NCBI RefSeq assembly: GCF_913776015.1
Contig: NZ_CAJYMD010000066.1
Location: 37,156-101,155 of the forward strand
Direction: 5' to 3'
Source of the DNA: an uncultured Oxalicibacterium sp.
Lineage (GTDB): Bacteria > Pseudomonadota > Gammaproteobacteria > Burkholderiales > Burkholderiaceae_D
Length of the DNA: 64,000 bases
Below, piece by piece: positions 1 to 64,000 of the stretch. Under the pieces are notes generated by a model. The model was not told the DNA's origin, did no database searches, and was given only the letters and a program-made list of their open reading frames with translations. Every line of letters starts with the position of its first letter. Position 1 is the stretch's first letter. Position numbers and translations under genes: made by a program.

Positions 1-367
1 AACGCTGGAAGGTGCGTGCGACACCGCGACGATAGATATCCTGTGGTGTCTGCCCGACCACTTCGCCACCGGCATAAATGATCGAACCTTCACTGGCCTT
101 GTACAAACCGGTCAGCACGTTGAAGAACGTCGTCTTGCCGGAACCATTCGGTCCCAGCAAACCCAGCACTTCACCGCGATTGATATGCAGATCGAGTTTG
201 TCGAGAGCGGTCAAACCACCAAAACGCATGGTCAAGCCGCTGACGGCAACCAATTTATCTTTCTGCGATACAGCACGGTGAGACTGCACAGCGGCCGACG
301 CTTTGGATTCTGCTGATGGCATTGCATCAGCACTCATGAGTTGAGTCGTCATGCTTTGATTAGTCAT
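1..367 (-). CDS. livG: ABC transporter ATP-binding protein, LivG-like (partial, runs off window)
   Basis: This is the N-terminal 122 residues of an ABC ATPase whose C-terminus lies beyond base 1. It would energise the LivH/LivM permease encoded just upstream, on the cytoplasmic face. The Walker A motif GPNGSGKTT is visible at about residues 72-80, followed by FFNVLTGLY and a segment ending RTFQR, which is typical of LivG proteins. The ATG at 367 overlaps the livM stop by one base (TAATG), which suggests translational coupling. An N-terminal extension of about 36 residues precedes the ABC domain, so one of the internal ATGs may be the true start. It is absent from the ORF track only because it is open-ended. 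Confidence 0.88.
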   Translation of the reverse strand, partial: MTNQSMTTQLMSADAMPSAESKASAAVQSHRAVSQKDKLVAVSGLTMRFGGLTALDKLDLHINRGEVLGLLGPNGSGKTTFFNVLTGLYKASEGSIIYAGGEVVGQTPQDIYRRGVARTFQR

Positions 368-1530
368 TACGCGGCTCCCTTGCTAAAGAACAGGCGCGTC
401 TTGCGCGGCAGCAGACCTTCCGGACGGAACAGCAGAATCGCGATCACCAAGGCCGCGTACAACAGCACACGGTATTCCTGAATGAACTGGAATTTCTCCG
501 GCAGGATCATCACGATCAACGCAGCAGGAATCAAACCGATCGGATTACCCAGACCGCCGAGAATCGTGATCGACAGCAGCAACAGCGAATCCGAGAACGT
601 GAAGTTGTTCGGCGCAATGAAGCCCGCCATCATGCCGTACACACTACCGGCGATACCGGCAAACAGATTGCCCATGGTGAAGGCGATGATCTTCCAGCGC
701 TTGATATGCAAACCGAAGGTCGATGCGGCTGTTTCATCGGTACGCACGACATCCATGCTCAAACCAACCCATGAACGCTCCAATGCACGAAGCAATACAA
801 AGGTCACGGAGCAGATCACCAGACTCAGCAGCACATACGACACATAGAACGACACATCCAGCCCGAACAGCGTGAAGCCGTCGTTGAACTGATAGCCGAA
901 TATTTCCATGCTCGGTACCTGCAGACCTTGCGGCCCACCAAGCACATCATTCACTTCGATAAAGGTCTTGAAAAGAATGCCGAACGCAATCGTCACCAAT
1001 GCCGCATAGTGGCCACGGGTACGCAGCACCGGCAGAATCAATACCGAACCGAGAATTGCAGCGACCAGACCAGACAAGGCGATGTTCACCAGTTGCGGCA
1101 AGCCGGTATGTGTGGCGAGAACGGCTGCGGTGTAGCTACCGATACCGAAGAAGGCAGCACCGGCAAAGTTGGCCACGCCAGAGAAGCCAAACTGCAAGGT
1201 CAAGCCCATGCACGCCGTCGCATACAGCAACACGCCACCCATCATCAACAGGATGAAATGACTGTCATAGAACGCAGCCGTCAATGCCAGTACACCACCG
1301 ATGGCCCACAGACGTGCCAGACCAGGACGACTGGCTGCAGCCTGTTCGATATGTTGCATGGTGCCGAGCTTCTTGCCGGCGATCGTGGCGACCAATGCCC
1401 CCGCGATCAGACCTGCCACGGCCAATTGTGATTCGGCATGCAGGAACAACCACATGTAGATCGTGATCACGACGGACGTGACAAACAACACCACGGTCGC
1501 CGGCTTTTTGAGAGATGTCTTGGCGTTCAT
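367..1530 (-). CDS. livM: Branched-chain amino-acid ABC transporter permease LivM
   Basis: This is an inner-membrane permease of the LivM family, forming the translocation channel with LivH. The protein is very hydrophobic with many predicted membrane spans, and it carries the family segments LQFGFSGVANFAGAAFFGIG and GGLGNPIGLIPAALIV. The track begins at a GTG at 1545, but I prefer the ATG at 1530, which lies one base after the livH stop (TGACATG) and gives 387 residues. The gene is the third of four in a co-directional liv operon. The transported substrate cannot be read from the permease; branched-chain or related amino acids are the family default. Confidence 0.88.
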   Translation of the reverse strand: MNAKTSLKKPATVVLFVTSVVITIYMWLFLHAESQLAVAGLIAGALVATIAGKKLGTMQHIEQAAASRPGLARLWAIGGVLALTAAFYDSHFILLMMGGVLLYATACMGLTLQFGFSGVANFAGAAFFGIGSYTAAVLATHTGLPQLVNIALSGLVAAILGSVLILPVLRTRGHYAALVTIAFGILFKTFIEVNDVLGGPQGLQVPSMEIFGYQFNDGFTLFGLDVSFYVSYVLLSLVICSVTFVLLRALERSWVGLSMDVVRTDETAASTFGLHIKRWKIIAFTMGNLFAGIAGSVYGMMAGFIAPNNFTFSDSLLLLSITILGGLGNPIGLIPAALIVMILPEKFQFIQEYRVLLYAALVIAILLFRPEGLLPRKTRLFFSKGAA

Positions 1531-1531
1531 G

Positions 1532-2461
1532 TCAGACCCGTTCACTTGACTTTTCGGCGATGAGGCCAGTCGGTTTCCATGCCATCAGCATGATGACGAC
1601 GGCAAAGGCGAAGACGTCCTTGTAGGCACTTGGTATATTCGGAATCAGCGCAGGGAGCGTCGCACTACCTAGCACTTGCAGACCAGCGAACAGGAAGCCG
1701 CCGATGATTGCGCCGTAGATATTGCCCAGGCCACCGAGAATCGCAGCCGCAAAACCGATCACACCGAGCAACAGGCCTACGTTGAAGTTGATCTCGTTGT
1801 AGTACAGACCATTCATCACGCCGGCCAGTGCCGCCATGGCGGAGCCGATACCAAAGGTCAGCAGCACGACCGCTTCAAAGTTGATGCCCATCAGACGCGC
1901 GGTCTCGCCATCCTGTGCCACTGCCCGGATCGCCATACCGAGACGTGTTTTGGTAATCAGGAAATGCACACCGGCGATGATCGCAATGCCGCTCAACAGC
2001 AGAATCACGTTATCCGCACGCAAGCTCAGGTCACCCAGTTCGACCGAGCCAGTGGGCAAGAGTGATGGGAATGGTTGCGAGTTCGAACCATCCGGATAGA
2101 ACAGACGCACGGCTTCGCGCATTACGGTGCCCAGCATCAAGGTCGCCAGCAGCGTATTGAGCGGCGGCGCCTTGTGCAGAGGCAGAATCAGAAATTTGGC
2201 AATCAGTGCACCGAGCAAACCCGTCACCGCAATCGCGGTAATCACCACTGCCGCCAGTCGCAACCATGGCGAACTGATATCCAGCGCCATCATGCCGACA
2301 GAGGCTGTCAGGCCGGCGAACGCGCCCACCATCAAGGTATCGCCATGCGAAAACTTGATGACGTCCAGCACGCCAAAAAACAAGGTAAAACCAACGGCGA
2401 CCATGGCGTAGATAACGCCCAGCATCAATCCGTTGAATACATATTGACCGATCAAACTCAT
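1532..2461 (-). CDS. livH: Branched-chain amino-acid ABC transporter permease LivH
   Basis: This is the second inner-membrane permease of the Liv importer, with about eight hydrophobic spans. The start MSLIGQYVFNGLMLG and the segment GVLDVIKFSHGD are characteristic of LivH, and AAILGGLGNIYGAIIGG near the C-terminus is the family loop. The track ORF begins at 2593, inside the preceding gene. The ATG at 2461 has a GGAGA ribosome-binding site a few bases upstream and gives the usual length of 309 residues. A perfect hairpin sits in the 70-bp gap between this gene and the binding-protein gene. Confidence 0.9.
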   Translation of the reverse strand: MSLIGQYVFNGLMLGVIYAMVAVGFTLFFGVLDVIKFSHGDTLMVGAFAGLTASVGMMALDISSPWLRLAAVVITAIAVTGLLGALIAKFLILPLHKAPPLNTLLATLMLGTVMREAVRLFYPDGSNSQPFPSLLPTGSVELGDLSLRADNVILLLSGIAIIAGVHFLITKTRLGMAIRAVAQDGETARLMGINFEAVVLLTFGIGSAMAALAGVMNGLYYNEINFNVGLLLGVIGFAAAILGGLGNIYGAIIGGFLFAGLQVLGSATLPALIPNIPSAYKDVFAFAVVIMLMAWKPTGLIAEKSSERV

Positions 2462-2481
2462 GGTTTTCTCCACGCCAGTCC

Positions 2482-2515
2482 GATCGCAGATCGCTTCTGC
2501 AAGCGATCTGCGATC
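2482..2515 (-). promoter_or_regulatory. Intercistronic 15-bp perfect hairpin between livK and livH
   Basis: GATCGCAGATCGCTT, a 4-base CTGC loop, and its exact reverse complement lie between the binding-protein stop (2533) and the livH start (2461). There is no T-run on the minus strand, so it is not a typical intrinsic terminator. In operons of this layout such hairpins commonly protect the upstream mRNA from 3' exonucleases, so that the binding protein outnumbers the permeases. That role is inferred. Confidence 0.7.
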
Positions 2516-2532
2516 ATCTTGACTACACGTTC

Positions 2533-3708
2533 TTATTGACCTGCCAACTTGCGTTTGCCCGCTGCGTAGCTGCTGTCTTCCCAGATCACCCACTTGCCAT
2601 CTTCGACGACATACTTGGTGACGAGCGGTACGATGTTTTGACGATGATCATCGAAGGTGACCTTGCCGATCAGGGTCTCCACGTTTTTGGTCTGATTCAG
2701 CACGTCACGCACTTTCTTGCGATCCGGGCCGACCTTCTCGACTGCATCCATGATCAGGTTGGCAGCGGCATATGCGAATGGACCATAGGCTTCTGGTGGT
2801 TCGCTGTACTTCTGCAGACGATACTGACCGGTGAATGCCAAACCGCCGGGCAGTTTTTCCCACGGCGCACCTTCGAGGAAGGACAGGGAACCCTCGGCCA
2901 GTTTTTCGCCTACGCCTTGGATATACGCGTCGGATTTGATACCTGAGGTGCCTTCAAACTGTGCCTTGATGCCGAGCTTTTCCATCTGTGTACGGATACG
3001 CACGCCCAGCGGTGTCAGGCCGCCAAAGTAGATGACATCGGGCTTCAGTTCGCGGATCTTGGTCAGTTCGGTCGTGAAGTCCTGCTGATCAGCAGTCACA
3101 CCAAAGGTGCCGAGGATTTGGCCACCATCTTTCTTCAGATATTCGGAGAAGTATTTGTTATGGCCTTTGCCATAGTCGGTGGTGTCATGGATGATCGCCC
3201 ATTTCTTGTAGCCCTGCGAAATCATGAATTTGGCAGCGACTTCACTCTGGTTGATCATCGTCCCATTCACGCGGTGGACTTCCTTGAAGTCATTGCCGTA
3301 GGTAATTTCCGGCAGAACGGCACCCCACACGATGACAGGCATGCCGAAACGCGCAAACACAGGTGCAGTGCCCATTGCCACGGCCGAACAGAAATGCGTG
3401 ACGCCGGCGACAATACTTTTGTCCGATGCCAGCTTGGTTGCCACCTGCACACCCACATTGGGACGGCATTCATCATCCTGCGTCACCAATTGGTAGGTGT
3501 ATTTCGCTTTGGGATCGGCATTACGCAAACGCACTGCCAGATCAGCCGAGTTGCGTCCGCCCAGGCCGATGGATGAAGTCCCACCCGTCAGCGGTCCGAC
3601 AAAGGCAATCTTGACCACTTCTTTCGCAAATGCAGGCATGGCTAGCACGCTCAGGCTGACCGCCGCGGACAGCACTACTTTCTTGAATACTTCATTGGCT
3701 TTACCCAC
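2533..3708 (-). CDS. livK: ABC transporter periplasmic substrate-binding protein, LivK family
   Basis: This is a type I periplasmic binding protein (Leu/Ile/Val-binding family) of 391 residues feeding the LivHMG importer. The N-terminus VGKANEVFKKVVLSAAVSLS followed by VLAMPAFA is a signal peptide, and the mature part opens with EVVKIAFVGPLTGGTSSIG, the standard family start. I chose the GTG at 3708 because GGAGG lies five bases upstream. The track start at 3816 would add an improbable leader before the signal peptide. It is the first gene of the operon. Ligand specificity is not evident from the sequence. Confidence 0.88.
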   Translation of the reverse strand: MGKANEVFKKVVLSAAVSLSVLAMPAFAKEVVKIAFVGPLTGGTSSIGLGGRNSADLAVRLRNADPKAKYTYQLVTQDDECRPNVGVQVATKLASDKSIVAGVTHFCSAVAMGTAPVFARFGMPVIVWGAVLPEITYGNDFKEVHRVNGTMINQSEVAAKFMISQGYKKWAIIHDTTDYGKGHNKYFSEYLKKDGGQILGTFGVTADQQDFTTELTKIRELKPDVIYFGGLTPLGVRIRTQMEKLGIKAQFEGTSGIKSDAYIQGVGEKLAEGSLSFLEGAPWEKLPGGLAFTGQYRLQKYSEPPEAYGPFAYAAANLIMDAVEKVGPDRKKVRDVLNQTKNVETLIGKVTFDDHRQNIVPLVTKYVVEDGKWVIWEDSSYAAGKRKLAGQ

Positions 3709-4002
3709 TTCAACCTCCGTGTAAATGAACCGTTCGTGATGACTTACGGCCACTTGAATGGGAAAAACGCACAATTTTTTATTCAAGTAGCTTGAATTAT
3801 GTTCAGCAAAAACCATACCAATCGGAATTTATGGATATTTACTGGAATGGCATGTTGATGGTGCAGCCATGCTTTTAAATGGACTACGGCTGTAAGCCAG
3901 GCGCAAGAATGCACAGCTCGCCGCACTGAAGTGGGGTGATGCCATATAGACAACGCTGATCATTTCGTCCGAGATGCGAGCGGTGCGCGAAAAAACGATG
4001 AC
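3709..4002. other. Intergenic region, liv operon upstream sequence
   Basis: About 290 bases separate the livK start from the cytochrome terminator. The part next to livK is A/T-rich (around 3770-3800) and presumably holds the liv promoter, but I could not pick a convincing -35/-10 pair. The 64-residue ORF on the minus strand here lacks a ribosome-binding site and does not look like a gene. Confidence 0.4.
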
Positions 4003-4003
4003 G

Positions 4004-4032
4004 AAAAAAAAGCGCCTCTTCAAGGCGCTTTT
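4004..4032 (-). terminator. Intrinsic terminator of the cytochrome c gene
   Basis: Read on the minus strand, AGCGCCT, a short loop, AGGCGCT and then a run of eight T residues form a textbook Rho-independent terminator, about 20 bases after the cytochrome stop codon. Confidence 0.85.
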
Positions 4033-4050
4033 CAGGAAAAATTCAGTTGA

Positions 4051-4362
4051 TCAGTTCAGCGTCATGATCCACTGCACGAGTTGCTTGGCTTCGGCATCGC
4101 TGACTTGCGTATTGGCAGGCATCGGCACGGCCCCCCATGCCCCGCTACCACCTTTAGTGATCTTTTGTGCAAGCTTGTCTTCGACACCCTTCTGCCCCTT
4201 GTACTTGGCGGCAATGTCCTTGAAGGATGGACCAAGCACCTTGTTGCCAACTGCGTGACAAGCCATGCAGTTTTTGGAGCGCGCCAGATTGGCATCCGCC
4301 AGCGCGGCATTCGACAGACCGAAACCCGCCATCAGCAGACAGAGTAACAACGAACGCTTCAT
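4051..4362 (-). CDS. Class I c-type cytochrome (c551/c552-like)
   Basis: This is a small periplasmic monohaem cytochrome c of 103 residues, an electron carrier. It has a signal peptide (MKRSLLLCLLMAGFG, cleavage near residue 22), the haem attachment motif CMACH at residues 32-36, and a distal PMPANTQVSD segment supplying the axial methionine. This arrangement is typical of cytochrome c551/c552. The ATG at 4362 is chosen because GGAGAG stands just upstream; the track start at 4374 adds MESC before it. The gene is monocistronic with its own terminator. Its redox partners cannot be told from context. Confidence 0.9.
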   Translation of the reverse strand: MKRSLLLCLLMAGFGLSNAALADANLARSKNCMACHAVGNKVLGPSFKDIAAKYKGQKGVEDKLAQKITKGGSGAWGAVPMPANTQVSDAEAKQLVQWIMTLN

Positions 4363-4576
4363 ACAGCTCTCCATGCGGTTGAGGTAGTAATTCTATCGTG
4401 TTTGACAGAGTGACCGATGAGACAAAACGTCACATGCACAAGTTTGTACTGTTAACGTTCACATGCAAGGAAACGTTACCTTTGCTCACAAAGCAAACCG
4501 AGTTTCAAGATGTCTTGTCAAAACCAGACAACAGCGTGCAGACATATTGTTGCGTTACAGACCATGCAGCACCTAA

Positions 4577-4595
4577 AATGATAATAAGTATCATT
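4577..4595 (+). promoter_or_regulatory. Fur box upstream of the FecI-like sigma gene
   Basis: AATGATA-ATAAG-TATCATT is an inverted repeat of 7 bp with a 5-bp centre. It closely resembles the Fur operator (GATAATGATAATCATTATC). It lies about 40 bp before the sigma-factor start codon, which fits iron-responsive repression of the sigma/regulator pair. Confidence 0.85.
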
Positions 4596-4634
4596 CATTA
4601 AAAACATCTTCTCGCGCCTTCCATTGTTGCTGCA

Positions 4635-5156
4635 GTGCTCACAAATCCTCCCCATTCCACCTTGATCGACGAATTTGTCTGCCGTTACGACGAGCTAATT
4701 GATCATCTTCGTCGCCGTTTCGGCGACAAGGGATTCGCCAAGGACGTGTTGCAAGACGTCTGCGTACAACTTTTGGAGCGACCGCCAGAAAATGTGCGCG
4801 CGCCGGGCGCCTTCCTGCGCCACGTTTCAACGCAATTGGCAATCGATCGCTATCGCGTGGAAAAGGTCCGTGCCGGGATCGTCGAAAGCATGCCGGACAT
4901 TCCGGAGCAACCGGTTGCACATGCCGCGCTCTCCGGTGCAGAACTCAACATCGCCTTCCAGCAAAAGCAGCAGGCACTGCTGGCCGCCGTGCAGGCGCTG
5001 CCCGAATGCTGTCGCGATGTTTTCATTCTGCACAAGCTCTATCACTTGCCGCAGGCAGAAGTGGCAAACAAGCTCGGCATCTCGCGCGGTATGGTGGCAC
5101 GTCACATGGCGCGTGCCGTCGCCGGATTAGCACCTGTCATGAACGGTGAAACGTGA
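4635..5156 (+). CDS. ECF sigma factor, FecI-like
   Basis: This is an RNA polymerase sigma-70 family, extracytoplasmic-function factor of 173 residues, expected to direct transcription of the siderophore receptor gene downstream. Region 2 is seen in LRRRFGDKGFAKDVLQDVCV and FLRHVSTQLAIDRYR. Region 4 is the helix-turn-helix LPQAEVANKLGISRGMVARH near the C-terminus. Translation starts at a GTG (4635). A Fur box lies just upstream, and the stop overlaps the start of the FecR-like gene (GTGA). The layout sigma, FecR, TonB receptor is the standard iron-starvation cell-surface signalling cassette. Confidence 0.92.
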   Translation: MLTNPPHSTLIDEFVCRYDELIDHLRRRFGDKGFAKDVLQDVCVQLLERPPENVRAPGAFLRHVSTQLAIDRYRVEKVRAGIVESMPDIPEQPVAHAALSGAELNIAFQQKQQALLAAVQALPECCRDVFILHKLYHLPQAEVANKLGISRGMVARHMARAVAGLAPVMNGET

Positions 5157-6040
5157 GTTCACGCCTGCCCGAATCGATCGCTTCCGGCACTTCCACCAGC
5201 AATCCCAAGCGTACGTCGCCCACCACGCTGGACGATGAAGCGCTCATGATGTTCGAAGAAAACTTGCGCGCGCAATTGCCCGGCATCAGTGAAATCGTAG
5301 GACGCGCCGAAGCACGCAAACGCCGAAAGAAAGCTGCCGTGACAACCCTAGGCATGCTGGTCATCGGCGCCTTGTTGTGGGCTGATCCGGTTTACCACAC
5401 GGAAAACATCGCCACGCGTATCGGCGAACGCAGCGTCTGGGAAATGCATGATGGCAGCCAGATTGCTCTCAACACCGATTCGTCATTACGGATTGCCCAC
5501 CATCTGCGTTCGCGCCAGGTTTATCTGGAACGCGGCGAAGCGCTCTTCACGGTATCGCACTCGCGTCTGCGCAGTTTTGTCGTGCATGCTTACCATACGC
5601 GAGTGGTCGATATCGGTACCGTATTCAATGTGCGCAATACCGAAAACGGCGCCGATGTCACGGTGGTTGAGGGCAGTGTGCAGGTTTTCCCTGAAAGCAC
5701 GACGCAGAACGGGCCGATCCTGCGAGCAGGAGAAACCATCCGTGTCGATCAGGCCGGCTTGCAAGCCATCCACGCAACAGATACCGAACTGGCAACCGGA
5801 TGGCGGCACGGCAAACTGTATTTTGATCGCACGCCCCTGCGCCAATTGGCTGCCGAACTGAACCGCTATCGTCACCACCCCGTCATGGTCGCCTCCGCAA
5901 TCGGCGATGTGCGCATCAGCGGGCAGTTCGACATCGACAATCTCGAACAATTGCTGACCATGTTGCCAACGCTCGCGCCGGTACGGATCGAACATCGCAC
6001 CGATGGCAGCGTGGCGATTTCTTCTCGCACAGACAAATAA
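5153..6040 (+). CDS. FecR-family sigma factor regulator
   Basis: This is an inner-membrane regulator of 295 residues that relays receptor occupancy to the FecI-like sigma factor. A single membrane span is seen at about residues 61-77 (AAVTTLGMLVIGALLWA). The periplasmic FecR domain follows (SVWEMHDGSQIALNTDSSLR, then VVDIGTVFNVR and VVEGSVQV), and a C-terminal secretin-like DUF4974 segment starts near GKLYFDRTPLRQLAAELNR. The cytoplasmic N-terminus is short and I do not recognise the usual DUF4880 anti-sigma motif in it. The start codon is a GTG overlapping the sigma gene stop, so the two are co-translated. Confidence 0.9.
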   Translation: MSSRLPESIASGTSTSNPKRTSPTTLDDEALMMFEENLRAQLPGISEIVGRAEARKRRKKAAVTTLGMLVIGALLWADPVYHTENIATRIGERSVWEMHDGSQIALNTDSSLRIAHHLRSRQVYLERGEALFTVSHSRLRSFVVHAYHTRVVDIGTVFNVRNTENGADVTVVEGSVQVFPESTTQNGPILRAGETIRVDQAGLQAIHATDTELATGWRHGKLYFDRTPLRQLAAELNRYRHHPVMVASAIGDVRISGQFDIDNLEQLLTMLPTLAPVRIEHRTDGSVAISSRTDK

Positions 6041-6134
6041 CGATCTTTACTTGCGCAATGACAAGGATCGCTTCGTATCGCGCACTGAAAAATAATTATC
6101 GACACAAGGTGTACATCGACGAAGTCTGACTCGG

Positions 6135-6168
6135 CTTCTCCGGTAGCTAGCCTCATTTACTGGAGAAG
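6135..6168 (+). promoter_or_regulatory. Possible RBS-sequestering hairpin before the TonB receptor gene
   Basis: CTTCTCC at 6135-6141 is exactly complementary to GGAGAAG at 6162-6168, the ribosome-binding site of the receptor gene (ATG at 6174). The 7-bp stem with a 20-base loop could limit translation. The effect is inferred, and the loop is long enough that the pairing may be weak. Confidence 0.35.
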
Positions 6169-6173
6169 ACTGC

Positions 6174-8540
6174 ATGAAAAAACTGAAAACCCGCCTGACC
6201 ATTCTGGCAGCAGGTCTGACGCTGTCGGCGTCGGTCTTTGCCCAATCATCCCCCGTCGATATCGATATTTCTTCACAGCCATTGCATCAGGCACTGAATG
6301 CATTGGCACGCCAGACTGGCGCACAGATTCTGTTTGTCAGCGACATTACGGCTGGCAAGACTGCGCCGGCCATCAAAGGCAAGCTGACCGTACAAGAAGC
6401 ACTTTCCCGTTTGCTGCAAGGCTCGTCACTGCATATTCGTACTATCGACAATCGCTCGTTCTCGATCGTCAGCGAACGTGAAGCAAGCAACATTGAAAAT
6501 GTCCTGCCACAAGTCAACGTGACCGCGGCCAGCACAGGCGATCTTGCTCCGGTGTACGCTGGCGGACAAGTCGCACGCGGCGGACAACTGGGTATGCTTG
6601 GCCAGCGCGACGTGATGGATACGCCGTTTTCCCTGACGGCTTATACGAGCAATCTGATTCAGCAACAACAGGCAGACAGCATTGCCGACGTGATCGCGAA
6701 TGATGCGTCCGTGCAAAACATCAACCCGCGTACCAGCCGCTTCGATCAGTTCTCCATCCGCGGCTTTTCGTTGTTGAACAGCGACATCGCACTGAACGGC
6801 TTATACGGCATCGTGCCAACTTACGCGGTTGCCGTCGAAAGTCTCGAACGCGTCGAAGTACTCAAAGGCAGCAGTGCGATGATCAACGGCATGGCACCAG
6901 GCGGCGCGGTCGGTGGTGCCATCAACATTGTTCCGAAACGGGCGGGTGATACCCCAACAAGAGAAATCACCACCAGCTACAGCAGCGATAGTACGGTTGG
7001 CGCGCATCTGGATCTCGGACAGCGTTTCGGGGAAGAAGGCCAATTTGGCGTGCGCCTCAACGGCGCCTACCGTAGCGGCGATACCGCCGTTGATAATCAG
7101 CGTCAGCAACGTGGGCTCTTCACGCTCGGCATGGATTACCGTAGTGTCCATACACGGTTATCTGCCGATGTCGGTTATCAGGATCGTACGGTGGATGCAC
7201 CGCAGGAACGGGTCTCTCTCGGCGCAAACGCTCCCGTCCCCAATGCCAATTTACTTGCCTCCAACTATGCGCCGGCATGGACATACGCCAAATCACGTGA
7301 TCACTACCTGGCAACGCGGGCAGAACATGATGTAGGCGAGCAAACCACCATTTACGGGGCATTTGGCATTCGCAAAGGCTATTACGATTTTTTGCGTCAA
7401 GGCATTACCCTGAACAATGCAACGGGCAATTTTAGTGAACAGCCAAACTATTTCCTGCGCAGCGAAAGTGTACGGACTGCGGAAGTTGGTCTGAAGACCC
7501 GTGCACAAACCGGATCGATTGCGCATGCGATTACGACTAGTGCCACTTTCCTGGAAAAGGATTTCGGCAATCTTAGCCTTTCGGTCTCTCCTACGACCAA
7601 TTCCAATATTTACACACCCGCCATTACCAGTGCACCGTCGCTGGCCGGTTTGAGTGACAGTGTGCCCAAGACAAATCGTTCACGACTGGTCAGCTTTGCA
7701 CTGGCAGATACACTTTCGATGATGGAAGACCGCGTACAACTGACTATCGGTGGCCGTTTGCAACGTGTAGTCAATGAGCGATTCCAATCCAATGGTTCCC
7801 TGAACAAGGTATTCGATGAACAGGCATGGACACCGGCCGTCGCATTACTCGTCAAACCATGGCAACACGTCTCCCTGTATGCCAACTACATCGAAGGCCT
7901 GAGCGAAGCGCCAGCCATCCCAACTGCGGCAATCAATCAAGATGCCGTGTTCCGTCCGGTGAAATCAAAACAGAAGGAAATCGGCGCCAAATTCGACTAC
8001 GGCAAACTTGGCGCGAGTGTCAGTCTCTTTGAAATACGCAAACCCGGTGGTTACTTCGATACCGCTACCAACATCTTTTCCGTAAGCGGCATGCAGCGCA
8101 ATCGCGGCCTGGAAGCCAATATCTTCGGTGAACCGCAACGCGGCCTGCGCCTGTTGGCAGGCGTCATGTATCTGGATGCACGCACGGAACGCTCCAGTGT
8201 CGCCAATACGGAAGGCAAGGTGGCACAAGGCTCACCGCGCTTTACCTGGAATGCGGGTTTGGATTGGGATACGCCTTTTCTCGACGGCATGGCATGGTCA
8301 GCACGGGTGCTGCACACGACGTCGCAATACGTCGATGCAACCAATATCAAGGAAATTCCCGGCTGGACCCGGCTTGACGTAGGCGCACGTTACACCTTCC
8401 CGGCACAACGCCACCCTGTCACACTGCGCGCAAGCATTACCAATCTGCTGGACAAGACTTACTGGGCCAGCGCCTCCTCCAACGGTCTGACCATCAGTTC
8501 GCCACGCGCCCTGCTGCTATCGGCCACCATTCCCTTCTGA
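6174..8540 (+). CDS. TonB-dependent siderophore receptor with N-terminal STN signalling domain
   Basis: This is an outer-membrane ferric-siderophore receptor and transducer of 788 residues. A signal peptide (about 1-23, ending SASVFAQ) precedes an STN domain at about 28-105 (VDIDISSQPLHQALNALARQ), which contacts the FecR-like protein. The plug follows (DVMDTPFSLTAYTSNLI through VEVLKGSSAMINGMAPGGAVGG), then a beta-barrel ending in phenylalanine (SATIPF), as expected for outer-membrane insertion. The sequence style matches FpvA/FoxA-type hydroxamate or mixed-siderophore receptors, but the ligand cannot be named. The gene lies 133 bp after the FecR-like gene and ends in a strong terminator. Confidence 0.93.
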   Translation: MKKLKTRLTILAAGLTLSASVFAQSSPVDIDISSQPLHQALNALARQTGAQILFVSDITAGKTAPAIKGKLTVQEALSRLLQGSSLHIRTIDNRSFSIVSEREASNIENVLPQVNVTAASTGDLAPVYAGGQVARGGQLGMLGQRDVMDTPFSLTAYTSNLIQQQQADSIADVIANDASVQNINPRTSRFDQFSIRGFSLLNSDIALNGLYGIVPTYAVAVESLERVEVLKGSSAMINGMAPGGAVGGAINIVPKRAGDTPTREITTSYSSDSTVGAHLDLGQRFGEEGQFGVRLNGAYRSGDTAVDNQRQQRGLFTLGMDYRSVHTRLSADVGYQDRTVDAPQERVSLGANAPVPNANLLASNYAPAWTYAKSRDHYLATRAEHDVGEQTTIYGAFGIRKGYYDFLRQGITLNNATGNFSEQPNYFLRSESVRTAEVGLKTRAQTGSIAHAITTSATFLEKDFGNLSLSVSPTTNSNIYTPAITSAPSLAGLSDSVPKTNRSRLVSFALADTLSMMEDRVQLTIGGRLQRVVNERFQSNGSLNKVFDEQAWTPAVALLVKPWQHVSLYANYIEGLSEAPAIPTAAINQDAVFRPVKSKQKEIGAKFDYGKLGASVSLFEIRKPGGYFDTATNIFSVSGMQRNRGLEANIFGEPQRGLRLLAGVMYLDARTERSSVANTEGKVAQGSPRFTWNAGLDWDTPFLDGMAWSARVLHTTSQYVDATNIKEIPGWTRLDVGARYTFPAQRHPVTLRASITNLLDKTYWASASSNGLTISSPRALLLSATIPF

Positions 8541-8560
8541 TCGTTTGTTCTTTTCCCTGA

Positions 8561-8597
8561 GATTGTCCGCCGCCTATAAGGCGGGCAATCTTTTCTT
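8561..8597 (+). terminator. Intrinsic terminator after the TonB receptor gene
   Basis: GATTGTCCGCC and GGCGGGCAATC form a stem with one internal mismatch around an 8-base loop, followed by TTTTCTT, about 20 bases past the stop codon. Confidence 0.85.
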
Positions 8598-8773
8598 CTG
8601 CAAACGGGCACTGCGCACTACCAGTAATCTTTCTTTTTCACCGCATGGTTGGCGTGGCTTTTGGCATCCACGCAACATGCCGCAGCGCCCTGTCGCAATA
8701 TTCCCCTGCCAGTTTTGACCAGAGGAAATTTTCGCCTTATGCTCGCAGCACATACTGCCTGCACGAGAAAGCC

Positions 8774-8989
8774 ATGCCATTGATCATTCTGATTGTCCTT
8801 TTTGTCGCCCTCAAATTGCTGGCGATCGGACCTGTCGCAGACATGTCATGGTGGTGGGTCGTCGGCCTGTTCGCTCTCGCCTTTCTCTGGTTCGAATACA
8901 TCGAGCGCATGTTGGGCCGAGATAAACGCAAGGCGCACGAACAACTCGAGAAAACGCGCGCGGATCGCGTCAAACGCACCTTCAAGTAA
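8774..8989 (+). CDS. Small Trp-rich membrane protein
   Basis: This 71-residue protein starts MPLIILIVLFVALKLLAIGP and continues with a tryptophan-rich second membrane segment (MSWWWVVGLFALAFLWFEYIE). It ends in a charged, positively biased cytoplasmic tail. It matches the small Trp-rich protein family common in Burkholderiales, which has no known function. The track starts earlier at 8645, but the ATG at 8774 begins directly with the first hydrophobic helix and gives the family length. Confidence 0.8.
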   Translation: MPLIILIVLFVALKLLAIGPVADMSWWWVVGLFALAFLWFEYIERMLGRDKRKAHEQLEKTRADRVKRTFK

Positions 8990-9061
8990 CCACGACACAT
9001 TGTTTTGCATTTGCCGTGTCGCTGCGTAGGAACCATTACTTTCGGCTGACGTCCATGCCTC

Positions 9062-10408
9062 ATGGAAACAAACTTCAACATCCCTGCCTCACGCTTTCTT
9101 GATCTTCTGCCAGATGCCCTTTGTATCGTCGATCCCGATGGTCGTTTTGTCTTCGTCAGTAGTGCGTTTGAACAAATTTTTGGCTATGCGCCGGAAGAAG
9201 TAATCGGCAAACCCATGCTTGATCTCGTCCATCCGGATGATCGTGCGACGACACAATCGATTGCCGAAGACATCATGGCTGGCAATAGCAAAATCAACAT
9301 CGAAAACCGTTACTTGCGCAAGGATGGACAGATCGTCCACATCATGTGGTCTGCACGGTGGTCAGCCGAAAATGGCGTACGCATCGCCGTTGCCCGCGAC
9401 ATTACCAATCGCAAGAAGGCAGAAGCCATCCGTGCTGCGCTGTACGCCATCTCGGAAGCCGCGCACGTCGCTGAAAATCTGCAGGACCTTTTCGAACGCA
9501 TCCACCAGATCATCAGCTCGCTGCTCCCCGCAGAAAATTTCTCGATCGCGTTGCAGAAGCCCGATCGCACCACGCTGGATTTTGTTTATCACGTGGATCA
9601 ATATGATGAACCGATCGATCACCTTCGTACTTCGGCCGAACAGTTGTACCCGGAAATCGTCACCAGCCGACAACCCGCATTACTGTGCCGCAGTGAAAAC
9701 AGCAACCTGCCGCTAGGATTGCGTAGCGTTGGCAGGTACCACGCGCTGTGCTGGCTGGCTGTCCCTTTGATCGCAACCGATGACACCATCGGCGCCATCT
9801 TCCTGCGCAGTTATGCAGGTGGCACCCAATATACGGAACAGGACAAGGAGTTGCTGCGTTTCGTTTCGACGCAAATCGCCACGGCCGTTGAACGCAAGCA
9901 GTTGTATGCACAATTGCAGCATGCGTCGCGATACGACCCCCTGACCGATTTGCCCAACCGCGGCTTGCTGTTCGATCGATTGCGAACCAGTCTCGCACGT
10001 GCGCGCCGTAGAAACGAGCAAATGGCCGTGCTGTTTCTCGATCTTGATCGCTTCAAGGAAATCAACGATACGCATGGTCACGCAACCGGCGATCAATTGC
10101 TGCGCGAAGTTGCGCAACGTATGCAGCAGTGCATACGCGAAGCCGATACCGTCGCCCGCATCGGCGGCGATGAGTTCGTGGTACTGATTGAAAGCATGCA
10201 GCAGCCCGATTACGCCATGCTGGTCGCCGAGAAAATTCGTGCCGCTGTACAACGCCCCATGCAATTTGAGGCACATACGCTGCACATCCAGCCGAGCATC
10301 GGAATCGCACGCTATCCGCTGGATGGACAAAGCGAACAAACTCTGCTCGATCACGCCGACAAGACCATGTACGAAGAAAAGGAACGACGCAAACAGGCGT
10401 CAACCTAG
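9062..10408 (+). CDS. PAS-GAF sensor diguanylate cyclase (GGDEF)
   Basis: This is a cytoplasmic enzyme of 448 residues predicted to make cyclic di-GMP from two GTP. It has a PAS domain at about 9-118, a GAF domain at about 130-280, and a GGDEF domain at about 290-445. The active-site motif GGDEF is intact at 368-372. The product-inhibition I-site RxxD (READ, 359-362) sits five residues upstream, so the cyclase should be feedback regulated. There is no membrane span, which points to an internal stimulus. It appears to be a single transcription unit. Confidence 0.93.
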   Translation: METNFNIPASRFLDLLPDALCIVDPDGRFVFVSSAFEQIFGYAPEEVIGKPMLDLVHPDDRATTQSIAEDIMAGNSKINIENRYLRKDGQIVHIMWSARWSAENGVRIAVARDITNRKKAEAIRAALYAISEAAHVAENLQDLFERIHQIISSLLPAENFSIALQKPDRTTLDFVYHVDQYDEPIDHLRTSAEQLYPEIVTSRQPALLCRSENSNLPLGLRSVGRYHALCWLAVPLIATDDTIGAIFLRSYAGGTQYTEQDKELLRFVSTQIATAVERKQLYAQLQHASRYDPLTDLPNRGLLFDRLRTSLARARRRNEQMAVLFLDLDRFKEINDTHGHATGDQLLREVAQRMQQCIREADTVARIGGDEFVVLIESMQQPDYAMLVAEKIRAAVQRPMQFEAHTLHIQPSIGIARYPLDGQSEQTLLDHADKTMYEEKERRKQAST

Positions 10409-10523
10409 TCGTTGCATCACATCAGCACGCATCGTCCCTGGAGTCCGACATGCGCTTTGATTGGCAATACCTGTGCAGATGTGTCGCATAATCGTGCCTT
10501 CATTCCATTTATTCGCAATTCCC

Positions 10524-11270
10524 ATGAGTGTCATCGACAAAGCCCGTTCCGATTCCCGCCTTGCCTCTCTGCTGCAAAGCGTGCAGCAGAAAACTAAACT
10601 CAAGTTTGAAAAATCAAAAAGCAGCGATTGGTTGTCGAGTGTCGAAGACGAGCGCGCTGTCATCGAATACGCAGGTTGCCGCCACCCAAGCGCAGCACTG
10701 GCCCAGGAGCTGCTGCATGTCGACTTGCAGCTTGCAGGCTATCGACGCATCCGGCTCGGTATTTCTTCAGTATTCGATCAGGAAGCCATGCCGACTTTCA
10801 TCAATGTGCTGGATCACGAACTGCAGCGCCACAAGATCTACCAGCGCTTTCTCGCGCTGGGCTTTACGCCCGAGCAGTTCTATCGCGATGCCGACAAGGA
10901 TACCTTCCCGTACCTGAATCAGGTACTGATGACCGAGCCAGATACCATCGCACGCATCATTCCGCCCTTCCTGATGTTGTTGGCACCAGGCGGCACGCTC
11001 TCGCTCGAGGCTTATCAGGATCTTTACGATCGTTTCTTGCGCATCAATAACGGTCAGTACGCCAAGCAACTGCTGGTCATCGAGCAATTGATGCAGAACT
11101 GGGCGGCCACTCCCACACTCGATCAGACGCACACCGTGCGCAAGATCATGCTCACCATCGAACCCAAGGGCAATTTCAGTTGGTTCGGTTTCAAGGATGA
11201 AACCGGCTTTCCTGACAATGGCTTCTTTATCGATGAAGCGTTTTCGGTGCGCGTGGTACCGAATACGTAA
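10524..11270 (+). CDS. Conserved hypothetical protein, function unknown
   Basis: This is a soluble protein of 248 residues that I do not recognise. It has no signal peptide or membrane helix. It contains a central run, HPSAALAQELLHVDLQLAGY, followed by FINVLDHELQRHKIYQRF, whose Glu/His spacing is loosely like a metal site but does not form an HExxH motif. The C-terminal part contains IEPKGNFSWFGFKDETGFPD. I chose the ATG at 10524 (MSVIDKARSD); the ORF is open to 10461, so a longer start is possible. It lies between a cyclase and an aminotransferase with no operon evidence. Confidence 0.7.
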   Translation: MSVIDKARSDSRLASLLQSVQQKTKLKFEKSKSSDWLSSVEDERAVIEYAGCRHPSAALAQELLHVDLQLAGYRRIRLGISSVFDQEAMPTFINVLDHELQRHKIYQRFLALGFTPEQFYRDADKDTFPYLNQVLMTEPDTIARIIPPFLMLLAPGGTLSLEAYQDLYDRFLRINNGQYAKQLLVIEQLMQNWAATPTLDQTHTVRKIMLTIEPKGNFSWFGFKDETGFPDNGFFIDEAFSVRVVPNT

Positions 11271-11525
11271 CAACCTCTGCACGGCCTGCCCCATAAACAG
11301 GCCCACCAGCCTACAAACGCTCTTTTCCTCACGAATCCTTGAGAAACAGAGGCACCGGTGTGCCATTTACACATCGTCCACGCACCGGTTCGGCGCAAAA
11401 AGTCGGATAGCGCAAGCCAGAAATGTCTTCACGCGGTAAAATCTCTCTTTTTCGACATTTCTGTCGCTTTCATGGCCTAATCAAGTTCATCTTGATGCGG
11501 TCGGATTTTTTCTTCTGGAACAATC

Positions 11526-12653
11526 GTGCCCGGTCTCCTTCCCAACGTCGATCCCGACGGCCTCCTCGAATACTCCGTGGTCTACACGGATCGTGCAATC
11601 AACCACATGTCGCAACGCTTTCAGGGCGTAATGCGCGATATTTCGCGGACGCTCAAACACGTCTACAACGCGCACTCGGCAATCGTCATGCCGGGTTCCG
11701 GTACCTTCGGCATGGAAGCCGTTGCGCGCCAGTTCGCCACCGACAAACCGTGTCTCGTGCTGCGTAACGGCTGGTTCAGCTTCCGCTGGACGCAGATTCT
11801 TGAAACCGGCCGCATTCCGTCAGAAACCACGGTTGTGAAAGCGCGCCAGATCGAAGCAGGCAGCCAGGCACCTTTTGCGCCGGCACCGATCGACGAAGTC
11901 GTGGCCGCGATCAAGCAGGCCAAGCCGGCTATCGTGTTTGCACCGCACGTGGAAACCGCATCGGGCATCATGCTGCCGACCGAATACATGCGCAAGGTAT
12001 CGGATGCCGTGCATGAAGTGGGTGGTTTGTTCGTCCTTGACTGCATTGCCTCGGGCACCATCTGGGTAGACATGCAGGCAGCTGGCGTGGATGTCCTGAT
12101 CAGTGCACCGCAAAAAGGCTGGAGCGGTTCGGCCGGTTGCGCCTTCATCATGCTGAGCAAACTCGCCCGCGAACGTATCGAACATACGCAAAGCACCAGC
12201 TTTGCCTGCGATCTGCGCAAATGGCTGCAAATCATGGAAGCCTACGAACAAGGCAACGTTGCTTATCACACCACGATGCCGACTGATGCGCTGACCATCC
12301 TGCGTGACACGATGAAAGAAACCGAAGATTACGGTTTCACCAAAGTGCGCGACGAACAACAACAGCTTGGCGATCGCGTTCGTGCGTTGCTGGCCGAACG
12401 CGGCTTCAAGAGCGTGGCAGCACAAGGCTACGAAGCACCGGGTGTTGTCGTTGCCTATACGACGGACGATGGCATTCAATCGACCAAGAAATTCGTCGCC
12501 GCCGGTCTGCAAACGGCTGCTGGCGTACCGCTGCAATGCGATGAAGGTCCGGAATTCAAGACCTTCCGCATCGGCCTCTTTGGTCTGGACAAACTGCACA
12601 ACATCGATCGTACGGTAGAGAATCTTGCAAAGGCGCTCGACCAGATCGCTTGA
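11526..12653 (+). CDS. Class V aminotransferase (serine/alanine-glyoxylate transaminase-like)
   Basis: This is a PLP-dependent fold-type I enzyme of 375 residues, transferring an amino group from serine or alanine to glyoxylate or a similar oxoacid. The PLP-binding lysine is in SAPQKGWSGSAG. The cofactor aspartate is in FVLDCIASG, and a phosphate-contacting PGSGTFGMEA loop lies near the N-terminus. The start is a GTG at 11526, giving MPGLLPNVDPDG. The C-terminus KTFRIGLFGLDKLHN is usual for this family. The gene stands alone with its own terminator. The substrate pair is not determinable from sequence. Confidence 0.85.
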   Translation: MPGLLPNVDPDGLLEYSVVYTDRAINHMSQRFQGVMRDISRTLKHVYNAHSAIVMPGSGTFGMEAVARQFATDKPCLVLRNGWFSFRWTQILETGRIPSETTVVKARQIEAGSQAPFAPAPIDEVVAAIKQAKPAIVFAPHVETASGIMLPTEYMRKVSDAVHEVGGLFVLDCIASGTIWVDMQAAGVDVLISAPQKGWSGSAGCAFIMLSKLARERIEHTQSTSFACDLRKWLQIMEAYEQGNVAYHTTMPTDALTILRDTMKETEDYGFTKVRDEQQQLGDRVRALLAERGFKSVAAQGYEAPGVVVAYTTDDGIQSTKKFVAAGLQTAAGVPLQCDEGPEFKTFRIGLFGLDKLHNIDRTVENLAKALDQIA

Positions 12654-12674
12654 TGCGTCATGAACCAAGAAAAA

Positions 12675-12702
12675 AGCCGGACACATCGTCCGGCTTTTTT
12701 TT
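12675..12702 (+). terminator. Intrinsic terminator after the aminotransferase gene
   Basis: AGCCGGAC, a 5-base loop, and GTCCGGCT, followed by about eight T residues. The same 8-bp stem recurs 500 bp downstream after the next gene. Confidence 0.9.
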
Positions 12703-12815
12703 ATGTTCAACAATGCATGCATGACCCTCTCATTGGACGAATTGCTGGTCACACAAGGGGATATAGATCCGTGATGCTCTACAATCTTCCACTTCTTTTA
12801 ACATTTTCTTGAACA

Positions 12816-13154
12816 ATGTCCGATACCTCACCCCATACTCCGCATGCGCACAAACCCTCCGTCATCGATCAATTCTCGAAAATGGCGCAATTCTCGATTT
12901 TGGGCGTGATCATCGCCATCCTGCTGCTATCGCCTGCCGTCATCTATTACTTCACCGGACATGTCGAATCGAAACTGCCAGTCTGTACGGCTGCACAACC
13001 GGCATCTGCAACATGGCGCTGCAAAGTGGATCAATCCGACAAGGCGAAAGTGGCTGGCGGCAATCCGGCTTACTGCCCGGAAGGAAAACAGCATTTCGTA
13101 GAACGTGCGTGGTGCAATGCCAACTGGGATAAACCGATCGTATCGGCACAATAA
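12816..13154 (+). CDS. Small single-span membrane protein, hypothetical
   Basis: This 112-residue protein has a histidine/proline-rich N-terminus (MSDTSPHTPHAHKPS) and one strong membrane segment (ILGVIIAILLLSPAVIYYF). The extracytoplasmic tail carries four cysteines (PVCTAA, WRCKV, AYCPEG, AWCNAN), which could form two disulfides. I do not recognise a family. It sits between two nearly identical intrinsic terminators, so it is its own transcription unit. Confidence 0.65.
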   Translation: MSDTSPHTPHAHKPSVIDQFSKMAQFSILGVIIAILLLSPAVIYYFTGHVESKLPVCTAAQPASATWRCKVDQSDKAKVAGGNPAYCPEGKQHFVERAWCNANWDKPIVSAQ

Positions 13155-13174
13155 GAACTGTACTAACCCACCAA

Positions 13175-13201
13175 AGCCGGACCGTTGTCCGGCTTTTTTA
13201 T
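13175..13201 (+). terminator. Intrinsic terminator after the small membrane protein
   Basis: AGCCGGAC, loop CGTT, GTCCGGCT, then a T-run. The stem is identical to the terminator at 12675. Confidence 0.9.
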
Positions 13202-13202
13202 T

Positions 13203-13721
13203 GGGTTTCACGCATGCACAGTATGGCGTGTCGCGACGAATGATCATTCCGCCCGTCTCCTCAAGACACTTTAGGGCGCCATGCTATATTTCCGTCAGAA
13301 AATATAAATTTCCAGATAGCATTAAATCGTGAACTAAATGATCGGTTTGCTCTCTGGCTATAGAGTCTCGCTTGCAGCTTGTAAATCAGAAAATCCCTGA
13401 CTGACGTGCGCCAGATAGCTCGAACAAGGCCCCCATTAACAAGAATCCCTTCCAGAATTTTGCGTCTCTTCTGCGCGCCTCAGCATGAGCAATGCCTTAT
13501 CTTCGTCACGTACCCCTTACCGAGCCGAGCAGATCGTATCAGCGCTCTTCTCTTCACTGCGCAGCAAGACGAGAACGTGGCTGAACACAATCTATATCCA
13601 CGCAGCATTGCCCGCAGTACAACAGCAAACAATCGGCTGGGTGCGCATTACCATGCAGCCCCCCTTTGTTACATGAATCGCCCATCCACGCTCATTACAT
13701 GCCCCATTGGCATTGAAAGAC
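13203..13721. other. Intergenic region with no supported gene
   Basis: About 520 bases separate the terminator from the hybrid kinase start. ORFs of 63-111 codons occur here but lack ribosome-binding sites and family features. An A/T-rich stretch near 13285-13340 could contain promoter elements for the kinase. I see no RNA gene signature. Confidence 0.4.
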
Positions 13722-15812
13722 ATGAACGCCGTGCACACTGATACCACCACCGTCCGCCTGGCAGAACTGGAAGACGATATCGCCTCCTACAAACGACAAC
13801 GCGAAGCGCTGTTTGAAGCCATTGATGATGGCTTCTGCATCATCGAGTTCATCGATGGCCCGCACGGCCCCTTGAGCGATTACGTCCACATCGAAGCCAA
13901 CTCAGGTTATCAACGTCACACCGGCATTCATGACATCGTCGGCAAACGCCTGCGTGAAATCGAACCGAATCATGCCGATACCTGGCTCGCCGTCTATGGC
14001 AAGGTGCTGCAATCTGGCGAGCCGATTCGTTTTGAACAGGAATTCATCTCGGCAAAACGCCATATTGAAGTTTCCGCCAAACGCGTGGGTTCTCGCGATA
14101 TGCGTCAGGTGGCCGTTCTGTTTCGTGACATCACCGCTAGAAAACAGACCGAAGCAGCGCTACGCGAAAATGTGGAGCGTGTTCAATTGGCACTGGCGGC
14201 AGGTGCCATCATCGGCACGTGGTTATGGGATCTGCAGACGGATCAGTTCATCGTGGATGAAGCATTCGCCTCGTCTTTCGGTTTTGATCCTGACAAGGCC
14301 AGAAGCGGACTGCCTCTGGCAAAAGTTGTGGAAACTGTTCACCCCGACGATCAGGAAGGCCTTGCCCACGCGATTGCCGAAGCCATCGGACGCGGCGGTG
14401 CCTATGCCCACCAATATCGAACACGCCGTCTGGACGGCAATTATTACTGGCTGGAAGCGAATGGTCGGGTAGAACTGGCAGCCGATGGTACGCCTCTGAA
14501 ATTTCCCGGCGTATTGATCGATGTCGAAGGGCGTCGTGCCGTCGAGGCAGAGCGTGATCGCGCCAACACGGCGTTACGCGCTCTCACCGAGACGCTGGAG
14601 CAGCGTGTGGAAGATCGCACCGCCGAACTGCTCAAGATGGAAGATGCCTTACGTCAGGCGCAAAAAATGGAAGCAGTCGGACAACTCACCGGCGGCCTCG
14701 CACACGACTTCAACAATATCCTCGCCGGCATTCTTGGCAGCCTTGACTTGATCAAGGCACGCATGACGCAAGGCCGCCTTGCCGATATCGAGCGCCACGT
14801 CAATGCCGCACAATCGGGCATCAAACGTGCTGCCTCGCTGACGCAACGCCTGCTCGCCTTTGCACGTCGCCAAACGCTGGATCCCAAACCCGCTAGCGTC
14901 AACCGCGTAGTCGGCGGCATGCATGAACTGATCGGCCGTAGTGTCGGCCCGGCCATCACCGTCCAGACCATCGCTGCCAGCGGTTTGTGGAATACCTTCG
15001 TCGATGTCGGCCAGCTAGAAAACGCGCTGCTCAATCTCTGCATCAATGCACGCGACGCCATGCCCGACGGCGGCAATCTAAAAATCGAGACCACGAATTG
15101 TGTGCTCGATGACAAGGCTGCGATCGAACACGGGTTGTCTGCAGGTCAATATGTCATGCTCTGCGTCCACGATACCGGTACCGGCATGACGCCAGATGTG
15201 ATGGCACGTGCGTTCGATCCCTTTTTCACCACCAAGCCGATCGGACTGGGCACCGGTCTTGGCCTATCCATGGTTTACGGTTTCGCTGGCCAGTCAGGCG
15301 GCGCGGTACGCATTCAATCGGAAGTGAACAAGGGCTCGATCATCTCGCTCTATCTGCCGCGCCATCTCGGCACTGAGGAAGCGGAAGACAATCCATACGA
15401 ACAACAGTCATCACTCAGTGGTAATGCGGGCAAGACGATCCTGATCGTGGATGATGAACCCTTGGTGCGCATGGTTGCAACAGAAATCCTCAAGGATCTT
15501 GGCTATTTCATGGTCGAAGCCGAAGATGGCCCCTCGGCACTGAAAGCGCTGGATGCCTGCCCGGCTCTTGATCTTCTGATTACCGATGTCGGCCTGCCCA
15601 ATGGCATGAACGGCAGGCAGGTTGCCGATGCATTCAGAGAGCGGCATCCCGCCTTGCCAGTTCTATTCGTGACGGGTTACGCGGAAAATGCCGTGCTCAA
15701 TCACGGCCATCTTGAACAAGGCATGCAGATTCTGACCAAACCCTTCACTTCGGAAGCACTAGCAAATCGTGTGCAGTCCTTGCTGCACAGCGACAAGACA
15801 ATCGACAGATAA
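13722..15812 (+). CDS. Hybrid sensor histidine kinase (PAS-PAS-HisKA-HATPase-REC)
   Basis: This is a soluble hybrid two-component kinase of 696 residues. Two PAS domains span about 25-150 and 165-280, followed by a coiled linker (LRALTETLEQRVEDRTAEL). The dimerisation/phosphoacceptor box is GQLTGGLAHDFNN. The ATPase domain has NLCINARDAMPDGG, DTGTGM and GLGTGLGLSM. A C-terminal receiver starts at TILIVDDEP with the phosphoacceptor Asp in LLITDVGLP. The track begins at a TTG (13707). I prefer the ATG at 13722, preceded by GAAAG. No partner regulator gene is adjacent. There is no membrane segment. Confidence 0.9.
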   Translation: MNAVHTDTTTVRLAELEDDIASYKRQREALFEAIDDGFCIIEFIDGPHGPLSDYVHIEANSGYQRHTGIHDIVGKRLREIEPNHADTWLAVYGKVLQSGEPIRFEQEFISAKRHIEVSAKRVGSRDMRQVAVLFRDITARKQTEAALRENVERVQLALAAGAIIGTWLWDLQTDQFIVDEAFASSFGFDPDKARSGLPLAKVVETVHPDDQEGLAHAIAEAIGRGGAYAHQYRTRRLDGNYYWLEANGRVELAADGTPLKFPGVLIDVEGRRAVEAERDRANTALRALTETLEQRVEDRTAELLKMEDALRQAQKMEAVGQLTGGLAHDFNNILAGILGSLDLIKARMTQGRLADIERHVNAAQSGIKRAASLTQRLLAFARRQTLDPKPASVNRVVGGMHELIGRSVGPAITVQTIAASGLWNTFVDVGQLENALLNLCINARDAMPDGGNLKIETTNCVLDDKAAIEHGLSAGQYVMLCVHDTGTGMTPDVMARAFDPFFTTKPIGLGTGLGLSMVYGFAGQSGGAVRIQSEVNKGSIISLYLPRHLGTEEAEDNPYEQQSSLSGNAGKTILIVDDEPLVRMVATEILKDLGYFMVEAEDGPSALKALDACPALDLLITDVGLPNGMNGRQVADAFRERHPALPVLFVTGYAENAVLNHGHLEQGMQILTKPFTSEALANRVQSLLHSDKTIDR

Positions 15813-15925
15813 GTGCCCGCTCTTTTGCGCTACCAGGCTCACAAAAATCAAGCATCTCAACACATGCTTCGATCATGAGACGCATGGACAACGATCGGAC
15901 AGCAGATGCACGGCGGAATGCACAT

Positions 15926-15946
15926 GACGCTTCTTAAAGCGTCTTT
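15926..15946 (+). terminator. Weak candidate terminator downstream of the hybrid kinase
   Basis: GACGCTT and AAGCGTC pair around a 4-base loop, but only TTT follows, and the hairpin is about 110 bases after the stop codon. The assignment is tentative. Confidence 0.3.
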
Positions 15947-16076
15947 CGGCACGCCACTTTTTCAGCGGAAGACCATGATTGTTTGAGAGCTACGGCGGAA
16001 AAATCAAAGCAGGCAGGCGGCCTTTATCGCGCTAGCGGGTTGCAAAAATCCACGAGCTCGCGTTACCAATGCGTGC

Positions 16077-17021
16077 TCATATCCAGCGATTGAGTACGAG
16101 CAAAACAACCGGCAAACTGAAAAAAGCCAGCAATGTAGATAAGGCGATACTGGCCGACACCTCATCCTCTGCCACCTTGTAGCGCTGCGTAAACAGGAAG
16201 ACGTTTGCTCCCACTGGCAACGCAGCCGCCATTGCCATCGTCGCCATGGGAATGCCTTTCAAGCCACACAACCAGGCACACAGGATGAATACCAGCGGAT
16301 GGAGCATGGTTTTGACCACGGCGATGCGCAACGCCGGCAACAAATTGCCCTTCAGCTGGCTATACGCAAGCGTGACGCCCACCAGCAGCAATGACATCGG
16401 CCCCAGGGCCTGCCCCATCAACTGCAACGGTTTATCAACCATCGCGGGCAACCCGAATCCTGTTTGGGCATACACCACTCCCGCAATGATGGGGATGGGA
16501 ATCGGATGCAGGATGCTGTTTCTCACCGCAACAGCCAATGTTCGCCATATATTGCCCGCCCCGCCGTCACGCCCAAGCTGACGTGCCGCAGCCAGTTCGA
16601 ACACAATGGTGCCGCCCGTCATCAACACCAGGGCATGGATCGAGATCAGCGTGAACAGGGAAATCAGTCCTTCTTCGCCAAACACCAGATTGACGAGCGG
16701 AATACCGATCATCACGGTATTGCTGAAGGTGTGCGCCAAGGCGCGTGCCGCCGACAACGTCGTCACACCTGAAGCAAGCAGGGTGACAATGAAAACCACG
16801 GCCACCGCCAGAAAATAAACGCCAATCGTGGCGTAATCCAGTTCGCTCACTTTGACACTCATCATGGTGCGAAACAGCAAGGCAGGCGTCAGGACGTAAA
16901 ACACCAGATTGGACAAATCATGAATCGCAGACTGCCGTACCCATCGCATCTTCGCCACGAAGAAACCGATAGCGATGATGAAAATCACGGAGAACAGTGC
17001 TGGCGTGACAGATGCGTTCAA
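16077..17021 (-). CDS. AEC-family (auxin efflux carrier-like) transporter
   Basis: This is an inner-membrane protein of 314 residues with about ten predicted spans, matching the AEC/MleP transporter family, which moves organic acids and similar small metabolites. Supporting segments are VFYVLTPALLFRTMM near the N-terminus, HTFSNTVMIGIPLVNLVFGE in the middle and ALPVGANVFLFTQRY near the C-terminus. The start is a TTG at 17021 with no clear ribosome-binding site. It is kept because it gives the expected extracellular N-terminus and first helix. No neighbour suggests the substrate. Confidence 0.85.
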   Translation of the reverse strand: MNASVTPALFSVIFIIAIGFFVAKMRWVRQSAIHDLSNLVFYVLTPALLFRTMMSVKVSELDYATIGVYFLAVAVVFIVTLLASGVTTLSAARALAHTFSNTVMIGIPLVNLVFGEEGLISLFTLISIHALVLMTGGTIVFELAAARQLGRDGGAGNIWRTLAVAVRNSILHPIPIPIIAGVVYAQTGFGLPAMVDKPLQLMGQALGPMSLLLVGVTLAYSQLKGNLLPALRIAVVKTMLHPLVFILCAWLCGLKGIPMATMAMAAALPVGANVFLFTQRYKVAEDEVSASIALSTLLAFFSLPVVLLVLNRWI

Positions 17022-17173
17022 GGTAGGTGCGAAGCCTTCAAATTATGTAATGCCAGCATGTTGATGCCGTCTACGCGATGACGGTAACGGATGAGTGAGC
17101 AACATACGCATCACGAGAGCATTCCCAAAGCGACTTACAGGGACATCGCTTTCTGATCGCTCAACGCATTCAT

Positions 17174-17219
17174 CCAAATAAAAAGGACTGCGCTTCAGCT
17201 CATACGAAGCGCAGTCCTT
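17174..17219 (-). terminator. Strong intrinsic terminator downstream of ilvD
   Basis: A perfect 14-bp stem (AAGGACTGCGCTTC and its complement) with a 9-base loop is followed on the minus strand by TTTTTATTT. It lies about 90 bases after the ilvD stop. Confidence 0.88.
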
Positions 17220-17306
17220 CCGTATCCATCGCGTTTCAAGACGCATCAGACTTCTCGATCTTGCGAATCTCGAAAGTCAGCACGATGCGTCATTGTCGCA
17301 ATCGAC

Positions 17307-18980
17307 TCAACCCGTCGTTGCGCCCTTGCTGGCGCTAGATGCCAACGCGGCAAACTTGGCCAACACGCCACGCGTGTAACGCGGTGCGGGCTGTTTCCAG
17401 TTGGCGCGACGACGTGCGATTTCTTCGTCAGGCACGTTGAGCTGAATCAGCAGATTGTGTGCGTCGATCGTGATCGAATCGCCTTCTTCCACCAGCGCAA
17501 TCGTACCGCCGACAAATGCTTCCGGCGAAACGTGGCCAACCACCATGCCCCAGGTACCGCCGGAGAAACGACCGTCGGTAATCAGGCCGACGGATTCACC
17601 CAGACCTTGACCAACCAACGCACCGGTTGGTGCCAGCATTTCCGGCATGCCCGGACCGCCTTTAGGGCCGAGGTAACGCAAGACAACCACGTCGCCAGCA
17701 TTGATCTTCTTGGCCATGATGGCATCCATTGCCGAGTATTCATCTTCGAACACACGTGCCGGGCCGGTGATGACCGGATTTTTTAAACCGGTGATCTTGG
17801 CAACGCAACCTTCAGGCGACAGATTGCCTTTGAGGATGGCAAGGTGGCCCTGGTTGTACAGGGCCTTGTCGATTGGGCGGATGACGTCCTGATCCGCACG
17901 CGGCACCGATGGGACATCGGCCAGTGCTTCAGCAACCGTCTTGCCGGTTATCGTCATGCAATCGCCATGCAACATGCCGGCGTCGAGCAGGATCTTCATG
18001 ACTTGCGGAATACCGCCAGCCTTGTGGAGATCGGTCGCAACGTATTTGCCCGATGGTTTGAGATCGCAGATGACCGGTACTTTCTTGCGCATGCGCTCGT
18101 AATCGTCGATGGTCCAATCGACTTCTGCTGCGTGTGCGATCGCCAGGAAGTGCAACACGGCATTGGTCGAACCACCGGTTGCCATGATGACGGCAACGGC
18201 GTTTTCGATCGCTTCACGCGTGACGATGTCACGTGGCTTCAAATCGTTCTTGATGGCTTCGACCAGCACGCGTGCGGATTCTGCAGCCGAACCGACTTTC
18301 TCGTCATCCGGATTCGCCATGGTCGACGAGTAAGGCAGCGACAGACCCAGCGCTTCGAACGAAGACGACATGGTGTTGGCCGTGTACATACCACCACACG
18401 AGCCCGACGATGGGCAGGCATTACGCTCAATGCCTTCGAAATCTTCCTGCGACATGCGGCCAGCGGTAAATTCACCCACAGCCTCGAATGCAGAAACGAT
18501 GGTCAGGTCTTTGCCTTTCCAGTTACCCGGCTTGATGGTGCCGCCGTAGACATAAATACTTGGCACGTTGGTGCGCAGCATGGCGATCATGCCGCCCGGC
18601 ATATTCTTGTCGCAACCGCCGATGACGAGCACGCCATCCATCCACTGGCCGTTGACTGCGGTCTCGATACAGTCAGCAATGACTTCGCGCGAAATCAGCG
18701 AAAACTTCATGCCTTCGGTACCCATGGACATCCCGTCCGAAATCGTCGGCGTACCGAATACCTGCGGATTGGCACCGGCTTCCTTGGTGGCCTTGATGGC
18801 GATATCCGCCAGCTTTTGCAGACCGGAGTTGCACGGCGTGATTGTCGAGTGGCCATTCGCAATGCCGACCATCGGCTTGTCGAAATCTTCCTTCTCGTAG
18901 CCCAGTGCGTAATACATCGAGCGGTTAGGGCTGCGGGACACACCCTGGGTAATGTTTTTTGAGCGGCGGTTGAATGCCAT
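17307..18980 (-). CDS. ilvD: Dihydroxy-acid dehydratase IlvD
   Basis: This Fe-S enzyme converts 2,3-dihydroxy-isovalerate and 2,3-dihydroxy-3-methylvalerate to the 2-oxo acids in valine/isoleucine synthesis. At 557 residues it is the shorter IlvD type. Cluster-ligand cysteines lie in [10 protein letters not shown] and [16 protein letters not shown], and the C-terminus has the GRFSGGTWG signature. The ATG at 18980 has GGAGG upstream; the track start at 19052 adds a non-homologous leader. The gene diverges from a LysR regulator that probably controls it. Confidence 0.96.
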
Positions 18981-19052
18981 GATGCCTCCATGGTTTTTGA
19001 AGTCGCCAGCATGCCTTGCGCAATGACGACTGTCAAATATATGATTCAACAT

Positions 19053-19079
19053 TTATTGATATATTTAAAGTATCAATAA
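19053..19079. promoter_or_regulatory. Palindromic LysR-type operator in the ilvD/lysR divergent region
   Basis: TTATTGATA, nine bases, and TATCAATAA make a perfect 9-9-9 inverted repeat about 20 bp before the regulator ATG. It contains the ATTGAT/ATCAAT half-sites expected of a LysR box. It likely serves autoregulation and control of ilvD. Confidence 0.7.
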
Positions 19080-19097
19080 GCCATTCGCGTTCGCCTC

Positions 19098-19991
19098 ATG
19101 AATATCGAACTCCGCCAGTTACGTTATTTCCTCACGGTTGCCGAAGAAATGCATTTCGGCCGCGCCGCACAGCGCCTGCACATGACGCAGCCACCGCTGT
19201 CGTTGGCGATCCGCTCACTGGAAAATTCGCTAGGCACCGCCCTATTCCGCCGCAATAGCCGCAGCGTGTCGCTGACGCCAGCCGGGGTCGCGCTGCTGCC
19301 AGAAGCACAGCGCATCCTGCAACAGACGGCAGCGCTGCCGGATCTGCTGCGACGTGCAAGTTCCGGCGCATCGGGCACGCTGTCGCTGGCGTTCGTCTCG
19401 ACCGCCGACTACAGCGTGCTGCCCGCCTTCCTGCGCGAATTCCGCGAAACCTATCCGGCTGTCGAAATCGATCTGCGCGAAGCCACCACCGATGTGCAGT
19501 TGGAAGAACTGCTGCAAGGCCGCATCGACGTCGGCCTGCTGATTCCGCCCTTGCCCGAGAAAGCGTGGCTGGAAATCGATTATCTGCCCGTGCTTTCTGA
19601 ACCTTTGATCCTGGCCGTGCCCAAAGGATTGCCTGCCGTGCGCGGCAACGCGAAAGCCGCGCTGGAAACGCTGAGTGACCAGCCGCTGATCATCTTTCCG
19701 CGTCGCATCGCCCCTGCCCTGCACGATGCCATCCTCGCCTGCTATCACGAAGCGGGGCTGACACCGCGCATCGGACAGGAAGCGATCCAGATGCAGACCA
19801 TCATCGGCCTGGTCTCGGCCGGCATGGGCATCGCGCTTGTGCCACAATCCGTATCCAACCTGAAGCGGCCCGGTGTCGAATATCGTGAACTGACGAACCG
19901 CACGCCGCTGGTGGAAACGGGATTAGCCTGGCGGCGCGACAATGCCTCGCCCGTACTGCACGCCTTCCTGGAATTACTGAGAAAGACATAG
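19098..19991 (+). CDS. LysR-family transcriptional regulator
   Basis: This is a DNA-binding regulator of 297 residues. The winged helix-turn-helix occupies about residues 1-62 (LRQLRYFLTVAEEMHFGRAA through RRNSRSVSLTPAG). The substrate-binding domain runs from about 90 to the end (GTLSLAFVSTADYSVLPAFL, GIALVPQSVSNL). The gene is divergent from ilvD across 117 bp containing a perfect palindrome, so ilvD is the most likely target. Downstream, lgt starts three bases after the stop and is probably co-transcribed. Confidence 0.92.
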   Translation: MNIELRQLRYFLTVAEEMHFGRAAQRLHMTQPPLSLAIRSLENSLGTALFRRNSRSVSLTPAGVALLPEAQRILQQTAALPDLLRRASSGASGTLSLAFVSTADYSVLPAFLREFRETYPAVEIDLREATTDVQLEELLQGRIDVGLLIPPLPEKAWLEIDYLPVLSEPLILAVPKGLPAVRGNAKAALETLSDQPLIIFPRRIAPALHDAILACYHEAGLTPRIGQEAIQMQTIIGLVSAGMGIALVPQSVSNLKRPGVEYRELTNRTPLVETGLAWRRDNASPVLHAFLELLRKT

Positions 19992-19994
19992 AAC

Positions 19995-20822
19995 ATGCTG
20001 ATTCACCCGATGCCTGACCCGATCGCGATTTCGATCGGCCCGATCGCCATTCACTGGTACGGCCTGATGTACCTCGCCGCCTTCTTGCAGTTTGTCTGGC
20101 TGGCGCGCATTCGCATCAAGCAGCCGCAAATCGTGCGAGCGGGCTGGACCAGGGACGACATCGAAGACATGCTGTTCTATGGCGTGGTCGGCGTGATCGT
20201 CGGCGGGCGACTTGGCGAAGTGCTGTTCTATGCGCCAGCCTATTACTTCGCCAATCCGCTCGAAATCTTCAAGGTGTGGAAAGGCGGTATGTCCTTCCAT
20301 GGCGGCTTCCTCGGCGTCTTGCTGATGATGGGCGTCTGGGCCCGCAAGAAAGACCGCAACGTGCTCGACGTCTGGGATTTCATCGCGCCGATGGTGCCGC
20401 TCGGTTACGCCTTTGGCCGTCTCGGCAATTTCATCAACGCCGAACTGCCGGGCCGCATTGCCGATCCGTCGCTACCGTGGGCCATGATCTGGCCGAACGT
20501 CGATAACCAGCCGCGTCACCCGTCGCCGCTGTATCAGGCGTCCATCGATGGCGTGCTGCTGTTTATCATCCTGTGGCTGTTCTCGCGCAAGGAACGTCCG
20601 CGCATGGCGGTCGGTGGCATGTTCTCGCTGCTGTACGGTTGTGCGCGCTTCTTCACCGAATACTTCCGCACACCTGATTACGAAGTCCATTTTGGTCCTG
20701 TCACAATTTCAGCCGGGCAGATGCTGTCTATACCGCTGATTGCGTTGGGTATCGTGATGCTGATCATTGCGTATCGCACGCCAAAGTATCCGGCCACCCG
20801 CGTACAACCAGCCAAAAGCTGA
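19995..20822 (+). CDS. lgt: Prolipoprotein diacylglyceryl transferase Lgt
   Basis: This is an inner-membrane enzyme of 275 residues that transfers diacylglycerol from phosphatidylglycerol to the lipobox cysteine of prolipoproteins. The signature GRLGNFINAELPGR is present. The N-terminal IGPIAIHWYGLMYLAAF, the GGRLGEVLFY loop and the HGGFLG segment all match Lgt. Seven membrane spans are expected. The gene begins three bases after the LysR stop. It is essential in most Gram-negative bacteria, so linkage to the regulator may be only transcriptional. Confidence 0.96.
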   Translation: MLIHPMPDPIAISIGPIAIHWYGLMYLAAFLQFVWLARIRIKQPQIVRAGWTRDDIEDMLFYGVVGVIVGGRLGEVLFYAPAYYFANPLEIFKVWKGGMSFHGGFLGVLLMMGVWARKKDRNVLDVWDFIAPMVPLGYAFGRLGNFINAELPGRIADPSLPWAMIWPNVDNQPRHPSPLYQASIDGVLLFIILWLFSRKERPRMAVGGMFSLLYGCARFFTEYFRTPDYEVHFGPVTISAGQMLSIPLIALGIVMLIIAYRTPKYPATRVQPAKS

Positions 20823-20867
20823 TCTGGCAACGCAACCCAGAACAACGAAACCGGTTTGTTTCCTCTC

Positions 20868-21518
20868 ATGGATTTCTGGTCTTTCTTCACCCGGCTGGCG
20901 GATACCAACTTCACGCTGCCGGTCGCGCTGCTGATCAGTGTATGGCTGGCCGCCGCACGCGAGTGGCGCTTGGCAACGTGGTGGTTGATGCTGTTTGGCT
21001 TCGGCCTGTTTCTCGTTACGGCAACCAAGGTGGCTTACGTCGGTTGGGGTATCGGCATTGCTGCCGTCGACTTCCACGGCTTCAGCGGTCATGCAATGCG
21101 TGCCGCAACAATTGCGCCACCATTTGCCTACCTGCTGGCCCAACGGTGCACAAGCAGTGTGCGCGCCACGGCAGTCATCGCTGCCATCGTCTTTGCCATC
21201 GCCATTTGCGTCTCGCGACTCGTACTGGGCGTACATTCGGTTTCCGAAGCGATCAGCGGCTTGCTGCTCGGCTTCCTGCTTGCATTCACTTTCATCGCCA
21301 TCAGCCAACGCCATGCAGGCATTGCCTTCACACGCCAGTACTTGATCCTGGGCGCGTTGCTGTTACTGCCAATTCTGAATGCTCGCCCGGCACCGACTCA
21401 AGGTTGGATCGAACACGTCGCAACGCACTTGGCAGGAGAAGCGAATCGCGACGCCATTCTTCAGCGCATGGGCAAACTGCCTCCAAATGATACGCCCGAC
21501 ACCGCCATACAGCGTTAA
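20868..21518 (+). CDS. PAP2-superfamily phosphatase
   Basis: This is an inner-membrane phosphatase of 216 residues. The PAP2 motifs are recognisable: FSGHAMRAA corresponds to the central PSGH-type motif, and SRLVLGVHSVSE is the C-terminal SRxxxGxHxxxD motif, with Glu in place of the usual final Asp. Such enzymes remove phosphate from lipid pyrophosphates or phosphatidic acid. The ATG at 20868 is chosen because it starts MDFWSFFTRLAD without the short TTG leader used by the track. It lies 45 bp after lgt on the same strand and may be in the same unit. Confidence 0.82.
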   Translation: MDFWSFFTRLADTNFTLPVALLISVWLAAAREWRLATWWLMLFGFGLFLVTATKVAYVGWGIGIAAVDFHGFSGHAMRAATIAPPFAYLLAQRCTSSVRATAVIAAIVFAIAICVSRLVLGVHSVSEAISGLLLGFLLAFTFIAISQRHAGIAFTRQYLILGALLLLPILNARPAPTQGWIEHVATHLAGEANRDAILQRMGKLPPNDTPDTAIQR

Positions 21519-21564
21519 ACCTGAATTCACACACCATCGATCAATCCCGCAATAATTGATAGCT

Positions 21565-21594
21565 CCAAAACAAAAAGCCCGCGTGAGCGGGCTT
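21565..21594 (-). terminator. Intrinsic terminator of the NDP-sugar pyrophosphorylase gene
   Basis: AAGCCCGC, a 4-base loop and GCGGGCTT are followed on the minus strand by TTTGTTTT, about 40 bases beyond the stop of the minus-strand gene. Confidence 0.85.
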
Positions 21595-21636
21595 CTATGA
21601 AAATGTCTCTTGGTGCGCCGATCGCACCAGAGAAGA

Positions 21637-22791
21637 TCAGGCTACGGCAACCGCCTTGGCCTGTTTGATTGCCGTGCGTGAACTGCCACGACGATCGCGT
21701 GCATCACGCCATGCTTCGGTTTCACTTTCCGAAATATGTTGCATCTTGCCTTCGCGCGTGACCGAGTAGTTACGATGCACAACCAACTCGTTCATCTTAG
21801 AGCCCGGCGACACGCGCGTGTACTCGAACAACACGCTACGCTCGACATGTGCACCCGCACAAATCTGACTGCCATGACCGATCCAGGTTGGGCCGATGAT
21901 CGTCGCCCCTGCCTCAATGTGGGTGCCGGACCCGATGTAGACAGGACCTTCAATGGTCGTGCCTTCCCAATCGATGCGCGTATTAAGGCCGACCCACAAA
22001 CCTTCGCGAATCTGCGTACCAGGCATCGTCATGTGTGCCAGTTCGCCTTGCAACACGCTTTGCGATACTGCCCAGTAGTCGCGAATATTGCCGATGTCGA
22101 TCCAGTTGAAGAAACGCTTTTGTGCGTAGAACGGCATGCCCTTTTCCACCAGCAGCGGGAAAAGCTGCGAGCCGATGTCGAATTCGGTATCAGGTGGAAT
22201 CAGTTTCAGCACTTCCGGTTCCATGATATAGATACCGGTACTGGCAAACAGCGATTTGGCTTCTTCCGGCTTTGGTTTTTCCTGGAATGACTGGACGCGA
22301 CCCTGTTCATCCATCACGACCATACCGTAGTCGGCCGCTTTTTCGCGCTCGACTTCTTTGGTAATGATGCTGACCATGGCCCCTTTTCGGCGATGTTCGA
22401 ACAAGGCTGACTTGATATCCAGATCGATCAACGCGTCACCGCAAATAACCAGCGTCGTTTCATCGAAGAAATTGCCGAATTCCTGAATTTTCTTCATACC
22501 GCCGGCAGAGCCGATCGGCTTCGGCATGACTTCACCGTTTTCATCCATGAAACCTTCAAAGGAATAGCCGATCTGCGCACCGAAACGCTGACCTTCACCA
22601 AAATATTCCTCGATCTTGTGGTGAAGATAGCTGACATTAACCATGATGTCGCGAATGCCGAACTTCACCAGATGTTCAACCAGATATTCCATCACCGGCT
22701 TACCGAGGATGGGAATCATCGGTTTGGGTAGTTCATAAGTGAGAGGCTGGACACGGGTGCCCTTGCCTGCTGCAAGAATCATTGCTTTCAT
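21637..22791 (-). CDS. NDP-sugar pyrophosphorylase (mannose-1-phosphate guanylyltransferase-like)
   Basis: This 384-residue protein has an N-terminal nucleotidyltransferase domain and a C-terminal left-handed beta-helix. MKAMILAAGKGTRVQPLT is the nucleotide-binding signature and KPMIPILGKPVMEY the metal/sugar loop. The C-terminal hexapeptide repeats include EGPVYIGSGTHIEAGATIIG. It would activate a sugar-1-phosphate to an NDP-sugar for envelope polysaccharide; GDP-mannose is the nearest family match. The last 40 residues (RDARDRRGSSRTAIKQAKA) are basic and look unstructured. It is monocistronic with its own terminator. Confidence 0.85.
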   Translation of the reverse strand: MKAMILAAGKGTRVQPLTYELPKPMIPILGKPVMEYLVEHLVKFGIRDIMVNVSYLHHKIEEYFGEGQRFGAQIGYSFEGFMDENGEVMPKPIGSAGGMKKIQEFGNFFDETTLVICGDALIDLDIKSALFEHRRKGAMVSIITKEVEREKAADYGMVVMDEQGRVQSFQEKPKPEEAKSLFASTGIYIMEPEVLKLIPPDTEFDIGSQLFPLLVEKGMPFYAQKRFFNWIDIGNIRDYWAVSQSVLQGELAHMTMPGTQIREGLWVGLNTRIDWEGTTIEGPVYIGSGTHIEAGATIIGPTWIGHGSQICAGAHVERSVLFEYTRVSPGSKMNELVVHRNYSVTREGKMQHISESETEAWRDARDRRGSSRTAIKQAKAVAVA

Positions 22792-23161
22792 GTTCTCCCT
22801 CTGCTTTTTTTCAATAGGTTAGGAATACAAATCGATAGCATCAGCCGTGCATAACGGCGTCATTGCTACGACAGGGAAATTGTGTGATACGCCAGAGGCG
22901 GCGCTTTCTGAAGGGAAGATAACCGGAGATGAAATAAGACCCTTGCCGAAAAAGCCAGTAGCAGCGTCACGATAACGCCTTTGCTGCTCCACACTGGTCT
23001 TGGCCAAGGGAATGTTCATGTTTCTTACCTGATCAACCGCATCGTTATACTTCTATAAAGATTATTTAAGCAGCACAAAGTTCATTCTGCCGTGCGCTAA
23101 CGCACGCTTGCAAGGGAAATTGTTTCGCATTTGCAGCATCATCGGCGTCTGGCAATTTCCC
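22792..23161. other. Intergenic region upstream of the pyrophosphorylase gene
   Basis: This 370-base stretch holds only one weak small ORF on the minus strand (listed separately) and A/T-rich sequence near 23040-23075 that may carry a promoter. No RNA gene or repeat was recognised. Confidence 0.4.
22819..23019 (-). CDS. Possible small protein, hypothetical
   Basis: This 66-codon ORF starts MNIPLAKTSVEQQRRYRDAA with AGG about eight bases before the ATG. It ends 28 bp before the pyrophosphorylase start. It has no recognisable domain, membrane segment or signal peptide. Position and spacing are compatible with a leader gene of the same transcript, but chance cannot be excluded. Confidence 0.3.
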   Translation of the reverse strand: MNIPLAKTSVEQQRRYRDAATGFFGKGLISSPVIFPSESAASGVSHNFPVVAMTPLCTADAIDLYS

Positions 23162-23620
23162 TCACAGCATTTTTTTGACAAGATAATTCCATTCGCATTT
23201 CGTCACCGGCGTAATGGAGAGACGACTGCCTTTCTGCAGTACCTGCATCGTCTCCAGCGCTGACGCAGCACGCATCTCGGCCAACGGCACCAGTCGCGTT
23301 TTTTTGAGCGCGCGCACGTCTACCAGCATCCAGCGCGGATTTTCACGCGTGGCTTTGGGATCGTAATAAGGACTGTGAGGATCGAACTGCGTTTCATCAG
23401 GGTAGGGTGTGCTCGCCACCTCGGCCAGCCCGGCGATGCCTGGCTCGGGGCAACTGGAGTGGTAGAACAACACGCCATCACCGATCTGCATGGTGTCGCG
23501 CATGAAGTTGCGTGCCTGATAGTTGCGTACACCGGTCCACGGCACGGTCTGGCCCGGCGCGGCAAGGGCATCGTCAATGCTGACTTCGTCAGGTTCGGAT
23601 TTCATGAGCCAGTAACGCAT
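23162..23620 (-). CDS. EVE-domain protein
   Basis: This 152-residue protein begins MRYWLMKSEPDEVSIDD and continues with WTGVRNYQARNFMRDTMQIGDGVLFYHS, the EVE fold signature. EVE domains belong to the PUA-like group that binds modified bases in RNA or DNA. The protein is a stand-alone EVE protein like those near ribonucleoprotein or zapA/6S loci in many proteobacteria. The ATG at 23620 has AGGAAA upstream, and the longer track start adds a non-homologous leader. It lies directly downstream of the 6S RNA terminator. Confidence 0.9.
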   Translation of the reverse strand: MRYWLMKSEPDEVSIDDALAAPGQTVPWTGVRNYQARNFMRDTMQIGDGVLFYHSSCPEPGIAGLAEVASTPYPDETQFDPHSPYYDPKATRENPRWMLVDVRALKKTRLVPLAEMRAASALETMQVLQKGSRLSITPVTKCEWNYLVKKML

Positions 23621-23703
23621 GATAGTTTCCTGCGAGATGAAGAACGCGTGCATGGCTAATTGCACAAGCATCATGCAAAAGCCGGACCATGATAAAACGC
23701 GCA

Positions 23704-23734
23704 TAAAAAAACGGCTGCATTTACATGCAGCCGT
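23704..23734 (-). terminator. Intrinsic terminator downstream of 6S RNA
   Basis: ACGGCTGCAT, a 4-base loop and ATGCAGCCGT form a 10-bp stem, followed on the minus strand by seven T residues. It closes the zapA/6S transcription unit. Confidence 0.9.
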
Positions 23735-23742
23735 TCATCAAT

Positions 23743-23919
23743 TAGTCCCCGCCTGTGCCGCTTTGCCGGCATCCCGAACCAAGAGGTTCAAGGTGGCCGC
23801 AGTTAGTTCAACTTCGGGTTCATCGGACTAGCGACGATCACTCCCATCGAACAAAATTCCGCGACCGCTGCGCATAAATGGTTCAAGGAATATATGGCAA
23901 TGGCGAACACCGCAGGGAA
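23743..23919 (-). ncRNA. ssrS: 6S RNA
   Basis: On the minus strand just after zapA, the segment has the 6S RNA hallmarks. A closing stem forms between UUCCCUGCGGUG at the 5' end and CACAGGCGGGGA at the 3' end. The 3' arm carries CCUUGAACCUCUUGGUUCGGG, matching the conserved 6S hairpin (ACCUUGAACCAAGGGUUCAAGG in E. coli). The length of about 177 nt and the position immediately downstream of zapA are also conserved. 6S RNA binds the sigma-70 holoenzyme as an open-promoter mimic. End positions are estimated to within a few bases. Confidence 0.85.
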
Positions 23920-23966
23920 TTGCAGTTTACCGCAATCGCCCCTTCAAAGAAAGCGTCGCAGCGTGA

Positions 23967-24278
23967 TTAAAACAGTTTTTCTTGTGGTGCGAGTGCGGTA
24001 TCCAACACCGCATGCATCGCGGAAATTTTCTGATGAACTTCCGCCATCGTCATCTCGGACAAAGGCCCTTCCGGCGTCTTGGTAGAAAGCAATTCTGCCG
24101 TCACCCCAAGTGCTGCCGTGACGGCGATGCGATCGGTCCCTTTGATTTTGCCGGCATCGCGAATGGCGCACATCTTTTCATCGAGGTAGGCAACCGCTTC
24201 GCGCAAGGCTTGCTCTTCCTCTTCCTTGCAGGCGAGCTTGTATGGCTGGCCCATGATGGACACATTGACCTGAATCAT
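23967..24278 (-). CDS. zapA: Cell division protein ZapA
   Basis: This 103-residue FtsZ-associated protein bundles FtsZ filaments at the septum. It starts MIQVNVSIMGQPYKLACKEE, the conserved ZapA beta-strand segment, followed by LREAVAYLDEKM and a C-terminal coiled-coil-like helix. Its ATG overlaps the stop of the upstream coiled-coil gene (ATGA), and 6S RNA follows, the standard genomic arrangement. Confidence 0.95.
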   Translation of the reverse strand: MIQVNVSIMGQPYKLACKEEEEQALREAVAYLDEKMCAIRDAGKIKGTDRIAVTAALGVTAELLSTKTPEGPLSEMTMAEVHQKISAMHAVLDTALAPQEKLF

Positions 24279-24493
24279 GCTGCCTCTTCCTTCTGTTCTT
24301 CTGGTGCGGGGATTTTTTCGAGCAGCGCTGCCACGCGATCGTGCGCTTCCTGCATGCGTCGCGCGAGTTCGGCGTTTTCTTCGGACAATGCAGACGAACG
24401 CAAACGCAACTCGGCGTTTTCACTGCGCAGCGACTGTGTCAGCGCGGCCAGTTGTTCGATCTTTTCGGAAAGGGTATGGAAGTCGGAAATCAT
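24275..24493 (-). CDS. Small coiled-coil protein, ZapB-like
   Basis: This 72-residue protein is almost entirely one predicted coiled coil (LSEKIEQLAALTQSLRSENAEL, then ALSEENAELARRMQEAHDRV). It resembles the small ZapB/TIGR02449 proteins encoded before zapA in betaproteobacteria. The ATG at 24493 (MISDFHTLSEKI) is preferred to the track start at 24547, which adds a non-coiled leader. Its stop overlaps the zapA start, so it is translationally coupled. A role at the Z-ring is inferred from context. Confidence 0.82.
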   Translation of the reverse strand: MISDFHTLSEKIEQLAALTQSLRSENAELRLRSSALSEENAELARRMQEAHDRVAALLEKIPAPEEQKEEAA

Positions 24494-24643
24494 GCCGCAA
24501 CTATAGTGGCGCAGGCTGGCGAGCGCAATAGATGCAATGAGACGCACCCGCTTTTTTGCACAATGCTGACAATTGTTGAGAAATCACTCGACTTGTCTGC
24601 ATGTTCTTGCAAAGAGCGTTGCCACAGCCTCAATCCATTTCCG

Positions 24644-27600
24644 TCAATCGATTTCGATCAACTGCCCGTCCACGGTAATCAACGCCGTGCGAATCGGCAC
24701 GTTTTGAAATACCAGCGAAGCAGCCGTGCGATAACGCGCCAGTTGCTGCGCATAAGCCAGTCGCTCGCTGTCGAGCAGATTGCGTTTGTAATCGAGAATC
24801 CACAGCGCATCGTCGAACATGACAATGCGATCGAAACGCGCAGTGCCGTCATCGGTAACGATTTCCATCTCATTGCGCGCAAAACGATATTGCGCCGGAT
24901 CGAAAAACTGTGCCAAAGCCGGCTGCGACACAATGGCTTGTGCCTGTGCGCTGACAATTTCTGCCAGCGCCGGTTTGCAAGGTAGCCAGGCTGCAACGAT
25001 TGCCGGATCGATCGCAGCCAGCGGCCATTGCGAACGATGCGTGAGTCTTTCCATCAACGCATGCAAGGCAATGCCTTCGTCGATTTCTTCGGATGCAACG
25101 GGCGCGGGCATCGCCATCGTCTCAGGCGGCATGGGCGGCGGCGCAAAAACCGGCCAGTCAAATTCAATGCCCTGCTCGGTTGCAAACTCTTCTGCACCCT
25201 GATCAACCGGTGCACGCGTTTCACTTGCGGCAAAGCGCGCGTACCAACTGTCTTCCTTGATGCCTTTGCTGCCGTTGGCGACGCCACTGACGATCAACAG
25301 ATGGCGCGCGCGCGTGGCAGCTACATAGAGAAGATTCCAGTTTTCCTGCTCCCCCAAACGTTCTTCTTCTTCAAACAAGTCATTGCGGGCGGCGCCGCGC
25401 TCGTTCTTGCGATGATAGGCAGAGAAATGTGTGGGATGCGGACTGCCCTGCGGCCAGTCGCACAGGATGCCGAGGCTGTCTGCCGCATCCGTACTGTGAT
25501 TCGTGTCCAGCATGACGACGATGGATGCTTCCAGCCCCTTAGCACCATGAATCGTCAGAATGCGTACGGCATCGGCCGCTGCATCGATATCCGCTTCGTT
25601 CGGTGCATCGCTTTCCGCCGACGAACGCAAGCGTCGCAGCGCATCGATGAAACGTGGCAGGCTCGGATAACGACCGGCATCCATGTTCAGCGCCAATTCG
25701 GTAAATGCTTCGATATTGCCGCACACCTGACTGCGCACCAGCGGCGAAGCTGCTTGCACGTAGCGCTCGACAATCTGGCCTTCATGCAGGATGCGATCGA
25801 GCAAATCATGCACGGGCAGATGCGGCATTACTTCCAGCCAACGTTGCAACAAGGCCTGGCCGCGTTGTAATGCGGGCGATGTCAAGCCCGTTACTGCCTG
25901 GCAGAGACGGTCCCACCAACTGCGCTCCGCTTTGTCATTTCTCTCCGCCAGTGAAATCAGGTCTTCGTCGTCGGCACCGACAATCGGCGACTTCAGCACA
26001 TGCGCCAATGCCAGATCGTCATGCGGCGTGATCAGGAAGGTCAACAAGGCGATCAGATCGGCGATTTCAAGCGAATCGAGCAAACCGCCGCGACGATCGG
26101 AAGCAAAAGGAATCCCGACTTCGCGCAGCGCGGTTTCGTAGGCGTTCAGATGCGTGCGTTTCTTGACCAGCAACATGACATCGGACCAGCGCGTACCAGG
26201 CCGTTGCATCATGGCTTCCCTCAAGGCGCGCGCTACCTGTTGCCCCTCTTCCAGACGACGCGCATCCTCTTCCTCTTCACGCGCCGTGGTCAGTGGATCG
26301 CGCAATTGCGCAGGCGTCCAGACTGCTTTTTCTGTATCTTCTTGCTCGATCAGCGGCAGACGCCATACCGTGCCTTCGTCTGCATTCAGTGTCGTCTGTG
26401 CGTGATAAAGCGGATTGTCTTGCAAGGCAAGATTGATGGCATCAACGATACCGGCCGCATTGCGTCGCGTCTGGTTGGTGCGCAGAGCGGCGGCCCCCTG
26501 TTGCGTCAGCAGATCAAGCGCGGCGCGGAACACACGCGGTTCGGCACGACGAAAACGGTAAATCGATTGTTTGGGGTCGCCGACCACGAACATGCTGGGT
26601 CGTTGCACATCGTCGCCGTAAGCCGCCAGCCATGCCTGCACGATGTTCCATTGCAACGGATTGGTGTCCTGAAATTCGTCAAGCAGCACGTGGCGATAAC
26701 GGGCATCGAGACGGCTTTGCAGATAGGCTGCATGCTCGCTGTTGGCCAGCAGACGCCACGCATGCCATTCGAGATCGGCAAAGTCGAATACACGCTGCTC
26801 GGCCTTCACACTCTGATAAATATCGAGATATGCACTGCCGACAGTGAACAGGGCTTCGTTGAAGGCGAAGACGCGCTTCTCGTTGCTGCGCTGCATGCAA
26901 TGCATAAGCGCTTGGCCCAGTTGTTCAAATTCTGTCTGGAATGCCTGCATGCCGTCTTCACCCAACGCCGCGATGACCGCCTTGGTCAAATCTTTGGTCA
27001 CACGATTTTTGCGCGGCTTGCCGCTGGTATCGAAGAATTCATTCGCCAGCAGCGCAAAGTTCTCCAGACTTGCGCCTTCGGACAAGGGCTTCTCGATGGC
27101 TGTGGCACGTTTCTGGTTTTCGCTACTGCCCTGACCGAGCAGGCTTGCCACGCGCAACAGGCGCATATGCAATCTTTCATCCTGCCAGACAGCCAGGCGT
27201 GCATCCTGCTCAAGATCGTCACCGCACAAGGTGCGCAACATCTCAAGCGGTGCTTCGCCTGCTTCGATCGTGGCCCACCATTCGGCACGCTTGTCGATAA
27301 AGCTGTTCAGCAAATCACGCACACGACCATCGCCCACATGCGCATATAAGGTCAGCAAGGCTTGCTTGACGGCCGCCTGTTCGTCCTGCTGCAGCAATTG
27401 CATGAAACGGCCGTAGGTGTCGGCCGCCAGCTCGCCTGTCGATTCCGCCAAGCCGTAACCATGCGGCACGCCGGACGCCAGTGGCGCAATCTGGATCAGG
27501 CGCAAGAACCAGCTATGGAAAGTATCGATCGACAAACCCTGCGGACTGCGCAACACGCGATCATACAAAGCACGTGCCTGCGGCAACATGGTCGGTAGCT

Positions 27601-27925
27601 CGGCTTCGGCAATACCACGCTCGCAGAGCAGCACCCTGGCCTTGTCGTCATCGGCAACGGCGAGTTCTTCGAGTAGCTGCAACAAGCGCTCGTGCATCTC
27701 CTGCGCCGCCTTGCGTGTGAAGGTAATGGCCAGTACCTGCGCCGGTTCGGCCCCGGCCAGCAGCAAACGCAGGATGCGTGCAACCAGCAGCCATGTCTTG
27801 CCGCTACCGGCGCACGCCTCGACCACCACGGAACGTGCAGGATCACACGCCGTTGCCACAAACTGCGCAGCATCAACCGGCTGCTGGTTGATTTCATAGG
27901 CGCGAGGCATATCGTGCATCACCAT
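24644..27925 (-). CDS. AddA-like UvrD-family helicase/nuclease
   Basis: This 1093-residue ATP-dependent DNA helicase-exonuclease should act with the AddB-like protein upstream to resect double-strand breaks for RecA. The helicase motifs are ACAGSGKTWLL (Walker A, about residue 35), VLLDEFQDTNPLQW, VVGDPKQSIYRFRRAEP and LTIHGAKGLEAS. A C-terminal RecB-type nuclease has ARFDRIVMFDDALWILDYKRN. I chose the ATG at 27925, which overlaps the addB-like stop by seven bases (ATGGTGA) and has GGGAG upstream. The family is AddA rather than RecB by partner type, although naming in betaproteobacteria varies. Confidence 0.9.
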   Translation of the reverse strand: MVMHDMPRAYEINQQPVDAAQFVATACDPARSVVVEACAGSGKTWLLVARILRLLLAGAEPAQVLAITFTRKAAQEMHERLLQLLEELAVADDDKARVLLCERGIAEAELPTMLPQARALYDRVLRSPQGLSIDTFHSWFLRLIQIAPLASGVPHGYGLAESTGELAADTYGRFMQLLQQDEQAAVKQALLTLYAHVGDGRVRDLLNSFIDKRAEWWATIEAGEAPLEMLRTLCGDDLEQDARLAVWQDERLHMRLLRVASLLGQGSSENQKRATAIEKPLSEGASLENFALLANEFFDTSGKPRKNRVTKDLTKAVIAALGEDGMQAFQTEFEQLGQALMHCMQRSNEKRVFAFNEALFTVGSAYLDIYQSVKAEQRVFDFADLEWHAWRLLANSEHAAYLQSRLDARYRHVLLDEFQDTNPLQWNIVQAWLAAYGDDVQRPSMFVVGDPKQSIYRFRRAEPRVFRAALDLLTQQGAAALRTNQTRRNAAGIVDAINLALQDNPLYHAQTTLNADEGTVWRLPLIEQEDTEKAVWTPAQLRDPLTTAREEEEDARRLEEGQQVARALREAMMQRPGTRWSDVMLLVKKRTHLNAYETALREVGIPFASDRRGGLLDSLEIADLIALLTFLITPHDDLALAHVLKSPIVGADDEDLISLAERNDKAERSWWDRLCQAVTGLTSPALQRGQALLQRWLEVMPHLPVHDLLDRILHEGQIVERYVQAASPLVRSQVCGNIEAFTELALNMDAGRYPSLPRFIDALRRLRSSAESDAPNEADIDAAADAVRILTIHGAKGLEASIVVMLDTNHSTDAADSLGILCDWPQGSPHPTHFSAYHRKNERGAARNDLFEEEERLGEQENWNLLYVAATRARHLLIVSGVANGSKGIKEDSWYARFAASETRAPVDQGAEEFATEQGIEFDWPVFAPPPMPPETMAMPAPVASEEIDEGIALHALMERLTHRSQWPLAAIDPAIVAAWLPCKPALAEIVSAQAQAIVSQPALAQFFDPAQYRFARNEMEIVTDDGTARFDRIVMFDDALWILDYKRNLLDSERLAYAQQLARYRTAASLVFQNVPIRTALITVDGQLIEID

Positions 27926-30729
27926 GCTCCCTTGCGACACAAGCCACGTACATCGCAGTACTGGCAAACCGACGCTGGCCCGCTGGCTGGCATCGCCGCA
28001 CCGCGATCGATCGCCTGCATGCTGGCGACGATGCGTTGTTCGAGCGCACGCTGCCAGGCATCGAATTCCTCCGCGGCGACTTCGGCAATGCGTTCGCGGC
28101 TTTGTTCTAGCGGCACGTAGGCGGCGCCTGCCAAGGGCGTTGGCGACAGCAAACCGTAAAACGGCAACTGCTGATCTTCTCCCTTGTCGAGCCGCTTCTT
28201 CAGCACTTCAGCCGACGTACTTTTGTAATCGAGCACGACCTGTGCGCCTTGCGCATCGGCATCGATACGATCGATGCGACCATGCAGCACGATGCTGCCC
28301 TCGGCCCATTGCAGGACTTTCTGTGCCTGCTCTTCGCCAAGCATGAATTGCCATCCTTCAGCTTCGCGCGCCGCCACCCACTCCAGATAGGCCGGCATGT
28401 TCTTTTGCCAGCGCGCCTGAAAGCCCAACGCTGCGGCGCTGCGCTGGAGTTCTTCGCCGAATACGCGATCCGAAATCGCCTGCAGCAATGCTGCACGTGC
28501 CTCGCCAGACACAGGATGGTCACGCAAGGACTCATGGAACAAGGCAAGAATGCGATGCAGCCAGTCACCGTAATCGCGCTTTTCCGGCAATTCGGATAAC
28601 TCATCCAGCCCCGAGAGCCTGAGCATGCGCGTTGCAAAGAATTGATACGGGCAGGCAACCAGACTGTTATAGCCGCTGGCCGATAACTTCTGAGGCCGTA
28701 ACAAAGGCGCTGCCGGTGCAGGCATGCGAGGCAGCGCTGTCGTTAAACTGCGCAGAGGCAAGACAGGTTGATAACGCACCAGCAGCGGCAATCCCGCCTG
28801 CTGCAATACCAGCTCAAGTCTTTGCAGCCACGGACTGGGTAAATTGGGTTCGCCATTGCGATGCGCCTGCCACGACATGATGATGCGCGGATTGGCAGAC
28901 AGCAGCTCCACCACATCACGCAGTTGCTGGCGCTGGCGGCTTTCACGCGTGGCAAGCCCGAGTTCGGCACGCACGGCATTGGCAAAGAACAACGTTTCCA
29001 CTGGTCGCGACGGCAGATGTTCAGCATCGGCCCCCACCAGCAGCACGGCATCGAAACTGCGCAGGCGTGCGCCATTGAGTGGCAGCATGACCACGCGTTT
29101 ATCGCGACGTGGTTGCACAAATGCCGTGGCTTCCAGTTGCAGATTCAGGAAAGCACGCCACTCGGCAAACGAGAAATCCTGATCGACTGCAGCGCAATCG
29201 CGCTCGATCAGATCGAACAGATCCAGCACCTGACGGCCGGCTTCATCCTTGAGCAAGGCATCTGTCATGCCGATGGCATCGAATGTGGCGCGCGTGTCGG
29301 CCAGCCAGTTGCAGAGACGACGACGACCGGCATGGCGCATCGCTTCAGCACGCAAGCGCTGCAGCAGCCACTGCGCCTCCGGCGCGCGGGCGCAGGCAGC
29401 CACTACGGCATCCCAACCACCCAAGACATTAGCGCGATGCAGGACGGTTTCGATGAAGATCAGTTGGTCGCCCTTGTCTGCCAACTCGGCAAACACGAAA
29501 GGCGATTTGAGAAAATCGAGCAGGCCTACGGTTTCCGCCTGCGACGCCACGAGTTCGGCCCAGGCGGCTACGGCAGCGGCGGCACGCGTGGTAGACAGTT
29601 TCCATCCGGTTTCGTCAGCCACCTGAATCTGCGCACGCTCCAGCAGTGCGCGCATGCGCCGCGCCACCACGCGATCCTGCGCGACGATCGCAATATGCTG
29701 CAAGCCTTGCTGCAACCACGCGATGATGGCCTGCGCGCCACCGCGTGCCTCGTCTTCCAGGCTGTCGGCCTCGAAAAGCTGCAGGTGGCCGGGTGTCGCG
29801 ATGTCAGCGTGAGCGAGCTGATCGTGCTCGCACATCATGCCCTGTTCGTCGCCGCGCGCCTGCTCATTATTCTGCTCATCACTGTGCTCGGCGACTTCCT
29901 GCCACGCACGCTGCCATATGGGTGCGATGGCAGCGGCACGCCAATCGAGCGTGATGATCGTTACGTGCTGACGCGCCTGCCATTCCGCTAGAAATGCCTG
30001 CTCCATGGCATCCGCTGCAACCGGGCTGATCCAGAACAGTGGCTGATCGGCATGGGTAGCCAGTTCGCGCATGCGCGCAAAGCGCAGCGCAATCGCATCG
30101 CTGGCGTCAAGCTGGCTTTTCCAGATAGTCCATACCAGTTGCGTTTCATCCGACAGCAGTGTGCGGGCCTGCGGTGACAGTTGCGCGAGTGCTGCCTGCC
30201 ATTGTGCATCGGCCGCATCGGGGCTGCCCTGTAGCGCCGGTAACCATGTCTGCGTCAACTCGTCCGACAAGGTCAGCAGCGTTTCGGCCAGCGGCAACAA
30301 ATCGGTATTGCGGCGTGCCGTGAAAAGTTTCTTGAGCCAGCCATGCTGCCGCAGCGAGGCATACAACATCATCAGGCGCTCGCTCGATGCGGTCGCCGTC
30401 ACGCCGACAGACGGCGGCAGCATGCCGATGGCTGCGCCCGGCGTCATGATCACGGGTGGGATGAAGGCGCGGCCGACTTCCCGTGCCAGGGCTTGCCGCA
30501 GCAACTGGATGTGCTCGAACGTCGAAACCAGAACGCGTATGCCGGATAAATCGACGACTGTCGCCTTATTCCGATAGTCCGGCAGCGATTGCCCCAGCAC
30601 GGTACGCGCAGCCTCGTCCCAGAAGCGGGCAGAGGATGGCAAATAAACGGTATCGATCGGTTGGGCGACGGCTGGATTCACGCGGTGGAAAGGTCGAGAA
30701 AGTGGCGCGGCAAAGGGCCGTCCGCGCAT
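27919..30729 (-). CDS. AddB-like PD-(D/E)XK nuclease/inactivated helicase
   Basis: This 936-residue protein is the second subunit of an AddAB-type helicase-nuclease. The N-terminal half is a degenerate helicase region without a clean Walker A. The C-terminal nuclease has GRIDRIDADAQGAQVVLDYKS. Cysteines in VACPYQFF and CQYCDVRGLC fit the AddB iron-sulfur cluster that staples the nuclease domain. The start at 30729 is the track ATG, and a shorter GTG start near residue 17 (VNPAVAQPIDTVYL) is possible. The downstream addA-like gene overlaps it. Confidence 0.88.
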   Translation of the reverse strand: MRGRPFAAPLSRPFHRVNPAVAQPIDTVYLPSSARFWDEAARTVLGQSLPDYRNKATVVDLSGIRVLVSTFEHIQLLRQALAREVGRAFIPPVIMTPGAAIGMLPPSVGVTATASSERLMMLYASLRQHGWLKKLFTARRNTDLLPLAETLLTLSDELTQTWLPALQGSPDAADAQWQAALAQLSPQARTLLSDETQLVWTIWKSQLDASDAIALRFARMRELATHADQPLFWISPVAADAMEQAFLAEWQARQHVTIITLDWRAAAIAPIWQRAWQEVAEHSDEQNNEQARGDEQGMMCEHDQLAHADIATPGHLQLFEADSLEDEARGGAQAIIAWLQQGLQHIAIVAQDRVVARRMRALLERAQIQVADETGWKLSTTRAAAAVAAWAELVASQAETVGLLDFLKSPFVFAELADKGDQLIFIETVLHRANVLGGWDAVVAACARAPEAQWLLQRLRAEAMRHAGRRRLCNWLADTRATFDAIGMTDALLKDEAGRQVLDLFDLIERDCAAVDQDFSFAEWRAFLNLQLEATAFVQPRRDKRVVMLPLNGARLRSFDAVLLVGADAEHLPSRPVETLFFANAVRAELGLATRESRQRQQLRDVVELLSANPRIIMSWQAHRNGEPNLPSPWLQRLELVLQQAGLPLLVRYQPVLPLRSLTTALPRMPAPAAPLLRPQKLSASGYNSLVACPYQFFATRMLRLSGLDELSELPEKRDYGDWLHRILALFHESLRDHPVSGEARAALLQAISDRVFGEELQRSAAALGFQARWQKNMPAYLEWVAAREAEGWQFMLGEEQAQKVLQWAEGSIVLHGRIDRIDADAQGAQVVLDYKSTSAEVLKKRLDKGEDQQLPFYGLLSPTPLAGAAYVPLEQSRERIAEVAAEEFDAWQRALEQRIVASMQAIDRGAAMPASGPASVCQYCDVRGLCRKGAW

Positions 30730-30978
30730 TCTATGTGATGTAGCTCACAGTGCTTTTGAAATTTTATAGGCAATCCCACACTTTTGATGAAATTGGGTTA
30801 TGATTTGCGCAGACCCCGCCTGACTACTTCCGGTACGCTCCCCAAAAATACTTGAACCAAACCGTATCGTCGCCATCTGTTGTTGCATCAACAGTACGCG
30901 AACAGGACCGTTACACGGTACGTCATCAAGGCGTTGATTCATTCCCTAATTTTTCCTACTCCTCCCACCGAGGCAAAC

Positions 30979-31305
30979 ATGAGCGAAAACATCAAACACA
31001 TTAGCGATTCGTCTTTTGAAACCGACGTTCTCAAATCCGATCTGCCAGTCCTCGTGGACTTCTGGGCGGAATGGTGCGGTCCGTGCAAGATGATTGCGCC
31101 GATCCTGGAAGAAGTTGCCAAGGAATATGCCGGCAAGATCCAGATCGCCAAGATGGATGTGGACGCCAATCAAGCGGTTCCAGGCAAATTCGGCATTCGC
31201 GGCATTCCGACGCTGATCCTGTTCAAGAATGGAGCTCCTGCAGCGCAGAAAGTCGGCGCTTTGGCCAAAGGTCAATTGACGGCCTTCATCGACAGCAATA
31301 TCTGA
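30979..31305 (+). CDS. trxA: Thioredoxin 1
   Basis: This 108-residue cytoplasmic disulfide reductase supplies electrons to ribonucleotide reductase and, here, plausibly to the thioredoxin-dependent ArsC encoded 11 kb away. The active site is WCGPC (Cys33 and Cys36), with [15 protein letters not shown] and the cis-proline segment [14 protein letters not shown]. The ATG at 30979 follows a GAGG-like site; the track start at 30880 lies in the leader. The trxA-rho order is typical for proteobacteria. Confidence 0.97.
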
Positions 31306-31492
31306 TCGATCGACGGTTGCAGGAAACGGCGATGCGCCCGCATCGCCGTTGAACGAATACCGCATCGCACAGATGGCTCAAAGAGCAATCACAGCACAAA
31401 CAGTCCAACAAGTTTTAACGAGACAGCAGTAGCACTCACCGCAGTTCCCTCCCCCACCTCTTATTTTTCCCGTCCGGGACACACGCACGACT

Positions 31493-32758
31493 ATGCATTT
31501 ATCCGAATTAAAGGCCCTCCACGTCTCCGCCCTACTGGAAATGGCCATCAGCCTCGACATCGACAACGCTGCGCGCCTGCGCAAGCAGGAACTGATGTTC
31601 GCGATTCTCAAGAAACGCGCGAAGGCCGGCGAACAGATTTTTGGCGACGGCGCACTGGAAGTGCTGCCTGACGGTTTCGGCTTCTTGCGCTCGCCCGATG
31701 CCAGCTACATGGCCTCGACCGACGATATCTATATCTCGCCATCGCAGATTCGCCGCTTCAATCTGCACACCGGCGATTCGATCGAAGGCGAAGTGCGTAC
31801 TCCCAAGGACGGCGAGCGTTACTTTGCGCTGGTCAAGGTGGACAAGGTCAACGGTGAACCACCGGAAGCGTCCAAGCACCGCATCCTGTTCGAAAACCTG
31901 ACGCCACTGCATCCGAACAAACTGCTGCACCTCGAACGCGAAATGCGCGGCGAGGAAAACATCACCGGCCGCATCATCGATTTGATCGCACCAATCGGCA
32001 AGGGCCAGCGCGGTCTGCTGGTGGCACCGCCGAAATCCGGCAAAACCGTGATGCTGCAACACATTGCGCATGCCATCACGACCAACCATCCCGATTCGGC
32101 ATTGATCGTGCTGTTGATCGATGAACGTCCGGAAGAAGTGACCGAGATGCAGCGCTCGGTGCGCGGCGAAGTGGTGGCCTCGACCTTCGACGAACCGGCT
32201 ACGCGTCACGTACAAGTCGCCGAAATGGTGCTGGAAAAAGCCAAGCGCCTGGTCGAAATGAAGAAGGATGTGGTCATCCTGCTGGATTCGATCACCCGTC
32301 TGGCGCGCGCCTACAACACCGTAATCCCGGCTTCGGGCAAGGTGCTGACCGGCGGTGTGGACGCCAACGCCCTGCAACGCCCGAAACGCTTCTTCGGTGC
32401 TGCGCGTAATGTCGAGGAAGGCGGCTCGCTGACCATCATCGCCACCGCCCTGATCGAAACCGGCTCGCGCATGGATGACGTGATCTACGAAGAATTCAAG
32501 GGCACCGGCAACATGGAAGTGCATCTGGAACGCCGCCTGGCAGAGAAACGCGTCTATCCGGCAATCAACCTCTCCAAATCCGGCACGCGCCGCGAAGAGT
32601 TGCTGATCAAACCGGATCAACTGCAAAAAATCTGGGTGCTGCGCAAGCTCATGTACGACATGGATGAAATCGAGGCGATGGAATTCATTCTCGACAAGAT
32701 GAAGGCGACGAAGAACAACAGCGAATTCTTCGACATGATGCGTCGCGGCAATTCCTGA
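31493..32758 (+). CDS. rho: Transcription termination factor Rho
   Basis: This hexameric RNA helicase of 421 residues terminates transcription at untranslated C-rich RNA. The N-terminal domain [18 protein letters not shown] is followed by the RNA-binding cold-shock-like fold ([20 protein letters not shown]). The ATPase contains [11 protein letters not shown] (Walker A), [13 protein letters not shown] and [11 protein letters not shown]. The C-terminus [22 protein letters not shown] is standard. It follows trxA by about 190 bp and ends in an intrinsic terminator. Confidence 0.98.
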
Positions 32759-32780
32759 TCGACCGACACTACATATACAA

Positions 32781-32806
32781 AAGCCCGGTTTTACGGGCTT
32801 TTTTCG
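32781..32806 (+). terminator. Intrinsic terminator downstream of rho
   Basis: AAGCCCG, a 6-base loop and CGGGCTT, followed by six T residues, about 20 bases after the rho stop. Confidence 0.88.
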
Positions 32807-32904
32807 TAAAAGAAGTGTTCAAAATGCCACGTAATGGCGGATTGCGCATACGTACAAAGGCGCAAAACGCGCGCATGCTTTGTCGCAAGGTCCTGATTTC
32901 ATTG

Positions 32905-32910
32905 TATAAT
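32905..32910 (+). promoter_or_regulatory. Candidate -10 box of rpmE2
   Basis: A consensus TATAAT lies about 100 bases before the ribosomal-protein start. A good -35 at the right distance is not evident, since the nearest TTGTCG is 18 bases away or more. Confidence 0.4.
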
Positions 32911-33010
32911 CTGCGGCTATTTCCAACCGGGCAAGTGATCGACAATCGGGTCAAGAGGCTGTGCAGACCGACGAAGTGACGATTGGCTACTCACACATTT
33001 AGAGGCAAGC

Positions 33011-33277
33011 ATGAAAGAAGGCATTCACCCAGATTACCGCGAAGTCGTGTTCCAGGACATGTCCAACGACTGGAAATTCATCACGCGTTCGACCATCCAG
33101 ACCAAGGAAACCATCGAATTCGAAGGCAAGCAATATCCACTGATCAAGCTTGAAGTGACGTCGGAATCGCATCCGTTTTACACCGGCAAGCACAAGATCG
33201 TCGATACCGCTGGCCGCGTCGACAAGTTCCGTAAGAAGTTCGGTTCCGTCGGTTCCAAGACCCAAGTCGCAGAATAA
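33011..33277 (+). CDS. rpmE2: 50S ribosomal protein L31 type B
   Basis: This 88-residue ribosomal protein starts [20 protein letters not shown]. It lacks the zinc-binding CxxC pairs of type A L31, so it is the zinc-independent type B form, which replaces L31A under zinc limitation in many bacteria. The [22 protein letters not shown] segment is the family signature. The ATG is preceded by GAGG. It stands alone between the rho terminator and its own terminator. Confidence 0.96.
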
Positions 33278-33297
33278 TCGACTGGTTCGAAAGCACG

Positions 33298-33324
33298 AAA
33301 GGCAGCTGCGGCTGCCTTTTTTGT
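33298..33324 (+). terminator. Intrinsic terminator after rpmE2
   Basis: AAAGGCAGC, a 4-base loop and GCTGCCTTT, followed by T residues, about 20 bases after the stop. Confidence 0.88.
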
Positions 33325-33420
33325 TATCTCCGCTTTGGAAACGCACATCAACCGCACGACCATGGCAGAACTTTTGCGGCACAATAACGCCGAAACAAGA
33401 ACATCAACCTTCTCCCCTTC

Positions 33421-35157
33421 ATGAAGCCAGTCCGCATTCCCGCTTCCGCCGCCAAGGCTCTGCCGCGCTGGGCACTGTTCGCGCTGTGCCTGCTCTATAT
33501 TCTGCCGGGACTGGTAGGCCGCGATCCGTGGAAACCGGATGACGCATCGGGTTTCGGCATCATGTGGACGATGGCGCATGGCTCGTTCAACGATTGGTTA
33601 TCGCCGCACATCGTCGGCCTGCCAATGACAGCGGAAGGGCCATTCGCTTACTGGCTGGGTGCAATCTGCATCATGCTGTTCGGCAGTATTGTCGGCGACC
33701 CGATGGCGGCGCGCATTGCCCCTATCCTGTTCTTCCTGCTCGGTTCGACCGCCGTCTGGTACACCACCTATCTGCTGGGTCGTCGCCCCGAAGCGCAACC
33801 TATGCGCCTGGCTTTTGGCGGCCAGCCGGAACCAAAGGATTTCGGTCGCATGCTGGCCGATGGCGCGCTGTTGATCTACCTCGGCTGCCTAGGCTTGCTC
33901 GTGCATGCGCACAGCACCACCGCCGAAGCCTTGCAAGTCTCGCTGATTGCGTATTCGCTGTATGCCGCCGCCCGCCTGTTTGAATCGCGCTCCTTCCGTA
34001 GCGCATTGCTGCTGGGTCTGATCCTCGGTTTGCTTGCCATCACGCGCGGCTGGGTCATCCCTGCCGGTATCTGGTTTGCCGTACTCGCGCTGTCGCTGGT
34101 CAATGCACGCCTGATTTCGCTGCGACTTGTGCTGTTTTCCCTGCCACTTGCTGTCGGCATCCCCGCACTGTGGCTGTTTGCCAATCAGGTTTACCAACCA
34201 TTCGGCGGGCTGCCCAATCAAGGCTGGCTGGACTGGAACTGGCAACAACTCGGCATTCCGACACTCTCGACCACCAAGTATTTTTTCAAGAATGCGATCT
34301 GGTTTGCCTGGCCAGCCTGGCCGTTCGCCATCTGGGCCGTTTACGCCTGGCGTCGCCAGTATGAAGCGCTGCACATCACCTTGCCGCTCGCATTCTTCAG
34401 TGCCTTGGTGATACTGGCATTGCTCAATCCTTCTGGCGAAGAAGCCATCCTGCTGCCTTTGCTGCCGATGCTCGCCATTCTCGCGGCTTTCGGTCTGCCG
34501 ACCATGAAACGCGGCGCCATCAACGCCGTGGACTGGTTCTCGGTCATGATGCTGTCAACCTGTGCGGTCTTCATCTGGCTTGGCTGGCTGGCCAAACAAA
34601 CAGGCTGGCCGGCACAGATCGCCAAGAATGCATTCAAGATCGCGCCAGGCTTCAAACCCGATTTCAGCTTCTGGACATTGCTGTTTGCCGCCATCGCCAC
34701 TGCAGCCTGGTTGTGGATCGTCTACTGGCGCGTCTCGCGCCGCCCGACGGTTATGTGGCGCGCCGTTGTTCTCTCCTCAGGCGGCATCATCCTGTGCTGG
34801 CTGTTGCTGATGACGCTCTGGCTGCCATGGGGTAATTACATCAAGAGCTATGCAAGCGTCGCACGCGAAGTGGACAAGATCCTGCCGGACGATCATCTCT
34901 GCGTTTCCACCAATGTCGGCGCTTCGCAACGGTCCTCCTTCGCCTACTTTGGCAAACTGCATTTTGCGCATGTTGGTGAACGCAATTGCAGCTATTACCT
35001 GCTGCAAGACCATCATCGCGGCGACGACTCGCCCACCACCATGACGCGTGACAACAAGCAATGGAAACTGATCTGGCTTGGCCGCCGCCCTGCGGACCGC
35101 AATGAACGTTTCCGTCTGTACGAACGCATCAGCGACAACCCTGCCAAGAAAGAATGA
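33421..35157 (+). CDS. Glycosyltransferase family 39 (ArnT/PMT-like) membrane protein
   Basis: This 578-residue polytopic inner-membrane protein has about twelve spans and an N-terminal loop GLVGRDPWKPDDASGFGIMW, the acidic D/E-containing loop of GT-C fold enzymes. The MTAEGPFAYWLGA segment and the repeated hydrophobic stretches match ArnT-like transferases. These use polyprenyl-phosphate sugars to glycosylate lipid A or other periplasmic acceptors. A soluble periplasmic tail follows residue 460. The acceptor cannot be named, and I see no aminoarabinose genes nearby. Confidence 0.85.
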   Translation: MKPVRIPASAAKALPRWALFALCLLYILPGLVGRDPWKPDDASGFGIMWTMAHGSFNDWLSPHIVGLPMTAEGPFAYWLGAICIMLFGSIVGDPMAARIAPILFFLLGSTAVWYTTYLLGRRPEAQPMRLAFGGQPEPKDFGRMLADGALLIYLGCLGLLVHAHSTTAEALQVSLIAYSLYAAARLFESRSFRSALLLGLILGLLAITRGWVIPAGIWFAVLALSLVNARLISLRLVLFSLPLAVGIPALWLFANQVYQPFGGLPNQGWLDWNWQQLGIPTLSTTKYFFKNAIWFAWPAWPFAIWAVYAWRRQYEALHITLPLAFFSALVILALLNPSGEEAILLPLLPMLAILAAFGLPTMKRGAINAVDWFSVMMLSTCAVFIWLGWLAKQTGWPAQIAKNAFKIAPGFKPDFSFWTLLFAAIATAAWLWIVYWRVSRRPTVMWRAVVLSSGGIILCWLLLMTLWLPWGNYIKSYASVAREVDKILPDDHLCVSTNVGASQRSSFAYFGKLHFAHVGERNCSYYLLQDHHRGDDSPTTMTRDNKQWKLIWLGRRPADRNERFRLYERISDNPAKKE

Positions 35158-35176
35158 TCCAAAAGTTACGTTGATC

Positions 35177-35205
35177 TTGCCGAAACAATGGGTTTCAAGC
35201 ATAAT
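35177..35205 (+). promoter_or_regulatory. Promoter of tRNA-Leu
   Basis: TTGCCG and CATAAT are separated by exactly 17 bases, ending 42 bases before the tRNA 5' end. Confidence 0.6.
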
Positions 35206-35247
35206 ATGCGGCTTGCACATTGCGCCGTCTGACGGCCAATCCAACAA

Positions 35248-35332
35248 GCCCGGGTGGTGAAATTGGTAGACGCAGCGGACTCAAAATCCGCCGCCGCAAG
35301 GCGTGCCGGTTCGATTCCGGCCCCGGGCACCA
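35248..35332 (+). tRNA. tRNA-Leu (anticodon CAA)
   Basis: This 85-base gene has a 7-bp acceptor stem (GCCCGGG/CCCGGGC), the D-loop GGTAGACGCA and the anticodon stem GCGGA/TCCGC around CTCAAAA. It also has a long variable arm typical of tRNA-Leu, a TTCGATT T-loop, and an encoded CCA end. The anticodon CAA reads UUG. It resembles E. coli leuX, a frequent integration site for islands, and the degraded FHA/ParB region follows it. Confidence 0.96.
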
Positions 35333-35340
35333 TCAATAAA

Positions 35341-35379
35341 AAAACGGCTCTCGATAATTCGAGAGCCGTTTTGTTTTTT
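35341..35379 (+). terminator. Intrinsic terminator after tRNA-Leu
   Basis: A perfect 14-bp stem (AAAACGGCTCTCGA and complement) with loop TAAT, followed by GTTTTTTT, eight bases beyond the tRNA. Confidence 0.93.
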
Positions 35380-35881
35380 TCCGCAATTCTTTCCTGGGTC
35401 CACAAAAAGCCAATTTTATTCTTGGCAATACCAGCGATTTACTCAGGCATGACATGATGCCCCATTCAAGCATCCAAATGCTTGCGGTCAGAGACGAATG
35501 GCTTGCTTTTCGCTGCTGACGCTAGTACTTCGGGCTTCGCTAGTGACTCTGCCGGCATTTGATCCCGCTTGGCAGCCGCACAACCATAGAGCATCCATCC
35601 GAACTGATCGTGCAAGCTAACAGCTCGTTGGTATAAATATTGGCAGATACTTGTCCGAAATTATTCGCGTCATCACAGAGAACTTGTTTTCATCACACCC
35701 AAATCCCAAACACGTCAAATACTGACCGCGAAGTTATCTGCAACTGTTGATATCTGAAACCTGCATCTCGTGTGAAGACGAATACTGCATCCAGGCATCG
35801 CAAGCGAGGGCATGAAGGCTACCGCAATAGAGCCGGCAATTCCGCGGCATGTTCAATCGCCGTTCGCGTGGTCATCGCTGA
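35380..35881. other. Non-coding stretch between tRNA-Leu and the FHA remnant
   Basis: About 500 bases with no supported ORF. It begins the accessory segment next to the tRNA. I looked for a second copy of the tRNA 3' end that would mark an attachment site and saw none by eye. Confidence 0.4.
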
Positions 35882-36445
35882 ATAGGCATGAACTTGTCAA
35901 CCTGGAAGCCACCATCGCCTGCCTTGATACCGCTGGTTTCCGTCACCCTGGCGTAGTCGCTGCTGACTTTGCTTTTGCTGTAGCTGATACTGCCTGAGAC
36001 ACCGGCACCAATGGTGATACTGCCACCGACATTCTTTTGTTTGCTGTCGTATTCGCTGGTGTCTTGCAGGCTTTGGATGTTGAGGTCGCCTCCGACATCG
36101 GCAGTGACTTGCTTACCACTGGCGACAGCGCCGATCAGGTTGGCATCTTTGCCTGATACGAGTGCCAGTTGATTCCCTGCGTTGACATGGGTGTTGGTCC
36201 AAGTGACGTCTTTGCCGTCGGCATTGCCGCGACCGGCACTGGCAGGGCAGTGATACGGAATCCGTCCGTACCAAAGCTGATGCCGATACTGCCGCTGCTG
36301 CTTTTGTTGGTGCTGTGTTGTTTAGCGGTACTTTTTGCGGAAAGAAGGTTGATGTTGTTTTCTGCGGCGAAGGTGTAGTCAATGCCCAGCCACTACCGCA
36401 GTTGGTGAAACGGGCTTTCGTTTCGATCAGATTTTTGAAGTCATT
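35882..36445 (-). pseudogene. Displaced, frameshifted filamentous hemagglutinin fragment
   Basis: On the minus strand, a short ORF (MNDFKNLIETKARFTNC) runs out of frame into hemagglutinin-repeat sequence. One frame gives FAAENNINLLSAKSTAKQHS and FGTDGFRITA. After a one-base shift near 36240 the homology continues as ASAGRGNADGKDVTWTNTHV, DLNIQSLQDTSEYDSKQKNV and YSKSKVSSDYARVTETSGIK. It ends at DKFMPIQR with a stop. The final 100 bases are a diverged copy of 37985-38100, the head of the truncated gene upstream. This is a non-functional leftover of an FHA/CdiA locus. Confidence 0.8.
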
Positions 36446-36453
36446 CAAAATTC

Positions 36454-36774
36454 CTATTTACGATCGATTTGATAGGTGTAGCCACGTTGTGACAAACAAG
36501 CCTTCAGTTCTGAAGATTGGCGATGATATGAAGCGTCATCCGTCTCACCAGGAAGCATTCTTTTGACGTGCCAAGAAAAATTACCGTTAGCACTTCCTCC
36601 ACACTCTATCCAATCAACCTTACGTGCCTCGTCTGTCATGGATTGTTTAATCCAATAGTCTCTATAAGGTTTTGGTGGAGATGGCAATTGCGGCACAAAG
36701 CATCCCATGCAGAAACAGCCTTGCAGCAATAAACAGGAAGATATTGTGCTGGCCCAACATAATCCATTCTTCAT
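36454..36774 (-). CDS. Small lipoprotein coupled to the CdiA-like C-terminus (possible immunity protein)
   Basis: This 106-residue protein starts MKNGLCWASTISSCLLLQGC, a lipoprotein signal peptide with the lipobox cysteine at about residue 20. The mature part is small and polar and ends SELKACLSQRGYTYQIDRK. The ATG at 36774 overlaps the stop of the truncated hemagglutinin gene (ATGA). That position is where contact-dependent-inhibition loci encode the immunity protein. I infer a protective role from position and coupling only; no known immunity family is recognised. The track start at 36810 lies within the preceding gene. Confidence 0.65.
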   Translation of the reverse strand: MKNGLCWASTISSCLLLQGCFCMGCFVPQLPSPPKPYRDYWIKQSMTDEARKVDWIECGGSANGNFSWHVKRMLPGETDDASYHRQSSELKACLSQRGYTYQIDRK

Positions 36775-38132
36775 TTTGAAGCCTTTAAAAAAATAGAAAT
36801 GGCGTTCCAAACTTCCGGTGGCAGTAGTTCTGCCGCAGCAAATGGGGCTGATGGAATCAAGGCCAACTCAGATATCCGATCTCGTACAAGGCGCTCCGTA
36901 TCTGACATACCTCGCTTAGTATTCCCTTGTTCATCATATAGTCCTGTTATCTGTCCACCAATGAAGTCGTGCGTGCCTCCAAAAGCTTCGATCAGCTTGT
37001 CTTGCCAACTTCCTGCTGCATACTCATAGCCAAACAATGTTCCTGTCCAACCTTGAATACCTCCCGTTTTTCCTGCTGCTGCCTGACCTTCTGGGGATTG
37101 AAGATACTTATAAAGTGACTTTCCATTCGCCCCCTCTCTCTTCCACTGAATCTTCCCATCCTTTAGAGCGAGAACTTCATTTCCATTCTCATCTTTTTTT
37201 GTGATGCATCGCTCGTTACTCAGTCCACAGATATTATCCAGATCAGCACGTGTCCCTCCTGTTCCCTTTCCATCACCACGTATCCCTGTGCTTTTTCCTT
37301 CTCGGAAATTGCTGAACTCGTCTTCCCCATCGATGATGCCTTTAAATAACAAGGAGTTTTCGATGGCAATTTCACGCATTTTATCTGCGGCTACCGATAA
37401 AGATTCTTTCGTTAATGCAGATGTCCCCATCTCCGTTACGGCGCCAATCAACACATTCATGATGCGCTCTTGCAATAGCAGATCATCAAGCTGCTTTTGA
37501 ATGATGATTTTTTTATCCTCATCCCCACCCTTAGATGCCTCTACAAATGCGTCTCTTAATACCTTTCTTTCACTTTGAACATAATCAGCAACAGCCTTAC
37601 TTGCCTGTTGGCTAAAGGCTTGCGTAATCTGGACCTGTGCATTGATTTCCTTCTGTACTTTCTCCGCATCAAATATCTTCGGAATACCAGCCTCTGCATC
37701 ACCTGTTCGAACATTTTTGTTACCCGCAATACCACTAACACCGGATTGTGTGGTGCTAGCCGAATGCCCCTTATCCGAGCCAACCCCTCCACCACTTATG
37801 TTGGGAACACCTCCTGAACTGCCAGCACCTAACGATATGCCCTTAGCATCAGCCTTGTAATCAGCTTTGTTCTGAATATCGCTGGTGGTGAGGCTGTCTG
37901 TCTGGAGGCTGTTCTTGTTGTCCTGAACAGCTTTCTCCGTACTGGCGATGACCGCACCTTTCAGGTCGGTGTTGCCGCCCACCACAACCTGGAATCCACC
38001 ATCGCCTGCCTTGATACCGCTGGTTTCCGTCACGCTGGCGTAGTCACTGCTGATGTTGCTCTTGCTAAAGTTGAGGCTTCCTGATGCTCCGGTGCTCCAT
38101 GCATAGGTGAAACTACCGCCTACACTTTTTTG
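36771..38132 (-). pseudogene. 5'-truncated FHA/CdiA-like hemagglutinin, C-terminal region intact
   Basis: The frame is open from about 38175, and hemagglutinin homology starts at QKSVGGSFTYAWS (38132). The track begins at an internal GTG (38033). The order is the end of the repeat region (NFSKSNISSDYASVTETSGI, VVVGGNTDLKGAVIASTEK), then a pretoxin-like alpha-helical segment with AIENSLLF, possibly a degenerate VENN motif. The C-terminal domain follows, with KTGGIQGWTGTLFGYEYAAG, GTHDFIGGQITGLYDEQG and a hydrophobic end (SAPFAAAELLPPEVWNAIS). Signal peptide, TPS domain and most of the repeats are missing, so secretion is not possible from this copy. About 450 residues remain. Confidence 0.8.
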
Positions 38133-38194
38133 AAGTGCGCAACATATAGATTCGAGAGTTAAACTAACGCCCCTTCAGATTTTCTCTATTCACT

Positions 38195-39004
38195 ATGAAC
38201 ATCCTCATCAAGGAAGAACTTCGTGCCTACATCGATCCACTGACGGCGGATGAACATGCAGCCCTCGAACGCAGTCTGCTCACCGAAGGTTGTCGCGATG
38301 CACTGGTTTTATGGGGAAACGTTCTGGTAGATGGGCACAATCGTTATGGCATTTGTCAACAACATGGTTTGCCATTCAATACGGTGCAAAACACGCAATT
38401 TCAGTCAATGGACGATGTGTACCTATGGATGATCGACAATCATCTGGGGCGGCGCAGCGTATCGGATTTCCAACGGGGTGTACTCGCATTGCGCAAGAAG
38501 GAAATTCTGTCGCAGCGGCAGGAAGAACTTGCTGTGCCATCGCAAGCTGATACAACAGGGTCGCAAGAAGGAATCGAAAGGCCGAAGAAGGATAGTGTGC
38601 CGTCGCGCGAGTCGATGGCACGTACCGCACGACTCAGCAGTACCACGCTGAACCAGATTGAGAAGATCCAGAAATCTGCCGCGCCGGAACTGGTCAAAGC
38701 GGTCAAGACCGGCACCATTTCAATCAATGCGGCAGCAGCCGTTGCCACTTTGCCTGAAGAAAAACAGGTGGAGGCGGTTGCAGGTGGAAAAAAGGAATTG
38801 CGAGAAGCGGCACGACAGGTACGCCAGGCAAAAGCACCGCGCAAACCTTCCATCGATCTGCCGCCCCTGCCTGAAGATGCCAGCCCTGAGCAAATCGAAA
38901 TTCATCGCTTGCAAAAACTGGTTGCAGAATTGGTGGAAGAACGCGATCAGCTTAAGAAAAAAGTACAGAATCTGACGATTGCATTGAGCGAAGCGCGCGG
39001 CTGA
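38195..39004 (+). CDS. ParB-like N-terminal nuclease/partition-domain protein
   Basis: This 269-residue protein begins MNILIKEELRAYIDPLTADE and has a ParB-N-type core (LVLWGNVLVDGHNRYGICQQHGLPFNTV). A helix-turn-helix-like segment (ESMARTARLSSTTLNQIEKI) and a C-terminal coiled coil (EIHRLQKLVAELVEERDQLKKK) follow. Such orphan ParB-like proteins occur on plasmids, phages and genomic islands. No parA or parS-like repeat is visible nearby. Its upstream region abuts the hemagglutinin truncation point. No ribosome-binding site is obvious. Confidence 0.75.
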   Translation: MNILIKEELRAYIDPLTADEHAALERSLLTEGCRDALVLWGNVLVDGHNRYGICQQHGLPFNTVQNTQFQSMDDVYLWMIDNHLGRRSVSDFQRGVLALRKKEILSQRQEELAVPSQADTTGSQEGIERPKKDSVPSRESMARTARLSSTTLNQIEKIQKSAAPELVKAVKTGTISINAAAAVATLPEEKQVEAVAGGKKELREAARQVRQAKAPRKPSIDLPPLPEDASPEQIEIHRLQKLVAELVEERDQLKKKVQNLTIALSEARG

Positions 39005-39088
39005 TTCCGTCATTCAGACGAAGATGCCCCGCTACGCTTCTCTTGTTTCAAGGAGTGAAGCAAACATGTCTTTACAGGCACGTCCCTG

Positions 39089-39565
39089 TTAGCTCTCTTC
39101 GTTTTCTTCCTTACCGTCATCTGCGCGCCCGGCGTTTTGCAACACCTTGCGGATCGTCCCCTGAGAAAACCCGCGCTGCAACAGAAAGCGCATCTGACGC
39201 GCGCGTTCTTTGGGATCGGTTGGTGGGGAACCGAATTTTCTTTGCCAGACTTCCGCAGCGCGTACCGCTTCATCTTCCAGCCCTGTACGTGCATCGTCGA
39301 TCGTCGCGGCATCAAGACCGTGACTCTTTAGTTCGGACAGGATGCGGCTATTGCCGAAACGTGCAGCGCGACGATTGATCAGCGATTCTGAAAAGCGCTG
39401 TTCAGACAGGTAACGCGCTGCTTGCAGCGTATCGAGCAAGGCTTCGATATCGTCGTCTTCCTGTGCGTAGCGTGCCAGTTTGCGACCTAGCTCCTGGCGG
39501 CTGTGTTCGCGTGCAGCCAGATAGCGCAACGCCCGTGCCTTGAGACTCAACTGGATTTTTGCCAT
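39089..39565 (-). CDS. recX: RecX regulatory protein
   Basis: This 158-residue RecA modulator blocks extension of RecA filaments. The family repeats of three-helix units are seen in [43 protein letters not shown] and [20 protein letters not shown]. The ATG has GGAGAG upstream. It lies 62 bp downstream of recA on the same strand, with a hairpin between the two that may reduce its expression. Confidence 0.94.
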
Positions 39566-39599
39566 TGAGCTCTCCGCACGGGCGTTACTGAACGAACTA

Positions 39600-39624
39600 T
39601 CACGATGCGATCAGACGATCGTGA
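39600..39624 (-). promoter_or_regulatory. Hairpin in the recA-recX gap
   Basis: TCACGAT and ATCGTGA pair around an 11-base loop just after the recA stop, with no T-run. It may be a weak terminator or processing site setting the recA:recX ratio, as in other proteobacteria. The function is inferred. Confidence 0.4.
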
Positions 39625-39627
39625 CAA

Positions 39628-40719
<1,092 letters not shown>

Positions 40720-40779
40720 GAAGTTTCTTTCGGCGGTTAGGTAAGGGATGCCGGCCAAGCAGCCTGCGAAAACAAACAT

Positions 40780-40808
40780 ACTGTATAAAAAAACAGTGCT
40801 TTATGCAA
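40780..40808 (-). promoter_or_regulatory. recA promoter
   Basis: On the minus strand, TTGCAT and TACAGT are separated by exactly 17 bases, about 60 bases before the recA start. The -10 overlaps the LexA box. Confidence 0.75.
40781..40796 (-). promoter_or_regulatory. LexA (SOS) box of recA
   Basis: CTGTATAAAAAAACAG (plus-strand reading) matches the CTG-N10-CAG LexA consensus. It covers the recA -10, so LexA binding would block RNA polymerase. Confidence 0.9.
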
Positions 40809-40854
40809 GTGTCGTTTTTGTGCTGCGGCATTATGGCGAATATTTGATCGACTC

Positions 40855-41500
40855 GCACAGCTTGCCGACTGTCGATTTTCAGTTAAATGGGAATTTTGTT
40901 CAGCTAAGTGTGAACTGGTTGTCGATTTTCATTTGGGGCTGAATTTAATCCGCTAACTCAGAGCTATCGCAAATATTTAGGCCGTTTTTGATACGCGAGA
41001 GCGCGTGTACAGTAATTCCATTTACTTACTTGTAGATTTGCTCGCTAAATTGACCCTCTCGAACTGATCCACTTTCCACTGCCTAGCAAAGGCAGCAACG
41101 CGATCGTAAGACCCTTCATAGCCCAGTGCGCATAGATCGATATGCATCTGCTTTAACGACCTTTTTTGTTTGCGCGACTTCGCCGCCTCGGTTTTTAACC
41201 AGGTAGTCAGCTTCAATGCATAGGTATCGAGAGATGTGCTCGATCGCCTGCCAGCATAGGAGGGCTCTATGGTTTCAGCCCTCAAATACCGTCTGACGGT
41301 GTTTCTAGAGATCCCTAATCGTCTTGCGATCTCTCTCAATGAGACCCAGTCACGTAGGTGCCGGCGTCGAACGATTCCAAGTAATGCCACGTCGATAACT
41401 CCATCCCCCCACTAATTTCAGTAAGTGAGAATGTGGCCTATACATTGGTCAGCATTGGGTACAAATTACCCCGTTAAGTGTGTCGGCTTCGGTGCAATCA
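40855..41500 (-). mobile_element. IS21-family insertion sequence remnant
   Basis: The segment carries the 5' part of an istA-type gene and, on the recA side, a 12-bp direct repeat TGTCGATTTTCA (40870 and 40920, exactly 50 bp apart), of the kind found as repeated transposase sites in IS21-type termini. No istB remains. The outer boundaries are estimated; I could not identify matching terminal inverted repeats. Confidence 0.5.
41022..41390 (-). pseudogene. Truncated IS21-family transposase (IstA N-terminus)
   Basis: These 122 residues match the N-terminal part of IstA: a helix-turn-helix (LREIARRLGISRNTVRRYL) and the following linker (RSLKQMHIDLCALGYEGSYDRV, AAFARQWK). The DDE catalytic domain is missing. 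The frame ends after ASKSTSK, so the element is a deletion remnant that cannot transpose on its own. It separates the recA upstream region from the ars operon. Confidence 0.75.
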
Positions 41501-41645
41501 CCATCGGCTAGGCCAATTTGAATGCGGTGAGCTCAATCAGAAACGCGCGGCTGCTTCCATGGGAGCAGTATGTATGTATGGATGATGAAGACATTGCGTT
41601 TGGGAGACCCAAATTTTCCACCATCGCCCTAGGAAGACAGGTTGC

Positions 41646-41674
41646 TTGCATAAATTCAATATTTCAACTAATCT
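41646..41674 (+). promoter_or_regulatory. ars operon promoter
   Basis: TTGCAT and TAATCT are separated by 17 bases upstream of arsR. The first ArsR palindrome overlaps the spacer and the -10. Confidence 0.55.
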
Positions 41675-41704
41675 TGAAATTAATATTTCAAGGATTATTG
41701 AAAT
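41661..41704 (+). promoter_or_regulatory. Tandem ArsR operators upstream of and overlapping the arsR start
   Basis: Two copies of the palindrome ATTTCAA-N6-TTGAAAT occupy 41661-41680 and 41685-41704. They start exactly 24 bp apart. The second covers the ribosome-binding site (AAGGA) and the first two bases of the arsR ATG. The arms match in both copies, while the central six bases differ. Confidence 0.8.
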
Positions 41705-42041
41705 GAACCAAAAATCCGTTGTCGTCGCACTCAGTGCACTGGCGCAGGAAACACGCTTAGCTGTCTTCCGTCTCTTGGTACAGGCAGGCCCTACAGGACT
41801 ATCCGCATCTCTAATTGCGGAAGGTGTGAGCATTGCACCATCCCTACTGTCCTTCCATCTCAAAGAGCTTTTGCATGCTGACTTGGTGACGCAAGTACGC
41901 GAAGGTCGTTCACTCATCTATGCAGCGAACTTCAGCGCGATGAATGGACTGCTTGGATATCTGACCGAGAACTGCTGCGGCGGCAATCCATGCTTCCCCG
42001 ATTCAAAGGTTGCCTGCTCAACGGAAGGCGGCTGCGCGTAA
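41703..42041 (+). CDS. arsR: Arsenic-responsive repressor ArsR
   Basis: This 112-residue ArsR/SmtB-family winged-helix repressor has its recognition helix in SIAPSLLSFHLKELLHADLV and the wing in VREGRSLIYAAN. The C-terminal cysteines C91, C92 and C97 (ENCCGGNPC) form a likely As(III)/Sb(III) site, with two more at 105 and 111. This differs from the alpha-3 helix site of plasmid R773 ArsR and is nearer the C-terminal site of other environmental ArsR proteins. The ATG at 41703 lies within the second operator. It is the first gene of the ars operon. Confidence 0.92.
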   Translation: MNQKSVVVALSALAQETRLAVFRLLVQAGPTGLSASLIAEGVSIAPSLLSFHLKELLHADLVTQVREGRSLIYAANFSAMNGLLGYLTENCCGGNPCFPDSKVACSTEGGCA

Positions 42042-42124
42042 TCAAACGCCATTCACATTCAGTCCACCCTAATTAATCAGCAGCGGGCATCCGCACGCTG
42101 CACTACCCGCCCATAAGGAAAATC

Positions 42125-42631
42125 GTGTCTAACAAGCAGTTCAATATCTTATTTCTTTGTACCGGCAATTCGGCACGTTCCATCATGGCAGAAGCACTCG
42201 TGACGACAATGGGTCATGGATTGTTAAAGGGTTACAGTGCAGGCAGCAATCCCAATGGTGTAGTCAATCCGTTTGCCATTGAACAAGTCAAAAAGACTGG
42301 GTATCCAACGGACAACCTCCGCAGTAAAAGCTGGGATGAGTTCGCTGGCCCTGATGCGCCACATATGGACTTCATCATTACGGTTTGCGACAACGCGGCT
42401 GGCGAAGTATGCCCAATCTGGCCAGGTCATCCATCGTCGGCACATTGGGGATTTCAGGACCCTGCAGCTGTTGAAGGCACTGACGAAGAAAAGCGCGCAG
42501 CCTTTGAGCGCATCTTCAAGCAAATCATGGCTCGCGTGAACGCGTTTGTCAGCCTGCCGCACAACATATTGGAGAAGCACTCCATCCACCAAGAAATACA
42601 GAAGATTGGGGCAACGCCTGTCGCTGGCTAA
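42125..42631 (+). CDS. arsC: Thioredoxin-type arsenate reductase ArsC
   Basis: This 168-residue enzyme of the low-molecular-weight tyrosine-phosphatase fold reduces As(V) to As(III). The P-loop CTGNSARS places the nucleophile at Cys12, and the redox pair C88 and C95 (TVCDNAAGEVCPIWPG) marks the thioredoxin-dependent class. The start is a GTG at 42125 following a GGAAAA site. It sits second in the operon, between arsR and the As(III) exporter, so product is made next to its efflux pump. Confidence 0.94.
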   Translation: MSNKQFNILFLCTGNSARSIMAEALVTTMGHGLLKGYSAGSNPNGVVNPFAIEQVKKTGYPTDNLRSKSWDEFAGPDAPHMDFIITVCDNAAGEVCPIWPGHPSSAHWGFQDPAAVEGTDEEKRAAFERIFKQIMARVNAFVSLPHNILEKHSIHQEIQKIGATPVAG

Positions 42632-42638
42632 GGATGGG

Positions 42639-43679
42639 ATGATGGGAAACTTCGAACGATACCTAACGTTGTGGGTCGGCTTATGCATTGTTGCAGGTGT
42701 CATCCTCGGGAAACTCTTCCCATCCGTGTTTGAGTTCATCGCGCAGCTGGAAGTCGCACAGGTGAATCTGCCTGTTGGACTTCTCATCTGGGTGATGATT
42801 ATTCCAATGCTGGTCAAAATCAACTTCTCGGCACTCTCGCAGGTGAAAAGTCATTGGCGTGGCATCGGCGTAACACTGGTCATCAATTGGCTGATTAAGC
42901 CTTTTTCGATGGCCTTGTTGGGTTGGCTCTTGATTCGGCACGTGTTCGCAGATTGGCTGCCCGCCGACCAGATTGATAGCTATGTTGCCGGACTCATCTT
43001 GCTGGCTGCCGCGCCGTGTACAGCGATGGTGTTTGTGTGGAGTCAGCTATGCAAAGGTGACCCATACTTCACGCTGTCGCAAGTGGCATTGAATGACGCC
43101 ATCATGATGGTGGCATTCGCGCCGTTGGTCGCACTGCTTCTCGGTATAGCATCCATTACCGTGCCGTGGGATACCCTCATCACGTCGGTTGGCTTGTACA
43201 TCATCGTGCCGGTTGTCTTGGCGCAGATGATTCGAAAAGCACTGCTTAAGCAAGGACCTGATGCCTTGGCAAAGGTGAGCCAGCAGTTGGGACCATTCTC
43301 GATAGCGGCGCTGTTATTGACCCTGGTCTTGCTATTTGCATTCCAAGGTGAAGCGATAACCGAACAACCGCTTGTTATCGGCATCCTTGCTATCCCTATC
43401 TTGATTCAGGTCTTCCTGAACTCAGGACTGGCTTACGTATTAAACCGCAAACTTGGTGTAGCGCATTGTGTTGCTGGGCCATCCAGCCTCATTGGCGCAT
43501 CGAACTTCTTCGAGCTATCCGTGGCGACCGCCATTAGCCTCTTCGGCTTCCAATCAGGTGCGGCACTCGCCACCGTGGTCGGTGTACTGATAGAAGTGCC
43601 GGTCATGCTGCTCGTCGTCGGCATCGTCAATCGGTCACAACGTTGGTACGAAGCAGGTATTGCAAGTAATGGGAAATGA
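42639..43679 (+). CDS. acr3: ACR3-family arsenite efflux transporter
   Basis: This 346-residue inner-membrane As(III) exporter has ten expected spans. The conserved ACR3 segments are [20 protein letters not shown], with the essential cysteine in the fourth span, and [18 protein letters not shown] near the C-terminus. The first ATG after AAGGATGGG (42639) is used; the track start at 42546 lies inside arsC. The arsH ATG follows its stop by one base, indicating tight coupling. Confidence 0.94.
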
Positions 43680-43680
43680 C

Positions 43681-44415
43681 ATGACAAGTAGCAATCCAGA
43701 CTTACCCAACGTATCGTCTCAACTCGATACACCTACGCACGCACAGTTAGACGCATCAAACGTATCCACGCATCCACCAAGAATTCTGTTGCTGTATGGG
43801 TCGCTTCGTGAGCGTTCATACAGCAAGTTATTAACGCTGGAAGCGGAAAGAATTCTGAAGCATTTTGGTGCCGAAACAAGGGTCTTCGACCCTGCTGGCT
43901 TGCCGATGGTCGATAGCTGCCCAGCGGACCATCCAAAAGTGCAGGAACTGCGCAATCTATCTGCATGGTCCGAAGGTCATGTGTGGTGCAGTCCCGAGCG
44001 TCACGGTGCAATGACAGGCGTGTTCAAATCCCAGATTGATTGGTTACCACTCGAAGTCGGGAGTGTACGGCCGACGCAAGGACGAACGCTGGCTGTGATG
44101 CAGGTGAGCGGTGGTAGCCAGTCTTTCAATACTGTCAATCAGTTGCGTGTACTTGGCCGCTGGATGCGCATGGTTACTATTCCTAACCAAAGTTCAGTTG
44201 CCAAGGCATTCGAAGAGTTTGATGAGGCTGGGCGCATGAAGCCCTCCAGTTACTACGACAGATTGGTAGATGTGATGGAAGAGCTGTACAAGTTCACTCT
44301 ACTTGTTCGCGACCGGTCGGATTATCTGACTGACCGATACAGCGAACGCAATGCAGAGCAAGAGAAACAACGGACTACCTTGGCAGCTAATGCCATGAGT
44401 CACGAATCGAAGTAA
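43681..44415 (+). CDS. arsH: Organoarsenical oxidase/NADPH-dependent FMN reductase ArsH
   Basis: This 244-residue flavodoxin-like FMN protein is the last gene of the ars operon. ArsH oxidises trivalent methyl- and aryl-arsenicals. The signature segments are [20 protein letters not shown] (FMN phosphate loop), [20 protein letters not shown] and [20 protein letters not shown]. The ATG at 43681 lies one base after the acr3 stop. The N-terminal 40 residues are variable in the family. Confidence 0.93.
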
Positions 44416-44637
44416 GAAATATGCCGCTTTTTAGCCAATAGTGGATGTCCGAACTTGATCAACAGCAAACGTGTTCAATGGTCGCTCTAGAACTATCTAG
44501 CATGGCTTTAGGCATGAAAAGGCCTGCTATTTTGAAACGAAACCAAATTAATCCACCTAACATGTACGCAGAGCGAGCTGGCGTACATTCTATTTTTTCA
44601 ACCAATGCCAACATGCTGTTTTTTTTGTGGGTCACCG

Positions 44638-45003
44638 ATGCCAACAGTACTGATCGCCGAAGACAATCCTGACGCTCGGGAGTCTCTTACCGAGGCATTG
44701 AGAATAGCTGGGTATACAGTTCTGGCAGCCCAAGATGGGCAAGTCGCTATAGAAATAGCGAAGGTTTTTAAACCGGATGTTGTGCTTACAGACATAGACA
44801 TGCCAGGTCTTGACGGGCTTAGTCTCTGCTTTCAGATCAAAGCGAATCCTGACCTAGAAAATATTCCAGTTGTGCTGTTAAGTGGAAGGCTGCCCATTTA
44901 CCAACCTGAAGCAGTATTCGATGTCATTCAAAAACCGCTGTTAATCGAAGAAGTTCTCTCATCTGTGCGAGCAGCTACTACCGTCAGACATCGTGCAGCT
45001 TAA
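44638..45003 (+). CDS. Receiver-only response regulator
   Basis: This 121-residue protein is a single CheY-like receiver with no output domain. The N-terminal acidic pair is in VLIAEDNPD, the phosphoacceptor Asp in VVLTDIDMPGLDG, and the conserved lysine in VIQKPLL. The ATG at 44638 is used; the track start at 44605 adds a hydrophobic leader. It follows arsH by 220 bp, but nothing links it to arsenic. No histidine kinase gene is adjacent. Confidence 0.85.
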   Translation: MPTVLIAEDNPDARESLTEALRIAGYTVLAAQDGQVAIEIAKVFKPDVVLTDIDMPGLDGLSLCFQIKANPDLENIPVVLLSGRLPIYQPEAVFDVIQKPLLIEEVLSSVRAATTVRHRAA

Positions 45004-45090
45004 GCATCTCTGAAAAATCTCGCCTGGCGCAACGTCCATATCAGCCGGTCGACTACATCAAATCCATCAGGACGAAGCGTTGGATGTCGG

Positions 45091-46308
45091 TCATTCGCTT
45101 AACGTCCACAGAGCAACGTCCGTACGTCGTTCCAAGAAGCCTGCTTCGCAGTACGTGAGGTACATCTCCCACAAGCGAATGAAGGCATCGTCGAACCCCT
45201 GCGCGCGTACCTGATCAAGTTGTGACATGAATGCACGGCGCCAGTGATGCAGGGTGCGCGCGTAATCTAGACCGAAAGATTGATGACGCTCCAATTGCAA
45301 TTCAGCACGCTCAGCCTGCGCCTGCAATATCGATGGACTCGGCAGCATGCCGCCAGGGAAAATGAATTGCTGGATGAAATCGGTGCTGCTGCGATAGTGC
45401 GCGAAATGTGCATCGGCAATGTCGATCGATTGCAAGACGATTTTGCCTTGTGGTTTTAGGCTGCGCTTCAACATGGCAAAGTAGGTTGACCAATGCGCCT
45501 CACCGACTGCTTCCAGCATCTCGATCGAGACAATGTGATCGTATTGCGCGTCAACATCGCGGTAATCTTGCAATGTCAGCGTGACTCTGTCGTCGAGGCC
45601 CGCCTCGCGCATCCGCTGCTCGGCGAAGGCAAGTTGCGCTGGAGACAGCGTAATGCCATGCACACTGATCCCTTGCCGTGCCGCATGCTCTGCAAAACCA
45701 CCCCAGCCACAACCAATTTCCAGAATACGCTGGCCCGGCCGTGCATCCAGCTCATCCAGAATGCGCTGGTATTTGTTGCTTTGCGCGCGGTCCAAAGACA
45801 CGTGCTCATCGTCGCCAAACCATGCCGAAGAGTACGTCATGCTCGAATCGAGCCATAACTGATAAAACGAATTTCCCAGATCGTAATGCGCCTGAATATT
45901 GCGACGGCTACCAGAACGGCTGTTGTTGTTCAGCCATAGATGGGAGAGACGACGTAGCAATAGCGCCCACCATTTACCATGCAGCGCACGTTCCAACGCA
46001 TGCTGATTACGTATTACCAAACGAAACAACTCCAGTAGCCCTTGGCTGCTTACCCAGCCTTGTCGCAGACTATCGGCAAAACCAATGTCGCCCTGCATCA
46101 TCATCGGACGCGCGGCGCGCCAGTCATGGATCGCCAAATCCGCATGGATACCTGAACCGTTTCCGAATCGCAGGACGACGCCATCTGGCGTCGTTACCTC
46201 CAATGTGCCTTCTTCGATACGCTCGAACATCGCAAACAACAAATGTCCTGCTAGCGGTAGCGTCTCGGGCTTGGGAAAAGAAAGTGTACGACTAGATTTG
46301 CTTTTCAT
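45091..46308 (-). CDS. cfa: Cyclopropane-fatty-acyl-phospholipid synthase family methyltransferase
   Basis: This 405-residue SAM-dependent enzyme modifies double bonds of phospholipid acyl chains. The N-terminal SCP2-like lipid-binding part (LEVTTPDGVVLRFG) precedes the SAM site ILEIGCGWGGFAEHAA and the active-site segment HYDLGNSFYQLWLDSSMTYS. It is the last gene of the minus-strand arm of the cluster, overlapping the DUF1365 gene. A family relative in the other arm suggests two distinct methylation steps. Confidence 0.92.
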   Translation of the reverse strand: MKSKSSRTLSFPKPETLPLAGHLLFAMFERIEEGTLEVTTPDGVVLRFGNGSGIHADLAIHDWRAARPMMMQGDIGFADSLRQGWVSSQGLLELFRLVIRNQHALERALHGKWWALLLRRLSHLWLNNNSRSGSRRNIQAHYDLGNSFYQLWLDSSMTYSSAWFGDDEHVSLDRAQSNKYQRILDELDARPGQRILEIGCGWGGFAEHAARQGISVHGITLSPAQLAFAEQRMREAGLDDRVTLTLQDYRDVDAQYDHIVSIEMLEAVGEAHWSTYFAMLKRSLKPQGKIVLQSIDIADAHFAHYRSSTDFIQQFIFPGGMLPSPSILQAQAERAELQLERHQSFGLDYARTLHHWRRAFMSQLDQVRAQGFDDAFIRLWEMYLTYCEAGFLERRTDVALWTLSE

Positions 46309-47110
46309 TGCCGGAATTCCTTTGGTTTCTGGTCAGCGAATGATACGGTGGCGCCGGTTTCGAATAGAACGGTATCTTCTTGATCCACAATCGCAACGCC
46401 TGAACATGAATACGAACGACGACACCCAAAGTCAGAAGAGGCATCTGACAAAACACCTTGAGAAGATTGCTATCCGTCGCCGGTGAGGTTTGCAAATCAA
46501 TCGATGTGACAATCAACGGATGGTGCTCTTCCACTTCATCGAAATAATCGATCGCCATGCGATGTCGACCATTTTCTCCCTGATAGCGAAAACGATAATG
46601 CCCGCCGACCTTGCAGAACGGTGAAACGTGAAAATTCTTGCTGCAGATGAGCGACGTGCTTGCCGTAATAGGTGCATTCCCTTCCGCACACAACAGATAC
46701 TGATGGTGCTCACCGAACGTATTGTTGACCTCTGCGAGAATGAGGCGTAAGTGCCCGTCGCGATCATGCAGATACCAGAAACTGACAGGATTGAATACAT
46801 AGCCAAGTACGCGCGGCATGGCTTGCAGCCAAATCTCGCCATCAGGTAGCTTGAGACCAGCATCATTCACGACACCTGCAATCCAGCGTCGCAAATCGCC
46901 TTGTCGATCACCATGATCACGCTCAAAAAAAGCAAGCAATCCGCGACGGTTGAGGGAAAACAGCCAATTGTTCTTTTTCCTGATTGCTTCCAGCGCGTGC
47001 AAGGGTATGCGCAAACAGAAAATCGGGTAGGCAAAACGATGCCGGGATGGGCGCGTGCGCGCATGCATCACTTCACCAATACCGATTTCCATGACAGCGC
47101 GATCATTCAT
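46292..47110 (-). CDS. DUF1365-family protein
   Basis: This 272-residue protein of the DUF1365 family is regularly encoded beside FAD-containing amine-oxidase-like proteins and Cfa-like methyltransferases. Family segments are EVMHARTRPSRHRFAYPIF, MPRVLGYVFNPVSFWYLHD and EVNNTFGEHHQYLL. Its start (ATG 47110, MNDRAVMEIGIGEV) overlaps the upstream FAD gene by eight bases. A role in fatty-acyl chain modification is inferred from context. Confidence 0.87.
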   Translation of the reverse strand: MNDRAVMEIGIGEVMHARTRPSRHRFAYPIFCLRIPLHALEAIRKKNNWLFSLNRRGLLAFFERDHGDRQGDLRRWIAGVVNDAGLKLPDGEIWLQAMPRVLGYVFNPVSFWYLHDRDGHLRLILAEVNNTFGEHHQYLLCAEGNAPITASTSLICSKNFHVSPFCKVGGHYRFRYQGENGRHRMAIDYFDEVEEHHPLIVTSIDLQTSPATDSNLLKVFCQMPLLTLGVVVRIHVQALRLWIKKIPFYSKPAPPYHSLTRNQRNSGNEKQI

Positions 47111-48380
47111 AGACAGCCTGCCAAGGTGGCTGAATACCGAAACCGCGTGCAACCCGCAATGCGGATTTCAATCCATCTTCATGAAAACCGTAGCCACTCC
47201 ATGCTCCGCAAAACCAGATACGATCGCGCCCCTGGATCTCAGGCAAAGCGCGTTGGGCCTTGATAGCAGCAGCGTCCATCAGCGGATGCGCATACTCAAA
47301 ACGTCCGAGCACAGCTTCATCAGAAATGGACGTATCAGGATTGAGCGTCACAATCACCTGGCTTTGCCACGGTAATGGTTGCAATGCATTCAGCAGATAG
47401 CTGACCGTAACGGGATAATCGGCATGCTGGGTGGTGGCCATCCGATAATTCCACGCTGCCCATGCCTTGCGGTTGCGCGGCAGCTGCGAGATATCCGTAT
47501 GCAGCACGGCCTGATTCGGCTGAGTACGAAAGGCACCAAGGATCTCGCGCTCTTCGGGATTACAATCCAGCAGTTGCATCGTGCTCGGCGCATGGCAGGC
47601 CATCACGACCTGATCAAAACACGCTGCTCCTTGAGCACTATCGACCATCACGCCCTGCCCGTTTCTCCGCACCGCATATACAGGGCAATCCAGATAAGTT
47701 TCTGCAATATCGGGCAGCATGCGGTTGACATAGTCGCGGGCGCCACCCAGCACGGTTTTCCAGATTGGACGCTCATTAATCTGCAACAAGCGATGATTGA
47801 GACAAAAACGCAAGAAGGTCGCTGCCGGGAAATCCAATACGGCTTGCGTCGAACAAGACCAGATCGCCGCTGTCATCGGAAGCAGATACCATTCACGCAT
47901 ATCCGTACCGTAGCCTTGCCTGTTGAGCAATTCACCCAGACTGCATTCGGTTTCTGCCACTTCTTTCAGATACATCTCTGCGTGGCGATTGAACCGCAAA
48001 ATGTCTTTTAACATCCGCAAAAAACGCGGACGAACCAGATTGCGACGCTGGCAGAAAATGGTATCGAGGTTATTGCCCGCCCATTCGATGCCGCATTTTT
48101 CGACCGCGACCGAAAAAGTCATGCTGGTTTCATGCGTCTGAACACCCAGATGATGAAACAAGGCGATCAAATTGGGATAAGTGAGATCGTTGTGTACAAG
48201 AAAACCGGTGTCGACAGGTGCCGTCATGCCTTCGAGTGTCACATCCACGGTATGGGTATGACCACCAAAATAGGAATTTGCCTCGAATAGTGTCACTTGA
48301 TGCTGGCGCGCAAGCAGCCATGCCGAAGCCAAGCCGGCAATACCAGAACCAATAACCGCAATGCGCTGCTTTTCGCTCAT
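47103..48380 (-). CDS. FAD-dependent amine oxidase-like oxidoreductase
   Basis: This 425-residue flavoprotein carries the dinucleotide-binding motif IAVIGSGIAGLASAWLLA at the N-terminus and EANSYFGGHTHTVDV after it. The C-terminus RIWFCGAWSGYGFHEDGLKS is the FAD-binding end of this family. In this gene context the family is thought to act as a fatty-acyl desaturase or oxidase. The ATG at 48380 has AGGAAA upstream and forms TGATG with the stop of the upstream gene. Confidence 0.9.
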   Translation of the reverse strand: MSEKQRIAVIGSGIAGLASAWLLARQHQVTLFEANSYFGGHTHTVDVTLEGMTAPVDTGFLVHNDLTYPNLIALFHHLGVQTHETSMTFSVAVEKCGIEWAGNNLDTIFCQRRNLVRPRFLRMLKDILRFNRHAEMYLKEVAETECSLGELLNRQGYGTDMREWYLLPMTAAIWSCSTQAVLDFPAATFLRFCLNHRLLQINERPIWKTVLGGARDYVNRMLPDIAETYLDCPVYAVRRNGQGVMVDSAQGAACFDQVVMACHAPSTMQLLDCNPEEREILGAFRTQPNQAVLHTDISQLPRNRKAWAAWNYRMATTQHADYPVTVSYLLNALQPLPWQSQVIVTLNPDTSISDEAVLGRFEYAHPLMDAAAIKAQRALPEIQGRDRIWFCGAWSGYGFHEDGLKSALRVARGFGIQPPWQAVYE

Positions 48381-48907
48381 CACGTTTCCTTCAACAAAGC
48401 CAAACGCAAATTCTGGCTGTGGCATTCAGGATCAAACCAGATACGCGCCATGGCATCAGTCAATGCACCATCTTCAATACAACCCAACGTCGCTTTGTCG
48501 TTCAACAAGGTAAGCGAACGACCACGCTGGAAAATCATCCACAACGCATCGCCACGTCCCGCATTAGGCATGATGTCTCGTAATGCTTGCATCCAGACTG
48601 TCAGTTGTTCGGAAGCAGGCTTGCTCAAGCGGGTTATCTCGCGCTCACTCGCATCCAGAATCGATTCGGCACTCACATTACGCAAATAAGCAAACTGCAA
48701 AGCGAAACTGTCATTTGCCGGCATGCTCGCACCAAGCCGCAACGCGCCTGCGGTCCACAGCGTGGCGTGATATACCGAAAAAACGCTCCACGTCAGCGTT
48801 CCTGTTCCTTGTTGCTGCCATACGCCTTTAATCGGCATGTGCTCGTCGAGAAAGTTTTTGCCTTGCATGGAAAGACCAATATTACTATCAAGTTCAAAAT
48901 ATAACAC
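48380..48907 (-). CDS. Chalcone isomerase-like domain protein
   Basis: This 175-residue protein contains GVWQQQGTGTLTWSVFSVYH followed by ATLWTAGALRLG, matching the bacterial chalcone-isomerase-like (fatty-acid-binding) family. The family binds acyl chains. It lacks a clear signal peptide; a later start (MPIKGVWQQ) is possible. It is the first gene of the minus-strand arm. The 16-bp palindrome lies 15 bp upstream of the track start. Confidence 0.75.
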   Translation of the reverse strand: MLYFELDSNIGLSMQGKNFLDEHMPIKGVWQQQGTGTLTWSVFSVYHATLWTAGALRLGASMPANDSFALQFAYLRNVSAESILDASEREITRLSKPASEQLTVWMQALRDIMPNAGRGDALWMIFQRGRSLTLLNDKATLGCIEDGALTDAMARIWFDPECHSQNLRLALLKET

Positions 48908-48921
48908 ATAAGTTCATTTAC

Positions 48922-48937
48922 AAAACCAATTGGTTTT
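48922..48937. promoter_or_regulatory. Palindromic TetR-type operator in the divergent region
   Basis: AAAACCAATTGGTTTT is a perfect 16-bp palindrome between the two divergent arms, 50 bp before the TetR start. It is the natural operator candidate for the TetR regulator and would control both arms. Confidence 0.75.
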
Positions 48938-48986
48938 ATTTTTAACCTTATGGTCTATAATAGGCAAAACAACGTTATGAGCAGCA

Positions 48987-49598
48987 ATGAATACAGCCAC
49001 CAAGCCCAGCCTGAAAGAACGGCAATTTGCCTTGCGCGAGAGTGCCATCCTCGATGCGGTAGACGCACTGCTATCCAGCAAAGGCTTCGACCTGACCACA
49101 ATGGACGAGGTCGCGCAGGCTGTGGGGATTTCCAAAGCCAGTCTTTACAAGCACTTCGATTCCAAGGAGTTGCTGGCAGCGGCGACCATGACGCGCCTGC
49201 TTGATCGCACACTGGATAAAGTGGCAGAACTGGCGCAACAAGAGACGCCACTGGAAAATTTAAAGGCAGTCGTGGCGTGGAGCGTGCGCGAACATCTCGC
49301 TGGCCGCATGCCAACACTCCCCTCTACCCGCTCTAGCATTCACGAGTTCATGCTGCGGCACCAGCCCTACGTCAGCAAACTCGAACAACTGACAGAAATA
49401 CTTGGCGCATGGATCATTACCGCACAGGAAGCTGGCCAAATCAATCCCCAACTTCCTGGCGAGGTTGTGCTCTACACCATCTATGCACGGCCATGCGACC
49501 CGGTCATCGACTTTTTGAAAATGGGCGGTGCTTTTACCGACGATGAAATCGTCGCCGCCATCGTCACAACCTGTTTCAACGGATTGCAGCCGAACTAG
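48987..49598 (+). CDS. TetR-family transcriptional regulator
   Basis: This 203-residue regulator has an N-terminal helix-turn-helix in TTMDEVAQAVGISKASLYKHF (about residues 37-57) and a C-terminal ligand-binding domain. It is the first gene of the plus-strand arm and faces the chalcone-isomerase-like gene across a perfect palindrome. It is likely an autoregulated repressor of the lipid-modification genes. The ligand is unknown. Confidence 0.9.
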   Translation: MNTATKPSLKERQFALRESAILDAVDALLSSKGFDLTTMDEVAQAVGISKASLYKHFDSKELLAAATMTRLLDRTLDKVAELAQQETPLENLKAVVAWSVREHLAGRMPTLPSTRSSIHEFMLRHQPYVSKLEQLTEILGAWIITAQEAGQINPQLPGEVVLYTIYARPCDPVIDFLKMGGAFTDDEIVAAIVTTCFNGLQPN

Positions 49599-49631
49599 CG
49601 CCTGCCCTTATCACGTCGGAGGAGAAGCACA

Positions 49632-50675
49632 ATGCAATTGATCAAATACGCAATCGAGCTTTCCGAACATGGCCGAATGCCGGACGCCTTGATTCGAGCC
49701 GGCATTCGTCATTTATTGAAGGCGCGCCTACATGACGTGTCAGCTCATGAAACAGCTGCCAGCGCAGATCTGCAACATGCGTTCGTACAGGAGATGTGTC
49801 AGGCACCGGTTGCACTTGTACCCGAGCTGGCAAACGAACAGCACTACGAGCTTCCCAGTGAGTTCTTTCATCTGAGTCTGGGACAACAACTTAAATACAG
49901 CTGCTGTTACTGGGATGAAAAAACTGCGACGCTGTCAGAGGCGGAAGAAGCCGCTCTCGCATTGACCGTCCAGCATGCCGGGATTGCACATGGCCAGAAG
50001 ATCCTCGAACTCGGCTGTGGATGGGGTTCGCTAACGCTCTACATCGCAAAGCACTTTCCCGATAGCCATATCACTGCCGTTTCCAATTCACACTCCCAAC
50101 GCCACTATATTGAAAATGCGGCGCGCGAACGCAAGCTGGAGAACGTAACCGTCATCACGGCAGACATGAACGCATTCTCCACGGCACCCGCGCAGTTTGA
50201 CCGCATTGTGTCGGTGGAGATGTTTGAACACATGCGCAATTACCAGACATTATTCGGGCGTGTTGCCGACTGGCTCAAACCGGATGGCCGTTTCTTTATG
50301 CATATCTTTGTGCATCGTCTGACGCCATACGCATTCGTTGCACAAGGCGATGACGACTGGATGAGCGAACTGTTCTTCTCGGGCGGCATGATGCCAAGCG
50401 ATGCGCTTCCCCTGCATTTTCAACGGCACCTTGCATTGCAACAGCAGTGGCGCTGGAGCGGCACGCATTACGAAAAAACAGCGAATGCCTGGCTGGCAGA
50501 AATGGATGCCAACAGCGATCGCATCATGCACCTCTTCGAGAAAACGTATGGAGAAGATGCGCAGCGCTGGTTTAACCGCTGGCGCATCTTCTACATGTCC
50601 TGCGCTGAACTGTTTGGCTACGCGCACGGTCAGGAATGGTATGTCAGCCATTATCTTTTCGAGCGTCAAAAATGA
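49632..50675 (+). CDS. Cfa-like class I SAM-dependent methyltransferase
   Basis: This 347-residue methyltransferase has the SAM motif ILELGCGWGSLTLYIAKHF and the Cfa-family core HYELPSEFFHLSLGQQLKYS, FDRIVSVEMFEHMRNYQ and FFSGGMMPSDALPL. It is distinct from the Cfa in the opposite arm and resembles the coclaurine N-methyltransferase-like branch of the family. The ATG has GGAGGAG upstream. Its stop overlaps the next start (ATGA). The likely substrate is an unsaturated or methylated acyl chain. Confidence 0.85.
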   Translation: MQLIKYAIELSEHGRMPDALIRAGIRHLLKARLHDVSAHETAASADLQHAFVQEMCQAPVALVPELANEQHYELPSEFFHLSLGQQLKYSCCYWDEKTATLSEAEEAALALTVQHAGIAHGQKILELGCGWGSLTLYIAKHFPDSHITAVSNSHSQRHYIENAARERKLENVTVITADMNAFSTAPAQFDRIVSVEMFEHMRNYQTLFGRVADWLKPDGRFFMHIFVHRLTPYAFVAQGDDDWMSELFFSGGMMPSDALPLHFQRHLALQQQWRWSGTHYEKTANAWLAEMDANSDRIMHLFEKTYGEDAQRWFNRWRIFYMSCAELFGYAHGQEWYVSHYLFERQK

Positions 50676-51454
50676 TTCCATTCGATCTATCGTTTTGGCA
50701 GCCATGGTTGTATGCACTGCCCTATCTGGCCTTGTTCGCAATCATCGGCTGGCTTTACGGTACGTGGCGTCGCAACGTACATGTCATCGATAGCATGTGG
50801 AGTCTGTATTTCCTGCTTACTGCGTATGTCGTCGCACTACAGCAAACCCAAACGACGCGTAGCATTTTCGTGTTGTTCGTTGCGACGCTATGGGCGCTAC
50901 GTTTGAGCGGCTATCTCACGCTGCGCAATTGGGGCAAGCCGGAGGACCATCGTTACCAGAAGATTCGTGAAAACAATTCGCCCCACTTCTGGATCAAAAG
51001 TCTGTACCTGGTCTTTGGGTTTCAGATGTTGCTGGCATGGTGCATTGCATTGCCCTTAATCGCCGGCATACAAAGTTCTGCAACCTTCAACTGGCTGGAT
51101 GTTATTGGCCTGACGGTAGCTCTATTTGGCATTGCGTACGAAGGCATTGCAGACTGGCAGCTCTATCGATTCAAGCAAGATCCAGCCAACCGCGGGAAAG
51201 TACTTGATCATGGCCTCTGGGCGTGGTCACGCCACCCTAACTACTTTGGTGAATGTGCCACGTGGTGGGGTTTCTTCCTCATAGCTGCTGCAGCGGGGCA
51301 TTGGTGGACCATCTTCAGCCCGATTGTGATGACGACCCTATTGCTCAAAGTCAGCGGTGTCAGTCTGCTGGAAAAAAACATACATGAAAGACGACCTGCT
51401 TACCGCGACTATATTGCGCGTACCAGCACCTTCATTCCGTGGCCACCTAAATGA
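50672..51454 (+). CDS. DUF1295 (steroid 5-alpha-reductase-like) membrane protein
   Basis: This 260-residue inner-membrane protein is predicted to have about six to seven spans. The C-terminal GLWAWSRHPNYFGECATWWG is the signature of the DUF1295/isoprenylcysteine-methyltransferase-like superfamily, where it binds NADPH or SAM. Plausible activities are acyl-chain reduction or methylation. The start overlaps the preceding gene's stop by four bases (ATGA). Confidence 0.85.
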   Translation: MIPFDLSFWQPWLYALPYLALFAIIGWLYGTWRRNVHVIDSMWSLYFLLTAYVVALQQTQTTRSIFVLFVATLWALRLSGYLTLRNWGKPEDHRYQKIRENNSPHFWIKSLYLVFGFQMLLAWCIALPLIAGIQSSATFNWLDVIGLTVALFGIAYEGIADWQLYRFKQDPANRGKVLDHGLWAWSRHPNYFGECATWWGFFLIAAAAGHWWTIFSPIVMTTLLLKVSGVSLLEKNIHERRPAYRDYIARTSTFIPWPPK

Positions 51455-51486
51455 AATCGTTTCTTGCATCCACCAAGGAGAATGGC

Positions 51487-52032
51487 ATGTCCCACAAGAC
51501 TTTCCTGACAACACTGATGGGGGCATTAAGCCTCTCTGCGTGCACAACCACGGCAACAGTTCCTCTTGCAGATCAGGTCGACATCGATCGCTTTATGGGT
51601 AAATGGTATGTCATTGCGCATATTCCGCTGTGGGTCGACAAGGAATCTTTCAATGCCATAGAGTCTTATGAGCGAGAGAAAGACGGAAAAATTGCCACGA
51701 CCTTCACGTTCAATGAAGGAAGCTTGCAAGGACCGTTGAAGACTTATCGACCAACCGGTTTCGTAAAGGAAGGTCACAACAATGCGCTATGGGGCATGCA
51801 GTTCGTCTGGCCCATCAAGGCACAATACAAGATCAGTTACATCGCACCAGACTACTCGACCACCATCGTGGCGCGCGACAAATTGGATTACGTATGGATC
51901 ATGGCAAGAAAGCCGAAAATCGACGAGAAAGAGTACCAGCGCTTACTAACGATGATTGAAGGATACGGCTACGACATCAAAAAACTACGCGTTGTCCCAC
52001 ATGATCAGGCAACACCAACGACCTCAAAATAG
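51487..52032 (+). CDS. blc: Outer-membrane lipocalin (Blc-like lipoprotein)
   Basis: This 181-residue lipoprotein has a signal peptide with lipobox LSAC (Cys19) and the lipocalin motif FMGKWYVIAHIP. The rest is the beta-barrel (FNAIESYEREKDGKIATTFT, LDYVWIMARKPKID). Blc proteins bind lysophospholipids or fatty acids. The ATG at 51487 has AAGGAGAA upstream; the ATG at 51451 overlaps the DUF1295 stop but lacks a site. It ends the plus-strand arm of the lipid cluster. Confidence 0.9.
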   Translation: MSHKTFLTTLMGALSLSACTTTATVPLADQVDIDRFMGKWYVIAHIPLWVDKESFNAIESYEREKDGKIATTFTFNEGSLQGPLKTYRPTGFVKEGHNNALWGMQFVWPIKAQYKISYIAPDYSTTIVARDKLDYVWIMARKPKIDEKEYQRLLTMIEGYGYDIKKLRVVPHDQATPTTSK

Positions 52033-52081
52033 CGGAGCAACGCAACCTGTCATTGCCATGAAGATTCAGTCCGGTGCCGCG

Positions 52082-53431
52082 CTAAATGCCATCTGCAATG
52101 ACCGGCCGATTCAATTCAGATTGCGCCCGGTTATGTTGATCAAAATAACTGATAGGCGCCGGTTTTCCGAGTAGATAACCTTGGAAAGAATGACAACCGA
52201 GGCTCGCCAGAAACTGACGTTGCAGTTCCGTTTCCACGCCCTCTGCGATCAAATGCAGATTCAAGCTTTTTGCCAACTCGATGACGGTCCGAACGATCGC
52301 CCTATCGCTATCGTCGGTTAGCATGTCTCGCACAAATGATTGATCAATTTTCAGTTGATCAAGCGGGAGGGTCTTCAGGTAGCTGAGCGAGGAATAACCT
52401 GTTCCAAAATCATCGAGCGACAACTTGATGCCTTTTGCTCGTAGTGCCTGCATTTTTTTGGTCAAATCGTTGATGTCATCGACCAACATGCTTTCCGTTA
52501 GCTCTAAAGTCAAACGTTTCGGATTGGCGTGCGATTTCTCCAATGAAGCGAGAACCTTTTCCACATAATCGGGCTGTTTGAACTGCAATGCGCTGACGTT
52601 GACGGAAATGTGTAAATGGGCGGTGGTGTGATCTTTCGCCCACACCGCCAATTGTTCGCACGCCGTATCCAGTACCCATTGACCGATTTCCAATATCAAT
52701 CCGCTTCGTTCCGCCACCGGCATGAAAAGGGCGGGAGACATCATTCCTTTTTCCGGATGCGCCCACCGCAGCAAAGCTTCACCGCCGACTACCCTGCCAT
52801 CATCTCCTGCTTGGGGCTGATAAAAAAGTACGAACTGTTTTTCCGAGATTGCCGTTTTCAGACTGGATACCGCGACATCACCAAAGCGCATGCGCGTTTG
52901 TGTCATCCACAACAAGGCCAGTAGCAGAGCCATGACAGTGAAATTATGTATCCAGACGCTGGTCAGGCGACCGGCATGCGTCAGTGCGTAGACAGTCTCG
53001 ACACCCCATGAATGACTGGCAAAAAAAGCGAACAAAGACAAGGCATAAGCGATCATCAGATAACGAATCCAGCTCTTTTCCTCCTTGAAGACGATCCACG
53101 CAAAGATACCCAGAACAAGAAAATAATTATGGGTTGCGCGTGGCGTATCGCCTGTCGGCAAGTCGATGAAGATGCTAGCGATGGTCACGATAGTGGAGGC
53201 GAGTGCAAACAGAATGTAGCTCGCCAAGCGCCTTTTCTCGCGTGCGAGTAGCCATTCTGTCCAAACTGCGGCGCAAATCAATGCGCAGGAGAAAGGCAAG
53301 ATCGCCCACTCGTCATGGGTCAGTGCGTATCCGGACCAGAACAAAGCGATCGCGCCCAGCGAAACGATCCCGAATTTCAGCGTCGCCTCTAGCCTGAAAA
53401 CATGCCCCTCGCTATCTAGTAGTGTTGGCAT
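52082..53431 (-). CDS. Membrane-anchored cyclic di-GMP phosphodiesterase (EAL domain)
   Basis: This 449-residue protein has about six N-terminal membrane spans and a C-terminal EAL domain. The catalytic motifs are EALLRW, HISVNVSALQF, LELTESM, DDFGTGYSSLSYL and LKIDQSFV, all intact, so hydrolysis of cyclic di-GMP is expected. There is no GGDEF partner domain. The start is uncertain: ATG 53431 (MPTLLDSEGHVF) is used, while the track uses a TTG at 53485. The GGAGGGAG stretch upstream faces an out-of-frame ATG. Confidence 0.85.
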   Translation of the reverse strand: MPTLLDSEGHVFRLEATLKFGIVSLGAIALFWSGYALTHDEWAILPFSCALICAAVWTEWLLAREKRRLASYILFALASTIVTIASIFIDLPTGDTPRATHNYFLVLGIFAWIVFKEEKSWIRYLMIAYALSLFAFFASHSWGVETVYALTHAGRLTSVWIHNFTVMALLLALLWMTQTRMRFGDVAVSSLKTAISEKQFVLFYQPQAGDDGRVVGGEALLRWAHPEKGMMSPALFMPVAERSGLILEIGQWVLDTACEQLAVWAKDHTTAHLHISVNVSALQFKQPDYVEKVLASLEKSHANPKRLTLELTESMLVDDINDLTKKMQALRAKGIKLSLDDFGTGYSSLSYLKTLPLDQLKIDQSFVRDMLTDDSDRAIVRTVIELAKSLNLHLIAEGVETELQRQFLASLGCHSFQGYLLGKPAPISYFDQHNRAQSELNRPVIADGI

Positions 53432-53468
53432 AGCAGAGATACAAAAGAAATGTCGAAAATACGAAGCA

Positions 53469-53906
53469 TCACTTACTCCCTCCAAAAAACTCGTGAACCC
53501 TCAATTCAGGCGTGGGCGTATAAATCTTAAAACTGTTCCCAATCGCCATCACTACGTTCTCTTGATGCAATAGCGCTCGATGGCTTGTTTGCAATAGCCA
53601 CCTTGGCAGCGCATTCGGCAATGCAGGCGACGTGACCTGCTTCGCTATCGACTTTGATGACGGATCAGACTTTTTTACAAGAGATTGATCCAATTTGAAC
53701 ACGCCAACAATTTCTGCCAGCTTCGAGGCCTGCTTCTGCAACGATTCGGCAACCGCAGCAGCTTCCTCGACCAAAGCGGCGTTTTGTTGCGTCACCTGAC
53801 CCATCTGGCTAACTGCTTGATTGACCTGCTCGATCCCTGCACTTTGCTCCTGACTGACGGCCATGATTTCTCTCCAAGCGATACACCTTAATGGTCTGCT
53901 TTCCAT
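53469..53906 (-). pseudogene. 5'-truncated methyl-accepting chemotaxis protein remnant
   Basis: Chemoreceptor homology begins abruptly at REIMAVSQEQSAGIEQVNQA and continues through GQVTQQNAALVEEAAAVAES to the usual linker AEIVGVFKLD. Ligand-binding, membrane, HAMP and most of the signalling domain are absent. The first 11 codons of the ORF are unrelated. The unusual C-terminal tail runs to VHEFFGGSK. It is a degraded copy with no signalling function. Confidence 0.75.
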
Positions 53907-54089
53907 AATCTATTGCTAAGCGAGCAGAAAGTGAATTGATTGAAACATTGTAAGCATGCTTAAGGGGGCTGCAGATTGTTTTGTGCGCTGTGAGATATCT
54001 CCGACGTCGATTGGCGAAAGATGCCGACTGCCGCTTACCCCTCACTTCTTCGTACCATATCGCTATCTGAAACCACTGTGGAGGAAGGT

Positions 54090-55244
54090 ATGCCCAGCAA
54101 GATCGTTTCTCCCGATTTTGGCGACGCTGCCGCCGCCGCGCGTCTCGATGCAAAACAGGCAGGGTTGCGCTATGTCAGGGACGGATCTCAAGGCTATCGT
54201 CGTCTGCCCACGAGCAAAGGCTTTCGTTACACGGATAGTGATGGCAAGCCACTGAAAGATCCCTTGCATTTGACGCGCATCCGTTCGCTCGTCATTCCAC
54301 CCGCTTGGCAAGATGTGTGGATTTGTCGCTGGGAGAATGGACATTTGCAAGCCACCGGGCGCGATGCACGGGGAAGAAAACAGTATCGCTATCATCCACA
54401 ATGGCGCACTGTCCGGGACGAAGCAAAATATGAGCGCATGCTGCAGTTTGGCCTTGCATTGCCTAAACTGCGCGCCGGTTTGGACAAGGCCTTGGCATTG
54501 CCCGGCCTGCCGCGCGAGAAAGTGTTGGCAGCCGTTGTATTTCTTTTGCACGCAACATTAATTCGCGTCGGCAACCGTGAATACGCACGGGACAATGAAT
54601 CTTTCGGTATGTCGACGCTTCGCAAAAAACATGTGCGCCTGGACGGCAGTGAAATTCACTTCTCATTCAAAGGGAAAAGCGGGGTCCGCCACTCCATCAG
54701 CCTGCAAGATCGGCGACTGGCCAATCTCATCAAACGCATGCGCGAACTGCCAGGACAAGATCTGTTTCAGTATGAAGACGAGCAAGGTGTACTGCATGCT
54801 ATCGGATCGGCCGACGTCAATGATTATCTACGCGAATTGTGTGGCGAAGACTATACAGCGAAGGATTTCCGTACTTGGTCCGGCACGGTACTGGCAGCGT
54901 CTGCATTAGTGGCTTGCGAACCATGCCAATCGGAAACGCACGGCAAACGTATGGTGACGCAAGCCATTGTGGATGTAGCAAGCAAGCTCGGTAATACACC
55001 CTCCATCTGTCGCAAATGCTATGTCCATCCCCAAGTCATTGAAAGCTACCTCAAGGGTCAGTTGCACGCACTGACCAAGCAACGCATCCGTATTCAATCT
55101 TCAACGGAGTTTGGAAAAAACTACGCCTTGACTCGTGAAGAAATGCTGGTCATCGGCATGCTCAAGGCACTTGAAAAGGCGACCTCCAAAAAAGTACGCG
55201 CTGGACAGAGAAGATCTCGCACGGTAATGCAACTTGCTGCATAG
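54090..55244 (+). CDS. Eukaryotic-like DNA topoisomerase IB
   Basis: This 384-residue enzyme relaxes supercoils by 3'-phosphotyrosine chemistry. It has the family start (RYVRDGSQGYRRLPTSKGFR, LTRIRSLVIPPAWQDVWICR), the RVGNREYARDN and FKGKSGVRH catalytic Arg/Lys segments, KDFRTWSGT, and the nucleophilic tyrosine in ICRKCYVHPQVIES. The ATG at 54090 follows GGAGGAAGG; the track start at 54021 adds an unrelated leader. Bacterial TopIB is a scattered accessory gene. Confidence 0.93.
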   Translation: MPSKIVSPDFGDAAAAARLDAKQAGLRYVRDGSQGYRRLPTSKGFRYTDSDGKPLKDPLHLTRIRSLVIPPAWQDVWICRWENGHLQATGRDARGRKQYRYHPQWRTVRDEAKYERMLQFGLALPKLRAGLDKALALPGLPREKVLAAVVFLLHATLIRVGNREYARDNESFGMSTLRKKHVRLDGSEIHFSFKGKSGVRHSISLQDRRLANLIKRMRELPGQDLFQYEDEQGVLHAIGSADVNDYLRELCGEDYTAKDFRTWSGTVLAASALVACEPCQSETHGKRMVTQAIVDVASKLGNTPSICRKCYVHPQVIESYLKGQLHALTKQRIRIQSSTEFGKNYALTREEMLVIGMLKALEKATSKKVRAGQRRSRTVMQLAA

Positions 55245-55592
55245 CCTTTTTCCTCGACTGGTGTAGACGCATTTTCTAAAAAACCAATGTATCCAGATAA
55301 GGACTGAAGCAGTAGGGGGAAGAGTACATAACTAGACAAAATACGGTGCTTCATTTCCGAATATGAAAAGCATCTTTATATTAGTTAGAAGCCATGAGCG
55401 TTTCTATTTCCACAACGGTCAGCCTAGCCTGATTTTTTAGCCTCTTTTATCCGCCAAGGCAAAGTTTTCTCATTCCGTGAAGTTGATTCGTTTTCCCACA
55501 AAAAATAAGCTGCTTGGCTGACTAGAGGTTTTTTTCTCTATTACTACAATCGATGGGCATCACCAAAATCACACATTCACAATCAGGAGACG
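55245..55592. other. Intergenic region upstream of the small hydrophilic protein
   Basis: About 350 bases, rather A/T-rich, without a supported gene. It probably carries the promoter of the 56-residue protein. No repeat or RNA signature was recognised. Confidence 0.4.
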
Positions 55593-55763
55593 ATGATGAA
55601 ACAGGAAAAGGATAACCTGCGTCAAAAAGACGACATGCCAAAAGCACGTGGCGATGAAAAAACGATTCACCATGAAACCGTTCCCGGACAACGCCAGGAT
55701 AAATCTCACGCATCGAAAAAGGAAAAAGCAGCGACCAGCACTGCCGATGATGACCTGAATTAA
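55593..55763 (+). CDS. Small highly charged hydrophilic protein
   Basis: This gene is too short for the ORF track. It encodes 56 residues, starting MMKQEKDNLRQKDDMPKARG and ending KAATSTADDDLN. An AGGAG ribosome-binding site precedes the ATG pair, and an intrinsic terminator follows 20 bases after the stop. The protein is almost free of hydrophobic residues and probably disordered, rather like small stress-induced hydrophilic proteins. The function is unknown. Confidence 0.7.
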   Translation: MMKQEKDNLRQKDDMPKARGDEKTIHHETVPGQRQDKSHASKKEKAATSTADDDLN

Positions 55764-55780
55764 GTATTGTCTTGAATAAA

Positions 55781-55813
55781 AAAAGCCGCATTGTCATTAG
55801 ACATGCGGCTTTT
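55781..55813 (+). terminator. Intrinsic terminator after the small hydrophilic protein
   Basis: AAAAGCCGCAT-TGTC pairs with GACA-TGCGGCTTTT across a 4-base loop with one bulged base. It has A- and T-runs on both sides, so it could act in both directions. Confidence 0.85.
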
Positions 55814-55905
55814 CTACGTTTGGCTCTCTGATGCGGCACAAGGCAATCAGTGCTCTTGATCTATATGCGGTCAATGTTTCAATCTAATTGTTTATTCGAA
55901 CTTGG

Positions 55906-56682
55906 TTATCCAAATTCGCGCTGTTTGACATGCGACCAGCGCGCATGCGCATAACGAGCTGCATAATCGAGCATATAACCCAGCATGCCGATCAAGATGA
56001 TGGCTGCCATCAATTCGGAATAGGCCAGACGATCACGCGTATCGAGAATGAAATAACCCAACCCTGCCGATACACCCAGCATTTCCGCCGGCACCAGAAC
56101 GATCCAGATGATGCCGATCGCCAGTCGTACGCCGGTCAGGATGTGTGCAGTAATGCCAGGCAAGATCACACGCAAGATCAGTTCGCTTCGTGTAGCCGAC
56201 AAGCTGCGAGCCAGCATCAGCCAATTGGGATCAAGGTGCATGACACCGGCAATCGTATTGAGCATGATTGGCCATACAGCGGCAAAAGCCAGCAGGAAAT
56301 ATACAGGCGCATCGCCCACACCCAACACCATGACCGCCAGCGGCATCCATGACAAAGGGGAAATCATGCGCAGCAACTGGAACAGCGGTGTACTGCTGTG
56401 CGCAAATGCCTTGGAAGTCGCTACCAGGATGCCGAGCGGCACACCGATCAGAAAGGCAAATGCCAAGCCCACCACCACGCGCTTGAGACTCAAATACACA
56501 TGCAGCCAGATATCGCTGCCCGACACCAATTCAACGAAGGCCTGCGCCGTCGGCGCCGGTGCAAACAAGGAGGCGATTGGCGTCTTCTGCTCAAGCAGGG
56601 AGACGCCGAAACTCCAGAGGATGATCGCTACCACCAGTCCAATCACGGGCAGGAGGAAGCGATCGCGCAGCAGGTTTTTCAT
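55906..56682 (-). CDS. ABC transporter permease, NitT/TauT type
   Basis: This 258-residue inner-membrane permease has about six spans and the inner-membrane-component EAA-like loop SATRSELILRVILPGITAHI. The start is MKNLLRDRFLLPVIGLVVA. It resembles SsuC/TauC/NrtB permeases, which import sulfonates, nitrate or aromatic/pyrimidine precursors. Its ATG overlaps the binding-protein stop (TGATG). It is the last gene of the operon. Confidence 0.9.
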   Translation of the reverse strand: MKNLLRDRFLLPVIGLVVAIILWSFGVSLLEQKTPIASLFAPAPTAQAFVELVSGSDIWLHVYLSLKRVVVGLAFAFLIGVPLGILVATSKAFAHSSTPLFQLLRMISPLSWMPLAVMVLGVGDAPVYFLLAFAAVWPIMLNTIAGVMHLDPNWLMLARSLSATRSELILRVILPGITAHILTGVRLAIGIIWIVLVPAEMLGVSAGLGYFILDTRDRLAYSELMAAIILIGMLGYMLDYAARYAHARWSHVKQREFG

Positions 56683-57923
56683 CAGACGGCAATCGTTTCA
56701 GTACGCGTATAACCGGCTGGCAGACCGAAGGCAGCAGGACCGCCGGCAGCTGTAATCGCTTTACGCACGAAACGATCGTCCACCAGATCCTTGGCGGCGA
56801 ACTTCGGATCGAGTTGCTGCAGGAAGCGCGTGTCGCCTTCGACGTGCGTTTCGGAAATCGCCTTGACCAGCGCTTCGGTATAGGACGGATACGGATACGG
56901 CTGGAAGTCGATACGACGCTGATTCCAGTTCGGATGCGCAATCACGCCACGCTTCTCATAACTGGCGAAATCGCTCACGGCCAGTACCTTGGTCAGTGCC
57001 TGCAACGGATGCGGCGTGTAACGCTGTTCGCCGGTAGACGACATCAACTTGGCCGTGTCGACCTGATTTGAACGTGTCCACAATTGGGCGTTGACGATGG
57101 CATTGGTCACGCGTTGCGACCATTCCGGTTTATCGTTCAGATCGCGCTCGGCAAGGAAGGTGACACAGCAGGCATGGTTCTTCCAGACGTCGCCAGAGAA
57201 GCGCAGAATCTTGCCGATACCCGTCATCTCGGCCGTGGCATTGAATGGCTCGGCGACGATGAAGCCGGCAATCGATTTGGTTGCCAGAGCCGATACCATT
57301 TCGGATGGTGCCAGCACCACCAGATTGACTTCGTTGGGCTTGATCGCTTCGCCACGCGCACGTGTAACGACCGTCAGGTTGTTCTTGCGCAGCAGCTGTT
57401 GCAACAGGATGTTGTGAATCGAATACCAGAACGGAATCGCAAACGTGCGACCGCCAAGATCAGCGATCGAATTGACATCATTGGCGACCGTCAATGCAGA
57501 ACCATTGACGTGATTCCACGCTACCACCTTGGCCGGGAATTTCGAGCCATAGCGTACCCACAGCGTGGCAGGCGACAACAGGTGAATCACGTTGACCTGA
57601 CCCGACACGAACGCTTCGATGATCTGTGCCCAGCTACGGAACAGGCGTGGCTTTTCCGTCTTCAGCCCCTGCTCTTCAAACAACTTGCGACCATGCGCGA
57701 CCAGCAGTGGCGTAGCATCGGTAATCGGCAGATAGCCAATCTTGACCGGCTGATCGTCGCCCTTGAAATTCTGTGCTTGCGCATCACCGGCAAACAGCAG
57801 CGGTGCCGCTGCGCCGGCTGTCGCCATGGCCGACATCTGCAGGAAATCGCGACGGCTCATGCCGCAATCGCAATCGGAAGACGCGCAAATATGTATTTTC
57901 TTGTTGTTCAACAGCGTGCTCAT
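56682..57923 (-). CDS. ABC transporter substrate-binding protein, NitT/TauT (NrtA/SsuA-like), Tat signal
   Basis: This 413-residue binding protein has a twin-arginine signal (MSRRDFLQMSAMATAGAAAP) preceded by a Cys-rich N-terminus (ICASSDCDCGM). The mature segment QPVKIGYLPITDATPLLVAH is the NrtA/CmpA/SsuA family start. A Tat signal implies export in folded form. The ATG at 57923 has GGGAG upstream; the track start at 58025 lies in the ATPase gene. The substrate is unknown, though the neighbouring oxidoreductase suggests an organic sulfur or related compound. Confidence 0.87.
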   Translation of the reverse strand: MSTLLNNKKIHICASSDCDCGMSRRDFLQMSAMATAGAAAPLLFAGDAQAQNFKGDDQPVKIGYLPITDATPLLVAHGRKLFEEQGLKTEKPRLFRSWAQIIEAFVSGQVNVIHLLSPATLWVRYGSKFPAKVVAWNHVNGSALTVANDVNSIADLGGRTFAIPFWYSIHNILLQQLLRKNNLTVVTRARGEAIKPNEVNLVVLAPSEMVSALATKSIAGFIVAEPFNATAEMTGIGKILRFSGDVWKNHACCVTFLAERDLNDKPEWSQRVTNAIVNAQLWTRSNQVDTAKLMSSTGEQRYTPHPLQALTKVLAVSDFASYEKRGVIAHPNWNQRRIDFQPYPYPSYTEALVKAISETHVEGDTRFLQQLDPKFAAKDLVDDRFVRKAITAAGGPAAFGLPAGYTRTETIAV

Positions 57924-57942
57924 GGATTTCTCCCTTTTTATG

Positions 57943-58782
57943 TCAGTCAGTAGTGATTTGCAATTCACGAAGCGCAGCAAGAATCTGCATGCGCAATTCC
58001 ACAACATCGGACGAGTGGGCATCACGTGGTCTTGCGATATCTAACGTCCACTCCCGCACAATGCGCCCCGGCGCATTCGGCCCTTCATCTTTGCCCATCA
58101 GCAGAATACGGTCGGCGACCAGAATTGCTTCGTCGATATCATGCGTGACCAGCAATACCGCGGTATGCCAGCGGTGCACCAGTTCCACCAATAAGGATTG
58201 CATGCCTGCACGCGTTATCGCATCAAGAGCAGAAAACGGCTCATCGGCAAACAGTAGTTCGGGCTCGCGCGCCAATGCACGTGCCAGTGCAACACGCTGC
58301 GCCATGCCGCCGGAAAGCTGTGCAGGATAGGCACGTTCATTACCGCGCAAGCCAACTGCCTCGATCGCCTTGGTGATGCGGGTTTCACGTGTCGTCTTGT
58401 CGATGGCGGGCTGCCGTGCAAAATCCAGACCGAAACCGACATTACCCGTTACATCCAGCCAAGGCAATAAACTGGCTTGTTGAAACACGAGCGCAGCACG
58501 CGGATGCGGCGTGTCGAGCGGTTTGCCAAGAAACGTCACGGCGCCTTCTCGTGGCTGCGCCAAGCCGGCAAGTACACGCAACAAGGTCGATTTACCGCAG
58601 CCGCTACCACCTAGCAGACAGACAATTTCACGCTTGCGCACATGCAGCGAGACATCGCGGAATATCTCGCGCTTGCCGTAGCCGAAGTGCAATGCGCGCC
58701 CTTGCAGCGCAATATCGCCAGCTTCACCAGTCGCCAGCGATGACTGTGCGTCGTTATCCATCATGCGTTCTTCATCCTGCAT
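57943..58782 (-). CDS. ABC transporter ATP-binding protein, NitT/TauT type
   Basis: This 279-residue ATPase powers the importer. It has Walker A GGSGCGKSTLL, the signature LSGGMAQRVALARAL, Walker B ELLFADEPFSALD and the switch histidine in LLVTHDIDEAI. It is typical of SsuB/TauB/NrtD. The ATG at 58782 overlaps the flavoprotein gene by 11 bases; MDNDAQ a few codons later is an alternative start. It sits between the flavoprotein and binding-protein genes. Confidence 0.93.
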   Translation of the reverse strand: MQDEERMMDNDAQSSLATGEAGDIALQGRALHFGYGKREIFRDVSLHVRKREIVCLLGGSGCGKSTLLRVLAGLAQPREGAVTFLGKPLDTPHPRAALVFQQASLLPWLDVTGNVGFGLDFARQPAIDKTTRETRITKAIEAVGLRGNERAYPAQLSGGMAQRVALARALAREPELLFADEPFSALDAITRAGMQSLLVELVHRWHTAVLLVTHDIDEAILVADRILLMGKDEGPNAPGRIVREWTLDIARPRDAHSSDVVELRMQILAALRELQITTD

Positions 58783-59845
58783 GCTGTGCCGCCTGCTTTT
58801 GCAGTTCGAGCTGCAATTGCGTCAGGCTTGGCGTGACGATGGGCACAAACGCCGACTCGCGCCAACGACGTGCAAAGCTGCGATCGTTATCCTGCAGATA
58901 GGCACGTCCGCCGCTGGCTTGCAGCTCCAGCATCACGGCTTGCTGCACGATGTCCGCCAATTGAATACGAATACGAAACAAGGCCGCAGCCTTGCTCTTG
59001 AAACTGCCATCCAGAATACCCGCCGTCATCTGTGCAACCGTTTCATCCAGCAGCCGCTGCAATTCCATGACACGGTCAGACAATTGACCGCGCGTGGTCG
59101 CGCACAAGGCCTCTGCAGAACGCAAGGCAGCTCGCGCCAAGCCAATCGACATGCCGCATTGCATACCGAGGAAACTGGGGCGCACATTCGGCAAATACTG
59201 TCGTGCATCGGCATGGATCACATCATCCTCTGCAATCTGTACTTCGCGTAACTTGACAGCCGCCGTATTGCTGGAACGCAGAGCCATCAATTCCAGATCC
59301 GCGCTGCGCTGCACGCCCTCGATGTCATTGCAGAATGCCACGATGGCAGGCGAGCCATCGACCGACGATGACACGGCTGCGGCGGCGATGAATCCTTCCT
59401 TGCGTAAATTGGTTACCCAGGCCAGCGAACCGTCGAGCCGGAAACCATCGGCGTTTGGCGTTGACGTGATCTGCAGCGATTCGATCCCCGAAAGGAATTT
59501 CATCGCATTCGACAGTCCGGTCGCCCCCCCACGCTCGCCTTTTACCAACGCTGCAACCCAGCGGTCGGCCAATGCATGATTCGGGCTTTGCAGCAGATAT
59601 TCAATGAACGTGCGATGTCCCCAGAACACGAAGGCGGCCGTCAGCGAGTGCTCGGCGACTTCGGCAATCGCATGAATTGCATCGCGCACATCACCACCGC
59701 TGCCGCCCTGCTGTTGCGGCACACCCGCGCCAAACAAACCCGCCTCGGCCAATCGGGGCACGACATCGGATGCCAGGTCTTGCGATTGATCGAGCGCATC
59801 GGCATTCGCTTGCAACCATTGCTTGAGGGTGCGCGCGGCGCCCAT
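58772..59845 (-). CDS. Acyl-CoA dehydrogenase-like flavoprotein (possible FMNH2-dependent monooxygenase)
   Basis: This 357-residue protein has the acyl-CoA dehydrogenase fold: AEAGLFGAGVPQQQGGSGGD, TGLSNAMKFLSG, LDGSLAWVTNLRKEGF and the C-terminal GGRAYLQDNDRSFARRWRES. I cannot place a catalytic glutamate with confidence. Members beside NitT/TauT transporters include SfnC- and DszC-like monooxygenases acting on sulfur compounds, so this may be one of them. The ATG overlaps the AhpD-like stop (ATGA). Confidence 0.8.
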   Translation of the reverse strand: MGAARTLKQWLQANADALDQSQDLASDVVPRLAEAGLFGAGVPQQQGGSGGDVRDAIHAIAEVAEHSLTAAFVFWGHRTFIEYLLQSPNHALADRWVAALVKGERGGATGLSNAMKFLSGIESLQITSTPNADGFRLDGSLAWVTNLRKEGFIAAAAVSSSVDGSPAIVAFCNDIEGVQRSADLELMALRSSNTAAVKLREVQIAEDDVIHADARQYLPNVRPSFLGMQCGMSIGLARAALRSAEALCATTRGQLSDRVMELQRLLDETVAQMTAGILDGSFKSKAAALFRIRIQLADIVQQAVMLELQASGGRAYLQDNDRSFARRWRESAFVPIVTPSLTQLQLELQKQAAQHAG

Positions 59846-60399
59846 CAGATCGCTCCCGGCGCGAAGGGCTGCAATTCCTTGTTGATCTCACTGCCAGCCA
59901 GCGAATTGGCAAAATTACACAGTGTTGCCAGACTGATGCCCAGCACGACTTCCAATGCCTGCTGTTCGTTATAGCCAGACTGCAGGAAAGCCTGATAGTC
60001 GGCGTCAACTACGGCACCGCGGCGTGCAATGACCGCTTCCGCAAAGTGACGTACGGCATCCAGCCGGGCGTCGCCCGTGTCCTGTCCTTGCTGCAAGGCG
60101 CGAACCTGTTCAACTGGAAACTGTGCCTTTTTGAGGGAAATAGCGGTATGGCCGGCGATGCAGAAGTCACAACCGTGAATGCGCGCCGCGGTAATTTGCA
60201 CGACCTCACGTTCAGCCAGCGTCAGGCTGGTCTTGGCATTGATGCCGGAAACCGTCATATAGGTTTCCAGCGCTTGGGGAGAATTGGCAAGTACAGCAAT
60301 CAGATTCGGCAGAAAGCCATTGTTGGCAATCGCACGCTCCACGAACGGGCGGCTATCGACTGGCGCTGTCTCCAAGGTTTGCAACGTCAAACGGGACAT
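59845..60399 (-). CDS. Carboxymuconolactone decarboxylase/AhpD-like protein
   Basis: This 184-residue protein of the CMD/AhpD family has the redox motif in ITAARIHGCDFCIAGHTA, where CxxC plus the following His are the AhpD catalytic residues. Family length and the start MSRLTLQTLETAPVDSRPFV are normal. AhpD-like proteins reduce peroxides or handle reactive products. It is the first gene of the operon, which then runs flavoprotein, ATPase, binding protein, permease, all overlapping or closely spaced. Confidence 0.9.
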   Translation of the reverse strand: MSRLTLQTLETAPVDSRPFVERAIANNGFLPNLIAVLANSPQALETYMTVSGINAKTSLTLAEREVVQITAARIHGCDFCIAGHTAISLKKAQFPVEQVRALQQGQDTGDARLDAVRHFAEAVIARRGAVVDADYQAFLQSGYNEQQALEVVLGISLATLCNFANSLAGSEINKELQPFAPGAI

Positions 60400-60437
60400 G
60401 TCGTTCCTCTTGAATTATTTGAGCGCACATTATGGCA

Positions 60438-61463
60438 TCAGGAGAAATTTATGCTACCCATTGACGTCGCAGTTTTATGCTCAAACGTCTGGAATTGTCC
60501 TAATTTAAAATTACGCACGCTGGCTCGTTGCTGAATGCCGCGACGATAGGCGCCTGGCTGCTCGCCGATCACTTTCTTGAATGCGCGCGAAAACGCGGCG
60601 TGCGATCGGTAACCAACATGTTCTGCCGTACGCTCGATGGATTCTCCTGCATGCAAGCGTTGCGCGGCAATCTTCATGCGCAGGGATAAAAGAAACTGCG
60701 CCGGCGGCTGGCCACTGGCTTCGACGAAATGCTTGTAGAAACTAGCGCGCGACATATGCGTCATGCGAGCCATTTCATCGGTAGACCAATTCTCGCCGGG
60801 TGCCTGCATGAGACTGTCGAGCAAAGGCTTGAACTCGGTGCGACGCGCCACGGCCAGCAAACCCAAAGCAATCGCATCCGTACGCGCCACATGACGCATC
60901 ACATAGAAGAACAAAAGTTCCGCCAACCTCGCCACCAGAGGTGAAGGCTGCGCCGGATCGGCATGTTCTTCCGCGAGGATCAAATCGAACAGCACACTTG
61001 CTGCCCGCAAGGCAGGATCATCAGAACGCAGAATCAGATAATCGGGAAATGAATCGACGATGAGATCACTGATTGCACCGCGAAAATGGAAAAAGCCGCA
61101 TGCCAGCCCCGTCGATTCAGGCAACACCTGCTTGAGCGACTGCATGATCGATACCGGGATAGAGACCGACGACGGCGACGTTTCCGTCGTCGCATCGGGA
61201 CTGAGGAAATGCGGAATATCACGCAGCAAGAACACCCCATCGCGGGGCTGCAAAGCAATCGGTTCGCAATCTTGCACATGCAGGAAACAATCGCCGTGCA
61301 AAACCAAATGGAAACTCCCCAGCGTGCGTCCCGCAGTCGATGCTCGCCAACGACCGCAATACTGGCCGACGTGAAACACGGTGGTTGCCAGATCAAGACT
61401 GCCCAGCAGCCAGTGCACCAGTTGATCGGCACTACTATCGATATGCGTAGTCTGCGTTTCCAT
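60438..61463 (-). CDS. AraC-family transcriptional regulator with cupin N-terminus
   Basis: This 341-residue regulator has an N-terminal cupin-like sensing domain (LVLHGDCFLHVQDCEPIALQ, then DGVFLLRDIPHFL) and a C-terminal pair of AraC helix-turn-helices. The latter are seen in MARMTHMSRASFYKHFVEAS and ERTAEHVGYRSHAAFSRAFK, followed by GEQPGAYRRG. The ATG at 61463 gives METQTTHIDSS. It lies 38 bp upstream of the AhpD gene on the same strand, so it may regulate and be co-transcribed with the operon. Confidence 0.9.
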   Translation of the reverse strand: METQTTHIDSSADQLVHWLLGSLDLATTVFHVGQYCGRWRASTAGRTLGSFHLVLHGDCFLHVQDCEPIALQPRDGVFLLRDIPHFLSPDATTETSPSSVSIPVSIMQSLKQVLPESTGLACGFFHFRGAISDLIVDSFPDYLILRSDDPALRAASVLFDLILAEEHADPAQPSPLVARLAELLFFYVMRHVARTDAIALGLLAVARRTEFKPLLDSLMQAPGENWSTDEMARMTHMSRASFYKHFVEASGQPPAQFLLSLRMKIAAQRLHAGESIERTAEHVGYRSHAAFSRAFKKVIGEQPGAYRRGIQQRASVRNFKLGQFQTFEHKTATSMGSINFS

Positions 61464-61623
61464 GCGTGTGCATCGTGCCGCTTTCCTGGCACCTGACTGA
61501 CATTCAAAACGGAAAGCGTACCGGAGCAGCATCGCCAGACCAAAGAATCGATTTACATACTCTTATGCGAAATTCGCATAAGCAGCGCCGATGCCTGCTG
61601 GCAGCCGGCACGTCACCGCCAAT

Positions 61624-62448
61624 TCAGGCAATGCCGCTTTCCTGTTGCAGAAAACAATCAGCCAGCTTTGCCAGCCTGACCTGCGCCTGATCCAGCGCAC
61701 GCACACAATCGTAGGATTGCAGAAAACGATGCTCGACTACCCGTTGCGCAGCGATCTCGTCATGTGGGTGCACGGCCGTCCCCGGATGGCACATCATCAG
61801 CATGCCGGGGCGAGCCGCTTGCAACCACTCACGAAAGCAGGCGTCGTAATCGGGACGATCGAAACCATACACACCGGCAAATCCGTCATTGGTCGGCATC
61901 GACTCGTAATACAGGTGGTCGGCCGTCACCTTTCCGCCAAGCAGGCGCAGGATTTGCGGCTTGCCGCGCCAGTTCATGTCGGCCGGCACCGTGTTGCGTA
62001 CCCAGATCGCCTTGTCGGCATAACGCTTTTGCAAAACCTGAATCACGACCTGTCGTACACCGGGCAACTGATGCACATGCTGGTGACCATCGATGAAGTC
62101 AGGTGCATGGCCGATGGCATCCTCGAACACATCGAGCTGGCGATCCAGCGTTTTGCGCACTTCTTTCGCCTGCATGCCGCGTAACAGACTGCGCAGAATC
62201 GTGCTGCGCAAACCCGGCACCTTTTCCACGCCAAATCCTTCGGTCAGATTGAAATGCAGGCCGATATCCGTCTGTGTACCGTAAGGCAGCAAGGCAGGTG
62301 CGGCCTGCTTCCATCCGGGCGCGGTCGAGAAACAACTGACAGCAGTCAGACGTTTCTTTTCCAGCAAATCGAGAATCGCCTCATCGATACCCGCATGCTG
62401 GGCGTAATCGTCGGCACACAAGGTGATGGGGACAAGCTTGCTATTCAT
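61624..62448 (-). CDS. ChbG/HpnK-family polysaccharide/glycolipid deacetylase
   Basis: This 274-residue metal-dependent deacetylase of the YdjC/ChbG/HpnK family has its metal ligands in LCADDYAQHAGID and DGHQHVHQLPG, and IGLHFNLTEG is a further family motif. The gene overlaps gtrA by four bases (ATGA). In this operon (GT2, GtrA) it probably deacetylates a sugar carried on a lipid. HpnK-type action on hopanoids is possible, but no hopanoid genes are seen. Confidence 0.88.
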   Translation of the reverse strand: MNSKLVPITLCADDYAQHAGIDEAILDLLEKKRLTAVSCFSTAPGWKQAAPALLPYGTQTDIGLHFNLTEGFGVEKVPGLRSTILRSLLRGMQAKEVRKTLDRQLDVFEDAIGHAPDFIDGHQHVHQLPGVRQVVIQVLQKRYADKAIWVRNTVPADMNWRGKPQILRLLGGKVTADHLYYESMPTNDGFAGVYGFDRPDYDACFREWLQAARPGMLMMCHPGTAVHPHDEIAAQRVVEHRFLQSYDCVRALDQAQVRLAKLADCFLQQESGIA

Positions 62449-62852
62449 CGGGCAATACTCCGGCGGAACGCCCACAGGCGGCTCAATAGATAAGTCATGG
62501 CGGCCACTGTCAGCACCACAATGGCGAGCGCCACATAGTAAGGCAACGTAGTGAAATGCAGCAGCAGGAAAAAGAGAAAGGCATTCATGGCAAAACCAAG
62601 CAATGCCACCGCAAGGAAACGGAGGAACGAGGTGCGCTGCCCGACGTCATGATCGACCGTATCGGAAAACGTCCAGTGACGATGACCGAAATAGCTGACC
62701 CAGAACGCCACCACAAATCCGCCGATATTGGCGAGCTGTGGCCGCATACCCAGCAACTCGACCAGCGCCACGACCGTCCAGTAATGCACACCGGCCGCCG
62801 TCAGGCCGACCACGCCGAAGCGTGCAATGCGCCACAGTTCCGCCAGATTCAT
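62445..62852 (-). CDS. GtrA-family membrane protein
   Basis: This 135-residue protein has four membrane spans and the GtrA features ARFGVVGLTAAGVHYWTVVA and GFVVAFWVSYFGHRHWTF. GtrA proteins are thought to flip undecaprenyl-phosphate-linked sugars across the inner membrane. The gene overlaps both neighbours by four bases, so three proteins are made from one coupled message. Confidence 0.92.
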   Translation of the reverse strand: MNLAELWRIARFGVVGLTAAGVHYWTVVALVELLGMRPQLANIGGFVVAFWVSYFGHRHWTFSDTVDHDVGQRTSFLRFLAVALLGFAMNAFLFFLLLHFTTLPYYVALAIVVLTVAAMTYLLSRLWAFRRSIAR

Positions 62853-63850
62853 GGATGGCTGTCGTCGCCGGGAATACCGTTGGCCGGGCCATTATCGACA
62901 TCGCGGCCGATGATATACAGCGGCCGTTTCTTGACTTCATCGTAGACGCGACCCAGATACTCGCCGAGCACACCGATCGAAATCAGTTGAATACCGGAAA
63001 AGAACATCAGGCCCGCCGCCAGCGTGGCCCAACCTGGTACGTCGCTGCCAAACAGTAGCGCATCGCCCGCGATCCAGAATGCATACAGCAGTGACAAGAT
63101 CGAGATCAGCACCCCGATCCCGCTCCAGATGCGCAAAGGCAACGTCGTAAATGCCGTCACGCCAGCCAGTGCCAGCCGGCTCAGACTGCGATAGCTGAAA
63201 CTCGATACACCCGTTGCGCGCTCGGCCGGCACGAAAGGCAGCGCAATGCTGCTGAATCCAACCCACGCATACAAGCCCTTCATGAAGCGATTGCGTTCGG
63301 GAAGCTGGCGCAGCGCATTGACCACCTTGCGATCCATCAAACGAAAATCGCCCGCGTTACGCGGAATCGTGATCGGCGCGCCGGATTCCATCAGGTGATA
63401 GAACATGCCCGTGCCCCAACGCTTCAGGCGCGATTCGTTGCTGCGATCGCTGATGACGCCGTAGACCATGTCGATACCGTTCTTCCACAAGGCCACCATT
63501 TCCGGCAGCAGCGACAGCGGGTGCTGGTAATCGCCATCCATCAGGATGACCGCATCGCCACGTGCCTTGTCGATCCCGGCTGATAACGCGGCCTCCTTGC
63601 CGAAGTTGCGCGACAGGCTCAGGTAACGCAGGCCGCTTTCCTGCAACAACGGCGCCATGACCTGTTCGGTATTGTCGGCACTGCCATCATTAATGACGAT
63701 GATTTCGTAGTGCACGGCAAAGGATTCGAGCGTGGCCCGCAAATCGCGCAGGAAATCCGCCAGATGTGCCGCTTCGTTATACGCCGGAATCACGCAGGAA
63801 ATGAGCGCATCGTCGGCACGGCGAACTGGCAGGGGTGAACTTTGTGACAT
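62849..63850 (-). CDS. Family 2 glycosyltransferase (GtrB/ArnC-like)
   Basis: This 333-residue enzyme transfers a sugar from a nucleotide donor to a polyprenyl phosphate. The GT-A core shows SCVIPAYNEAAHLADFL, IIVINDGSADNTEQVM and VILMDGDYQHPLSLLPEM (DxD-type site). Two C-terminal membrane spans follow (GIGVLISILSLLYAFWI, LMFFSGIQLISIGVLGEYLG). The ATG at 63850 with an upstream GGAGGCG is preferred to the track start at 63976. It is the first gene of the operon. Confidence 0.92.
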   Translation of the reverse strand: MSQSSPLPVRRADDALISCVIPAYNEAAHLADFLRDLRATLESFAVHYEIIVINDGSADNTEQVMAPLLQESGLRYLSLSRNFGKEAALSAGIDKARGDAVILMDGDYQHPLSLLPEMVALWKNGIDMVYGVISDRSNESRLKRWGTGMFYHLMESGAPITIPRNAGDFRLMDRKVVNALRQLPERNRFMKGLYAWVGFSSIALPFVPAERATGVSSFSYRSLSRLALAGVTAFTTLPLRIWSGIGVLISILSLLYAFWIAGDALLFGSDVPGWATLAAGLMFFSGIQLISIGVLGEYLGRVYDEVKKRPLYIIGRDVDNGPANGIPGDDSHP

Positions 63851-64000
63851 GGGAATGAACGCCTCGGAGGAAAAGGGCTGCCCCACTGCACATCCGTCAG
63901 GCCAGCCGGATAGCCGGGACCTGCAAATGCGCAGTAGACGATGAGCAAGATTATAATTCAGCGCCATAGGCAGCAAGTCTATAACCTTGCTGCCGTGTTG
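63851..64000. other. Upstream region of the GT2 operon to window end
   Basis: This short region should hold the operon promoter. No gene is supported before the window ends. Confidence 0.35.

Follow-up and report, generated by a model that had tools for sequence, protein, structure and literature searches.

A truncated CdiA-like C-terminal domain with an overlapping lipoprotein gene in Oxalicibacterium: a putative orphan toxin–immunity module

In contact-dependent inhibition (CDI), the C-terminal region of CdiA waits in the donor periplasm and then passes into the periplasm of the target cell; in the published model the toxin is moved on into the cytosol of the target (PMC9086364). Orphan cdiA-CT/cdiI modules consist of a truncated CdiA homologue that lacks the start and secretion parts but keeps an intact C-terminal domain, with a small gene directly behind it, homology to CdiA repeats upstream and a tandem build; orphan immunity genes persist and multiply without their partner (PMC9086364). 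The meningococcal tpsC cassettes likewise consist of tpsA pieces truncated at the 5' end, with a small gene (IORF) behind each; for the IORF immediately behind tpsA, immunity was demonstrated (PMC3848433). Precedents for a lipoprotein as immunity protein are few in the literature consulted. Imm65, linked to Tox-JAB-1 in a polymorphic toxin system, is the only lipoprotein immunity of its collection (PMC3482391). VgrG2b of the type VI secretion system has a periplasm-acting C-terminal toxin and an envelope-targeted immunity protein, PA0261, whose family members in Enterobacteriaceae are predicted lipoproteins (PMC6899460). BcpO of the Burkholderia bcpAIOB loci is a predicted lipoprotein in a CDI locus (PMC9086364).

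The locus described here was found in a 64,000-nucleotide stretch of DNA, the window, and its features are listed in Table 1. It has the truncated CdiA-like piece, the intact C-terminal domain, the small gene directly behind, the upstream repeat homology and the tandem build of the CDI orphan modules; it differs from them in having no VENN or (E/Q)LYN motif, in that the small gene encodes a lipoprotein, and in that the genome holds no parent cdiBA. The other likenesses are looser. The tpsC cassettes are likened by description and not by sequence, their tails lie behind a VENN motif, and the word lipoprotein is absent from PMC3848433. Imm65, again compared by description only, acts on a different toxin. 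VgrG2b is a metallopeptidase delivered by type VI secretion, and no sequence relation of VgrG2b/PA0261 to the window pair was found. BcpO, comparable in description rather than sequence, is an accessory beside a separate immunity gene, bcpI, whereas the window lipoprotein takes the immunity position. We consider the best explanation, at a probability of about two in three, to be an orphan module of the CDI kind, with a predicted toxin of the periplasm or membrane and the lipoprotein as its predicted immunity protein, left over from a TpsB/TpsA locus.

Table 1. Features of the locus and its flanks (positions in the window)
Feature	Position	Strand	Basis
Open frame, truncated CdiA/FHA-like protein	36771..38171	minus	466 sense codons
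Residual FHA-2 repeat part	37686..38130	minus	aligns with FHA-2 regions of full-length TpsA; includes repeat copy 37985-38092
Helical stretch N-terminal to the C-terminal domain	37329..37685	minus	alignments A2/A3 and AlphaFold2 model
C-terminal effector domain, predicted toxin	36771..37328	minus	G..Q.G....Y..G...D...E...G.HD....YD..GN, family alignment A5
Lipoprotein gene, 106 aa, predicted immunity protein	36454..36774	minus	overlaps the domain by ATGA
FHA-2 remnant of a further module, frameshifted, decayed and without its tail	about 35898..36445	minus	DNA-level match to G099 cdiA
ParB-like plasmid partition-type gene	38195..39004	plus	62.9% identity to Mitsuaria plasmid replication/partition protein
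recX, locus flank	39089..39565	minus	synteny with congeners
tRNA-Leu (caa), opposite flank	35248..35332	plus	same flank in G099 and G080

The preliminary description of this DNA had reported an intact C-terminal frame that overlaps a small lipoprotein gene by ATGA, and this is confirmed at 36771-36774 on the minus strand: the TGA of the CdiA-like frame occupies 36773-36771 and the ATG of the lipoprotein starts at 36774, sharing the four letters exactly. Its statement that the N-terminal secretion and repeat region is gone holds for the signal peptide, ESPR, TPS domain and most repeats, but approximately one FHA-2 unit is left. The first start codon of the tail frame is GTG at 38033, which would give a protein of 420 aa, and there is none upstream of it. 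The lipoprotein gene is preceded by AAAGG. Its lipobox reads LLQGC with a non-canonical Gln at -2; Cys20 aligns with a Cys that is invariant in 20 of 20 homologues, in agreement with a signal peptide and lipobox (lipoboxes were called by pattern and not by a trained predictor). Homologues match the tail frame at about 50% identity over its length and the pair, with the same overlap, is seen again in many genomes; the pair is thus more than a chance arrangement. That tail and lipoprotein are non-functional leftovers whose frames have yet to break is very improbable. The lost 5' part, the GTG at 38033 as first start and the frameshifted FHA-2 piece next door are what decay would leave, but the tail and lipoprotein carry no frameshift and no stop over about 1.7 kb, against about 550 bp of broken sequence adjoining them. 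These numbers are small and the pieces may differ in age. Decay concerns the present state of the module and does not contradict its origin from a TpsB/TpsA locus.

The cdiB gene and the secretion part of CdiA are missing at the locus. In the place of cdiB and 5' cdiA lies the ParB-like gene, which is most similar to a plasmid partition gene of Mitsuaria. This gene (38195-39004) adjoins recX, and a plasmid or island possibly delivered it. G099, the congener closest in recX identity, has between recX and tRNA-Leu(caa) a complete TpsB (589 aa) and a TpsA with ESPR, TPS and FHA-2 parts and a different C-terminus, followed by two lipoprotein genes; in G080 the same interval holds unrelated genes. 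Because a complete TpsB–TpsA pair occupies the interval in G099, the window segment is best read as a deletion remnant of such a TpsB/TpsA (CdiB/CdiA-type) locus that has lost cdiB and 5' cdiA. The loss of the 5' part and the arrival of the ParB-like gene may have been one event. Downstream, 108 nt of the second FHA-2 fragment are 86% identical to the upstream FHA-2 copy (37985-38092). The order of repeat, tail, small gene and a repeat that has lost its tail is that of a CDI orphan array. The locus thus combines a truncated CdiA-like piece, a small gene linked to the domain in full-length systems, and derivation from a cdiBA locus as indicated by G099 synteny. Elsewhere in the window (41022-43679), a transposase-like ORF, of IS21 type by eye, adjoins an apparent arsenic resistance cluster (ArsR-, ArsC- and Acr3-like ORFs).

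The comparison genomes are a sample; of the 295 from the same family, 16 carry the domain, some as weak matches or fragments. Homologues are also found in Methylotenera and Methylobacillus, in further families within the order and the class, and on Enterobacter plasmids. Full-length carriers have TPS and haemagglutinin-repeat domains with the domain at the C-terminus; the gene directly upstream is a confirmed TpsB in G216 and resembles TpsB by eye in G1204. Distant members end RHS proteins (RHS core domain in L093, L095 and L096; L097 is alike by eye). In these four RHS proteins a glycine- and alanine-rich hydrophobic stretch precedes the domain. The domain therefore sits at the C-terminus of two unrelated trafficking carriers, TpsA and RHS, as is expected of a modular toxin. 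The alignment has few invariant residues (G, R, Q, D, G.HD, Y, G, P). Conservation of the domain across genera is good and exceeds what a fast-shuffling toxin would be expected to show. VENN and (E/Q)LYN motifs are absent from the fragment and from all 22 aligned domains; as other motifs are known to replace VENN (PMC9086364), the locus is better called module-like than classical. In one genome (WY5.bin77, L003:2193-13721) a full-length FHA-type protein has further FHA-2 pieces behind it that differ in their tails, and one tail contains a GHSRG hydrolase-like stretch; this row is a typical orphan array with other toxins.

Searches of Pfam, NCBIfam, PADLOC and PDB sequences returned no family for either the domain or the lipoprotein. 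The AlphaFold2 models are fair (pLDDT 84.7 for the domain, 81.8 for the lipoprotein), and with them Foldseek found no significant PDB match; for the domain there was also none in the viral library. The domain is therefore without a known toxin family or fold in Pfam, NCBIfam, PDB sequences and PDB folds. A phospholipase A2-like reading, based on the HD dyad after a Gly-rich stretch, was dropped as no profile match supported it.

The linkage between domain and lipoprotein was assessed by asking whether a lipoprotein ORF with 80 codons or more starts -5 to +30 nt from the domain end. Such an ORF lies behind 31 of 46 domain ends (25 of the 32 near-complete ones) and behind 2 of 191 control genes, giving p ~1e-24, a value that overstates independence since the sequences are related. 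The preliminary description had proposed a search for full-length homologues with the same domain and a linked lipoprotein, and these were found: the TpsA proteins of G216, G580, G610 and G1204 are each followed by one. Among the exceptions, a transposase-like ORF follows a broken frame (L089), the lipoprotein has an in-frame stop (L087), or the partner is a very short lipopeptide (first copy in L002, L088). In the usual partner family the lipobox Cys is invariant, as are two further Cys (20 of 20), and the mature domain has about 85–125 residues. Behind distant domains the lipoproteins are unlike it, with about 200–230 aa (L090, L096, L099, L101) or 110 aa (L093, L095).

Tails with GTHDTLNS (L002:1-800, L006:8001-8351, L088) are followed by a conserved lipopeptide of 33–34 aa ending in VNGY[KR]GGW. 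This is the size class of colicin lysis proteins and speaks for the lipoprotein being a release or lysis factor of that kind. Such a role, in place of immunity, is the least probable of the readings, as the usual partner has a mature domain of about 85–125 residues in which Cys residues are invariant and for which the helical model is fair, lysis is not needed for TpsA export, and lipoproteins are retained where the domain is gone. Such retention is seen in G151, a congener with a single-contig genome, which has two intact lipoproteins and remnants of a further copy, and the domain only as a 49-aa stub; lipoproteins that outlive the domain fit immunity. The lipoprotein profile alone matched 10 of 246 family genomes, and all ten carry the domain or a stub. 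In G606 (L082, L083) tails stand in a row, each more truncated than the last and each accompanied by its own lipoprotein from this family; the row resembles silent cassettes.

Domain and lipoprotein diverge together (r 0.78), but the neighbouring region and the lipoprotein do so no less (r 0.83), and this mirror-tree test did not separate co-evolution of the pair from common descent. The TpsA of G099 (L120:2568-8909; L133:2528-3466) has a GHSRGG hydrolase-like tail at its end, and a lipoprotein of 313 aa stands behind it. The core of this lipoprotein weakly matches the window lipoprotein family (E 2.4e-6, in a small set). A related core behind a different tail could mean that immunity proteins directed at several envelope-acting toxins have a common ancestor, or that the lipoprotein is an accessory. 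The accessory role belongs to an alternative in which large adhesins have the domain as a conserved C-terminal element for processing or retention, comparable to the end of the FhaB prodomain, and the lipoprotein serves export or anchoring, as BcpO may do. The conservation of the domain over genera, its lack of a match to known toxin families and the example of BcpO, an accessory lipoprotein in a CDI locus (PMC9086364), are on its side together with the G099 core. We regard it as unlikely: the domain is also found at the end of RHS proteins, whose export route is a different one, the lipoproteins persist and multiply where the domain is a stub, and unrelated lipoproteins substitute for each other behind distant domains.

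A Cys pair is conserved in 18 of 22 aligned domains and the domain end is hydrophobic. Together with the Cys pair conserved in the lipoprotein, both features agree with a target in the envelope. The same hydrophobic end could insert into the inner membrane, and the cytosol is where CDI tails usually arrive (PMC9086364), so that the domain might instead act in the cytoplasm or inner membrane like a standard CDI toxin, with the lipoprotein neutralising it during passage or serving as a second factor. We consider this improbable, since the sole linked small gene encodes a lipoprotein, which is unable to act in the cytosol, and the Cys pairs point to the periplasm.

The proposal of an orphan toxin–immunity module with immunity in the periplasm or membrane is thus strengthened by the lipoprotein linked to full-length TpsA homologues and by the orphan lipoproteins of G151. 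The anatomy of the locus, the domain family, the linkage, the synteny and the loss of the 5' part are established by these comparisons; we infer the toxicity, immunity and site of action of the pair from sequence. The absent VENN motif, the r of 0.78 against 0.83, the different tail in G099 and the Gln at -2 count against the module. In intact systems TpsA, or RHS proteins in other bacteria, would deliver the domain, which would damage the envelope of a neighbour from the periplasm; its biochemical effect is most likely damage to the membrane or cell wall. Were the domain active in the periplasm, donor and kin would need periplasmic immunity, and the lipoprotein, membrane-anchored and facing the periplasm, would provide it by neutralising the domain in producers and their kin. 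At the window locus, CdiB and the secretion part of CdiA have been lost, with a plasmid-type gene now in their place, leaving an FHA-2 piece, the effector domain, the overlapping lipoprotein gene and a broken FHA-2 piece of a further module. The tail in the window is beyond secretion and may lack translation as well, but the lipoprotein gene, with its own AAAGG, could still confer resistance.

The source genome is 99.9% complete in 82 contigs and contains no second copy or other homologue of the fragment. The preliminary description had advised looking for another cdiAB locus; the genome encodes two large proteins with a TPS domain, in frames of 3595 and 4714 aa, as well as three TpsB genes (C40, C16, C70; L051-L053), none of them related to the fragment, and the parent cdiBA is absent. 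As neither TPS-domain protein matches the fragment, both were rejected as recombination acceptors. The suggestion that the module persists as a recombination donor is therefore weak and finds no support in this genome, which has no acceptor cdiA. Protection by the tail and lipoprotein against relatives that carry the full gene is possible.

The homologues show that domain and lipoprotein form a widespread pair on two delivery proteins, without earlier description in the openly licensed literature, and this points to a toxin of the cell envelope rather than of the cell interior. The domain may plausibly represent an undescribed class of contact-delivered toxins, carried by TpsA and RHS proteins, acting in the periplasm or membrane and neutralised by lipoproteins. 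The pair, for which there is no family model, can now be searched for behind two unrelated delivery proteins, and the reality of the orphan tail and lipoprotein module can be tested with the intact systems of environmental bacteria. If the domain acts on the envelope, it would widen the target range of contact-dependent inhibition and would explain the banks of small lipoproteins at some loci.
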